Part shown: one piece after another, positions 1 through 41,604 of the stretch
Position numbering within the stretch: position 1 is the stretch's first letter
Layout of the letters: each line of letters opens with the position of its first letter
Source of the DNA: Akkermansiaceae bacterium
GTDB lineage: Bacteria; Verrucomicrobiota; Verrucomicrobiia; Verrucomicrobiales; Akkermansiaceae
Reading direction: 5' to 3'
DNA length: 41,604 bases
NCBI GenBank assembly: GCA_029866215.1
Contig: JARWZU010000081.1
Location: 1 to 41,604 of the forward strand
Translations under genes and position numbers: made by a program
Notes under the pieces: generated by a model
Told to the model about the DNA's origin: nothing
Databases searched by the model: none
What the model saw: the letters and a program-made list of their open reading frames with translations, nothing else

Positions 1-63
1 GCCCCAGTGAACCCCCGACTGGCCCCAGTTACCCCCTCCACTGCCCCCCTCCCAATTCAGGTT
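1..63. repeat. C-rich 21-bp tandem repeat, cut by window edge
   Basis: GCCCCAGT occurs at 1 and again exactly 21 bp later at 22, and GCCCCCCT follows at 43. Each copy continues into a C-run and the first two end in ACTG or ACT. Only about 2.5 copies are in the window, so this could be the end of a longer array lying to the left. The period equals that of the larger array at 27617-27935, but the unit sequence is not clearly the same. Chance low complexity is possible. Confidence 0.35.
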
Positions 64-427
64 CCCACACAGGTGAGGCAAAACACCGAGACTGTCAGAA
101 AATTCCGTTTCTTGAGGGGGCATCCGGGTAACATCCCAAGCAAGCGCCGAAACGAGTCATCAAGTCCGTCCCGAAGGCAGCCCATCGCAAAGTCCCGAAT
201 CATTCAGCACCAACGGTACGGCCTCGCTCTAGGCTAGCTTCGGGTAGCGCCGTGCCCTTGGAACAAGGCAACGATTTCGGGGCCATTCTCCCCTCTTAGA
301 CCTGCAAAGGCTCCCACAATCCACTGGCTCGATTCCCCCGGAATGACTTCAGTTTTCATTTACTCCATCACCCACACACCACGAATTTAGCACTCGACGA
401 GCGCTCGCAAATCGACCAAGCAACGCT
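64..427. other. Gene-free stretch upstream of the PEP-hydrolase-like gene
   Basis: No convincing gene is seen on either strand. The open frame from 7 to 237 gives a low-complexity Pro/Ser/Arg-rich product that starts inside the C-rich repeat and resembles no family I know. The stretch presumably carries the promoter of the gene at 428, but I cannot identify clear -35 and -10 boxes and there is no Shine-Dalgarno sequence before the ATG. Confidence 0.4.
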
Positions 428-1297
428 ATGCCAAATCAATGGACTGGGAAAGGAAATCCCTACACCCGCAGCGAAGTCATCGAGCGACTCCACGACACGC
501 TCTCCAAGGGTCAAGCGATCATCGCCGCGGGCGCTGGATCAGGAATTAGCGCTAAATTCATCGAAAAGGGCGGTGCTGACCTCATCATCATCTACAACTC
601 CGGTCGCTTCCGCATGATGGGTCATGGCTCGACTGCCGGCATGATGGCCTATGGCGATGCCAATGCGATCGCGATGGAAATCGGCGAGTACGAGGTGCTT
701 CCGGTCGTTGAGGAAATCCCAGTGATCTGTGGTGTCCATGCCACCGATCCCCGCCGCCGCATGTGGCACTGGTTGGGCAAGGTCAAGGAAATGGGATTCT
801 CAGGAGTGAACAATTTCCCGACCCACACCATCATCGACGGCCATTTCCGTGGCGTGCTGGAGGAAACGGGAATGAGCGTCCAGAAGGAGTACGACATGGT
901 GGGCCTCGCGGGAAAAATGGATTTATTCTCCATCGTCTATGTCGGATCGCCAGAGGAGGCCGTCGCCATGGCGAAGAATGGCGCAGATGCAATCATCGCC
1001 CATGTCGGGACCACGGTTGGTGGCTCGATCGGCGTGACGAGTGCGGTCGCAAGTTGGGAGGACACCATCCAACGCACCCAAGCGATCATCGACGCTGCCA
1101 AAACCGTGCGAGACGACATTCTCTACCTGTGCCATGGTGGCCCGATCAATACCCCCGAGGATGCAGACCGGGTGATTCAAGCCACCGACTGCGTTGGATT
1201 TGTCGGAGCGTCTAGCCTCGAGCGCATGGGGGTCGAGGAATCGCTGATCAATCTGACGCGCCAGTTCAAATCCATTCCGGTAAAACGGAAAAACTAA
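428..1297 (+). CDS. Phosphoenolpyruvate hydrolase-family TIM-barrel protein
   Basis: The 289-residue product matches the PEP-hydrolase / TIM-barrel signal transduction family (COG5564-like) along its length. An N-terminal barrel strand reads AIIAAGAGSGISAKFIEKGG, followed by LIIIYNSGRFRMMGHGS, then VICGVHATDPRRRM and a glycine-rich phosphate-type loop with HVGTTVGGSIGV near residues 195-206. The biochemical role in bacteria is not settled. It lies 12 bp upstream of a Tm-1-like gene, so the two are probably one operon; in plant Tm-1-type proteins the two domains are fused in one chain. The family is confident, the reaction is not. The ATG has no Shine-Dalgarno sequence. Confidence 0.85.
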   Translation: MPNQWTGKGNPYTRSEVIERLHDTLSKGQAIIAAGAGSGISAKFIEKGGADLIIIYNSGRFRMMGHGSTAGMMAYGDANAIAMEIGEYEVLPVVEEIPVICGVHATDPRRRMWHWLGKVKEMGFSGVNNFPTHTIIDGHFRGVLEETGMSVQKEYDMVGLAGKMDLFSIVYVGSPEEAVAMAKNGADAIIAHVGTTVGGSIGVTSAVASWEDTIQRTQAIIDAAKTVRDDILYLCHGGPINTPEDADRVIQATDCVGFVGASSLERMGVEESLINLTRQFKSIPVKRKN

Positions 1298-1309
1298 CAT
1301 CCACCCCAC

Positions 1310-2527
1310 ATGGCCACCATTGCTGTCCTCGGCACTCTGGACTCCAAGGGTGAGGAGCATGCCTTCGTTGCCGATTTCATTCGAGCACGGGGCCATGAGG
1401 CGTTGTTGATCGATGTCGGCACCGGCAGCGCACCATCGGTGAGGCCAGACATCACCCGCGAAGAAGTCGCCAATGCCGCAGGTCTCGATCTCATGGGTCT
1501 GCTAGGACGCGGCAATCGTGGCGAATGCGTCGCCGCGATGTGCCAAGCCGCTCCGATCACGCTCGCCGCACTCGCCGCAGCTGGAAAAATCGATGGGGTC
1601 ATTTCACTCGGCGGCGGTGGTGGCACGGCGATCGCCACCGCAGCGATGCGTGCCCTTCCCCTCGGTTTCCCCAAGTTGATGGTCTCCACACTGGCTGCAG
1701 GAAACACAGCGGCCTATGTCGACATCACCGACATCGTCATGATGCCGAGCATCACGGACATCGCTGGCATCAATCGTCTTTCGCGAAAAATTTTCACCCA
1801 CGCAGCAGGCGCGATCTGCGGGATGGTCGAGGCACAGCACGAAACCACCAGCGACCGTCCATTGATCGTTGCGAGCATGTTTGGAAACACCACGGCATGC
1901 GTCATGGAATGCAAACGGATCCTCAATGAAGCGGGTTACGAAGTTCTCATCTTCGCCGCAACCGGCACAGGTGGACGATCCATGGAAGCACTAATCGGCA
2001 GCGGAATGGTGGCGGGCGTGCTCGATCTCACCACCACGGAATGGGCAGACGAGCTCGTCGGTGGCATTCTAAGCGCTGGGCCGGAGCGCATGAATGCGGT
2101 CGCTCAACATCCGGTGCCTGCCGTGATCGCACCGGGATGCCTCGACATGGTGAACTTCGGCGAGCCGCACACAGTCCCCACGAAATTCGCAGACCGCCAA
2201 TTTTATTTCCACAATCCCCAGGTGACCTTGATGCGCACCACGCCAGAGGAATGTCACCAGTTGGGAAAAATCATCGCCCACAAGCTCAACTCTTACGCGC
2301 TGCCCGCGGTCATCATGATTCCGAAAAAAGGAATCAGCGTGATCAGCGCCGAGGGGCAGCCATTTCATGATCCCCGTGCCGATGCTGCGTTATTCGGCTC
2401 GATCCGCGCTGAAGCCCGCGTGCCGGTTGAGGAACTCGACGAGGAAATCAACAGTCCAATTTTCGCCAATGCCTGTGTCGCCCGCTTGCTCGAACTGATC
2501 GACAACACCAAGCCACCCACCCACTGA
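1310..2527 (+). CDS. Tm-1-like ATP-binding domain protein (UPF0261)
   Basis: The 405-residue protein begins with ATIAVLGTLDSKGEEHAF, the typical start of the UPF0261 / Tm-1-like family, and carries a glycine-rich LGGGGGTAIATAAM loop near residue 102 plus a second half with MFGNTTACV and TGTGGRSMEALI. The length agrees with stand-alone bacterial members. The family is named after the tomato Tm-1 protein, whose N-terminal part binds ATP; the bacterial function is unknown. It follows the TIM-barrel gene by 12 bp, which supports joint function. No signal peptide is seen, so it is cytoplasmic. Confidence 0.87.
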   Translation: MATIAVLGTLDSKGEEHAFVADFIRARGHEALLIDVGTGSAPSVRPDITREEVANAAGLDLMGLLGRGNRGECVAAMCQAAPITLAALAAAGKIDGVISLGGGGGTAIATAAMRALPLGFPKLMVSTLAAGNTAAYVDITDIVMMPSITDIAGINRLSRKIFTHAAGAICGMVEAQHETTSDRPLIVASMFGNTTACVMECKRILNEAGYEVLIFAATGTGGRSMEALIGSGMVAGVLDLTTTEWADELVGGILSAGPERMNAVAQHPVPAVIAPGCLDMVNFGEPHTVPTKFADRQFYFHNPQVTLMRTTPEECHQLGKIIAHKLNSYALPAVIMIPKKGISVISAEGQPFHDPRADAALFGSIRAEARVPVEELDEEINSPIFANACVARLLELIDNTKPPTH

Positions 2528-2695
2528 TCAATCGTTTCCCGTGGTTGCCCGAAACAATCCACACAGCCGATCAATCGATCGAAAGACTTCAATAGCTTGT
2601 CCCGTATTAGCAACTTTGGGATCGTCGTGCACCCACTGCCTTCACGTTCGAGCCCACCAATCCGCTCCGCATCCTCGATCAACTCCCATCCACTC

Positions 2696-5600
2696 ATGAT
2701 TCTCCGCATCGCCTGCATCGCCGTTTTTAGCGCACTTGGACTATCGTTCGCCGCCGCGGAAACTCACCGCCTAGAGGTTTTGTTCCTCGGAGACAACGGT
2801 CACCATAACCCCCTTGAGCGCTACCGGGTACTCAAGCGAGCTCTCGGCCCCGAGGGCTTCAATCTCACCTATATCGAAGATCTCAGCGAGGTCACCCGCG
2901 AAACATTGAATCAATACGACGCACTGGTGGTGTATGCAAATCACGAAAAGGAAGTGGTGCCCGAAGCGATCTTGCCATGGGTGAGAGATGGCGGCGCATT
3001 GGTGGCCCTTCACAGCGCCTGCGGCAATTTCCATCCTTCCAAGGATTGGTTCAACCTCATCGGTGGACGCTTCAAAACCCACGGAGGTGCTGAATTCATT
3101 CCAACGACCATCGATAAAGATCACCCGATCACCAAGGACCTTCCTGAATTAAAATCATGGGACGAGACTTACGAGCACATGGATCTCACAGCAGATCGCC
3201 ATATCCTTCAAATGCGCCCACCGATCAACAAGGGTGAAACCAAGCCCGAACCTTGGACGTGGACTCGCAACGAAGCCAAAGGTCGAGTCTTCTACACCGC
3301 CAGCGGTCACGACGAACGTTGTTGGGAACAGCAAGCTTATCAAACGCTGGTGAAACGAGCGATCCTCTGGACCATCGGAGAAAAGAAGGCGTCTAAGTTT
3401 GCTCAGATCAACCTACCCAAGCTCGAAACTGAAATCCCACAAATTCCAAACCGGACGCATCCAGACATTCCGATGATGGAGCTGCAAAAGCCGCTATCCC
3501 CCGCCGACAGCGCCGCACACACGCAAGTCCCCGTTGGCACGAAGCTCGTGCTATTCGCCGCTGAGCCAATGGTGATCAATCCAATCGCCATTGATTGGGA
3601 TGCCAAGGGACGTGCTTGGGTCATTGAGAGCTTTGGCTACCCTAACGACGTGCCGAACGAACCAGGCACCGGGCAGGACAAAATCAAAATCCTCGAAGAC
3701 ACCGATGGTGATGGGAAAGCAGACAAGATGACCGTTTTCGCCGAGGGCCTTCGCCACTGCACCACCAGTGTTTTCGTTAAAAATGGAGTGGTTATCACCG
3801 ATGCCAAAGACATCGTCTATCTTGGCGATGAAGATGGTGACGGCAAATGCGATACCCGCAGAGTTCTCGCAACGGGACTCGGAATCAACGACACCCATGC
3901 TTCAACCTCAAATTTCCTCTACGGCCTCGATCATTGGATCTATGCCACCGTCGGATACAGCGGCGTGAACATCGATCTCAATGGCAAAAAGCACAAGTTC
4001 GGCCAGGGCGTCTTCCGGTTTCGCCCGGATCTATACGATCTCGAGTTCCTTCAAGACACCACCAACAACACATGGGGCCTCGGATTCACCGAAATGGGCG
4101 ACGTGCTAGGATCGACCGCGAACAACAATCCGTCTTGGATGATATCCATTCCAAATGCCGCCTACCTCGGCAGCGGAATCGATCAACCAAAAACACCTCG
4201 GCTGGATACCTCATTGCCGGCCACGGATTTCAAAATCGGTACCTCAACGTATCAGAAAACTCAGTTGTTCACCAACAGCGACGACGTGACCCAAGTGGAT
4301 CAAATCGGTAGGTACACCGCTGCGGCAGGCCACCACTTTTACAATGACACGGTCATGAAAAAAACGTTCACGGCTCGCAACGCATTCATCTGCGAACCCA
4401 CCGGCCATTTGGTCGCCGTGGGCGATGTCGTCGCTGCCGGCGCACTAAAGCAAACGATACTGCGGGGCAACAATGCCTTTGCTAGCTCCGACGCATGGGC
4501 ATCACCCGTTGCCGCCCGCGTAGGACCTGATGGCGCTTTATGGATCGCCGACTGGTACAGCCCCATCATCCAGCACAACGTGGTCTTCCGGTATTACAAT
4601 CCCGCACGCAGCTATGACCAACCCCACAGCCCCTATCAAGCAGGCAAAAAAGTTGGTCCGGGCAAGGGCAATGCGTATGAAACCCCACTTCGTGACAGCA
4701 AATACGGCCGCATCTGGCGCATCGTTCCCAGCAAAGACCCACTCCGCAAAGCACCCGACATCGATCCCAGCAAGATCGATTCTCTTGTCACCAACCTAGC
4801 CTCCCCTTCTCAGTGGATCCGACTCCAAGCCCAGCGCCTGCTTATCGAACACGGTGGAGACTCCGCGATTTCTCAGTTAGTAAAAACTGTCCAAGCCGAA
4901 GAACCGGTTGGATCTAGCGGACTACCACTGGCTGCCATCCATGCAATCTGGACCTTGCAAGGACTAAGCGCTTCTCCAAACCCAACTGCGAAATCAGCCC
5001 TAACGAACGCGCTCGCATCTTCCAAGCCCCTCATTCGCCGCCATGCGATGCTCGCGCTTGGAGCAACAGACCCCGCCGTGGTCGCAGCGCTGCCAGCCAT
5101 GATCACAGATACCCAAGATCTGCGAGAGCAGTTGATCGCGCTTACCACCGCCGCACTTACCCTACCAAACGAAGCCATCTCATCTGCGCTCTGGAAAACC
5201 GCCTGCAAACAAGACCTGCTAGAGACTACCTCAAAGGATGCCATGCGACTCGCCATGCGACGCCAAGGCCTAACCTTGTTTTCTGCCGATTTCTCCCGCT
5301 TCAGTGCCGACGCGCCAACCGCTTGGAGCGGCCAGGAAATCATCGCCATCATCACCCGCATCGCCGCGAGCTCCGAGCGGCAGAAGCTTGTTGAATTTGC
5401 CGCAACCGCACCAGCCGGACTTCGTGCCCACATCGACCAAATTCTCCGCGCCGCCCCTGTCATCAACCGAGTGCCTGTGGATGTGCCGCAAGCATTCTTT
5501 GCCGGTCGCGATGCCTACATGAAAGCCTGCATCGAGTGCCACCAGGCAGACGGCCGTGGAGTCCCGGACACCTTCCCTCCTCTCACCGGATCCCCATGGG

Positions 5601-5875
5601 TCAAGGGCGACCCAGACATCATGACGCTCATCCTTCTGGGCGGACTCACGGGGCCAGTGGAGATCAATGGACTCCACTTCAACGGCGTGATGCCCGGCCA
5701 CAGCCACCTCACCGATGCAGAGCTCGCACAAATTGCTAGTTTCGTCCGGTTTGCGTTTGGCGACAAACGAGAGGAGCCTATCACCGCCGAACAAGTCAAA
5801 GCCTTGCGTCCAGCAGTTGAGAAGCGCAAATTCGTCCCATGGACGGTGAAGGATTTGAACGATCTTTACCAATGA
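2696..5875 (+). CDS. ThuA-dehydrogenase-cytochrome c fusion, PVC type
   Basis: The ATG at 2696 is preferred over an upstream in-frame start at 2597 because it opens a clean signal peptide (MILRIACIAVFSALGLSFAA, ending near AAAE). The mature protein, about 1,035 residues, has a ThuA-like domain (about 25-250, with ALVALHSACGNFHP), a beta-propeller of the PVC 'membrane-bound dehydrogenase' type (about 280-690, with Asp/Gly-rich DTDGDGKADKM and DEDGDGKCDTR segments resembling calcium-binding loops), a helical HEAT-like region (about 700-900) and a C-terminal cytochrome c domain with CIECH (Cys945, Cys948, His949). It is probably periplasmic and hands electrons to the heme. The substrate is unknown. 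It heads a group with another ThuA protein, a TonB receptor and a PQQ dehydrogenase. Confidence 0.88.
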   Translation: MILRIACIAVFSALGLSFAAAETHRLEVLFLGDNGHHNPLERYRVLKRALGPEGFNLTYIEDLSEVTRETLNQYDALVVYANHEKEVVPEAILPWVRDGGALVALHSACGNFHPSKDWFNLIGGRFKTHGGAEFIPTTIDKDHPITKDLPELKSWDETYEHMDLTADRHILQMRPPINKGETKPEPWTWTRNEAKGRVFYTASGHDERCWEQQAYQTLVKRAILWTIGEKKASKFAQINLPKLETEIPQIPNRTHPDIPMMELQKPLSPADSAAHTQVPVGTKLVLFAAEPMVINPIAIDWDAKGRAWVIESFGYPNDVPNEPGTGQDKIKILEDTDGDGKADKMTVFAEGLRHCTTSVFVKNGVVITDAKDIVYLGDEDGDGKCDTRRVLATGLGINDTHASTSNFLYGLDHWIYATVGYSGVNIDLNGKKHKFGQGVFRFRPDLYDLEFLQDTTNNTWGLGFTEMGDVLGSTANNNPSWMISIPNAAYLGSGIDQPKTPRLDTSLPATDFKIGTSTYQKTQLFTNSDDVTQVDQIGRYTAAAGHHFYNDTVMKKTFTARNAFICEPTGHLVAVGDVVAAGALKQTILRGNNAFASSDAWASPVAARVGPDGALWIADWYSPIIQHNVVFRYYNPARSYDQPHSPYQAGKKVGPGKGNAYETPLRDSKYGRIWRIVPSKDPLRKAPDIDPSKIDSLVTNLASPSQWIRLQAQRLLIEHGGDSAISQLVKTVQAEEPVGSSGLPLAAIHAIWTLQGLSASPNPTAKSALTNALASSKPLIRRHAMLALGATDPAVVAALPAMITDTQDLREQLIALTTAALTLPNEAISSALWKTACKQDLLETTSKDAMRLAMRRQGLTLFSADFSRFSADAPTAWSGQEIIAIITRIAASSERQKLVEFAATAPAGLRAHIDQILRAAPVINRVPVDVPQAFFAGRDAYMKACIECHQADGRGVPDTFPPLTGSPWVKGDPDIMTLILLGGLTGPVEINGLHFNGVMPGHSHLTDAELAQIASFVRFAFGDKREEPITAEQVKALRPAVEKRKFVPWTVKDLNDLYQ

Positions 5876-5925
5876 TTGAAATCGATAGAACTTCTAACAT
5901 CGAACATCTCACTAAATTCCATTCC

Positions 5926-6690
5926 ATGAAATCCACGACCTTCTACATTGTCTGTTTCATCTCCATGCTGCTCATGCCGAACCTTTGGGCGGCAGGTCCG
6001 CAGGCACCAGACAGCACCGAGCCGAGTGGCCAGAAGTTCTCGGAGGCACCATCCAAGAAGATCTTGCGAGTCCTCCTGCTCGGCGCGGGAAGCTCGCACG
6101 ATTTCCCAAGGTACTTTCTCGGTACCGACTCAGAGACTCTCAAGGCCACTGGCACCATGGACGTCGCGGCCACTCCAAACCTCCAAGAAGCACTCGCCCT
6201 TCTGCCACAAGCCGAGGTCTTGGTTTTCAGTGGCAATGACGATCAATATGGAACGGATGAGTTTCAAAGCGCCTTACATCGGTTCGCAGATGCCGGAAAA
6301 GGTATCATCCTTCTGCACGCTGCAACCTGGTCGCATCCGTGGAAAGGATACAACGACCGCTTTGTCGCCGGTCGCACCCCAAGCCATGGCAAGGGCGAAT
6401 TCTCCGTTAGAATCACTGACACCAAGCATCCATTGACCCACGGCGTTGATACCGATTTCAAAATCATCGATGAAAACTACCGCGTCGAAATCTCAGACCC
6501 ATCCAGGATCCACCTCTGTGCGGAGAATGCACCCGATGGACGACCCACACCGAATCCATGCGTTTGGACGGTGAACGACCCAAAAGCACGGATCGTTTGC
6601 ATCACCCTTGGCCATGCAGCTGAAGCGCACCAATCGCCTGAATTCAAAAACCTACTCATCAACGCCGTGAACTGGGTTGCCAAGCGATGA
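5926..6690 (+). CDS. Secreted ThuA-domain protein
   Basis: The 254-residue product starts at the ATG at 5926, which gives a signal peptide (MKSTTFYIVCFISMLLMPNLWA, cleavage near AAG); an upstream in-frame start at 5839 would overlap the preceding gene. The rest is one ThuA-like domain: VLLLGAGSSHDFPR, then a FSGNDDQYG turn, ADAGKGIILLHAATWSHPW and the C-terminal NPCVWTVND / ITLGHAAEAHQSPEFKNLL. ThuA proteins have a glutamine-amidotransferase-like fold and are linked to disaccharide use in rhizobia; the reaction is uncertain. It follows the large fusion by 50 bp, so a ThuA domain occurs twice in this cluster. Confidence 0.87.
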   Translation: MKSTTFYIVCFISMLLMPNLWAAGPQAPDSTEPSGQKFSEAPSKKILRVLLLGAGSSHDFPRYFLGTDSETLKATGTMDVAATPNLQEALALLPQAEVLVFSGNDDQYGTDEFQSALHRFADAGKGIILLHAATWSHPWKGYNDRFVAGRTPSHGKGEFSVRITDTKHPLTHGVDTDFKIIDENYRVEISDPSRIHLCAENAPDGRPTPNPCVWTVNDPKARIVCITLGHAAEAHQSPEFKNLLINAVNWVAKR

Positions 6691-6738
6691 TCACTCGCAC
6701 GGTCGATCATTTCTCAATCACCGACACTTGACTCAATT

Positions 6739-8811
6739 GTGATTGGCAACCGCTTCATTTACCTTGCGGGGATTGCTTTATTAGATCTAGGACTCGCCAC
6801 ACTCCAAGCGGCAGAGCAGGCATCTGAAATCCTTGCTCCCATTGAAGTTCTAGCAGATCGCCGAACCGGTGGAGAATCCGGAAGCTCGCTCGCCCAATGG
6901 ACGCGCGATGACTTACGGAAATCAGCACCCCGCACCATCGATGAACTGCTCGCAAGCGAACCATCGTTTTCGCTCTATCGCCGGCAGTCATCGATTTTCG
7001 GCAACCCAACCTCCGCAGGGGTGAGCCTTCGCAACACCGGGGCCACCGCAGCTTCCAGGACATTGGTGCTCCTTGACGGCATCCCACAAAACGACCCATT
7101 TGGCGGCTGGGTCTATTGGGCAAGGTATGACCCCGCTACCCTTGGATCTATCCAGATCGTCCCGTCCTCGCGTTCCGCGGCGTGGGGCAACCAAAGCCCC
7201 GCTGGAGTCATTCAAATGAATGGACTCCCACCCTTTGGAGATCGGCATGTGCTCCGTGCCGGCGGAGGCGGACAAGGAACCGTCAGTGGCTCAACCGTGC
7301 ATCAAATGACCAATGAAGATAAGACCCGCATGGTTGAGTTTTCTACCTTCGGTCTTCACACCGAGGGGTTTTATGCAGTGGATGAGTCGCAACGTGGCCC
7401 CATTGATCAAAAGTTAGAAACCGATGTTTCTGGCGGAGATTTCAAAGTTGCTTGGCTTACTGCATCCGGCCTCACCATCGAACCAAAGGTTTCATTTTAC
7501 CAAGAAAACCGAAACAACGGCACCCAACTCACCGAAAACTCCACTGATGCGTTAGACCTATCACTGCGTGTCAGTTCACGACCGGGTGAGCTAACCTGGC
7601 AAGCGAGTGCCTGGCACCAACGACGGAGTTTCCAATCGATATTCAGTTCGGTGAATGCAGATCGCACCCGCGAGACTCTTGCGCTGAATCAGTTCGTCGT
7701 CCCTGGTCGCGGCACCGGAGGCGCATGGACGCTGCTCTGGGATCGCGAAACCTCTTGGAAATTCGGCGCGGGCACGGATGTACGCATTCTAACTGGTGAA
7801 ACCAATGAGGATGTCGGCATCTTCCGCCGACGTCAGGCCGGCGGCGAGCAAACCGTCGCGGGAGTCTTCGGTACCGCAGCCTACCAACCGAACAAGTTAG
7901 ATCAATTCCACGCGAGCCTCCGCCTCGACGGCTGGCAACTCACCGATGGGCACCGAACCGAGACTTCGTTAGCCTCGGGTCTCCCACTCAAACATGAAGA
8001 ACCCAGCAACCGTGATGGCCTTGAACCCTCGGCATCCGTCGAGTGGCGAAGAAAGGCGCTCGATGAACTCGATGGCTGGATTTCGGCGGGGTCGACGTTT
8101 CGCCTACCGACTTTAAACGAGCTTTACCGCCCGTTTCGTGTCCGCAACGACACCATTGAGGCGAGTCCAACCCTCTCCCCAGAGCGGTTTTTCACCATCG
8201 AAAGCGGCGTGGATTGGGAGCCGACGACGAGCGTGAAAGTTGGCGCTTCAATCTTCCACCACTGGATCAAGGATGCCATCGCCAATGTCCCCGTCACGAA
8301 TCCTTCTGACATCGCGGAAATCTTCGGAACGATTCCTGCGGGAGGCACGGGTGCTCAGCGGCGCAATGTCGATCGGGCGGGCGTCACCGGCATTGAAGGA
8401 CTGGTCAACTGGCTTCCGACCGATGCTCTCACCCTCAGCCTAACCGGGATTTGGTCAGAAACTCAATTCAACGACTCTTCATACCAACCGTTGCTGGAGG
8501 GTAACCCCTTTCCACAGGCTCCTAATCTACGAATGATTGCAAATGGAACGCTGAAGCTCACCGAGCAAGTTTCATGTTTCGCAGGCTGCGAATATGGGGC
8601 GGCGCAATTTGATGATGCCCTTGCGACCCGAGAAATTCCTGACTTCACGAGCGCAAGGATTGGCGCGTCATGGCGCATCGGCCATGCGATCTATCAAATC
8701 AGGATCGAGAACCTACTCAACACGGCGATCCAAACCGGACTCAGCGGCGATGGAATCCGGACCATGGCCGCACCTCGCTCGCTCTGGATCGGTGCCGACT
8801 GGGAATTCTAA
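6739..8811 (+). CDS. TonB-dependent outer-membrane receptor
   Basis: The 690-residue protein begins at GTG 6739 with a signal peptide ending near LQAAEQ. A plug domain follows (about 35-165) with IDELLASEPSFS, VSLRNTGATAASRTLVLLDG and NDPFGGWVYW, then SSRSAAWGNQSPAGVIQM. The C-terminal 500 residues are alternating beta-strands of a 22-strand barrel with TFRLPTLNELYRPF and the final strand RSLWIGADWEF ending in an aromatic residue. It imports a scarce ligand using TonB energy. Placement 62 bp before a PQQ-dependent dehydrogenase makes PQQ or an oxidised sugar product possible ligands, which is inference only. No ATG start fits better. Confidence 0.9.
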   Translation: MIGNRFIYLAGIALLDLGLATLQAAEQASEILAPIEVLADRRTGGESGSSLAQWTRDDLRKSAPRTIDELLASEPSFSLYRRQSSIFGNPTSAGVSLRNTGATAASRTLVLLDGIPQNDPFGGWVYWARYDPATLGSIQIVPSSRSAAWGNQSPAGVIQMNGLPPFGDRHVLRAGGGGQGTVSGSTVHQMTNEDKTRMVEFSTFGLHTEGFYAVDESQRGPIDQKLETDVSGGDFKVAWLTASGLTIEPKVSFYQENRNNGTQLTENSTDALDLSLRVSSRPGELTWQASAWHQRRSFQSIFSSVNADRTRETLALNQFVVPGRGTGGAWTLLWDRETSWKFGAGTDVRILTGETNEDVGIFRRRQAGGEQTVAGVFGTAAYQPNKLDQFHASLRLDGWQLTDGHRTETSLASGLPLKHEEPSNRDGLEPSASVEWRRKALDELDGWISAGSTFRLPTLNELYRPFRVRNDTIEASPTLSPERFFTIESGVDWEPTTSVKVGASIFHHWIKDAIANVPVTNPSDIAEIFGTIPAGGTGAQRRNVDRAGVTGIEGLVNWLPTDALTLSLTGIWSETQFNDSSYQPLLEGNPFPQAPNLRMIANGTLKLTEQVSCFAGCEYGAAQFDDALATREIPDFTSARIGASWRIGHAIYQIRIENLLNTAIQTGLSGDGIRTMAAPRSLWIGADWEF

Positions 8812-8873
8812 TCACTCCCGACGGGGTACCATTCGAAGATTGCATTCCACCTCACCATTCGCAAGTTTCTCAC

Positions 8874-10295
8874 ATGCGCTCACTCTTCATCTTATACATT
8901 GGCTTCTCGAGCCTTGCCTTCGGCGAGCAAATCAAAGTGGACGATCTCTACAGCAAAAACTGTTCAGGCTGTCACGGAGCGAAGTTTGAAGGAGGCCAAG
9001 GAGGATCACTGGTCGATGGCCAGTGGAAAAATGGCAGCACGGACAAAGACATCTACCAGTCCATCGCCAAAGGAAACCCTCAACTCGGCATGACGCCATG
9101 GGAAGGGACGCTCAACAATGATCAGATCCGAGCACTCGTCATTTTTCTCAGGGAAAAAGAAAAACAACATCTAACGCAAGGGATGAGTTTCCCGACGCCC
9201 TCACCCGACAAGGTTACCAAGACCGAACTGCACGACTATCGAATCGAGACGATCATCGACCAAGGCCTCAAAAATCCATGGGCAATCGCATTCCTTCCCG
9301 ATGGCCGAAAGCTGATCACGGAAAAAGCCGGAAGGCTCCGGATCATCACCAGCGATGGCAAATTGGATCCCGTGGCCATCGAAGGAACACCCCCAGTCAT
9401 CGAACACGGCCAAGGAGGAATGATGGAGGTGGCGCTGCATCCCGACTACCCAACCAATGGCTGGGTCTACCTTGGAATCTCAGACGGAACACGCGAGAAA
9501 GGCGCCAGCGGCAAAGATAAAGTCCGCTGCATCACGGCGGTGGTGCGTGGCAAAATCAAAGACCACCAATGGACCAGCCAAGAGTGGATTTATCGTCCAG
9601 ACCCGAAGTTCCGCTCGGGCGCCGGAGTTCATTTCGGTACACGCTTTGTCTTCGACAAGGGCTACATCTATTTTGTCGTCGGTGAGCGCGGAGGACTAAT
9701 GGAGGCACAAAACCTTTCGCTCCCTAACGGGAAAATTCACCGCCTCTTTGATGATGGCCGCGTCCCATCTGACAATCCATTTGTCAAAACTCCTGATGCA
9801 ATTCCCAGCATTTGGTCATACGGCCACCGCAACCCTCAAGGACTCACCATGGATCGTCGCGACGGCTCACTGTACGACACCGAACACGGACCGCGTGGTG
9901 GCGACGAGGTGAATCGCATCAAACCCGGCTCCAATTACGGCTGGCCAGTCATCACCTATGGGATGAACTACAATGGAACGCCGATGGTATCGATCACCGA
10001 AAAAGATGGCATGGAGCAACCGCTCACCTACTGGGTCCCATCCATCGCACCCAGCGGGCTGGATTTCTACAATGGCGACCAGTTCCCCAAGTGGCAAAAC
10101 GATCTTTTTGCCGGAGCACTCGCCCAACAGGAAATCCGCCGCATTCACCTCGTGGACCAAAAAGTCGTTTCGCAGGAAATCATCTTGAAAAACATCGGCC
10201 GCGTCCGCGACGTCGCAACCGGCCCAGACGGGTTCCTCTACGTGATCCTCAATGACCCAGACCGTCTCATCCGGCTGGTGCCCGCCGAAAATTGA
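8874..10295 (+). CDS. Cytochrome c-PQQ-dependent sugar dehydrogenase fusion
   Basis: The ATG at 8874 opens a 473-residue protein with a short signal peptide (FILYIGFSSLAFG). A cytochrome c domain comes first (about 20-100): heme motif CSGCH at Cys30, Cys33, His34, and a likely Met ligand in LGMTPW. A soluble aldose / glucose dehydrogenase six-bladed propeller follows (about 115-470), with NPWAIAFLPDGRKLITEKAG, HGQGGMMEVALHPDY, YGHRNPQGL and TEHGPRGGDEVNRI typical of Asd-like PQQ enzymes. It should oxidise aldose sugars in the periplasm and pass electrons directly to its own heme. It ends the + strand cluster and faces a GNAT gene. Confidence 0.9.
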   Translation: MRSLFILYIGFSSLAFGEQIKVDDLYSKNCSGCHGAKFEGGQGGSLVDGQWKNGSTDKDIYQSIAKGNPQLGMTPWEGTLNNDQIRALVIFLREKEKQHLTQGMSFPTPSPDKVTKTELHDYRIETIIDQGLKNPWAIAFLPDGRKLITEKAGRLRIITSDGKLDPVAIEGTPPVIEHGQGGMMEVALHPDYPTNGWVYLGISDGTREKGASGKDKVRCITAVVRGKIKDHQWTSQEWIYRPDPKFRSGAGVHFGTRFVFDKGYIYFVVGERGGLMEAQNLSLPNGKIHRLFDDGRVPSDNPFVKTPDAIPSIWSYGHRNPQGLTMDRRDGSLYDTEHGPRGGDEVNRIKPGSNYGWPVITYGMNYNGTPMVSITEKDGMEQPLTYWVPSIAPSGLDFYNGDQFPKWQNDLFAGALAQQEIRRIHLVDQKVVSQEIILKNIGRVRDVATGPDGFLYVILNDPDRLIRLVPAEN

Positions 10296-10321
10296 GCCAA
10301 CGGGCCACGGCCAAGCTCAAT
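10291..10321. terminator. Possible two-way hairpin between converging genes
   Basis: ATTGAGC at 10291-10297 pairs with GCTCAAT at 10315-10321 across a 17-base GC-rich loop. It spans the stop codons of the PQQ dehydrogenase (+) and the GNAT gene (-), where a bidirectional terminator would be useful. There is no T-tract, so the call is weak. Confidence 0.3.
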
Positions 10322-10817
10322 CAATGATCCGACGCATCGGGATCATGCTCGAGTATTCGAAACCACACTTGGTGAAGAATTCCTGAGACTCCTCGCTGAT
10401 GCGATCCGTCAGCAAAGTGATGCGCTTGAAGTGTTTGCTCTTCGCGAACTTCTCGACGTAATTGATCAACATCGTGCCATAGCCCTGTCCTCGGTGATCT
10501 GGATGAATCACCACATCCTCTAGCAAAATCACAAATCCTCCCCGAGCCGTGGAGATCGTAAACAATAAGTTGACCATCCCGAAAATCTGATGGTCGTTGC
10601 GCACCACAAAAATCCGCCCACGATTCGGTTGTTCGAGGATTAATTCAAGTCCCCGCTCCTGCACTGAGCGATCCGGCGAGAAGTCGCCCGAAAGCGAAAA
10701 CAAATTCATCACCAACTCGGTCAAGGCCGGCAAGTCCTCAATCGTCGCAGGCTCAACGCGAGGCCGATCTTGCGACTCACCCGTTATATTTGCGGTCAAA
10801 TCCCCTTTCACAAGCAC
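10317..10817 (-). CDS. GNAT-family N-acetyltransferase
   Basis: The 166-residue product carries the GNAT fold: an N-terminal ATIEDLPALTELVMNLF helix, IFVVRNDHQIFGMVNLLF strands and the acetyl-CoA loop of motif A, VIHPDHRGQGYGTMLINYV, near residues 106-124. The acceptor substrate cannot be told. The start is GTG at 10817; no ATG lies near enough to the domain start to replace it. It lies 54 bp downstream of trmD on the same strand, so it may be read from the trmD promoter. Confidence 0.85.
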   Translation of the reverse strand: MLVKGDLTANITGESQDRPRVEPATIEDLPALTELVMNLFSLSGDFSPDRSVQERGLELILEQPNRGRIFVVRNDHQIFGMVNLLFTISTARGGFVILLEDVVIHPDHRGQGYGTMLINYVEKFAKSKHFKRITLLTDRISEESQEFFTKCGFEYSSMIPMRRIID

Positions 10818-10871
10818 AACCCTGACACGATTTTCGGATCAGAAAATGAAATTGTGCCCATGACAACGATT

Positions 10872-11561
10872 TCATTCACCTTGCAGGCTAGGATCGAGTA
10901 AATCGGGCCGATTCTCCCGCGTCCGAGCCAGCGCCTGGGCAGCCTTCCATTCAGCGATTTTCCCATGATGCCCTGAAACCAAAACCTCGGGCACCTCCAT
11001 TCCACGAAACTCGATCGGCCGCGTGTACGACGGTGGCTCCAATCGATTGGGATCCGAAAACGATTCATCCACTGGCGACCGCTCGTCACCCAGCGCACCA
11101 GGCAACAGCCGGATCACTGCGTCGCAAACCACCGCAGCCGCTAACGCACCATTGGTTAGGATATAGTCGCCGATGGAAATCTCATCATGAACCAATGCCT
11201 CAACTACCCGATGATCCACTCCCTCGTAATGGCCACATAAAATCAACAAATGCCCTTCACCCGCCATCTCCCTTGCCACGACCTGTTTAAACGGCCTCCC
11301 CTGCGGAGTCATGAGGATCACCCGCGTCCCCTCACGCCGCAGCGCCTCCACCGCCGCAAAAATCGGCTCAGGCTTCAACAACATCCCCTGCCCACCGCCA
11401 CAGGGCGAATCATCCACCCGACGATGTTTGTCCTCGGACCAGTCGCGCAACTGATGCCCAAACACCTCGACGATCCCAGCCGCTCTTGCTCGCTGAATGA
11501 TCGAATCACTCAACGGAGCCAGCGCCACGTCAGGAAACAAGGTCACAATATCAATTCGCAT
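10872..11561 (-). CDS. trmD: tRNA (guanine-37-N1)-methyltransferase
   Basis: TrmD methylates N1 of G37 next to the anticodon and so prevents +1 frameshifting. The 229-residue protein shows the family start MRIDIVTLFPD, the loop VDDSPCGGGQGMLLKPEP (a Cys where Tyr is more usual), the knotted SPOUT core LILCGHYEGVDHRV and EISIGDYILTNGALAA, and the C-terminal EFRGMEVPEVLVSGHHGKI. All are typical and the length is normal. It is not flanked by rpsP, rimM or rplS here, unlike the operon of many bacteria; a GNAT gene follows instead. Confidence 0.96.
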   Translation of the reverse strand: MRIDIVTLFPDVALAPLSDSIIQRARAAGIVEVFGHQLRDWSEDKHRRVDDSPCGGGQGMLLKPEPIFAAVEALRREGTRVILMTPQGRPFKQVVAREMAGEGHLLILCGHYEGVDHRVVEALVHDEISIGDYILTNGALAAAVVCDAVIRLLPGALGDERSPVDESFSDPNRLEPPSYTRPIEFRGMEVPEVLVSGHHGKIAEWKAAQALARTRENRPDLLDPSLQGE

Positions 11562-11732
11562 CCGTCCAGCCTAGCGCCATACCCCACCAACCTCAACCCC
11601 GTAAACCCACCACCCGACCCGCAAATCCCATGCACTGTCGATTTAAGCATCTCGAAATAAGAAGGTTGCCACCCGCCCCATCTGTTGGCATCTCAATGGT
11701 GTCTGCAAACCGATAAAGCATTTCCAACCATC

Positions 11733-12644
11733 ATGAAACCAACACTCCTTGTTCTCGCCGCTGGAATGGGTAGCCGCTACGGTGGCCTCAAACAAATGGA
11801 CCCCATGGGCCCTCATGGCGAAACCGTCCTCGACTACTCGGTCTATGACGCCATTCGCGCAGGATTTGGACGCGTGGTGTTCATCATCCGTGAGGATTTC
11901 GCCGAGGCTTTCCAGCAAGGCGTGGGCGCTCGTTTCGCCAATCGCATCCGAGTCGATTACGCGTTCCAAAAATCGGACGACCTCCCCGCAGGATTCTCCA
12001 CCCCAGCTGGTCGCAGCAAACCATGGGGCACCGCACACGCCGTCCGCTCCGCTCGAAATCTCGTAAAGGAACCCTTCGCGGTGATCAACGCCGACGACTT
12101 CTACGGCAGCGATGCTTACCTGCGTGCCGCAAAATTTCTAATAACACCTCACGAATCGAACGCAAAGGCGCATTACGCGATGGTCGGCTACCCGCTGATC
12201 AACACCCTCTCGGACCACGGCGACGTGAATCGCGGCATCTGCACACTCGATGACCACGGCTTGCTATCGAGCGTCGAGGAGTATGTGAAAATCGAACGAG
12301 ACGCAGACGGCGTCGTCCGCGGAGATTCACTCGATGGAACTCGTAAATGCGTCACCGAAGATGCGCCAGTATCGATGAACTTCTGGGCCTTCACCCCGAG
12401 CTTCTATGATTACCTGGAGACCGGATTCACCGATTTCCTTACCCACTTCGGCCAAGAAGAAAAATCTGAATACTACATCCCAACGGCGGTGGATGCACTC
12501 ATTCGCTCGGGTAAAGCTGATTGCACCGTGCTTGAAACCACCAGCCGCTGGTTTGGCGTCACCTACCCCGATGACAAGAAGCACGTGGTGGCATCCATCG
12601 CAAAGTTGATCGAATCCGGTGAGTACCCCGCGCCGCTCTCTTAA
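11733..12644 (+). CDS. Sugar-phosphate nucleotidyltransferase-like protein
   Basis: The ATG at 11733 gives a 303-residue protein starting with the nucleotide-binding signature LLVLAAGMGSRYGGLKQM. The NTP-transferase Rossmann fold continues with YSVYDAIRAGFGRVVFIIRED, PWGTAHAVRSAR and the metal-binding VINADDFYGSDAY (Asp-Asp). A C-terminal region includes VSMNFWAFTPSFYDYLE. Such enzymes join NTP and a sugar phosphate; the sugar cannot be read from the sequence. An in-frame upstream start at 11685 adds 16 residues before the conserved core and is less likely. Diverges from trmD. Confidence 0.85.
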   Translation: MKPTLLVLAAGMGSRYGGLKQMDPMGPHGETVLDYSVYDAIRAGFGRVVFIIREDFAEAFQQGVGARFANRIRVDYAFQKSDDLPAGFSTPAGRSKPWGTAHAVRSARNLVKEPFAVINADDFYGSDAYLRAAKFLITPHESNAKAHYAMVGYPLINTLSDHGDVNRGICTLDDHGLLSSVEEYVKIERDADGVVRGDSLDGTRKCVTEDAPVSMNFWAFTPSFYDYLETGFTDFLTHFGQEEKSEYYIPTAVDALIRSGKADCTVLETTSRWFGVTYPDDKKHVVASIAKLIESGEYPAPLS

Positions 12645-12680
12645 CCACCGAAGTGCTAGATGGCTATTTGAAATAATCCG

Positions 12681-13652
12681 TTAGAATATCTTCTCGAAGG
12701 GCATGACATGGCGTTGATCTCCCACTCGGAGAACTTCGAACACCTCGCTCGGCAGGGATCGCTCACCGAGCGCTTTTGCTAACAAAATCGGCGGTTCACC
12801 CATCGGCTCATCGGTCAGCCGGAAGGTCCCCCAATGCATCGCCAACGCACTGCGACAGCCCGCGTCTAGGAACGCTTGAACCGCCTCCTCCGGATTCAAA
12901 TGCATCGGCCGCATGATCGCGCGAGGCTGATATGCCCCGATCGGAATCATCGCAAGATCGGCTGGCCCGTGGCGCTCGCCGATTTCCTTAAAGGCCGGAC
13001 AGTATCCACTATCACCCGCATGCCAGAGCTTGCAGCCTGCGCCTTCGATGAACCATCCGCACCAGTGGCCATGATTGCGATCAAAGGGTGATCTCGCAGT
13101 AAAATGCTGCGCGGGAGTACTGGTAAGCCGTATGCCTGGAAAAATATCATCGCCCTCGTGCCAAGCCAGCTCGGTCACCTGTTTGAACCCCTTGCCGCGA
13201 AGCCAAGCCGCATGGCCCTCGGCAACGATGATCCGTGTCTCCATCCCAAGCCGTCGGAGCGTCGGCAAATCCAGATGATCGTAATGCCCATGCGTCAGCA
13301 AGACCGCACTGACCTGCGGTAAATCTTCAATCGAACAAGGCGGCGCAACCTTGCGACGTAAACTCGAAATAGGCAGCGGCGCGCAATGATCCGAAAAAAT
13401 AGGATCGATGAGCAACGAAACTCCACCCCCTTGCAACAAAAAAGAAGCATGCCCAAGCCACGTGACCCGCCAACCCAGCTCAGGAATGATTGCCATTTCA
13501 TCCCGGTGCACCGCTCGCCAACCCGCTGGAGCATCTGGCGCGTCGGGCGCTGCAGAAACCTCTTGATGGCCCCACTTCAACTTCCACCGCAGGATGTCCA
13601 AAAATCCGTGATTCTCATGTGCCCAAGGATTTTTAAAACGAATCATGTTCAT
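12681..13652 (-). CDS. MBL-fold metallo-hydrolase (NAPE-PLD / UlaG-like)
   Basis: The ATG at 13652 (MNMIRFKNPW) is chosen; the in-frame codon at 13682 is a GTG. The 323-residue protein has the metallo-beta-lactamase fold: WLGHASFLLQGGGVSLLIDPIF, the metal motif THGHYDHLD (His121, His123, Asp125, His126), the third ligand region LWHAGDSGYCPAF, and LAMHWGTFRL near the end. The order matches N-acylphosphatidylethanolamine phospholipase D-like and UlaG-like hydrolases. The substrate is unknown. No signal peptide is seen. Convergent with the nucleotidyltransferase gene, 36 bp apart. Confidence 0.88.
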   Translation of the reverse strand: MNMIRFKNPWAHENHGFLDILRWKLKWGHQEVSAAPDAPDAPAGWRAVHRDEMAIIPELGWRVTWLGHASFLLQGGGVSLLIDPIFSDHCAPLPISSLRRKVAPPCSIEDLPQVSAVLLTHGHYDHLDLPTLRRLGMETRIIVAEGHAAWLRGKGFKQVTELAWHEGDDIFPGIRLTSTPAQHFTARSPFDRNHGHWCGWFIEGAGCKLWHAGDSGYCPAFKEIGERHGPADLAMIPIGAYQPRAIMRPMHLNPEEAVQAFLDAGCRSALAMHWGTFRLTDEPMGEPPILLAKALGERSLPSEVFEVLRVGDQRHVMPFEKIF

Positions 13653-13867
13653 TAGACGATAATGGGGAATATCACATAACACAACCCATCACCAAGCACC
13701 GCTGCCATTTCACCATTGCACATCACATTCCAGTGCAACCCAAACCCCGAAGCTGGAAATTCCCAGATTTCACCACGGCCAAACCCGCTGGCGTTTACCA
13801 AGTGGGAAAACTTATTCATTCTTTAATCGACGGGAGCACCTGATCCCGCTCCGATTCTTTCCGAACC

Positions 13868-14524
13868 ATGGAAACGCTCAACCACCTCCTCCAAAACAAT
13901 CGCACCTGGGCCAATTCGATCCACGCGAATGACCCTGACTTTTTCCGAAAACTCGCCGACCAGCAAACACCCGAGTACCTCTGGATCGGTTGCTCCGACA
14001 GCCGAGTCCCCGCCAATCAAATCACGGGCCTCGCTCCTGGTGAGGTCTTCGTCCACCGAAACGTGGCAAACGTGGTCGCCGAGACCGACTTTAACGTGCT
14101 TGCGGTCATTCAGTATGCGGTCGATGTCCTCAAAGTCCGTCACATCATCGTCTGCGGCCACTACGGCTGTGGTGGCGTCCGCGCAGCGTTGGAAAATTTC
14201 CGCCACGGGCTAATCGACAATTGGCTCGCTGGCATCCGCTCGCTGAGCCGCATGCACCGCAAGGAGCTCGACGCCCTTGCCCCAGATGCGGCCGTCGATC
14301 GTCTTTGCGAACTGAACGTGCTCGCCCAAGCTGGCCACGTCGCACAAACAACAATCTTGGCAGACGCCTGGGAGCGTGGACAAGAAATCTCAATTCACAG
14401 CTGGATTTACCGTCTCACCGACGGCCTCATCACACCGCTTCAGTCATCGATCACCCAGTCGATCGATTCGTCATCCGTCGCCGGAGATACGCCAGCCGTC
14501 GACGAATTGTTGAATTCTGATTGA
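13868..14524 (+). CDS. can: Beta-class carbonic anhydrase
   Basis: The enzyme interconverts CO2 and bicarbonate in the cytoplasm. The 218-residue product shows all zinc and catalytic residues of the beta class: Cys42 and the Asp44-Arg46 dyad in IGCSDSRVP, and His98 and Cys101 in VCGHYGCGGV. The C-terminal helix pair (SIHSWIYRLTDGLI) is also typical. The length fits the Can (YadF) subtype. The ATG is preceded by AACC and not by a purine-rich ribosome site. It is a single gene followed closely by ssrA. Confidence 0.95.
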   Translation: METLNHLLQNNRTWANSIHANDPDFFRKLADQQTPEYLWIGCSDSRVPANQITGLAPGEVFVHRNVANVVAETDFNVLAVIQYAVDVLKVRHIIVCGHYGCGGVRAALENFRHGLIDNWLAGIRSLSRMHRKELDALAPDAAVDRLCELNVLAQAGHVAQTTILADAWERGQEISIHSWIYRLTDGLITPLQSSITQSIDSSSVAGDTPAVDELLNSD

Positions 14525-14566
14525 ATCCTCCAAGTTCTGGTGCATCTTGCCTCTGTCACACGTGAC

Positions 14567-14924
14567 GGGGGCGTTCTGGTTTCGACGGGATGTTTGACGC
14601 ATGGGTTGCACGTAGAGGTTGATCGGCTGGCCTCTTTAAAAGCCGTTCAAAAAAAATAAATGCAGACTCTAACGAGCTCGCACTGGCCGCTTAATTGACG
14701 ACCACGTCAGAACCCCGACACCTGCTGAGGGCAATGGCGAACACTTAGCAGGCTGGGACTAAAGTCGGGGCACCGGGCTTTCTTCCGAGATCAAACAGGT
14801 TTCTAGGATGAGCAACGCTGCATGAGGGCCCAGTTCATCCGAAGCTCTAGACATCATGCTAAACGTGTAGATGCCCGTGTTGACGGCGTTTCGGACAGGG
14901 GTTCGACTCCCCTCGCCTCCACCA
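14567..14924 (+). ncRNA. ssrA: Transfer-messenger RNA (tmRNA)
   Basis: GGGGGCG at 14567-14573 pairs with CGCCTCC at 14914-14920 to form the acceptor stem (one G-U), followed by encoded ACCA to 14924. The TTTCGACGGG element of the tRNA-like D-loop follows the 5' stem, and a T-arm with GGTTCGACTCC precedes the 3' stem. The tag frame reads GCA at 14662 to TAA at 14692-14694, giving ADSNELALAA, a normal proteolysis tag ending in LAA-type residues. Together with SmpB it rescues stalled ribosomes. The exact resume codon is inferred from the tag. Confidence 0.97.
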
Positions 14925-14936
14925 CCCGTGAGCAGA

Positions 14937-14975
14937 CAGGGAGATTTCGCCAATCGGATTGGCGAGGTCTCCCTG
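14937..14975 (+). terminator. Hairpin terminator after ssrA
   Basis: Two stacked stems are seen 12 bases after the tmRNA end: CAGGGAGA (14937-14944) with TCTCCCTG (14968-14975), and inside it CGCCAAT (14948-14954) with ATTGGCG (14958-14964) around a 3-base loop. A weak T-rich stretch follows. It is well placed to end ssrA transcription. Confidence 0.65.
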
Positions 14976-15091
14976 CTTGATTTAAGGCCATTGCCTAACA
15001 ACGAATCATTTAAGAATCCTATCAAATCCCACGAATCACAGCCGATCCGACCAGTTGAGGGAATTCGTTGCAAGCCCCCTTTAAATCGCTG

Positions 15092-15433
15092 CTAGACCAT
15101 CACCTTTTTAACAAAACACGCCTTGAGCGCGATCGACATGCCGTCCATCTTGCAGTCAATCTCGTGATCGCCATCCACCAACCGAATCGGCCTCGATTTG
15201 GTGCCCACCTTGAGAACATCGGAAGAGCCCTTGAGTTTGAGATCCTTAATGATGGCCACGATGTCACCATCTGCTAAGATATTGCCATAAGCGTCTTTGA
15301 CCACACGATCCGCCACGATTTCATCCGCCTGCTCTTCCACCGGCCATTCGTGACCACAAGTGAGACACTCGTGGTGGCTCGAATGGGTCAGTCGCTCAGT
15401 CATCTCACACATCGGGCAGATAGAATTATTCAT
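15092..15433 (-). CDS. phnA: PhnA / YjdM-family zinc-ribbon protein
   Basis: The 113-residue product begins at ATG 15433 (MNNSICPMCEMTERL), directly at the zinc ribbon; an upstream frame to 15502 adds 23 residues with no homology. Two pairs of cysteines (ICPMC and CLTCG) bind zinc. The C-terminal PhnA domain carries VVKDAYGNILADGDIVAIIKDLKLKG and ends in IALKACFVKKV. Despite the name, a role in phosphonate use is doubtful for the family. It faces ssrA, with 117 bp between the ssrA terminator and its stop codon. Confidence 0.93.
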   Translation of the reverse strand: MNNSICPMCEMTERLTHSSHHECLTCGHEWPVEEQADEIVADRVVKDAYGNILADGDIVAIIKDLKLKGSSDVLKVGTKSRPIRLVDGDHEIDCKMDGMSIALKACFVKKVMV

Positions 15434-15601
15434 CGTAACCAGACGGAACATCACATCCACTTGATACTCAAGCCCAGTCTGCCACATGCCACAGCCCGCC
15501 AACTGAAAGAGATTTACCGAATCACCACAAACTGATGAAATGGTTTGTTATGCATTTGAATCATTCCGTAATCTAACCCTTTACCGAGCATCATCACAAC
15601 C

Positions 15602-18049
15602 ATGGCAATCGATCCCATTTGCGGCATGAAAGTCGATGCGACAAGCGCGCTGAGCGCGAATCGGGGCGACAACACGTACTATTTTTGCTCCGAGTCCTGC
15701 CGTCGGAAATTCCTAGTACCTTCCCGTCTTCCCTCGCTAACCACTCCCACTCGCGCATGCTGCCAAAGCCAACACGAGACCGTCATTCCACCGACGGCAG
15801 CGAAATACTTCTGCCCGATGTGCCCCGGCATCGAGTCCACCCAGCCAAGCGACTGCTCGAAATGCGGCATGGCCTTGGAACGCAATCCTCTCTGGAAGCC
15901 CGCCATCTCCCCAACAATCTACACCTGTCCCATGCACCCGGAGGTGCAACAAGCATCCCCAGGCAATTGTCCCAAGTGCGGCATGGCCTTGGAACTTTCG
16001 ACACAACCCGCCTCAGGTGTGGAGAACGACCCTGAGCTGCTCGACATGACCCGCCGCTTTTCGGTCGGCGCGATTCTAACATTACCCGTATTCGTTCTCG
16101 CCATGGCTCACCTGCTTCCCGCACTGAGCCACGATCTTCGATTCACGGGGGCCGCCGCACGCTGGATTCAATTCGCACTCTCAACACCAGTGGTCTTCTG
16201 GGCCGGTTGGCCGTTTTTAAAACGCGGTTGGCGCTCGCTCATCAACCGGAGCCTGAACATGTTCACTCTAATCGCATCGGGCGTTGCAGCGGCATATGGT
16301 TTCAGCGTAGCGGCCATGCTCATGCCATCGGCATTCCCTCACTCTCAAGGCAACCACCACTCAATCCCAATTTATTTCGAGGCAGCAGCCACCATCATCG
16401 TCTTAGTTCTGTTAGGTCAATTACTAGAACTTCGGGCACGCAGCAAGACGGGCAGTGCCATCCGAGCACTCCTTGATCTCACACCATCGGCAGCTCGCAT
16501 CATCGATGCAGCAGGCGAACGCGACGCCCCAATTCAAGACATCCAAGTCGGTGCACAGCTCCGCATCCGACCCGGAGAAAAAATCGCGGTGGACGGAAAA
16601 ATCACTGCCGGCCAATCGGCGGTCGATGAATCGATGATCTCTGGAGAATCGATTCCCGTTAGAAAAATAGTTGGCGACACGGTGATTGGAGGCACGCTGA
16701 ACATGACCGGCAGTTTCATCATGACGGCAGACCGCATCGGGGAAGACACCGTGCTCGCAAGCATCATCCGGATGGTCAGCGAAGCCCAACGCAGCCGTGC
16801 GCCGATCCAAGCACTGGCTGACCGCGTGTCCGCCTACTTTGTGCCCATGGTCATGATCGTATCACTCATCGCCTTTTCTCTTTGGTTCCTGTTAGGGCCA
16901 GAGCCGCGCCTCGCGAATGCACTCATCAACGCCGTGGCGGTTCTCATCATCGCCTGCCCCTGCGCCCTCGGCCTCGCGACGCCGATGTCCGTCATGGTCG
17001 GAATCGGCCGAGGCGCGAGGGAGGGTATCCTCATCCGCAACGCAGAATCCATCGAACGCATGGAGAAAATCACCACGCTCGTCGTTGATAAAACAGGCAC
17101 GCTCACCGAGGGAAAACCCCGCCTAACCGAAACGTTTGAAACGGCTTCATTTCTAGCCGATGATGTATTAGGTCTCTCGGCGTCTTTGGAACAATCCAGT
17201 GAGCATCCGCTTGCGACCGCAATCGTGCGCGCGGCCAAAGAACGCGGGATCCCTCTCCGTCCCGCCACGGGTTTTGAATCAATCACCGGCAGCGGCATCA
17301 CGGGAAAGGTAGAGGATCGCGCCATGATCCTCGGTAGCTTCGAGTTTCTTCGGAGTTGCTCCATCGGGGGATTGGATGCCCTTCAAGCGCAAGCAGGTCA
17401 GTGGCAATCCGATGGCCGAACCGTCATCTTCGTTGGCATTGACGGGAACGCCGCCGGGCTGCTCGCGATTTCTGACCCCATCAAATCCACTACCCCGCAA
17501 GCAATCAGCGACCTCCATCGGTTAGGCATCAAAATCATCATGCTCACCGGCGATAACGAGACCACCGCGCGAGCCGTTGCTCACAAACTGAACCTCAATG
17601 AGCTGGAGGCAGGAGCCACCCCCCAACACAAACTCAAACGCATCGAGCAGCTCCGCGAACAAGGCCAAATCGTCGCCATGGCGGGCGATGGCATCAACGA
17701 CGCTCCTGCACTGGCAGCCGCACAGGTAGGAATTGCCATGGGAACCGGCACCGACGCCGCGATGGGCAGTGCCGGAATCACGCTGGTGAATGGCGACCTG
17801 AGAGGCATCGTCCACGCCATCACCCTCAGCCGCGCCATGATGCGCAACATCCGCCAAAACCTGTTTTTTGCGTTCTTCTACAACGCACTTGGAGTCCCAG
17901 TCGCCGCCGGAATTCTCTATCCAATCTGGGGCATTTTGCTTAGCCCGATGCTCGCAGGAGCAGCGATGAGCCTAAGCTCCGTTTGCGTCATCACCAACGC
18001 GCTGAGATTGAAAAATGCCAAACTCGTGTCCGGCACATCGCTGGAGTAA
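15602..18049 (+). CDS. Heavy-metal P-type ATPase, Cu/Ag type
   Basis: This 815-residue P1B ATPase exports copper or silver across the inner membrane. N-terminal metal-binding parts come in order: a YHS domain (about 1-40, with PICGMKV and [11 protein letters not shown]), a first heavy-metal-binding domain (about 68-98, YFCPMCPG and CSKCGMAL) and a second one (about 105-135, YTCPMHPE and CPKCGMAL). Core motifs are all present: TGES-type loop ISGESIPV, the metal-channel CPC in [11 protein letters not shown] (about residue 450), phosphorylation site [17 protein letters not shown], and hinge [12 protein letters not shown]. There is no HMA (GMxCxxC) domain. In the first binding domain a Cys stands where CPMHP has His. 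It is a single gene; no CueR/CsoR regulator is nearby. Confidence 0.93.
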
Positions 18050-18095
18050 ATTTCACCAGCTGCTCAATTCTCCCTCTCGCTGAAGGAATTAAAAG

Positions 18096-18166
18096 TAGCC
18101 TCACTAGGGCTCGAACCTAGAATAACGGAATCAAAATCCGGGGTGTTACCATTACACTATGAGGCT
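18096..18166 (-). tRNA. tRNA-Gln (anticodon UUG)
   Basis: Read on the minus strand, AGCCTCA pairs with TGAGGCT as a 7-bp acceptor stem with discriminator A. The D-arm is GTGT/ACAC, the anticodon loop is TTTTGAT giving UUG (Gln), and the T-arm is CTAGG-TTCGAGC-CCTAG. The CCA end is not encoded. Four of five anticodon-stem pairs form; the 27-43 pair is C-U. The gene is 71 nt long. Confidence 0.93.
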
Positions 18167-18239
18167 TTTTTCGACCTTGCGGTCTGCAGCGGGCGGAGCC
18201 TAAACCCGCACCGACCGTTTTGGCAATAGGGAAAATTGG

Positions 18240-19478
18240 TCAAATCTTCGAGATTTTCACCGCAGCTCGGATCGCAGCTTCCGCCATTTCGCAGCCCTCG
18301 TCGGTCCGTGCGTGGATCCTGCAAATCACCTGCCCTTCCCGGACCGTTTCGCCGCATTTCACCAACCGATCAAACCCAACGGCGAAATCGACACCATCGC
18401 TCGCCTTCGCCCGACCAGCACCGAGTTGCAGCGCGGCTTGGCCGACCATCCCGGCATGAACCTGAGTCACCACGCCCGCTGAGTTTGCCACCACTTCGTG
18501 GATGATCGGAGCTCGATGAATCTCATGGAGCCTCGCGAGGTCAGCCGGATCGCCTCCTTGGGCGGCGACCATTCGATCAAAACGCTGACGGGCAGCACCA
18601 CCATCCAACAGCGACTCGAGGGCCTCGCGGGAGACGCCTGCGATTTTTTCAGCCAGTTCAAGCACCACTTGCCGTAAATCTGTGGGACCTCCTCCATCGA
18701 GACACTCCAGGGCCTCGATGACTTCCAGCGCGTTTCCGACCGCGCGCCCCGTCGGCTCGTGCATGGGATTCAGCACCGCATGGACTTCCACGCCCATTTC
18801 CTGCCCCACGGCGACCATGCTGGCCGCAAGCGCCTCGGCATCCTCCCGCGTCTGCATGAAGGCACCACTGCCGTACTTCACGTCGAGCACCAGCCGATCC
18901 AGCGATTCGGCCAATTTCTTGGACATGATCGAGGCAGTGATCAAGGCAATCGATGGCACCGTGCCCGAAACATCGCGCAAGGCATACAGCTTTTTATCGG
19001 CGGGGCAAAACCGCTCGGTCTGCCCCATCATGACCACCCCGAGATCGTCGAGTTGCGCCGCCGCGTGATCGAGCCCGACCTGCACGTTGAAGCCGGGAAT
19101 GGCTTCGAGCTTATCGAGCGTGCCCCCGGTGATGCCAAGCCCCCGTCCCGAGACCATGGGCACCCAGCACCCCGCGCAGGCCACCAGCGGCGCGAGGACC
19201 AAAGAAACCTTATCGCCGATCCCACCCGTCGAGTGCTTGTCAACCACGGGCAAGCGCCCATCTCGGTGCGAAAAACAATCACCACTCTGCATCATCGCCC
19301 GAGTCAATGCGGCGATTTCCACCGGGGTCATACCCTGAAAAAATACGGCCATCGCAAACGCCGACATTTGGTAATCCGGAATCTCCCCACAGGTGTATCC
19401 ATCGATCAAAAACGCAATTTCCTGGGCGGACAACTCCTCCCCCTCGCGTTTGCGGCAAATCAGCGTGGGCACATGCAT
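18240..19478 (-). CDS. deoA: Thymidine / pyrimidine-nucleoside phosphorylase
   Basis: The enzyme splits thymidine or other pyrimidine nucleosides with phosphate in salvage. The ATG at 19478 gives 412 residues; a longer frame to 19718 overlaps the divergent malQ gene and is rejected. Signatures are DYQMSAFAMAVFFQGM, the phosphate loop DKHSTGGIGDKVSLVLAP, SGRGLGITGGTLDKLEAIPG, and SIMSKKLAESLDRLVLDVK. The C-terminal domain has HAGMVGQAALQLGAGRAKA and CRIHARTDE. The sequence fits DeoA or Pdp; I cannot separate them. The stop lies 73 bp from tRNA-Gln on the same strand. Confidence 0.93.
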   Translation of the reverse strand: MHVPTLICRKREGEELSAQEIAFLIDGYTCGEIPDYQMSAFAMAVFFQGMTPVEIAALTRAMMQSGDCFSHRDGRLPVVDKHSTGGIGDKVSLVLAPLVACAGCWVPMVSGRGLGITGGTLDKLEAIPGFNVQVGLDHAAAQLDDLGVVMMGQTERFCPADKKLYALRDVSGTVPSIALITASIMSKKLAESLDRLVLDVKYGSGAFMQTREDAEALAASMVAVGQEMGVEVHAVLNPMHEPTGRAVGNALEVIEALECLDGGGPTDLRQVVLELAEKIAGVSREALESLLDGGAARQRFDRMVAAQGGDPADLARLHEIHRAPIIHEVVANSAGVVTQVHAGMVGQAALQLGAGRAKASDGVDFAVGFDRLVKCGETVREGQVICRIHARTDEGCEMAEAAIRAAVKISKI

Positions 19479-19589
19479 GCCGGTTGGTTTACAAGGCGGC
19501 ACTCCCCAGAGCCAGTCTCGTTTTTGGCAGCCGCCCCCCTCAGAGATTTGGAGATTTACGCCGCCCGATAAAATGCGATTATCCCCCAT

Positions 19590-21320
19590 GTGCACCCCCA
19601 AAAAAAACGCCTCGCCGGCATCGTGCTTCCGACCTTCTCCGCGCGCAGAGAGGGCGACTTGGGCATCGGCGACACCCTCGCCCTTCGCGAATGGATCGAC
19701 TGGGCAGCCGAGCATCACGTCGGCTTCATCCAGCTTCTGCCCATCAATGAAAATGGCTTGGAAGAAAGCCCATACAGCGGGATCTCATCGGTGGCGCTCG
19801 ACCCGATCTATCTCGCGATGGAACCGGCTGAGATCCCCGGCCTAACCGATGCCGATCTTGCGGATGCCCGCGACCATCTAAGGGCCGCCCGCCAGTCGCC
19901 GCTCATCAATTACCCCGTCGTCCGAGCCGCAAAGCGGAAATTGCTAGAACTCGCTTGGGCAAGGTTTCACGATGCGGACCCGAGCCTGAGTGCTGAATTT
20001 GAAGCATTTCGCCACCAGGAATCCGACTGGCTGGAGGACTACACGTTGTTCCGCTACTTGATGGAATTCCATGGCGCGCGGCTCACTTGGGACCAGTGGC
20101 CTCAAAGTTGCCAGACGCCGCAGCAGGCCCGAAAACTATTGGCCGACCTGCGGAAAAATCCCGTCAACCAGGTCGACCGCAAACTCGGATTTTTCGCATT
20201 CGCACAGTGGCTATGTTTTCGCCAGTGGCTGGCCTTGCGGGCGCATTCCGAGCACCGCGGAGTGAAACTCATGGGCGACGTGCCGATCGGCGTGAGTTGG
20301 CATTCGTGCGACGTTTTTTTTGAACGAGAGGAATTCCACCTCGACTGGTGTGGTGGCTCCCCGCCCGAAGGCTTGAGCCAAGATGATCCATTCTTCCAGC
20401 AATGGGGCCAAAATTGGGGAATCCCTTTGTTCCGCTGGGATCACATGAATGCCAATGGGTTCACCTGGTGGCGAAAGCGAATCAAGCGCCTCACGCGCAT
20501 TTTTCAGATGTTTCGTCTCGACCACATCCTTGGGTTCTACCGGATTTACGCATTTCCATGGCGGCCTGAGCGCAACCACGAATTTCTCGGGCTCACCCAC
20601 AAACAAGCGGCCATCCTCAGCGGCGGCGAACTCCCACGCTGGCATCAACGAGCCGACGACACCACGGAAAATCGCGCCGCAAATCGCGCCGATGGCGACG
20701 TCCGCTTGCAAGCGATCCTGAGCGCCGCAGGGACAGCTGAAATCATCGCCGAGGACCTCGGCTGGGTGCCAGACTACGTGCGCCCCCACCTCGCCGACCT
20801 CGGCATCACCGGCTTCCGAATCCCCCACTGGGATTGCAACGAGCATGGCCAACCCACCTCAGGCAACACCTTTCCCGAAAACACCTTCGCGACCTACTCC
20901 ACCCACGATCACGAGCCGATCAATGGCACGTGGCACCGTTGCCTGCGGGTGATCCAATACCACTCGGCGACCCCCAGCGACGCAAGCGCGTGGTCGTTCA
21001 CCGGGGCCACCAACACGCTGCGAATTCTCGCCGAATTTTCCGGCATTCCGCGTCCGCACCATCATGCGTGGCCGCCCTACACCGAAGGAATCCGCTTCCG
21101 CTTGCTCAAGGCACTCTTCGCCTCAAATTCACGCTACGCCTCGCTCATGATCACAGAGCTCTTCACGCTCGACGAACAGATCAACCGACCCGGCACCTCA
21201 GACGGCGACAATTGGCGGTTCCGCTTGCCATGGACTCTCGCGGAAATTCGGGCCGATGACCATCTGGATCAAATCTGCAAAAAATTTGCCACGCTTATCA
21301 GCATCACCCGCAGATCCTAG
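19590..21320 (+). CDS. malQ: 4-alpha-glucanotransferase (amylomaltase)
   Basis: MalQ transfers alpha-1,4-glucan segments between maltodextrins (GH77). The 576-residue protein shows FLFRYLM-type W/Y region, GDVPIGVSWHSCDVFFERE, the nucleophile region MFRLDHILGFYRI (Asp of RLDH), the acid/base Glu in IIAEDLGWVPDYV and the transition-state Asp in YSTHDHEPING. The start codon in this frame is GTG at 19590. An ATG at 19588 overlaps it two bases upstream in another frame and runs into C5A8, so the true start needs care. It diverges from deoA with 111 bp between. No other glycogen genes are nearby. Confidence 0.93.
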   Translation: MHPQKKRLAGIVLPTFSARREGDLGIGDTLALREWIDWAAEHHVGFIQLLPINENGLEESPYSGISSVALDPIYLAMEPAEIPGLTDADLADARDHLRAARQSPLINYPVVRAAKRKLLELAWARFHDADPSLSAEFEAFRHQESDWLEDYTLFRYLMEFHGARLTWDQWPQSCQTPQQARKLLADLRKNPVNQVDRKLGFFAFAQWLCFRQWLALRAHSEHRGVKLMGDVPIGVSWHSCDVFFEREEFHLDWCGGSPPEGLSQDDPFFQQWGQNWGIPLFRWDHMNANGFTWWRKRIKRLTRIFQMFRLDHILGFYRIYAFPWRPERNHEFLGLTHKQAAILSGGELPRWHQRADDTTENRAANRADGDVRLQAILSAAGTAEIIAEDLGWVPDYVRPHLADLGITGFRIPHWDCNEHGQPTSGNTFPENTFATYSTHDHEPINGTWHRCLRVIQYHSATPSDASAWSFTGATNTLRILAEFSGIPRPHHHAWPPYTEGIRFRLLKALFASNSRYASLMITELFTLDEQINRPGTSDGDNWRFRLPWTLAEIRADDHLDQICKKFATLISITRRS

Positions 21321-21414
21321 CCGCGAAAAGCCGACTTCGGAAACACGCTTGTTCCGGCAGAACCGAACGTCTTCATGAAATTTCAGGGTTAAGTGGAAAG
21401 TCGATGCCTGTAGA

Positions 21415-21443
21415 TTGACTTTTCCGGATCTGGGCTTCATACC
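21415..21443 (+). promoter_or_regulatory. Candidate promoter of ribH
   Basis: TTGACT at 21415-21420 resembles a sigma-70 -35 box and is followed after 17 bases by CATACC at 21438-21443 (3 of 6 matches to TATAAT). Transcription would start about 21450, the ribH ATG itself, giving a leaderless message. The -10 box is weak, so this stays tentative. Confidence 0.35.
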
Positions 21444-21449
21444 GCTTGC

Positions 21450-21965
21450 ATGTCTTTAGCGTTGCAGCCCAAACCGCGCTCGATCGGACCAAAATTCCGA
21501 GTATGCATCGTTGCGTCCAGATTCAACGAGCAGTTCACCGACGCTCTGGTCGAGAACACAATCGAAGAATTGTCGGCGTTGGTTCCCGGCGCCCGCATCG
21601 ACCTCATTCGGGTGCCCGGCGCATTTGAAATCCCAGTCATGGTCGCCTCCATTCTGGATCGTGACCCGCCATCCTGCATCATCGCGCTTGGACTCATCAT
21701 TCGCGGAGCCACCGATCATGCCGACTTGGTCGCCACCTCCGTCACAGACGCCCTCCAGAAACTGGCCATACAATCTCTTCGCCCCATCATCCATGAAGTG
21801 CTGTTAGTCGCCGACGAAAAACAAGCCTACGCGCGCTGCATCGGCACGCAAATGAACCGAGGCAGAGACGCAGCGCGAGCCGCCGCCTCGATGATTGATC
21901 TTTTCCATGACTTGGACCGAACCCTGCCCCGTAGCTCCAGCCAGCAAAGCAAACGCAATGCCTAG
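21450..21965 (+). CDS. ribH: 6,7-dimethyl-8-ribityllumazine synthase
   Basis: RibH makes the lumazine precursor of riboflavin and forms large shells. The 171-residue protein shows the family start CIVASRFNEQFTDALVE, PGAFEIPVMVASIL, the ALGLIIRGATDHADLVA segment (His of the catalytic RGxTxH loop kept) and a C-terminal PIIHEVLLVADEKQAYARC. The usual GVLT segment is replaced by EVLLVA. It overlaps nusB by 8 bp, matching the widely conserved ribH-nusB pair. The other riboflavin genes are not in the window. The ATG sits seven bases after a promoter-like box. Confidence 0.95.
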   Translation: MSLALQPKPRSIGPKFRVCIVASRFNEQFTDALVENTIEELSALVPGARIDLIRVPGAFEIPVMVASILDRDPPSCIIALGLIIRGATDHADLVATSVTDALQKLAIQSLRPIIHEVLLVADEKQAYARCIGTQMNRGRDAARAAASMIDLFHDLDRTLPRSSSQQSKRNA

Positions 21966-22872
21966 CCCTCGACACGTCCGCGAGGCGGTCATCCAATTCC
22001 TCTACTGTGCCGACCTCGAAGGTGGCGCATCACCCGAGCTCCTGCGAGGCCCCTTCTGGGATTTTGTCAGTGAATCAGACCACCGGAGCCTCCAATTGGC
22101 GACTTTCCGGACCGTCCACCACCTTGCTCACGGTCGCACCGATCGCCTCACGGAGTTTGTCGAACGCCAAGCCATGGCGTCCAGCCTGCTCACGGCTTGG
22201 CCGCAAGCTGAGGGCTTGAAAGTAAGCCTCGTGCGCATCATTGAACTTGAGTCCGTATGGAGCACGGCCTTTGCAACGCTCGAGCGCTTACCAAAAGACG
22301 GCGACGACGCCGCGGTGGCCGATCGTTTTGGCGATGCACTCGCCCAACTTTTTTCCACCGACCGCGACCTTGCCGCGACCCGGCAGCGGTTTCTGCACGA
22401 TCTCGAGGATTTTCCGTCATTGCGCGGATCCTTGGAGGCTGTGGCAGCCACCATCCGGCGACTCCAGCGGATTTCCGACCGGATGAGAATGGTCGAAGAA
22501 CCTGAGAAATTCCCCGAACAAAACGACCTCGCGCGCTTACGGGACTCCAAGGAGGAAATCCTCACGCTTCGCAAACTTGCGGACGACCTCGTGGACGCAA
22601 TTCTCCTCAACAAAGAACAAATCGACCAAACCTTGGCCGAGACCATCGAAAATTTCGCACCCGAGCGGGTCGACCCCGTGGATCGTGCAATCCTACGCCT
22701 GGGGACTTACGAAATTCTTTTGGCATCGACTCCTCCCAAAGTCGCCATGAATGAAGCCATCGAACTGGCCAAGCGCTTTGGAACCACCGATTCAAAACGC
22801 TTCGTCAACGGAGTGCTCGACAAAATCGCCCAACGGGCCAAGCCTAAACCCGAAATTCTCGACGGCGTGTAG
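21958..22872 (+). CDS. nusB: NusB antitermination factor with large insertion
   Basis: NusB binds boxA RNA with S10 and keeps rRNA transcription going. The C-terminal half is standard: NFAPERVDPVDRAILRLGTYEIL, PPKVAMNEAIELAKRFG and KRFVNGVLDKIAQR. The N-terminal helix is HVREAVIQFLYCADLEGG. Between them, from about residue 35 to 195, lies some 150 residues of mostly helical, charged sequence not found in the usual 140-residue NusB, so the product is 304 residues. The start at 21958 overlaps the ribH stop by 8 bp. An earlier in-frame ATG at 21895 lies inside ribH and is less likely. Confidence 0.9.
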   Translation: MPSPRHVREAVIQFLYCADLEGGASPELLRGPFWDFVSESDHRSLQLATFRTVHHLAHGRTDRLTEFVERQAMASSLLTAWPQAEGLKVSLVRIIELESVWSTAFATLERLPKDGDDAAVADRFGDALAQLFSTDRDLAATRQRFLHDLEDFPSLRGSLEAVAATIRRLQRISDRMRMVEEPEKFPEQNDLARLRDSKEEILTLRKLADDLVDAILLNKEQIDQTLAETIENFAPERVDPVDRAILRLGTYEILLASTPPKVAMNEAIELAKRFGTTDSKRFVNGVLDKIAQRAKPKPEILDGV

Positions 22873-22921
22873 GTGAGCGAATTCGGATCGGCCTCATTCC
22901 TTGCATTAAATCCCGAACCCC

Positions 22922-24223
22922 ATGAGCCAACCCTCCCATTTCCAGCACCAAACGATGTGGCGCGCAGTGACCGGCGTTTGCATCGCAGTCTTAGGCGCGC
23001 TTCTCGTCGGATTCATCTGGCTGCTCGGTTCCATCCTTGAATTTCTCCAACCCGTCCTCATCCCCCTGACCGTCGCTGGAATCATCGCCTACGTCCTAGA
23101 CCCCGTGGTGAAATTTCTCGAAGCGCGCGGACTCAAACGCTTGTGGGCCGTCGTCGGGCTGTTTTTCATTCTACTCACTGGGGCCATCCTTCTCGTTGCC
23201 GCCCTCGTTCCTGGAGTGATGCGTGGGCAGGGCGCGCTTCGTGAGAGGATCGCGTCCTCGCACCCAACCCAACCATCCGCTCCCCTCCAACCCGCGCCAG
23301 CCGGTGCCGCCACCGACCGTTCAGAACATCTCGCACCCGCACTGGTCAGCACCCTGCGCGAACTTCACCTCCGCAACCCCAGCGGCCCGATCCACTGGAT
23401 CCTCACGGAGACCGACGACCAGGGGAAACCCCTCAGCGCCCAAGAAGCCAGCGGACCTGAGTCCATGGATGACGTCGCCAACACGCGCGGCGGGCGCATG
23501 ATCAACGACAACCTCGACCTCATCTTTAATACCGCACGCTCATGGCTGACGGCGGGCTCCACCAAGCTGTTAAGCTTTCTGGGCCTACTTCTCGGATTCA
23601 TCATGGTACCCATTTACCTATTCTTTTTCTTAAAAGATTCAGCCGCGATTCGCACCAATTGGCACAATTACGTGCCGCTAAAATCCTCGCGATTCAAAAC
23701 CTCCTTGGTGGAAACCCTGCAGGAAATTAACGGCTATCTCGTCTCGTTTTTCCGAGGCCAAGTGATCGTCTCAGCCATCGATGGCTTGCTCGTCGGCATC
23801 ATGCTGACGGTCTTCGGCCTGCCCTACGGCTTCATCATCGGCGTCTTCATGGCAATCCTCGGAGTGATCCCTTACATTGGCAGCATCCTCTGCCTCATTC
23901 CAGCCTGCCTCATCGGCTTCCTTCACGCTCAAACCACTCACCCTTTCGGCCTCAGCCCCCTGGCTTACGTGGGCTGCATCGTGGCGATTTTCGTGGTTGT
24001 TCAGCAAATCAACTCATTGGTGACCGCACCGAAAATTGTCGGAGAATCCGTCGGACTCCACCCTCTCACCGTGATTTTCTCGATGCTGTTTTGGTCGCTT
24101 GTTCTTGGTGGCTTTGTGGGCGCGTTGCTGGCGGTGCCAATGACGGCCGCAGTGAAGGTATTATTCCGGCGTTTCATTTGGGAGCGACAGCTCGGTGAGA
24201 GCCTCGCGGAAGCTTCACGATAA
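22922..24223 (+). CDS. AI-2E family transporter (PerM-like permease)
   Basis: The 433-residue membrane protein has about seven hydrophobic segments, starting with VTGVCIAVLGALLVGFIWLL and followed by VLIPLTVAGIIAYVLDPVV, the family signature, and VVGLFFILLTGAILLVAALV. A hydrophilic Pro/Ala-rich insertion (about 105-190) separates these from the C-terminal block with SFLGLLLGFIMVPIYLFFFLKD, GQVIVSAIDGLLVGI and GVIPYIGSILCLIPA. Members include TqsA and many orphans, so a role in AI-2 export is not implied. It follows nusB by 49 bp. Confidence 0.9.
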   Translation: MSQPSHFQHQTMWRAVTGVCIAVLGALLVGFIWLLGSILEFLQPVLIPLTVAGIIAYVLDPVVKFLEARGLKRLWAVVGLFFILLTGAILLVAALVPGVMRGQGALRERIASSHPTQPSAPLQPAPAGAATDRSEHLAPALVSTLRELHLRNPSGPIHWILTETDDQGKPLSAQEASGPESMDDVANTRGGRMINDNLDLIFNTARSWLTAGSTKLLSFLGLLLGFIMVPIYLFFFLKDSAAIRTNWHNYVPLKSSRFKTSLVETLQEINGYLVSFFRGQVIVSAIDGLLVGIMLTVFGLPYGFIIGVFMAILGVIPYIGSILCLIPACLIGFLHAQTTHPFGLSPLAYVGCIVAIFVVVQQINSLVTAPKIVGESVGLHPLTVIFSMLFWSLVLGGFVGALLAVPMTAAVKVLFRRFIWERQLGESLAEASR

Positions 24224-24274
24224 AATCCCAAAATCTCTCCTGAAAGCCTGAAACTCTCAAAACCCAAGGCTCTA

Positions 24275-25885
24275 CTAACGGAGCCTCGCTTGAATGGCCA
24301 CTTGCGCCTGTGAAATCAGTGCCTTCAATTCCGGATCCGCTGCCGAAGTTGCAGCCAGCGCCTCGAGGCTTGCAGCGCCACCGATCCGCCTGAGAATGCG
24401 CACAGCCGAGCTTCGCATGGTCCCTGACGTGCTCCCGAATCGAGCCAACAACGTGGCTTCAGCCGCATTACCAATATCACCATAAGCTCCCTCCCATTTC
24501 AGAGGATCTCGAGCCCACAAACCTTCAACCATCGGAATCACCTTCATGTTCTTTTCCTTGATGAGAAGGCCAATGACTTCGGGCGGCACCTGCTCACGTC
24601 GCGCGACCAGGCGCTCAGCCAGCTTGTAAGCCACGTCACCCGCCGGACCAGGCTTGTCGGACCACACGATCAACGCACTGCAAACGGCACTTTTAAACTC
24701 AACGGCATCATCCCCAAGCAACTGAAGCAACCTTCTGCTGATATCAGTCCGGTAGGCCTTCGGCTCTGCGCTCGCCAAACGCTGGACAGCCCTCTTGACC
24801 CGATCGAGGTCGATACTATCCAACTCACGCTTGTTCAATGCTTCAAACTCTGGGTCATCCTTCTTGGACAACCGTTCAATCGGCCCCTCCACAAAATTGT
24901 CATTGTTCGCACTCACCTCGACCACCGATAAATCCGAGTGAATTTTATCCACCGTCCCGAAAACTTCAACCAGCGACGCCACGTCCTCTGGAGTCTGGTT
25001 GATCCCTGACACGATGAACAAATAATCGCCATTGTCCCGCGGATATCCATGAGAGGAAGCATCCGCACCGGTCACGCGAATCATGTAATCCCTCACCAAC
25101 AAGCGGTTACTGTCTCGCAAGCCATGAAGCCAAATCCCCACCGCCCTTTTTCGAGTGCCCTCCCTTTCGAGGCGCTTATTTTCCGCATCGAGAGGGGTGG
25201 TGCCGATCCGAATCTTGAGTGCTTCGTTGACATCGACCGCCTTCGGCATGGCCGGATTCTTGCTTGCCACTGCTGCAGCCCCGCCCGCAACGCCCTTTGA
25301 TCCAATCATTGGAGCGGGCGACGACGGAGAGACTCCCAAAACAAGGGACATGGAAATCAATACCACCGTTGCCAGCAGACCAATCACCAACCCACGTTTC
25401 CTATTTCCAGGATTCGAGTAAAACAGCAAGCCAGTCCCCAGCAAACCCGCAAAACCTGCCAGTGCAACGCGCCCCTCGATCAACACTCCATCCAGAGCAC
25501 CACCCGGCCCGCTGCCCAAGATCAACAGCAAGCCAATGAGAACCATCCCAAGCACTCCCGCGATACCGGCGAGGATCTTCTCCGCAGACAACGGATCAAG
25601 AAGGGCAAAATCAGGAGCATCTGCATAACTTACCGACTGAACTCTCGCCGCAGAAGCGTCCGGTGGCAGAGGAACCCGATGAAAATGCCTCAAGGAATCG
25701 CTATTTCGCTCGCCCGGATAAAACTTCTTTCCCCGCACCACCACCGAAGCATCAATTCGAAAACGGTTTTCGCAGCCACCACATTCCACCATCCGATCCC
25801 GCAGATCCTCAGCAACCTTGAATCTCTGCCCGCACGAGGGGCATCGAATCAAAAGTTTGTCATCATCAGGGGTGGGAGCTGGCAT
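24275..25885 (-). CDS. Zinc-ribbon membrane protein of unknown function
   Basis: I do not recognise this 536-residue protein as a named gene. The N-terminus has a zinc-ribbon (IRCPSCGQRFKV and VECGGCENRFRI; Cys15, Cys18, Cys35, Cys38) like those in many planctomycete and verrucomicrobial membrane proteins. Three hydrophobic segments follow (about 105-125, 138-155 and 165-185), then a large soluble part with HEAT-like helices at the end (VLARRE, LEALAATSAADPELKALISQ). It may be an inner-membrane protein with the C-terminal part on one side only. The start is ATG 25885; a TTG lies one codon upstream. Convergent with the AI-2E gene. Confidence 0.75.
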   Translation of the reverse strand: MPAPTPDDDKLLIRCPSCGQRFKVAEDLRDRMVECGGCENRFRIDASVVVRGKKFYPGERNSDSLRHFHRVPLPPDASAARVQSVSYADAPDFALLDPLSAEKILAGIAGVLGMVLIGLLLILGSGPGGALDGVLIEGRVALAGFAGLLGTGLLFYSNPGNRKRGLVIGLLATVVLISMSLVLGVSPSSPAPMIGSKGVAGGAAAVASKNPAMPKAVDVNEALKIRIGTTPLDAENKRLEREGTRKRAVGIWLHGLRDSNRLLVRDYMIRVTGADASSHGYPRDNGDYLFIVSGINQTPEDVASLVEVFGTVDKIHSDLSVVEVSANNDNFVEGPIERLSKKDDPEFEALNKRELDSIDLDRVKRAVQRLASAEPKAYRTDISRRLLQLLGDDAVEFKSAVCSALIVWSDKPGPAGDVAYKLAERLVARREQVPPEVIGLLIKEKNMKVIPMVEGLWARDPLKWEGAYGDIGNAAEATLLARFGSTSGTMRSSAVRILRRIGGAASLEALAATSAADPELKALISQAQVAIQARLR

Positions 25886-26008
25886 CAACGTTACTGAGGA
25901 TATCTTGAAGCGAATTTACTGCTATTGCAACCCCTAGGATTGCCGCCACCTCAGTAATTTTATCCAAAAACGCCGGAACCATCAGACGGGCGGCCCAAAT
26001 CCGGTGGC

Positions 26009-26551
26009 TCATTTCGCGCCTTGAGCATCCGAGGCAGGGACGAAGATCAAGCCGCCTCCATTGATGCAGTAGCGCTTGTCCGTGGGCGTCTTGTAGCCCT
26101 CCCCCTCAAACACGTGGCCGAGGTGTCCCCCACATTTCGCGCAGGTCACTTCAGTCCGCACCGCACCCATCGAGACATCCTTCTTCAGAACGACGTGATC
26201 CGCTTTGGCCGGATCATAAAAGGATGGCCAGCCGCAACCGGAGTCAAACTTATGGTCGGAGGAAAACAACACCACCTTGCAACCCGCACAAAGGTAAAGC
26301 CCCTTGCCCTGATGCTTGAATGCCTTGTAAACCTCACCATTGGGTCGCTCGGTGCCAGACTCGCGCAAAATCCGGTACTGCTCGGGAGTGAGTTCCTTTT
26401 CCCACTCGGCGTCGGTCTTGATGACTTGGCCCGCGGGCACAACGGGGACTTCAGTTGCAACTTTCATGGCGGTTTTGTCTTTGTCCCCAGCCGAACACGA
26501 AACGAACGATAAAACAACGCTCAGGAAGGCGCTGATCTGGTAGGTATTCAT
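26009..26551 (-). CDS. msrB: Exported peptide-methionine (R)-S-oxide reductase
   Basis: MsrB reduces methionine-R-sulfoxide in proteins. The 180-residue product has a hydrophobic N-terminus ending in FVSC, a possible lipobox (Cys19), so the enzyme is probably periplasmic or membrane-anchored. The MsrB domain (about 48-175) shows [18 protein letters not shown], zinc ligands Cys88, Cys91, Cys137 and Cys140, GCGWPSF and the catalytic Cys162 in DKRYCING. The segment after it is GGGLIF where many MsrB have SAxLxF. It lies 33 bp after sdhB on the same strand, so co-transcription is possible. No MsrA is adjacent. Confidence 0.94.
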
Positions 26552-26584
26552 TCGGGTTGAGGCTCAAAAAAGAGTTAAAGCAGA

Positions 26585-27337
26585 TCAAACGAATTGCTCC
26601 ATCACCACGGCTTTGGCGTAGTCACGGTTGAGGCGAGCGATGTGATCAACGCTGATCTCCTTTGGACAGGCCGCCTCACACTCGTATTGGTTCGTGCAGT
26701 TGCCGAACCCTTCAGCATCCATCTGACGCACCATCGCCAACACCCGCTTTTGGCGTTCTGGCTGCCCTTGCGGGAGGTGACCCAAGTGGGAAACTTTCGC
26801 AGCGACGAACAACATCGCAGAGGCGTTTTTGCAGGAAGCAACACACGCGCCACACCCGATGCAAGCCGCCGCGTCGAATGCCGCATCGGCCTGATGCTTC
26901 GGGATCGGCACCGAGTTCGCATCCACCCCAGAGCCCGTGCGCACGTCGATGTATCCGCCGGCCGCCACAATCCGGTCAAATGCCGAGCGGTCCACCATCA
27001 AGTCCCGCACGATCGGGAAGGAATTCGCACGGAAGGGCTCGATCCAGATCGTGTCGCCATCGCGGAACTTCCGCATGTGCACTTGGCAAGTCGCCGTGGC
27101 CCGCTCTTTGCTGTGCGGAACTCCATTGATCGTGAGCGAACACGACCCGCAAATCCCCTCTCGGCAATCGTGCTCGAAATGAATCGGCTCTTCAGTGCCC
27201 TTGATCAAACCCTCGTTGACAATGTCGAGCATTTCCAAAAAGGAAGCTTCGGTTGGGATTCCCTTGGCATCATAGGTGACAATTTTGCCTTGTTCCTTCG
27301 GTCCGGCCTGCCGCCATACTTTGAGTGTCAGATTCAT
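26585..27337 (-). CDS. sdhB: Succinate dehydrogenase / fumarate reductase iron-sulfur subunit
   Basis: SdhB links the flavoprotein subunit to the membrane anchor of complex II. The 250-residue protein carries the [2Fe-2S] cluster ligands Cys58, Cys63, Cys66 and Cys84 ([11 protein letters not shown] and TATCQ), and C-terminal ferredoxin ligands in [13 protein letters not shown] (Cys159, 162, 165, 169) and [13 protein letters not shown] (Cys214, 220, 224). The sequence is of the non-proteobacterial short type. The sdhC and sdhA genes are not next to it: upstream is a 0.7-kb gene-free region with a tandem array, so the subunits must be encoded elsewhere or beyond. Confidence 0.94.
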
Positions 27338-27354
27338 GGAGAATTTCGATGCGA

Positions 27355-27383
27355 GATAAATAAAAAATGACTGAGCGAGCCAA
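27355..27383 (-). promoter_or_regulatory. Weak candidate promoter upstream of sdhB
   Basis: On the minus strand TTGGCT (27383-27378) and TTTATC (27360-27355) are separated by 17 bases. Both boxes match the sigma-70 consensus only partly. A start near 27348 would give a leader of about ten bases. Verrucomicrobial promoter preferences are not well known to me. Confidence 0.25.
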
Positions 27384-27616
27384 CTGGACTCACTCCGACC
27401 AAAGAATAATTGGGTTTAGGCTCTGAGCTAGGAGAAAAATTGAGATTCGCGCGTGATCCATGGTTTTTTTGGGCAATCCCCCTGAAAACACCCCTCAAAG
27501 TATCCGCCCCCAGCACAAGGCTCCCCTCGAAGTCCCTCTCAGGCCTCCCCCATCCACTCACCTTCAGCCTCGGAGGTTAAAAAACCTCGCTCCCACCCAT
27601 CTCCCACCCCCAGGCG

Positions 27617-27935
27617 CGGTCATGACAGCCTCGCCCAAGGTGAGTGCAGTCTGTTAGAAGGTGATGACAGCGGACCTTAAGGTGCTTGCAGAACGTGCCA
27701 AGGTGCATGCAAAAACGCCTCTAGGTGCGTGCGAGTCCGCCCCTAGGTCGCCGCAGCCCCGCCCTAGGTGAGTGCAGGATGGCTCTACCCCCGTGCAGAA
27801 CGGCTCAAGGTCCATGCGAGTTGATGCCAAGGTTCGTACAGAACGACCCAAGGTGCGTGTGAATAGGCCTCTAGGTTTGCACAAAACGGCACGAGGTAAG
27901 TGCAAATTCACCCAAGGTGCGTGTAAAACTGCACG
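27617..27935. repeat. Degenerate tandem array of fifteen 21/22-bp units
   Basis: Units start at 27617, 27638, 27659, 27680, 27701, 27723, 27745, 27766, 27787, 27808, 27830, 27851, 27873, 27894 and 27915. Steps are 21 bp ten times and 22 bp four times. The first four bases are AGGT in 13 of 15 units; positions 5-11 tend to GCGTGCA and the unit often ends in CCCA, CCNA or CTCT. The middle six bases vary freely. There are no unique spacers, no palindromic unit and no steady reading frame. No cas gene or transposase is near. Function unknown. Confidence 0.85.
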
Positions 27936-28039
27936 AACCCTCTACTTGGATCACTCAGCCTCAGCCACTTACAGAAATCACTCTGCCGCCAGCTTTGCAG
28001 CACCCCTTCCACCCCGTATTCGCCATGTTTCTCGAATCC

Positions 28040-29833
28040 TCAGGCTTTCTCCGCCGCGTTTTTTGGATCCTTGTAAGTCGATTGCACGTACACCTCGCGC
28101 AGCAACTTGTGCTCGATCTGGCAAGGGCTGTGCGCCATGAGATCGGCACCTTTGTTGTTCTTTGGAAAGGCAATCACCTCACGGATGCTATCTTCACCCG
28201 CCACCAACATGGCGATCCGATCCAGTCCAAGCGCCAAGCCACCATGCGGAGGAGCACCAAATCGGAAAGCGTCTAAAAGGTGACCAAATTTGATCTGCTG
28301 TTCCTCGGGCCCCACTCCCAAGACGCTAAACATCTTGGCTTGCAGATCCTTTTCATGAATCCGAATGGACCCACCGCCGAGCTCATAGCCGTTCAAGACG
28401 ACGTCATAAGCCACCGCGCGGACATTCGCATAGTCACCCGCTTCGAGCAGAGCAAGATCATCCGGGTGCGGACGCGTGAACGGATGATGAACCGCCGCCC
28501 AGTGGCCCGATTCTTCATCATGCGCCAGCAGCGGGAAATCCACCACCCACAGGAAATTGTAGGCATTGGAATCCTTGGTCAGCTCCATCATCGCGGCCGA
28601 CTCCGTACGAACCCGCCCAAGAATCGTACTCACGCTCTCACGCGAGCCCGCCGCGAAGAAAACGATGTCGCCCTCTGCCAAATCCAATTTGGCAGCGACC
28701 GCCTCCTTCTCGCCATCAGTGAAGATTTTCCACAAGGGGCTCTTGTACTCGCCATTTTCAAGCTTGATGAACGCAAGGTTCTTCACCGGAAGCCCAGCCT
28801 GAACGGCGATCTCGTTGAGCCGATTCATCTGACCCGTGGTGATGCTGGCAAATCCCTTGGCATTGATCGCACGAACCACTCCGCCGCCATCGAGAATCGC
28901 ACGGAAAATCTTGAACTCCGTGGCCGCAAAAACATCGCCCAAATCGACGATTTCCATTCCATACCGCGTGTCCGGCTTGTCGGAACCATAAATGTCCATG
29001 GCATCCTGATAGGTCATCCGTGGGAAACTCGCCGGCACCTCGATGCCCAAGCCCGCTTTGAACATCGAACTCAACAGACCCTCGACCAACTGGATGATGT
29101 CCTCCTGCGTCACGAAGCTGGCCTCGATGTCGATCTGGGTGAACTCCGGCTGACGATCTGCCCGCAAGTCCTCATCGCGGAAGCAGCGAGCGATCTGGAA
29201 ATACTTCTCCATCCCCGCCACCATCAGCAACTGCTTGTATTGCTGAGGCGCTTGCGGCAGCGCGTAGAATCGACCCGGATTCAACCGCGATGGCACGAGG
29301 AAATCCCGAGCACCTTCCGGCGTCGGATTCGACAAAATCGGCGTCTCGATTTCATAGAAACCTGCATCGTCCAAGTAGCGACGCGCCGCAGAAGTGATCA
29401 CGCTGCGTTGGCGGATGTTCTGGCTCATCCGCGGACGGCGCAGGTCGAGGTAGCGGTACTTCATCCGCAGGTCTTCATTTGAAAGCTCCTTGTCGAGTTG
29501 GAAGGGCAGGACATCGGCCTTGTTGACGATGGTAAGTGCACCCGCCACGATCTCGATGGCCCCGGTGCCGATCTTCGCATTTTCCGATCCTTCAAGCCGC
29601 TTGGAAACAGTTCCAGTCACTTGAACGACGTCCTCCTCGCGAAGGGTGTGCGAAAGCGCAGAAACCTCAGGATTTTCATCGGGGTGGAATACACATTGGG
29701 TAAGCCCCTCGCGGTCGCGGAGGTCGATGAAAATGACCCCACCGTGGTCGCGGGCCGAATTCACCCAACCGATGAGCGTGACGGTTTGACCGATGTGAGA
29801 ATCGCGAAGTTCGTTGCAATGATGTGTGCGCAT
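28040..29833 (-). CDS. aspS: Aspartyl-tRNA synthetase
   Basis: AspRS charges tRNA-Asp (and possibly tRNA-Asn). The ATG at 29833 (MRTHHCNELRDSHIG) opens the OB-fold anticodon domain with VTLIGWVNSARDHGGVIFID; an upstream frame to 29914 would reach into hisS and is rejected. Class II motifs follow: motif 1 region LDLRRPRMSQNIRQRS, FLVPSRLNPGRFYALPQAPQ, motif 2 CFRDEDLRADRQPEFTQIDI, and motif 3 GGLALGLDRIAML. The bacterial GAD insertion domain (about 290-410) is present. The length of 597 residues is normal. It lies 32 bp downstream of hisS, a common pairing. Confidence 0.96.
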   Translation of the reverse strand: MRTHHCNELRDSHIGQTVTLIGWVNSARDHGGVIFIDLRDREGLTQCVFHPDENPEVSALSHTLREEDVVQVTGTVSKRLEGSENAKIGTGAIEIVAGALTIVNKADVLPFQLDKELSNEDLRMKYRYLDLRRPRMSQNIRQRSVITSAARRYLDDAGFYEIETPILSNPTPEGARDFLVPSRLNPGRFYALPQAPQQYKQLLMVAGMEKYFQIARCFRDEDLRADRQPEFTQIDIEASFVTQEDIIQLVEGLLSSMFKAGLGIEVPASFPRMTYQDAMDIYGSDKPDTRYGMEIVDLGDVFAATEFKIFRAILDGGGVVRAINAKGFASITTGQMNRLNEIAVQAGLPVKNLAFIKLENGEYKSPLWKIFTDGEKEAVAAKLDLAEGDIVFFAAGSRESVSTILGRVRTESAAMMELTKDSNAYNFLWVVDFPLLAHDEESGHWAAVHHPFTRPHPDDLALLEAGDYANVRAVAYDVVLNGYELGGGSIRIHEKDLQAKMFSVLGVGPEEQQIKFGHLLDAFRFGAPPHGGLALGLDRIAMLVAGEDSIREVIAFPKNNKGADLMAHSPCQIEHKLLREVYVQSTYKDPKNAAEKA

Positions 29834-29865
29834 GAGGAAATTGGTTAGGATGAAATCAGTGGGTG

Positions 29866-31161
29866 TTAGGCGATCAGTGGGCCATCGGGTTGGAGCAACC
29901 GAGCGGTGAGCCACTCGACGGCGGTTGCAGCATTTCCGGATTCTTCGCTGCGGTTGTTGAGAATCTTGAGCTTAAGTTCGGGATATTCCGCACCCACGAC
30001 AAGCGCGAAACGGGCCCCCGATTTCTCAGCACTTTGGAACTGCTTGGCGACCTTAGGGCTGCCCAAAGGGAGATCCGCAGAAATACCCGCACGGCGGAGA
30101 TCCGTCACCAGCCGCAGCGATTCAGCCCGCTTGGTCTCATCAGCCACCACGAGGTAAACGTCACAGTTCGCCGCATGACGCTGCAACCAAACCTCCAACT
30201 GCATGGCCGCATGCGTGGTCTCTTCGATGAGGTTCCGAATCACGTAGTCGCCCATCGCAAATCCCGTGGCGGGCAAATCGACCGCACCATCGGAAATCGT
30301 AGCGATCAAGGTGTCATACCGACCACCGCCCGCAACCGCCCGCATGGATTTCTTGGAATCAAACACCTCGAAAACCACCCCAGTGTAATACGCAAGCCCT
30401 CGGACGATCGAAAGATCCAGTTCGACAAAATCGGCAAACCCACGAGCAGCTAGATCTTCTTGGATCGCGAGATAAGCCGCCGATGCGTTCGCGGGATCTG
30501 CGATGAATCCGCGAACTTCAGCCACAGTCAGAGAAAACGCCGCAAGCTTTTGTTCTAGCACCTCGGGTTTCTCGCGCTCGATCTTATCGATGATGCCCAG
30601 GAAATCAGGCACGTTTGCCTCTGGAATCTTGCGAGCCGTCGCAAAGTCAATCCACGCCATCCGGTCCGACACTCGGACGACAAAGTCACCCGCCACAAAG
30701 CCAAACGCCAACATCGTCTCGATCGCCAGCGCGATCAATTCCGCATCGGCCGACGGCCCGCTCTCGCCAAAAATGTCGACATTGAACTGGTGGAACTCAC
30801 GTCCCCTGCCTTTCTGCGGTTTTTCGTAGCGGAAGCACTGGCCGATCTCAAACCACTTGAGCGGCTTGGGGAAATCCCTCTGGTGCTGCGCGACGACCCG
30901 CGCCAACGAGGCGGTCACCTCCGGCCGCAAGGTGACGTCTCGCCCACCTTGGTCTTCAAACCGGAACAACTGAGACGAAAGCTCACCACCCGATTTCTTC
31001 AAATAGAGCCCGGTGTCCTCCAAGATCGGCGTCTCGTACTCGACATAACCGCAGCGACGGGCCACGCCGCGCCACGTCTCGAACAAATAATTGCGGATCG
31101 CGCATTCTCGGGGAATGAAGTCGCGAAATCCTGGAAGTGCTTGGAATGTAGGACCTGCCAT
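29866..31161 (-). CDS. hisS: Histidyl-tRNA synthetase
   Basis: HisRS is a class II synthetase. The ATG at 31161 gives 431 residues starting with FQALPGFRDFIPRE; the longer frame to 31188 begins with TTG and adds low-complexity residues. Motifs are LRPEVTASLARVV (motif 1 side), CFRYEKPQKGRGREFHQFNVDIFG (motif 2, cut here between PQKG and RGRE in reading), the histidine loop SIVRGLAYYTGVVFE and AVAGGGRYD, and a C-terminal anticodon-binding domain (DVYLVVADETKRAESLRL). It is followed 32 bp on by aspS and preceded by an rlmI-like gene with a 71-bp gap. Confidence 0.95.
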   Translation of the reverse strand: MAGPTFQALPGFRDFIPRECAIRNYLFETWRGVARRCGYVEYETPILEDTGLYLKKSGGELSSQLFRFEDQGGRDVTLRPEVTASLARVVAQHQRDFPKPLKWFEIGQCFRYEKPQKGRGREFHQFNVDIFGESGPSADAELIALAIETMLAFGFVAGDFVVRVSDRMAWIDFATARKIPEANVPDFLGIIDKIEREKPEVLEQKLAAFSLTVAEVRGFIADPANASAAYLAIQEDLAARGFADFVELDLSIVRGLAYYTGVVFEVFDSKKSMRAVAGGGRYDTLIATISDGAVDLPATGFAMGDYVIRNLIEETTHAAMQLEVWLQRHAANCDVYLVVADETKRAESLRLVTDLRRAGISADLPLGSPKVAKQFQSAEKSGARFALVVGAEYPELKLKILNNRSEESGNAATAVEWLTARLLQPDGPLIA

Positions 31162-31232
31162 GGGCGGGGGGCGAGGATGCACGGCCAATTCAGCAATTCA
31201 AGCCGGGATTGCGGCGATCACGACTGGATCAC

Positions 31233-32393
31233 TCACCGCGAGGCGATGACCTCCACGGTCACCCCCTTCAAATACCCGGTCTCAGGAATGGAAATCAGGA
31301 TGGGATGGTCGGCACGCTGGGAGTGATTCATCACAAGCCGCGCGGACTTTTTGGCATCCACGGAAGCGTCCACCAAGTTTTCCATGAACAACTCGCGAGA
31401 GGCGTGGTGCGAGCAGCAAAACGTGGAAAGAATCCCACCCTTATCAAGCAACTTGAGCGCCCGGAGATGGATCTCTTTATAACCCCGCATGGCGTCCATC
31501 AGCGTCTTTTTGTTGCGGGTGAAGCTGGGCGGATCGAGGATGATCAGGTCGTAGTCCGGCTTGGCGTGCTTGAGAAAATCAAAGACGTTGTGTTCGAGAA
31601 CCTCAATTTCAACGCCATTCAACACCGCATTTTTTCGCGCCGCCTCACAGGCACTGGCAGAAACATCCACCGCCGTGACCTTGGCCGCACCCGCCTTGGC
31701 ACAGGCGAGGGCAAAGCCGCCTTGGTTGGTGAAGCAATCCAGAACCCGCTTGCCCTTGGCCAGCGCGGCGACCTCGGCGTGAGCCTGCAATTGGTCGAGA
31801 TAAAGCCCGGTTTTCTGCCCATCAAAGAGATCGACCTCAAACGACAGACCATTCGCCTGAACCAAAAACGGCCCCGGATTTTCGCCATAAAGCATCTCAA
31901 TGCCCGGCTCCATGCCCTCGGCCTTGCGGTAGGGCGAATCATTCCGCAAGACGATCGATGCAGGCTTGAGCAACGCCACCAAGGCGTCGCGGATGATTTC
32001 CTTCCGGAGATCCATGGCGAGGGTCAGCGTCTGGACGGAAAGATGATCGCCGTAGCGATCCACGATCAAGCCCGGCAAGCCATCCGATTCGCTCCAAACG
32101 AGACGCGCCAGTACTTCGTCGATCTGGGATTGCTTGCGTAGCTCGATCGACTGCCCGATCCGCCGAGTGAAAAACTCGAGATCCAAGTCCTGCCGACGCC
32201 GCGAAAACCGCCTTGCGACGATCTGCGACATGGGATTATAAATCGCCGACCCCAGCGGCCGATCCCGAAAATCTTTGAGCGTGATCACATCACCGGGTTG
32301 CGGATCGCCGAACGATTTCTTGATTTCAGTGGCGTAAATCCACTCGTGACCGTGAAAAATACGTGCTCGGGGTGCGATGATGATGCCTGCCAT
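31233..32393 (-). CDS. rlmI: Class I SAM-dependent 23S rRNA methyltransferase, RlmI-like
   Basis: The 386-residue protein has an N-terminal PUA domain (IFHGHEWIYATEIKKSFGDP, PGDVITLKDFRDRPLG), a middle EEHEE-like part, and a Rossmann methyltransferase domain with VLDCFTNQGGFALACA (SAM motif I), VTAVDVSASACEAARKN and the catalytic YDLIILDPPSFTRNK. The C-terminal CCSHHASRELFMENL is typical of RlmI/YccW, which makes m5C at 23S position 1962. The symbol is by similarity and a different target base is possible. It diverges from the basic 102-residue protein. Confidence 0.9.
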   Translation of the reverse strand: MAGIIIAPRARIFHGHEWIYATEIKKSFGDPQPGDVITLKDFRDRPLGSAIYNPMSQIVARRFSRRRQDLDLEFFTRRIGQSIELRKQSQIDEVLARLVWSESDGLPGLIVDRYGDHLSVQTLTLAMDLRKEIIRDALVALLKPASIVLRNDSPYRKAEGMEPGIEMLYGENPGPFLVQANGLSFEVDLFDGQKTGLYLDQLQAHAEVAALAKGKRVLDCFTNQGGFALACAKAGAAKVTAVDVSASACEAARKNAVLNGVEIEVLEHNVFDFLKHAKPDYDLIILDPPSFTRNKKTLMDAMRGYKEIHLRALKLLDKGGILSTFCCSHHASRELFMENLVDASVDAKKSARLVMNHSQRADHPILISIPETGYLKGVTVEVIASR

Positions 32394-32487
32394 GGGAGCG
32401 GAATGTCGGCTACCGCAAGGGGTCTTGTCGAATGCGAAACGAGGGAAGTGTCAACTCGGGTGCGATTTCCTCTTGATTCCTAACGCC

Positions 32488-32510
32488 GTAGCCCGTACCC
32501 AAGGGGCTAC
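32488..32510 (+). promoter_or_regulatory. 5'-leader hairpin just before the basic protein start
   Basis: GTAGCCC (32488-32494) pairs perfectly with GGGCTAC (32504-32510) around a 9-base loop, ending five bases before the ATG at 32516. A hairpin so close to the start would affect initiation, and there is no Shine-Dalgarno site there. It could also be a protein-binding site of this or another protein. Confidence 0.45.
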
Positions 32511-32515
32511 CAACC

Positions 32516-32824
32516 ATGGGACAACAAACGAAAAAGATCATCAAACGCCGTCGCCGCGCCGATTACGTGAAGCGCAAGAAGGAACAGGCAAAGCTCGGCG
32601 GCATCGTGAAGAAGCCCGCTGTCAAAAAGGCTGATGCCGCGAAAAAAGCTCCTGCCAAGAAGGCTGCCGCGAAAAAGGCCCCTGCAAAGAAGGTTGCGAA
32701 AAAAGTCGCCGCTGAAGCTCCAGAGATCACTGCAGAAGCTCCAGAAATTACTGCTGAGACTCCCGCAATCACTGCAGAAGCTCCAGAGACCGCCGCTGAG
32801 GCTCCCGAGTCGACAGAATCCTGA
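32516..32824 (+). CDS. Small Lys/Ala/Pro-rich histone-like protein
   Basis: The 102-residue product has a very basic start (GQQTKKIIKRRRRADYVKRK), then a stretch of AKKAPAKK-type repeats (about 36-65) like histone H1 tails, and an acidic C-terminal third with repeats of AEAPEITA / AEAPETAA (about 66-102). It resembles histone H1-like proteins of some bacteria in composition only; nucleic-acid binding by the N-terminus is inference. It has its own strong terminator and a hairpin before the ATG. No catalytic motif. A role in ribosome or nucleoid is possible. Confidence 0.8.
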   Translation: MGQQTKKIIKRRRRADYVKRKKEQAKLGGIVKKPAVKKADAAKKAPAKKAAAKKAPAKKVAKKVAAEAPEITAEAPEITAETPAITAEAPETAAEAPESTES

Positions 32825-32856
32825 GCCATCTTGGCTCACACCCTCCGATTTTACTG

Positions 32857-32893
32857 CGAGCCGCCCCACTCGGGCGGCTCGTTTTGTGTTTTT
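32857..32893 (+). terminator. Rho-independent terminator of the basic protein gene
   Basis: CGAGCCGCCC (32857-32866) pairs with GGGCGGCTCG (32872-32881), a 10-bp GC-rich stem with a 5-base loop, followed by TTTTGTGTTTTT. It lies 32 bp after the stop codon and is the clearest terminator in the window. Confidence 0.92.
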
Positions 32894-32958
32894 AACTCCG
32901 ACTCAAGGCGATCACGATCTGCCTTGAATCCAACATTTGGAAATCCGACACTTCCCCG

Positions 32959-34284
32959 ATGTCTGCCCGCGACGCCGCCTGCTCCATAGCCACCCGCCTA
33001 ACCCAGGCTGGCCATGTCGCGTTGTTCGCCGGTGGCTGCGTGCGCGACCGCCTCCTCGGGGCCGAACCCAAGGACTACGACATCGCCACCTCCGCGACCC
33101 CCACGGAAATGGTGAAACTTTTCCCCGGCGCAAGCGAGGTGGGCGCACACTTCGGCGTGGTAATCGCGAAATCCCACGGCTACCCGATCGAAATCGCCAC
33201 TTTCCGGACCGATGGCAGTTACAAGGACGGTCGACGTCCCGAAACGGTCACCTTTTCATCCCCCGACGAAGATGCACGCCGCCGCGATTTCACGATCAAC
33301 GGGCTTTTCGAAAATCCAGCCACTGGCGAAATCATCGACCATGTGGGCGGAAGGTCCGACCTCGCAGCGAAGACGCTCCGCGCCATCGGCGATCCAGTCG
33401 CCCGCTTCACCGAAGACGGCCTGCGCCTGCTGCGCGCCATCCGGTTCGCCACGTCACTTGAATTCGAAATCGAGCCGACCACTTGGGCCGCGATCCACGA
33501 ATGCGCGCCTCTGCTCGCACGAATTTCACCCGAACGGATTCGCGACGAGTTTTCAAAAATCCTCGCTTCCCCACGCCGCCGCGCCGGAGTGGAGCTCTTG
33601 GTGAAATCAGGCCTAATGCAACACATCGTGCCGGAATTCCTCGCGACGATCGGCTGCGAACAACCCCCAGAGTGGCACCCGGAGGGCGACGTCTACACGC
33701 ACACGTGCATCATGTTGGAAATGCTCAAGCCCGAAGCACCGCTCGAACTTTGCCTCGCCGTCTTATTCCACGACATCGCCAAACCCCCGTGCCAAACCTT
33801 CGACGACGAAGCCGGCCGCATCCGTTTCAACGGCCATGACTCCATGGGCGCGGTCATGACCGAAACCATCCTCCGCCGCCTGCGCTACCCGAACGACACG
33901 ATCGATGCGGTCGTCCCCATGGTCGCCCGTCACATGCAGTTCATGAACGTCCAACACATGCGGACCGCCAAGCTGAAGCGCTTCATGGCCGCCCCATCGT
34001 TCGACCAAGAAATGGAACTCCACCGAGTCGATTGCGGGTCATCGAATGGCTTCACCGACAACTACGAATTCCTCGAAGCCAAGTCGGTGGAGTTCGAAAA
34101 CGAGCCCCTCATTCCTACCCCGCTGGTATCCGGCCGCGACCTCATCGATCTCGGTCTCACTCCGGGCCCACACTTCAAGGAAATCCTCGAGTCCGTGCAA
34201 ACCGAACAACTGGAAGGACGTATCCTTGATCGTGAGCCTGCCCTCGAGTACTTGAAGGCACTCGCTGCAAACTTTTTATCCTAA
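32959..34284 (+). CDS. cca: CCA tRNA nucleotidyltransferase
   Basis: The enzyme adds or repairs the CCA end of tRNA; the tRNA-Gln gene here does not encode CCA, so it is needed. The 441-residue protein shows the class II nucleotidyltransferase head (GHVALFAGGCVRDRLLGAEP and DYDIATSATP with the two catalytic Asp), the RRDFTING motif, RFTEDGLRLLRAIRFATSL (tRNA-binding domain) and an HD domain (VLFHDIAKPP). The length fits the HD-containing type. The next gene starts 14 bp after its stop, so the two are probably one operon. Confidence 0.94.
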   Translation: MSARDAACSIATRLTQAGHVALFAGGCVRDRLLGAEPKDYDIATSATPTEMVKLFPGASEVGAHFGVVIAKSHGYPIEIATFRTDGSYKDGRRPETVTFSSPDEDARRRDFTINGLFENPATGEIIDHVGGRSDLAAKTLRAIGDPVARFTEDGLRLLRAIRFATSLEFEIEPTTWAAIHECAPLLARISPERIRDEFSKILASPRRRAGVELLVKSGLMQHIVPEFLATIGCEQPPEWHPEGDVYTHTCIMLEMLKPEAPLELCLAVLFHDIAKPPCQTFDDEAGRIRFNGHDSMGAVMTETILRRLRYPNDTIDAVVPMVARHMQFMNVQHMRTAKLKRFMAAPSFDQEMELHRVDCGSSNGFTDNYEFLEAKSVEFENEPLIPTPLVSGRDLIDLGLTPGPHFKEILESVQTEQLEGRILDREPALEYLKALAANFLS

Positions 34285-34298
34285 TTGACCACCATCCC

Positions 34299-35447
34299 AT
34301 GCCTGCCACCACGCCCGTCGAACACTCCGACCCCGTCAATGCCTCCATCCTCGCGATTTCCGAAGACCTCGTGGCCGGATTCGACCGCCATCCCTTTCAC
34401 GTGATCGCTGAGAAATCCGGCGTGCCCCTCGAGACGGTCATCGAACGAATTCGCGCGATGGTCGAGGCGGGCGTCGTCCGTCGCGTCCGCCAAACCTTGC
34501 TCTCCACCAAGCTGGCCCACGGGGCACTGGTGGCATGGAAGGTCCCCGAAGAAAAACTCAACGACGCCTTCGATTTCATGGCAAAGGACGACCCATTCTC
34601 CGGCCACGTGGTGATCCGCTCAACCGACACGGAAGTTTCCGGCTCGGGCTACCGGCTTTGGACGACTCTCAAGGTGCCCGTCGGCGAGTCACTGGATTTC
34701 CACGCATCGGCCTTGCTGCGTCTCACCGGTGCCACGGAGTACCTCCTCATGCCTGCCAACGGCGTCTTCGCCCTCGGCGTGGGCCACACCCGCCGCAAAA
34801 TCCTCGAACCCGGCGACAAAGCGGACGAAGCCGCCGTGATGATGACCACCGCGACCGTCGACCTGACCCCAGAGGAATGGAACGTCCTCCTCGCGCTGAA
34901 AGAGGAACTCACACTCCCCGAAATCTGCGAGAACCCCTGGGAAACCCGCGCGAAAATCGCAGGCGTCTCGATCGAGCGCTTCTGCGAAGTCGCCCAGACA
35001 CTCAATTCGAAAAAAGTGATCGGCCGTTTCTCCACGTTCCTCGAGCACGTGAAACCCTCAGCCACCGGGGAACGCGTGACTCGTTTTAACGGACTCTTCC
35101 ACTGGGCCGTGCCAAAAGGCCGAGAAATCGAGGCCGGCGGCGAGGTCGGACGCCACTTCTGCATGACCCACGCCTACTGGCGTGAAGGCGGCCCCCAATT
35201 CGGTAACGTGAACATCATGGGCGTGATGCACGGAACCGAGAAACCTCGCGTGCTGGAACACAAGGCCGCCATCGATCGCCACCTGGCCGCCGCAGGCATC
35301 CCTGTTTCGTACACAAATGTCTTTTGGGGCGGCCGGTCGGAAATCAAACCCTCGGAAATCTCACCCAAGGTCTACGCCGACTGGCACCAGAAATACGCTG
35401 AAACCCCAACGAATTTCACCCAACCTCACTCAGATAGTTCCACCTGA
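34299..35447 (+). CDS. Double Lrp/AsnC-like protein of the siroheme-decarboxylase fold
   Basis: The 382-residue protein holds two copies of an AsnC-like unit. Each has a winged-helix part (about 10-65, and 188-245) and a ferredoxin-like part: ALVAWKVPEEKLNDAFDFMA to YRLWTTLKVP, and GLFHWAVPKG with HFCMTHAYWREGG and VNIMGVMHG. The second half resembles AhbA/AhbB and NirD/L/G/H, which decarboxylate siroheme, where a similar VSHCYxR...WPYNLF pattern occurs. It may be a decarboxylase-like enzyme or a ligand-binding regulator; the annotation as Lrp/AsnC regulator alone is too simple. No other heme genes are adjacent. It follows cca by 14 bp. Confidence 0.75.
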   Translation: MPATTPVEHSDPVNASILAISEDLVAGFDRHPFHVIAEKSGVPLETVIERIRAMVEAGVVRRVRQTLLSTKLAHGALVAWKVPEEKLNDAFDFMAKDDPFSGHVVIRSTDTEVSGSGYRLWTTLKVPVGESLDFHASALLRLTGATEYLLMPANGVFALGVGHTRRKILEPGDKADEAAVMMTTATVDLTPEEWNVLLALKEELTLPEICENPWETRAKIAGVSIERFCEVAQTLNSKKVIGRFSTFLEHVKPSATGERVTRFNGLFHWAVPKGREIEAGGEVGRHFCMTHAYWREGGPQFGNVNIMGVMHGTEKPRVLEHKAAIDRHLAAAGIPVSYTNVFWGGRSEIKPSEISPKVYADWHQKYAETPTNFTQPHSDSST

Positions 35448-35495
35448 TTTTCACTTCGCTTCGGCAGCACATGAGGTAACCCCTCGGGTGCCTAT

Positions 35496-35513
35496 TGTGA
35501 CCAAATCGTCACA
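35496..35513. promoter_or_regulatory. Operator-like inverted repeat upstream of phoB-like gene
   Basis: TGTGAC (35496-35501) and GTCACA (35508-35513) form a perfect inverted repeat with a 6-base AT-rich spacer, 47 bp before the ATG of the response regulator. The same bases can also be read as two 7-base direct repeats 11 bp apart (TTGTGAC at 35495 and TCGTCAC at 35506), the spacing of a Pho box. It is a plausible binding site for the regulator itself or a CRP-like protein. Confidence 0.45.
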
Positions 35514-35560
35514 CGCAATCCATTCGCGGCACCCATCTCGGACACTAATCTTTAACAGCA

Positions 35561-36244
35561 ATGCACCGAATTCTGATTGTTGAAGACGAGCGAGACATCA
35601 ATGACTTAATTGGTTTCAACCTTCAGAGAGCGGGCTACGAAGTCATCAAAGCCTATGATGGCTTGGAGGGAACCGAGCTAGCTCTCCGAGAACGCCCGGA
35701 TCTAATCCTGCTCGATCTAATGCTCCCCGGCCGCGATGGCTATGGCGTCTTCCGCGAACTCCGCAGAGACTCCCGCACCTCAAATACCCCGGTCATCATG
35801 CTCACCGCCAGAGCACAAACCGAAGATCGCATCCAAGGCCTCGAAGCCGGTGCCGATGACTACCTTACCAAACCCTTCAGCCCGAAGGAGCTGATGCTGC
35901 GCGTCCAAGCCATCCTCAAGCGGGTCGAAGGCCCCCCAGGCAACGTCGACCTCACCTTCGGCCCATTCCGCTTCGATAAAAACGCACTGAAGTTTTACCT
36001 GGAAAACGAACCCGTGGATCTGACATCCACCGAGTTCAAACTGCTACTATTCCTCTGCGAACGCCCCGGAAAAACCCAGGATCGCAACGACCTCCTTCGC
36101 TCGGTCTGGGGCTACAGCGATGCAACCTTCAGTCGGACGCTCGACACGCACATGAAGCGGCTCCGCCAAAAACTCGGCCCCTATGGGACTATGATTGAAA
36201 CGATACGCGGCATCGGCTATTGCATTGCAAAAACCGACGCATGA
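35561..36244 (+). CDS. phoB: OmpR/PhoB-family response regulator
   Basis: The 227-residue protein has a receiver domain (1-120) with the acidic pair Glu8-Asp9, phosphoacceptor Asp52 in LILLDLMLPGRDG, VIMLTARA and the Lys of DYLTKPFSP, then a winged-helix domain (about 130-225) with VDLTSTEFKLLLFLCERPG, and ending TLDTHMKRLRQKLG, IRGIGYCI. The sequence fits PhoB-type regulators best; a similar one (e.g. PhoP-like) cannot be excluded. The next gene, a histidine kinase, overlaps by four bases (ATGA), so both are one operon. An operator-like inverted repeat lies 47 bp upstream. Confidence 0.9.
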   Translation: MHRILIVEDERDINDLIGFNLQRAGYEVIKAYDGLEGTELALRERPDLILLDLMLPGRDGYGVFRELRRDSRTSNTPVIMLTARAQTEDRIQGLEAGADDYLTKPFSPKELMLRVQAILKRVEGPPGNVDLTFGPFRFDKNALKFYLENEPVDLTSTEFKLLLFLCERPGKTQDRNDLLRSVWGYSDATFSRTLDTHMKRLRQKLGPYGTMIETIRGIGYCIAKTDA

Positions 36245-37470
36245 TTTCCACGATCTTCATTCTCTCCGCAGCCGCTGCACTCCTCATCCTACTCGTTCTC
36301 AACCATCGCCTCCGCCGTGCCCGCAAGCTCTCTGATGACACCCTCAACACTTGGAAACTCCAATCCGGGCAGGAACTCAACCAAGCCCGCCATGACCGCA
36401 ACCGCCTCCTCGATGCCCTCGGCGATGCCTTCCTCCTCGTGGACTCAGAGGCAAATATCCGCTTCGCCAACCGCGCGTCACGCACGCTCTTCGGCTCTCG
36501 CGAACTCCTCGACCGCCCCGTCCGTGAGGCTTTCCTCGACCCACGCCTCGCTCAAGCTCTCCTCAAATGCTTGGAAACCGGTGAACCCGCTCAAGCCCTC
36601 GTGGTCCTCCCCCAACAAAACTCGCCTCGTGGCGATCTCGAAACCCGCGGCGTCAATGCCTGGATCATCGATGCCGCGAACCTCCCTCACTCTTCCCCGG
36701 GCGAACCAACCACTCGGGTCATCATCCGCGACGTGACCGCAGAACACCAACTCGAACAAGTCCGCAAGGACTTCGTCGCCAACGCTTCCCACGAGCTCCG
36801 AACACCGCTCGCCATCATCAATGGCTATCTTGAAAATCTGTTGGACGACGACATGATTGAGCAGCCAATGGTGGCCCGCCGCTTCCTAACGATCATGCGC
36901 AAGCACACGGACCGCATCTCACACATCGTCGAGGACATGCTAGTCATCTCACGCCTCGAATCCGGCGAGGCCAACCTGCTGAAAATCGAACCTTTCCGCT
37001 TCCACTCCTGCATCAATGATGTGCTCGAACGCCTCGAGTCGGTAGTGAGAAATCAAAATGCCGTGATCCACATCGCGATGCCAGACCTCGACCTCGTCCT
37101 CCATGGCGACCGCTTCTACTGGACTCAAGTGCTTTTCAACCTCGTCGAAAATGCACTCAAACAAAACCCTCGCGACGGCCTTCACGTAATCGTCGGCTGC
37201 GAATCAATCGGCGAAAAAATCCACATCTGGGTCTCCGATGACGGCGTTGGCATCCCCAGCGCAGATCTACCCCACATTTTCCGCCGCTTTTTCCGAGTCG
37301 AGAAACACCACTCGCAACAAGAAATCAAAGGAACTGGCCTCGGACTCTCGATCGTAAAACGCGCAGTGGAAGCCCACGGCGGCCAAATCGGTGTCACGTC
37401 GGTGCCAGGCAGCGAAACGAAGTTCCTCATCAGCATCCCGACCGCACAGCCTGCTGGAGCACCAATTTAA
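36241..37470 (+). CDS. phoR: PhoR-type sensor histidine kinase
   Basis: The 409-residue kinase begins at ATG 36241, overlapping the regulator stop. One transmembrane segment (about 2-22) anchors it with no large periplasmic part, as in PhoR. A PAS domain follows (about 55-165, DALGDAFLLVDSEANIRFAN), then HisKA with the phosphorylated His184 in NASHELRTPLAIINGYL, and a HATPase domain with the N box NLVENALKQN, G1 DDGVGIPS, and GTGLGLSIVKRAVEAHGG. Lack of a sensor domain outside the membrane suggests input through a partner, as PhoR uses the Pst system; no pst or phoU gene is in the window. Confidence 0.9.
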   Translation: MISTIFILSAAAALLILLVLNHRLRRARKLSDDTLNTWKLQSGQELNQARHDRNRLLDALGDAFLLVDSEANIRFANRASRTLFGSRELLDRPVREAFLDPRLAQALLKCLETGEPAQALVVLPQQNSPRGDLETRGVNAWIIDAANLPHSSPGEPTTRVIIRDVTAEHQLEQVRKDFVANASHELRTPLAIINGYLENLLDDDMIEQPMVARRFLTIMRKHTDRISHIVEDMLVISRLESGEANLLKIEPFRFHSCINDVLERLESVVRNQNAVIHIAMPDLDLVLHGDRFYWTQVLFNLVENALKQNPRDGLHVIVGCESIGEKIHIWVSDDGVGIPSADLPHIFRRFFRVEKHHSQQEIKGTGLGLSIVKRAVEAHGGQIGVTSVPGSETKFLISIPTAQPAGAPI

Positions 37471-37631
37471 AGCCCACGGATGGGCCACTCAACCGCTTCG
37501 GACTCACGATCCATTGCCGGTCGCTCGGATTTCCTGCGCGTTTTCTGAAATTTGCCGTGCGACTGAGGAGAAAATCAGGCTAAATCCTCGCGGAGCCAGG
37601 CCTCTGGTTTTTCTTCTCACCGCTTAATTCC

Positions 37632-39785
37632 ATGTCTTCCGCCGCCATCCAGCTCCTTCACCGGGATCGCATTCCGCAATCCGGCTGCTTGATCATTCCC
37701 GGCCGACTTGATCTCGACCTGCTGATCCACTTGGAAAAAAACCTCACCGGCCGGAAAATCACCTGGCTCATCGAGGAAGCGGCATCCTACAGCCCGCCGA
37801 TCCGCGCCCACTTGGAAAAATCCCGCTCAGGCGCGATGTTTTCCGCCAATGACGCCGCTCCCGCCGCCGCAGGAACCCAATTGAAGCCGTTACTCGATGG
37901 CAATGGGGTGCTGATCTACGTGCCCGGCCTCACCAGCGCCCGCCGCGGCACGGCCCACCACATCCCCACCGCACACCTGAAAACCTTGTGCGCGTTCGGA
38001 CTCCCCATCCTCCCACTCGCCGTGGATTGCCCACGCGAGTCGTGCCTGTCCATCGAACGCAAATCATCGATCCCTTCGGCGGTCATCTCAGTCGGTAAAT
38101 CGATCCCCCCAGAAAAAGCTTCGATCGCCGCCTTCCAACAAAGCCTGCTCGAAGCAAACGAGGAAGCCTACAGCAGCCGTTCTCTCCTCAAGGGCTCGCT
38201 TGCCACCGCACTCCTCGCAGGACTCAAAAAACACGGCAGCCACCACCGAATCATCGACGGCGCGGACGATACGGAAATCCCGTTCACAAGAATTCTAGCC
38301 GCATCGATCGCATTTTCAAAATCCATCCGCAAGGAGACCGACAAACCGCGCGTGGCCATCGTCCTACCCCCCGGCAAAGGTGGCCTCATCGCGAATCTCG
38401 CCGTGCTCTTCGCCGGTAAAATCCCAGTAAATCTCAATTTCACAGCAGGCCACGAAGCCATCAAATCCTGCATCCGCCAAGCCGATGTCGATCGCTTCAT
38501 CACCGCAGACCCATTCGTCCGCAAGATTTCCGCATTCCCATGGCCGCCAAACCGCGACCTGATCTTGATCGAACGCGTGCTCCCGACGCTGAAAAAAAAG
38601 ATCATCGCCTGGGCCATCATCTCAAAAATCCTACCCACCACACTCCTCGCCCTGATCCTGCGCCTCAACAAGCGCTCGAACGACGACGAGGCCACGCTCC
38701 TCTTCACCTCTGGCTCGTCAGGTGAACCCAAGGGCGTCCCACTCAGCCACCGCAATGTGCTCGCAAACGTCTGCCAATTCGGCACCCGTCTCGCCCTCCC
38801 ACGCAATTCATCGATCCTCGGCTGCCTCCCGCTCTTTCACTCGTTCGGAAGCACGGTCACGCTCTGGTTCCCCATCATCGAGGGGGTCAACCTCGTAACC
38901 TACCCGAGCCCGCTCGAAACGAAACGTCTCGCAGAACTCATCGCCCTGCACCAAGTCGACATCCTCCTCGCAACGCCCACCTTCCTCCGGGGCTACATGA
39001 AGCGCATCGACCCCGCACAGCTGTCGTCCCTGAAACTGGTGGTCACCGGCGCGGAGAAACTCCCAAAAACACTCGCCTCGGCCTTCGCCGAGAAATTTGG
39101 CATCCACCCCCAAGAAGGTTACGGCCTCACCGAAACCTCGCCCGCAGCGAACGTCAACCTGCCAAACCCCGCACCCCAAGGAGAAGCCATCACCCTGCCC
39201 TCATCGCGCAACGGCTCGGTCGGCCAACCCCTCCCAGGCATCGCGATCAAAATCACCGACCCCGGCACCACCCAAGAAATCCCAATCAACCAACAAGGGG
39301 TCATCTGGCTTAAAGGACCGAACATCTTCGGCGGCTACCTCAACAATCCCAAAAAATCGAGCGAGGTCCTCTCCGCCGACCATTGGTTCTGCACCGGCGA
39401 CGTCGGCCGAGTCGATGAAGACGGTTTCCTCTGGATCGAAGGCCGAATCTCCCGCTTCTCAAAAATCGCAGGCGAAATGGTGCCTCACGAAACGGTCGAA
39501 GCCGCGATCAATAAAGTCCTCGGCCTCGACTCCGAATCCGAACGCTGCATCGCCGTGGTCGGCATCCCCGACGAACAAAAAGGCGAGGCGATCCTACTCC
39601 TCTCCAGCGTTGCTGGCCCCGCACTCGACCAAGAATGCATCGACCTCCGCTACAAGTTATTAGACGAAGGCCTTTCATCACTCTGGTGCCCCAAGCGCAT
39701 CGTCCCAGTCCACGAAATCCCCGTCCTCGCCTCGGGAAAACTCGACATCAAAGCCTGTGAAGCACTCGCCAAATTACACGCCTAG
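37632..39785 (+). CDS. Aas-like acyl-activating enzyme with decayed acyltransferase half
   Basis: The 717-residue protein has two parts. About 1-200 aligns in layout with the PlsC-type half of Aas (2-acylglycerophosphoethanolamine acyltransferase) but the HX4D motif is missing (PGRLDLD at the matching place) and the FPEG-type motif reads YVPGLTS. The rest is an ANL-family adenylation domain: LLFTSGSSGEPKGVPLSHRN (P-loop), EGYGLTETSP, TGDVGRVDEDGFLWIEGR, and the catalytic Lys in ASGKLDIKACE. It probably activates a fatty acid to acyl-AMP and transfers it to ACP or CoA. The start ATG at 37632 has no Shine-Dalgarno site. Neighbours give no pathway. Confidence 0.87.
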   Translation: MSSAAIQLLHRDRIPQSGCLIIPGRLDLDLLIHLEKNLTGRKITWLIEEAASYSPPIRAHLEKSRSGAMFSANDAAPAAAGTQLKPLLDGNGVLIYVPGLTSARRGTAHHIPTAHLKTLCAFGLPILPLAVDCPRESCLSIERKSSIPSAVISVGKSIPPEKASIAAFQQSLLEANEEAYSSRSLLKGSLATALLAGLKKHGSHHRIIDGADDTEIPFTRILAASIAFSKSIRKETDKPRVAIVLPPGKGGLIANLAVLFAGKIPVNLNFTAGHEAIKSCIRQADVDRFITADPFVRKISAFPWPPNRDLILIERVLPTLKKKIIAWAIISKILPTTLLALILRLNKRSNDDEATLLFTSGSSGEPKGVPLSHRNVLANVCQFGTRLALPRNSSILGCLPLFHSFGSTVTLWFPIIEGVNLVTYPSPLETKRLAELIALHQVDILLATPTFLRGYMKRIDPAQLSSLKLVVTGAEKLPKTLASAFAEKFGIHPQEGYGLTETSPAANVNLPNPAPQGEAITLPSSRNGSVGQPLPGIAIKITDPGTTQEIPINQQGVIWLKGPNIFGGYLNNPKKSSEVLSADHWFCTGDVGRVDEDGFLWIEGRISRFSKIAGEMVPHETVEAAINKVLGLDSESERCIAVVGIPDEQKGEAILLLSSVAGPALDQECIDLRYKLLDEGLSSLWCPKRIVPVHEIPVLASGKLDIKACEALAKLHA

Positions 39786-39845
39786 CCCACGCTTTTCGCT
39801 TCTAGCCCGCCCACACCCTCTCTTTTGATCCATCGCCACCACACC

Positions 39846-40640
39846 ATGCCAAACCGCATCGATTCCACGTTCATCCGCCTCCGAGAAAACCACCAGAAGG
39901 CCTTCGTCGCTTACGTCGCCGCCGGAGATCCAAACTTCGAATCCTCACTGGAAATCATCAAGGCCCTCGCCGACACCGGCGCAGACATCATCGAACTCGG
40001 CTTGCCATTCTCGGACCCTCTCGCCGATGGCATCGTAAACCAAATGGCGGCCGAACGCGCCATCAAGGCCGGCATGACCACCATCCGCTCACTCGAACTC
40101 ATCCGCCGCTTCCGCGAATCCCACGAAACCCCCATCGTGCTCTTCACTTACTTGAACCCGGTCTTCACCTATGGCTTCGAGGCATTCCACCACGATGCCG
40201 CAGCCGCCGGTGCCGATGGCATCCTCTTGCTCGACCTCCCTCCCGATGAAGCCGCTCTCAACAAGGATCTCGCCGTCGGCGCCGGACTGAAACACATCCG
40301 CCTCATCGCCCCAACCACCCCTCCGGAACGGGTGAAAATTCTCGCACAATCCTCAGAAGGCTTCATCTACATGCTTTCACGCACTGGCGTCACCGGAGCC
40401 CACGGCGGTCCATCCGCCAACATCGCGGCCCAAGTCGAAGCCATCCGTTCTCACACCCAGACGCCCATCTGCGTCGGCTTCGGCATCAGCACACCCGAAC
40501 AAGCAGCCGACGTCGCAAAATCGGCGGATGGCGTGATCGTCGGGTCCGCGATCGTCAAACAAGTGGAACTCCACCCAGACCACGCCGCAGAAGCCGTTCG
40601 CAACTTCGCCGCTCCTCTCATCGCCGCCACCAAGGCCTAA
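39846..40640 (+). CDS. trpA: Tryptophan synthase alpha subunit
   Basis: TrpA cleaves indole-glycerol phosphate to indole, which passes to TrpB. The ATG at 39846 gives 264 residues; a TTG at 39825 would add seven. The catalytic Glu50 lies in IIELGLPFSDPLADG and Asp61 in the same loop. Other signatures are FTYLNPVFTYGFEAF, LLLDLPPDEAA, FIYMLSRTGVTGAHGG (mobile loop) and CVGFGISTPEQAADVA. The length is normal. trpB is not adjacent, unusual for this gene, so the subunits are encoded apart. dapF follows 36 bp later. Confidence 0.96.
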   Translation: MPNRIDSTFIRLRENHQKAFVAYVAAGDPNFESSLEIIKALADTGADIIELGLPFSDPLADGIVNQMAAERAIKAGMTTIRSLELIRRFRESHETPIVLFTYLNPVFTYGFEAFHHDAAAAGADGILLLDLPPDEAALNKDLAVGAGLKHIRLIAPTTPPERVKILAQSSEGFIYMLSRTGVTGAHGGPSANIAAQVEAIRSHTQTPICVGFGISTPEQAADVAKSADGVIVGSAIVKQVELHPDHAAEAVRNFAAPLIAATKA

Positions 40641-40676
40641 CCTCACCTTCCTCTTCACCTTCCACCTCTCCCAACC

Positions 40677-41498
40677 ATGCTCCTCCACTTTTTCAAAATG
40701 AACGGCGCCGGCAATGACTTCATCATCATTGATAACCGCGACCTCTCGATCGATCTCGACGCAGACACGATCGCCGCCCTCTGCGACCGCAACCGCGGCA
40801 TCGGTGCCGACGGCTTGCTCGCAGTCGAACCCGCCCGCAAAGGCGCAGACTTCCGCTTCCGCTACTACAATGCCGATGGCGGCGAAGCCGAAATGTGTGG
40901 CAATGGCGCACGCTGCTTCGGCCGATTCACCGCCCACCTCGGCGAAATCGTCCTGAAAAAAGTCACCTTCGAAACCATCGCCGGAACGCTCGCCGCAGAA
41001 ATGATCGGCGAAGACGTCCGCATCGCGATGTCCGAACCCAAGGACCTCAAGCTCAACACAGATGCCAAAATCCCCGGCCACGATGCACCCTTGCATTTCG
41101 TAAACACCGGCGTGCCCCACGTGGTCACCTTTCTCCCCAGCCCAGAAGCGCTCGATGCCTTCGATGTCTTCAACCACGGTGCAGCCATCCGCCACCACAG
41201 CGCCTTCGCACCCGCTGGCACCAACGCGAACTTCGCGGCGATCCTCGCCCCGGACCACATCTCGATCCGCACCTTCGAACGCGGCGTGGAAGATGAAACG
41301 CTCGCCTGCGGCACTGGCATGGTCGCGTCCGCTCTGGTCCACCACCTCCTCACCGGCGCTGCCAGCCCGATCAAGGTCGACGTCGAAGGCGGCGACACCC
41401 TAGAAATCGGTTTCGAAAAAACCGGCGACCAATCCTTCAAAAACGTCACCCTCACCGGCCCCGCCGACTTCGTCTTCGAAGGCGAAATCGACATCTGA
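40677..41498 (+). CDS. dapF: Diaminopimelate epimerase
   Basis: DapF turns LL- into meso-diaminopimelate for lysine and peptidoglycan. The 273-residue product has the start FFKMNGAGNDFIIIDNRD, the first catalytic Cys74 in EMCGNGARCFGRF and the second Cys211 in LACGTGMVASALV, both at expected places. VNTGVPHVV is also typical. The gene follows trpA by 36 bp, so they may share a message, though they belong to different pathways. The ATG is preceded by AACC and not by a purine-rich site. Confidence 0.96.
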   Translation: MLLHFFKMNGAGNDFIIIDNRDLSIDLDADTIAALCDRNRGIGADGLLAVEPARKGADFRFRYYNADGGEAEMCGNGARCFGRFTAHLGEIVLKKVTFETIAGTLAAEMIGEDVRIAMSEPKDLKLNTDAKIPGHDAPLHFVNTGVPHVVTFLPSPEALDAFDVFNHGAAIRHHSAFAPAGTNANFAAILAPDHISIRTFERGVEDETLACGTGMVASALVHHLLTGAASPIKVDVEGGDTLEIGFEKTGDQSFKNVTLTGPADFVFEGEIDI

Positions 41499-41542
41499 TG
41501 AAAATACACTTCGTCTAAAAGACGAACTCGACCCTTGATCAA

Positions 41543-41558
41543 GGAGGCCCCCGCCTCC
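41543..41558 (+). terminator. GC-rich hairpin after dapF
   Basis: GGAGGC (41543-41548) and GCCTCC (41553-41558) form a 6-bp stem with a CCCC loop, 44 bp after the dapF stop. A smaller hairpin, TTCGTC with GACGAA (41510-41526), lies before it. There is no T-run after either, so terminator activity is uncertain. Confidence 0.35.
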
Positions 41559-41604
41559 GCCAAGCCCCCTCTATCTCCCCCGCCCCTTAAAAACACTCCT
41601 ACCC

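Follow-up and report, generated by a model that had tools for sequence, protein, structure and literature searches.

Background

Between aspS and sdhB lies a tandem array whose units of 21 or 22 bp have diverged strongly from one another, and the locus raises the question of what holds the step from unit to unit. The original prediction read it as spacing and one short core conserved over a freely varying middle, ascribed this to selection on phased binding sites or on a structured RNA and not to recent slippage, and named no element of this kind. The window is the whole stretch of DNA analysed, 41,604 nucleotides long. Genomes are labelled G (G000 being the window's own), contigs C (C10 being the window contig) and stretches of DNA L; array families are lettered, the window array being family A.

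The array in the aspS-sdhB gap

Unit starts were located by dynamic programming with permitted steps of 20-23 bp and fell at 27617, 27638, 27659, 27680, 27701, 27723, 27745, 27766, 27787, 27808, 27830, 27851, 27873, 27894 and 27915. The number of units and the two step sizes given in the original prediction were thereby reproduced, and its placement between sdhB and aspS is correct (Table 1). AGGT opens 13 of the 15 units, the exceptions being unit 1 (CGGT) and unit 9 (ACCC), and the units are strongly degenerate, with a mean major-base frequency of 0.68. The periodicity exceeded that of all 1000 dinucleotide shuffles, the lag match being 0.54 at lag 42/43 and 0.51 at lag 21/22 vs a shuffle maximum of 0.394 over all lags from 12 to 60. 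The unit-path score was 93 vs a shuffle maximum of 23, a comparison biased by a consensus derived from the array itself.

Table 1. Features of the array locus in the window.
Feature	Position	Strand	Basis or remark
sdhB, neighbouring gene	26585-27337	-	Name from the original prediction; ORF and orthologs checked
Element head, start approximate	27547-27616	+	blastn against copies; eight-copy alignment
Inverted repeat CCTCGGAGGTTAAAAAACCTCG in element head	27568-27589		
Array of 15 degenerate units	27617-27935	+	Ten steps of 21 bp, four of 22 bp; core AGGT plus TGCA
Element tail, terminal 40-bp module missing in window copy	27936-28022	+	blastn; eight-copy alignment
CGTATTCGCCAT, single in the window	28015-28026	+	Flanks the terminal module on both sides in the G040 ortholog
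aspS, neighbouring gene	28040-29914	-	Name from the original prediction; ORF and orthologs checked

Several conventional roles were rejected. In both long ORFs that cross the array, the three codon positions have changed equally, which excludes a coding array, as had been predicted, and the array is without overlap with the genes predicted by a home-made caller. The units are contiguous and have no spacers, which likewise agrees with the prediction and excludes a CRISPR array. A promoter or terminator role was rejected on the absence of a promoter-like site and on a single terminator-like site outside the array vs 0.9 in shuffles. The structured RNA offered in the original prediction found no support for family A, since the array folds no better than shuffled sequence (z of 0.1 and 0.2 on the two strands vs 30 shuffles); eight of 23 other arrays, from families B, C, D, F, G and H, did fold better than shuffles, with z of -3 or below on one or both strands. 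A transcribed array that works as a small RNA, structured or sponge-like, is very unlikely. Satellites of Bacillus coagulans are reported to be transcribed (PMC8625621), and against such a role stand the fold scores, which concern family A, the absence of an Rfam match at the array at gathering thresholds, and the absence of a sigma-70-like promoter in 27330-28060.

The sole further cluster at lag 20/21 in the scan of the window (32671-32790) lies in a stretch that looks coding. Positions 32635-32809 hold repeats of 15, 21, 30 and 42 bp and open frames, look coding and stand outside the satellite system. The window also has a tmRNA gene (14567-14924, + strand) and a tRNA gene (18096-18166, - strand).

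Copies of the element and their distribution

The window's own genome, 3.03 Mb in 88 contigs, had 10 matches, which were counted as eight copies because C38 and C82 share 140 identical bases at their contig starts and C74 was matched twice. The copies lie on C10 (the window), C86, C82/C38, C65, C42, C64, C9 and C74, and the longest stretch common to window positions 27400-28100 and a copy is 27547-28022, shared with C42 (blastn). The whole forms a dispersed element that is non-coding and intergenic, with the array in the middle between a head and a tail; several, not all, of the eight copies share the head and tail. In the window the aspS stop is 18 bp away from the element. Inspection by eye revealed neither terminal inverted repeats nor a clean target duplication, and the ends of the element are not sharply defined. 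The matched copies are 83-96% alike, including the middle of the units, and the units therefore diverged from one another before the element spread.

Among 145 genomes, searched at blastn sensitivity with up to four candidates per genome scored, family A was matched in three: its own genome, the sister species G040 with four copies, and G041 with diverged arrays at two places. The four insertions in G040 stand beside the same genes as in the window's own genome, namely at aspS and in the neighbourhoods of the C42, C64 and C9 copies. The aspS-sdhB gap is array-free in G043 (about 352 bp) and G011 (about 371 bp), and some 555 bp of the window occupy the place of some 201 bp in G043. The two G041 arrays (L034 near 960, L035 near 5840) are preceded by a palindromic sequence around GGCTGTCTCAGCCGG.

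At three of the four orthologous loci the copy in the window's own genome is closer to a paralog than to its ortholog: identity is 93% for C10-C86 vs 89% for C10 and its ortholog, 93% for C42-C86 vs 85%, and 92% for C9-C86 vs 87%. The C64 copy is closer to its ortholog (93% vs 91%). The likeness of paralogs suggests recombination between copies, and later copying of some elements may be an alternative. Behind three family A arrays (L006, L008, L002) stands another dispersed sequence, TATGGAGCAGCGGAATCCGTCCGCTGTGCC, which replaces the tail in two of them.

Other arrays in the genome

Lags from 12 to 60 were scanned in 733 kb, or 24%, of the window's own genome; the window was among the sources, and contigs C38 and C65 were picked in the knowledge that they contain family A copies. 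The scan gave 25 periodic clusters, 23 of them at lag 20-21 or 41-43, of which at least two look coding (window 32671 and L110 8341) and one (L133) is weak; a single shuffle of the same 733 kb gave no periodic cluster. Other genomes were poorer, with seven clusters in 800 kb of 19 genomes (four at lag 20/21) and, in G040, G041 and G043, three clusters in 447 kb (one at lag 41). In 20 arrays of the window's own genome, 149 of 205 steps were of 21 bp and 28 of 22 bp when steps of 19-24 bp were permitted.

The arrays were grouped into families A, B, C, D, E (22 bp), F together with I, G, H and a short J. Their units are largely unrelated: in 78 cyclic pairs of 13 consensuses, taken from this and other genomes, the only clear matches were family A with a G041 array and F with I, and the weak matches A-H and G-J had p = 0.02 uncorrected for the 78 pairs. 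This genome carries several unrelated satellite families, mostly with units of 21/22 bp, and the window array represents one of them. Some family flanks were alike by local alignment, namely the tails of F and H, the tails of D and of a G041 array, and two weaker pairs of heads. Among 99 genomes, the family C element had matches in 14, counting any part of the element, those in relatives being mostly to its first 216 positions and seldom to the array; the family F element had matches in 22, many of them on the element end, and family B in 12, several restricted to the first 32-42 positions.

The predominance of one unit size among unrelated sequences bears on a reading in which the array has no function. 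Some process of replication or repair would duplicate DNA in steps of two helical turns and yield one unit size whatever the sequence. Intergenic arrays would be tolerated, and they would spread through recombination or be carried along by other elements. This is a serious possibility, nearly as likely as the protein-based reading preferred below.

The mean step varies by family: it is 21.0 for family H and for two family F arrays (L122, L136), and about 22 for E. Long-range helical phase is therefore not a common constraint, and at most the phase between neighbouring units is kept. Predicted genes overlapped none of 25 of 26 arrays and overlapped the remaining one by 21 bp. The genes around the 26 arrays are in tandem in 10 cases, convergent in six, divergent in five and undetermined in five, with no clear preference; these calls were made with a home-made codon scorer, which overlooked the integrase beside the C86 copy.

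The terminal module

Some copies of the element end in a 40-bp module, CATTTCAGCTTTCTGCTTTCCAAATTTCCGCTTTACCCCA. With up to 11 mismatches it occurred seven times in the stretches of the window's own genome examined, and six of these occurrences lie at or close to an array (families A, F/I and J); in one of the six (L137) the array amounts to no more than a short, degenerate run of sequence overlapping the module. A pattern search of the whole genome found the module at 16 places and a reversed control at none. A 21-bp array adjoins eight of the 16, and four of the eight without one are 3-mismatch hits.

Eight of the 16 modules are directly preceded by a 21-mer that agrees with the family F unit in at least 16 of its 21 positions. 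Behind this 21-mer stand arrays of families F (L305, L310), A (L308) and J (L319, and short ones in L307 and L314) and of a further family (L311), and in L309 the 21-mer is present and the array absent. Of the other eight places, one (L306) adjoins a 21-bp array. The resemblance to the family F unit at these eight places, together with the unamplified 21-mer in L309, looks as if arrays grow from the 21-mer in place, a point in favour of a satellite without function. A sequence common to L306, L309 and L312 precedes the module or the 21-mers; in L309 and L312 it reads AACTTACACAAAA...TTGACAC, and in L312 it follows what by eye appears to be the end of a Mutator/IS256-type transposase.

The window copy is without the module. 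In the G040 ortholog (L030) the tail has about 64 bp extra, in which the module lies between two copies of CGTATTCGCCAT, and the paralogs C42 and C9 also have the module; the window copy therefore probably lost it by deletion between direct repeats, which would make the single CGTATTCGCCAT a scar.

The association of one module with several families admits a broader reading, in which many of the unrelated 21-bp satellites of this genome would be states of one class of element: the terminal 40-bp module and its adjoining 21-mer would together be an anchor, units of 21/22 bp would time and again be amplified beside it and replaced by new sequences, and a cooperative DNA-binding protein would hold the two-turn step. 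This is rather unlikely; were it true, unit sequence would turn over and the spacing and end module would persist.

Proximity to integron integrases

The C86 copy lies 179 bp from a complete integron integrase (L022:6957-7910; TIGR02249, 396.6 bits), which raises the possibility that an integron-type tyrosine recombinase acts on the array or leaves it as a by-product. Further cases are the 22-bp family E array on C3, which continues from a 5' integrase remnant (C3:1666), and contig C73 of G041 (L035:6297-6767), where a remnant with 38% identity to the C86 integrase over 157 residues (residues 38-193; tblastn) stands directly behind a family A-like array. Arrays also stand behind integrases in G128 (L056) and on a contig of candidate division KSB1, another phylum, where a 21-bp array of about 20 units (L174:4069-4483) lies some 250 bp behind an integron integrase.

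These cases were collected after the fact, and an integrase is near one of the eight element copies. With a single detector applied to both sets and a match of at least 0.50, arrays at lag 20, 21 or 42 were found at four of 30 integrase loci (L044, L052, L056, L064) vs one of 30 sdhB loci, and at a match of at least 0.45 at five vs two, the window's own genome being one in each set. Among 80 integrase loci only L174 had a strong non-coding array, and at the close homologs L045-L047 no array was flagged. Such a part of a recombinase is on this evidence very unlikely, and the association is kept as a lead only. A 5' remnant of a C86-like integrase gene was also seen at C48:25541 of G000.

Change in core and spacing

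Substitution rates within the array were compared in 11 aligned rows, with the head of C74 and C38 (the same copy as C82) left out. The whole array had 181 changes in 319 sites, of which 15 fell in the 60 sites of phases 1-4 (AGGT) and 166 in the other 259. At non-CpG sites there were 0.22 changes per site in AGGT vs 0.63 elsewhere (base-stratified permutation, p = 0.0008), a rate about 2.8-fold lower. Phases that are better conserved between units also changed less between copies (Spearman -0.61, p = 0.003). In short, AGGT is slower to change than the remainder of the unit.

Length changes within the array keep the unit step. Gains of 21 bp were found in C64 and in C9, the latter an exact duplicate of one unit, and losses of 43 bp in C128 of G040 and of 128 bp in C74, the last being exactly six units removed in register. 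An exception is a deletion in C242 of G040 that extends from unit 11 into the tail; in C194 of G040 the similarity ends 38 bp short of the contig end. No indel below unit length was found in the array copies compared. In four orthologous pairs of arrays, 993 sites held 99 substitutions and not one indel of other than whole-unit length, vs 120 substitutions with 13 indels over the 1279 sites aligned in five flank comparisons (Fisher p = 0.0008); with the mostly-ORF flank of C9 omitted, the counts were 0 indels and 99 substitutions in arrays vs 13 and 93 in flanks (p = 0.0002). The flank counts come from pairwise alignments that include the element head and tail, and seven of the 13 indels come from one flank. 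Divergence between the species was 10.0% in arrays and 9.4% in flanks (11.7% without the mostly-ORF flank), and 256 of 1480 fourfold sites (17.3%) had changed, somewhat above the array divergence.

The original prediction is thus borne out in part. The slower AGGT and the whole-unit length changes agree with conservation of core and spacing. The middle of the unit, described as freely varying, is 83-96% alike between copies. Its dismissal of recent slippage does not stand in full, given the exact unit duplicate in C9.

The slower core and the absence of small indels favour a protein that reads the spacing. In the reading tentatively preferred here, the array belongs to a spreading satellite element whose step would be held by such a DNA-binding protein. 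The putative protein would read the short core and occupy adjacent units along one face of the helix, and selection would remove indels that put neighbouring units out of phase, while the sequence between the cores drifts. New units would arise by duplication of a step of 21-22 bp, and recombination between loci would keep the copies alike. As a guess, the protein's role might be in organisation of the nucleoid or in local insulation of transcription.

The preferred reading is consistent with the copies and their orthologous placements, the step counts, the preponderance of lags 20-21 and 41-43 among the periodic clusters, the slow AGGT, the contrast in indels, the in-register loss in C74 and the intergenic placement. 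PMC8161180 reports the same constancy of size and a short core and proposes a polymerising protein. Against it stand the family-dependent mean step, the lack of a preferred gene arrangement, the array divergence, which is like that of the flanks, and the absence of family A from most relatives; unequal recombination between similar units would also yield whole-unit changes without selection. A functionless satellite would account for the flank-like divergence, for the absence from relatives and for the unit duplicate in C9, in addition to the uniform unit size, but taken alone it leaves the slower AGGT core and the absence of small indels after the array diverged unexplained.

Relation to known repeats

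The view that no named element of this kind exists needs correction, as constant-size satellites of 20-23 nt and minisatellite elements with leader and tail are published (PMC8161180, PMC4596501). Subirana and Messeguer (PMC8161180) describe, for Bacillus, tandem repeats that keep a constant size (20-21 or 52 nt) across differing sequences, and place repeats of 20-23 nt in many bacterial groups, most of them with a short core; they relate the repeat size to two helical turns and propose a polymerising nucleoid protein or small RNAs. An earlier survey is available (PMC6749651). Verrucomicrobia are unmentioned in those parts of the text of PMC8161180 considered here, and among the titles listed in searches of the open-licence literature none was on such arrays in this group.

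The present arrays resemble those satellites in that their units are non-coding and of 20-23 nt (the window array having 15, where the class calls for at least four), that a single genome holds several families without sequence relation, and that they have a conserved short core and no known function, and family A, found in three of 145 genomes (own, G040 and, diverged, G041), is species-restricted as theirs are. Compared with the same parts of PMC8161180, they differ in the strong degeneracy of the units, the head-array-tail element, the sharing of one terminal module by several families, and the measurement of change in core and spacing between copies. BrickBuilt, a MITE of Porphyromonas gingivalis that bears a minisatellite (PMC4596501), is likewise dispersed and intergenic, consists of a leader, spacer-free tandem repeats and a tail, and occurs in whole and partial copies; it has a 23-nt unit and small inverted-repeat ends, whereas here the unit is of 21/22 bp and no inverted-repeat ends were seen by eye. 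The STAR elements of staphylococci (PMC3532100) are, by their description, also interspersed intergenic direct repeats. The window array belongs to a known, unexplained class of satellites, as a variant with a carrier element and a common end module. New here are the slower change of AGGT, the whole-unit length changes without smaller indels, and the occurrence of several families beside one 40-bp module.

Implications

This genome makes it testable why some bacteria have repeats of fixed size and unrelated sequence, through its independent families, orthologs in a sister species, array-free relatives and a common end module. Spacing held by a protein would point to a nucleoid or insulator system so far unrecognised in Verrucomicrobiales; spacing set by the way in which units are copied would point to an unrecognised amplification process with a two-turn step.
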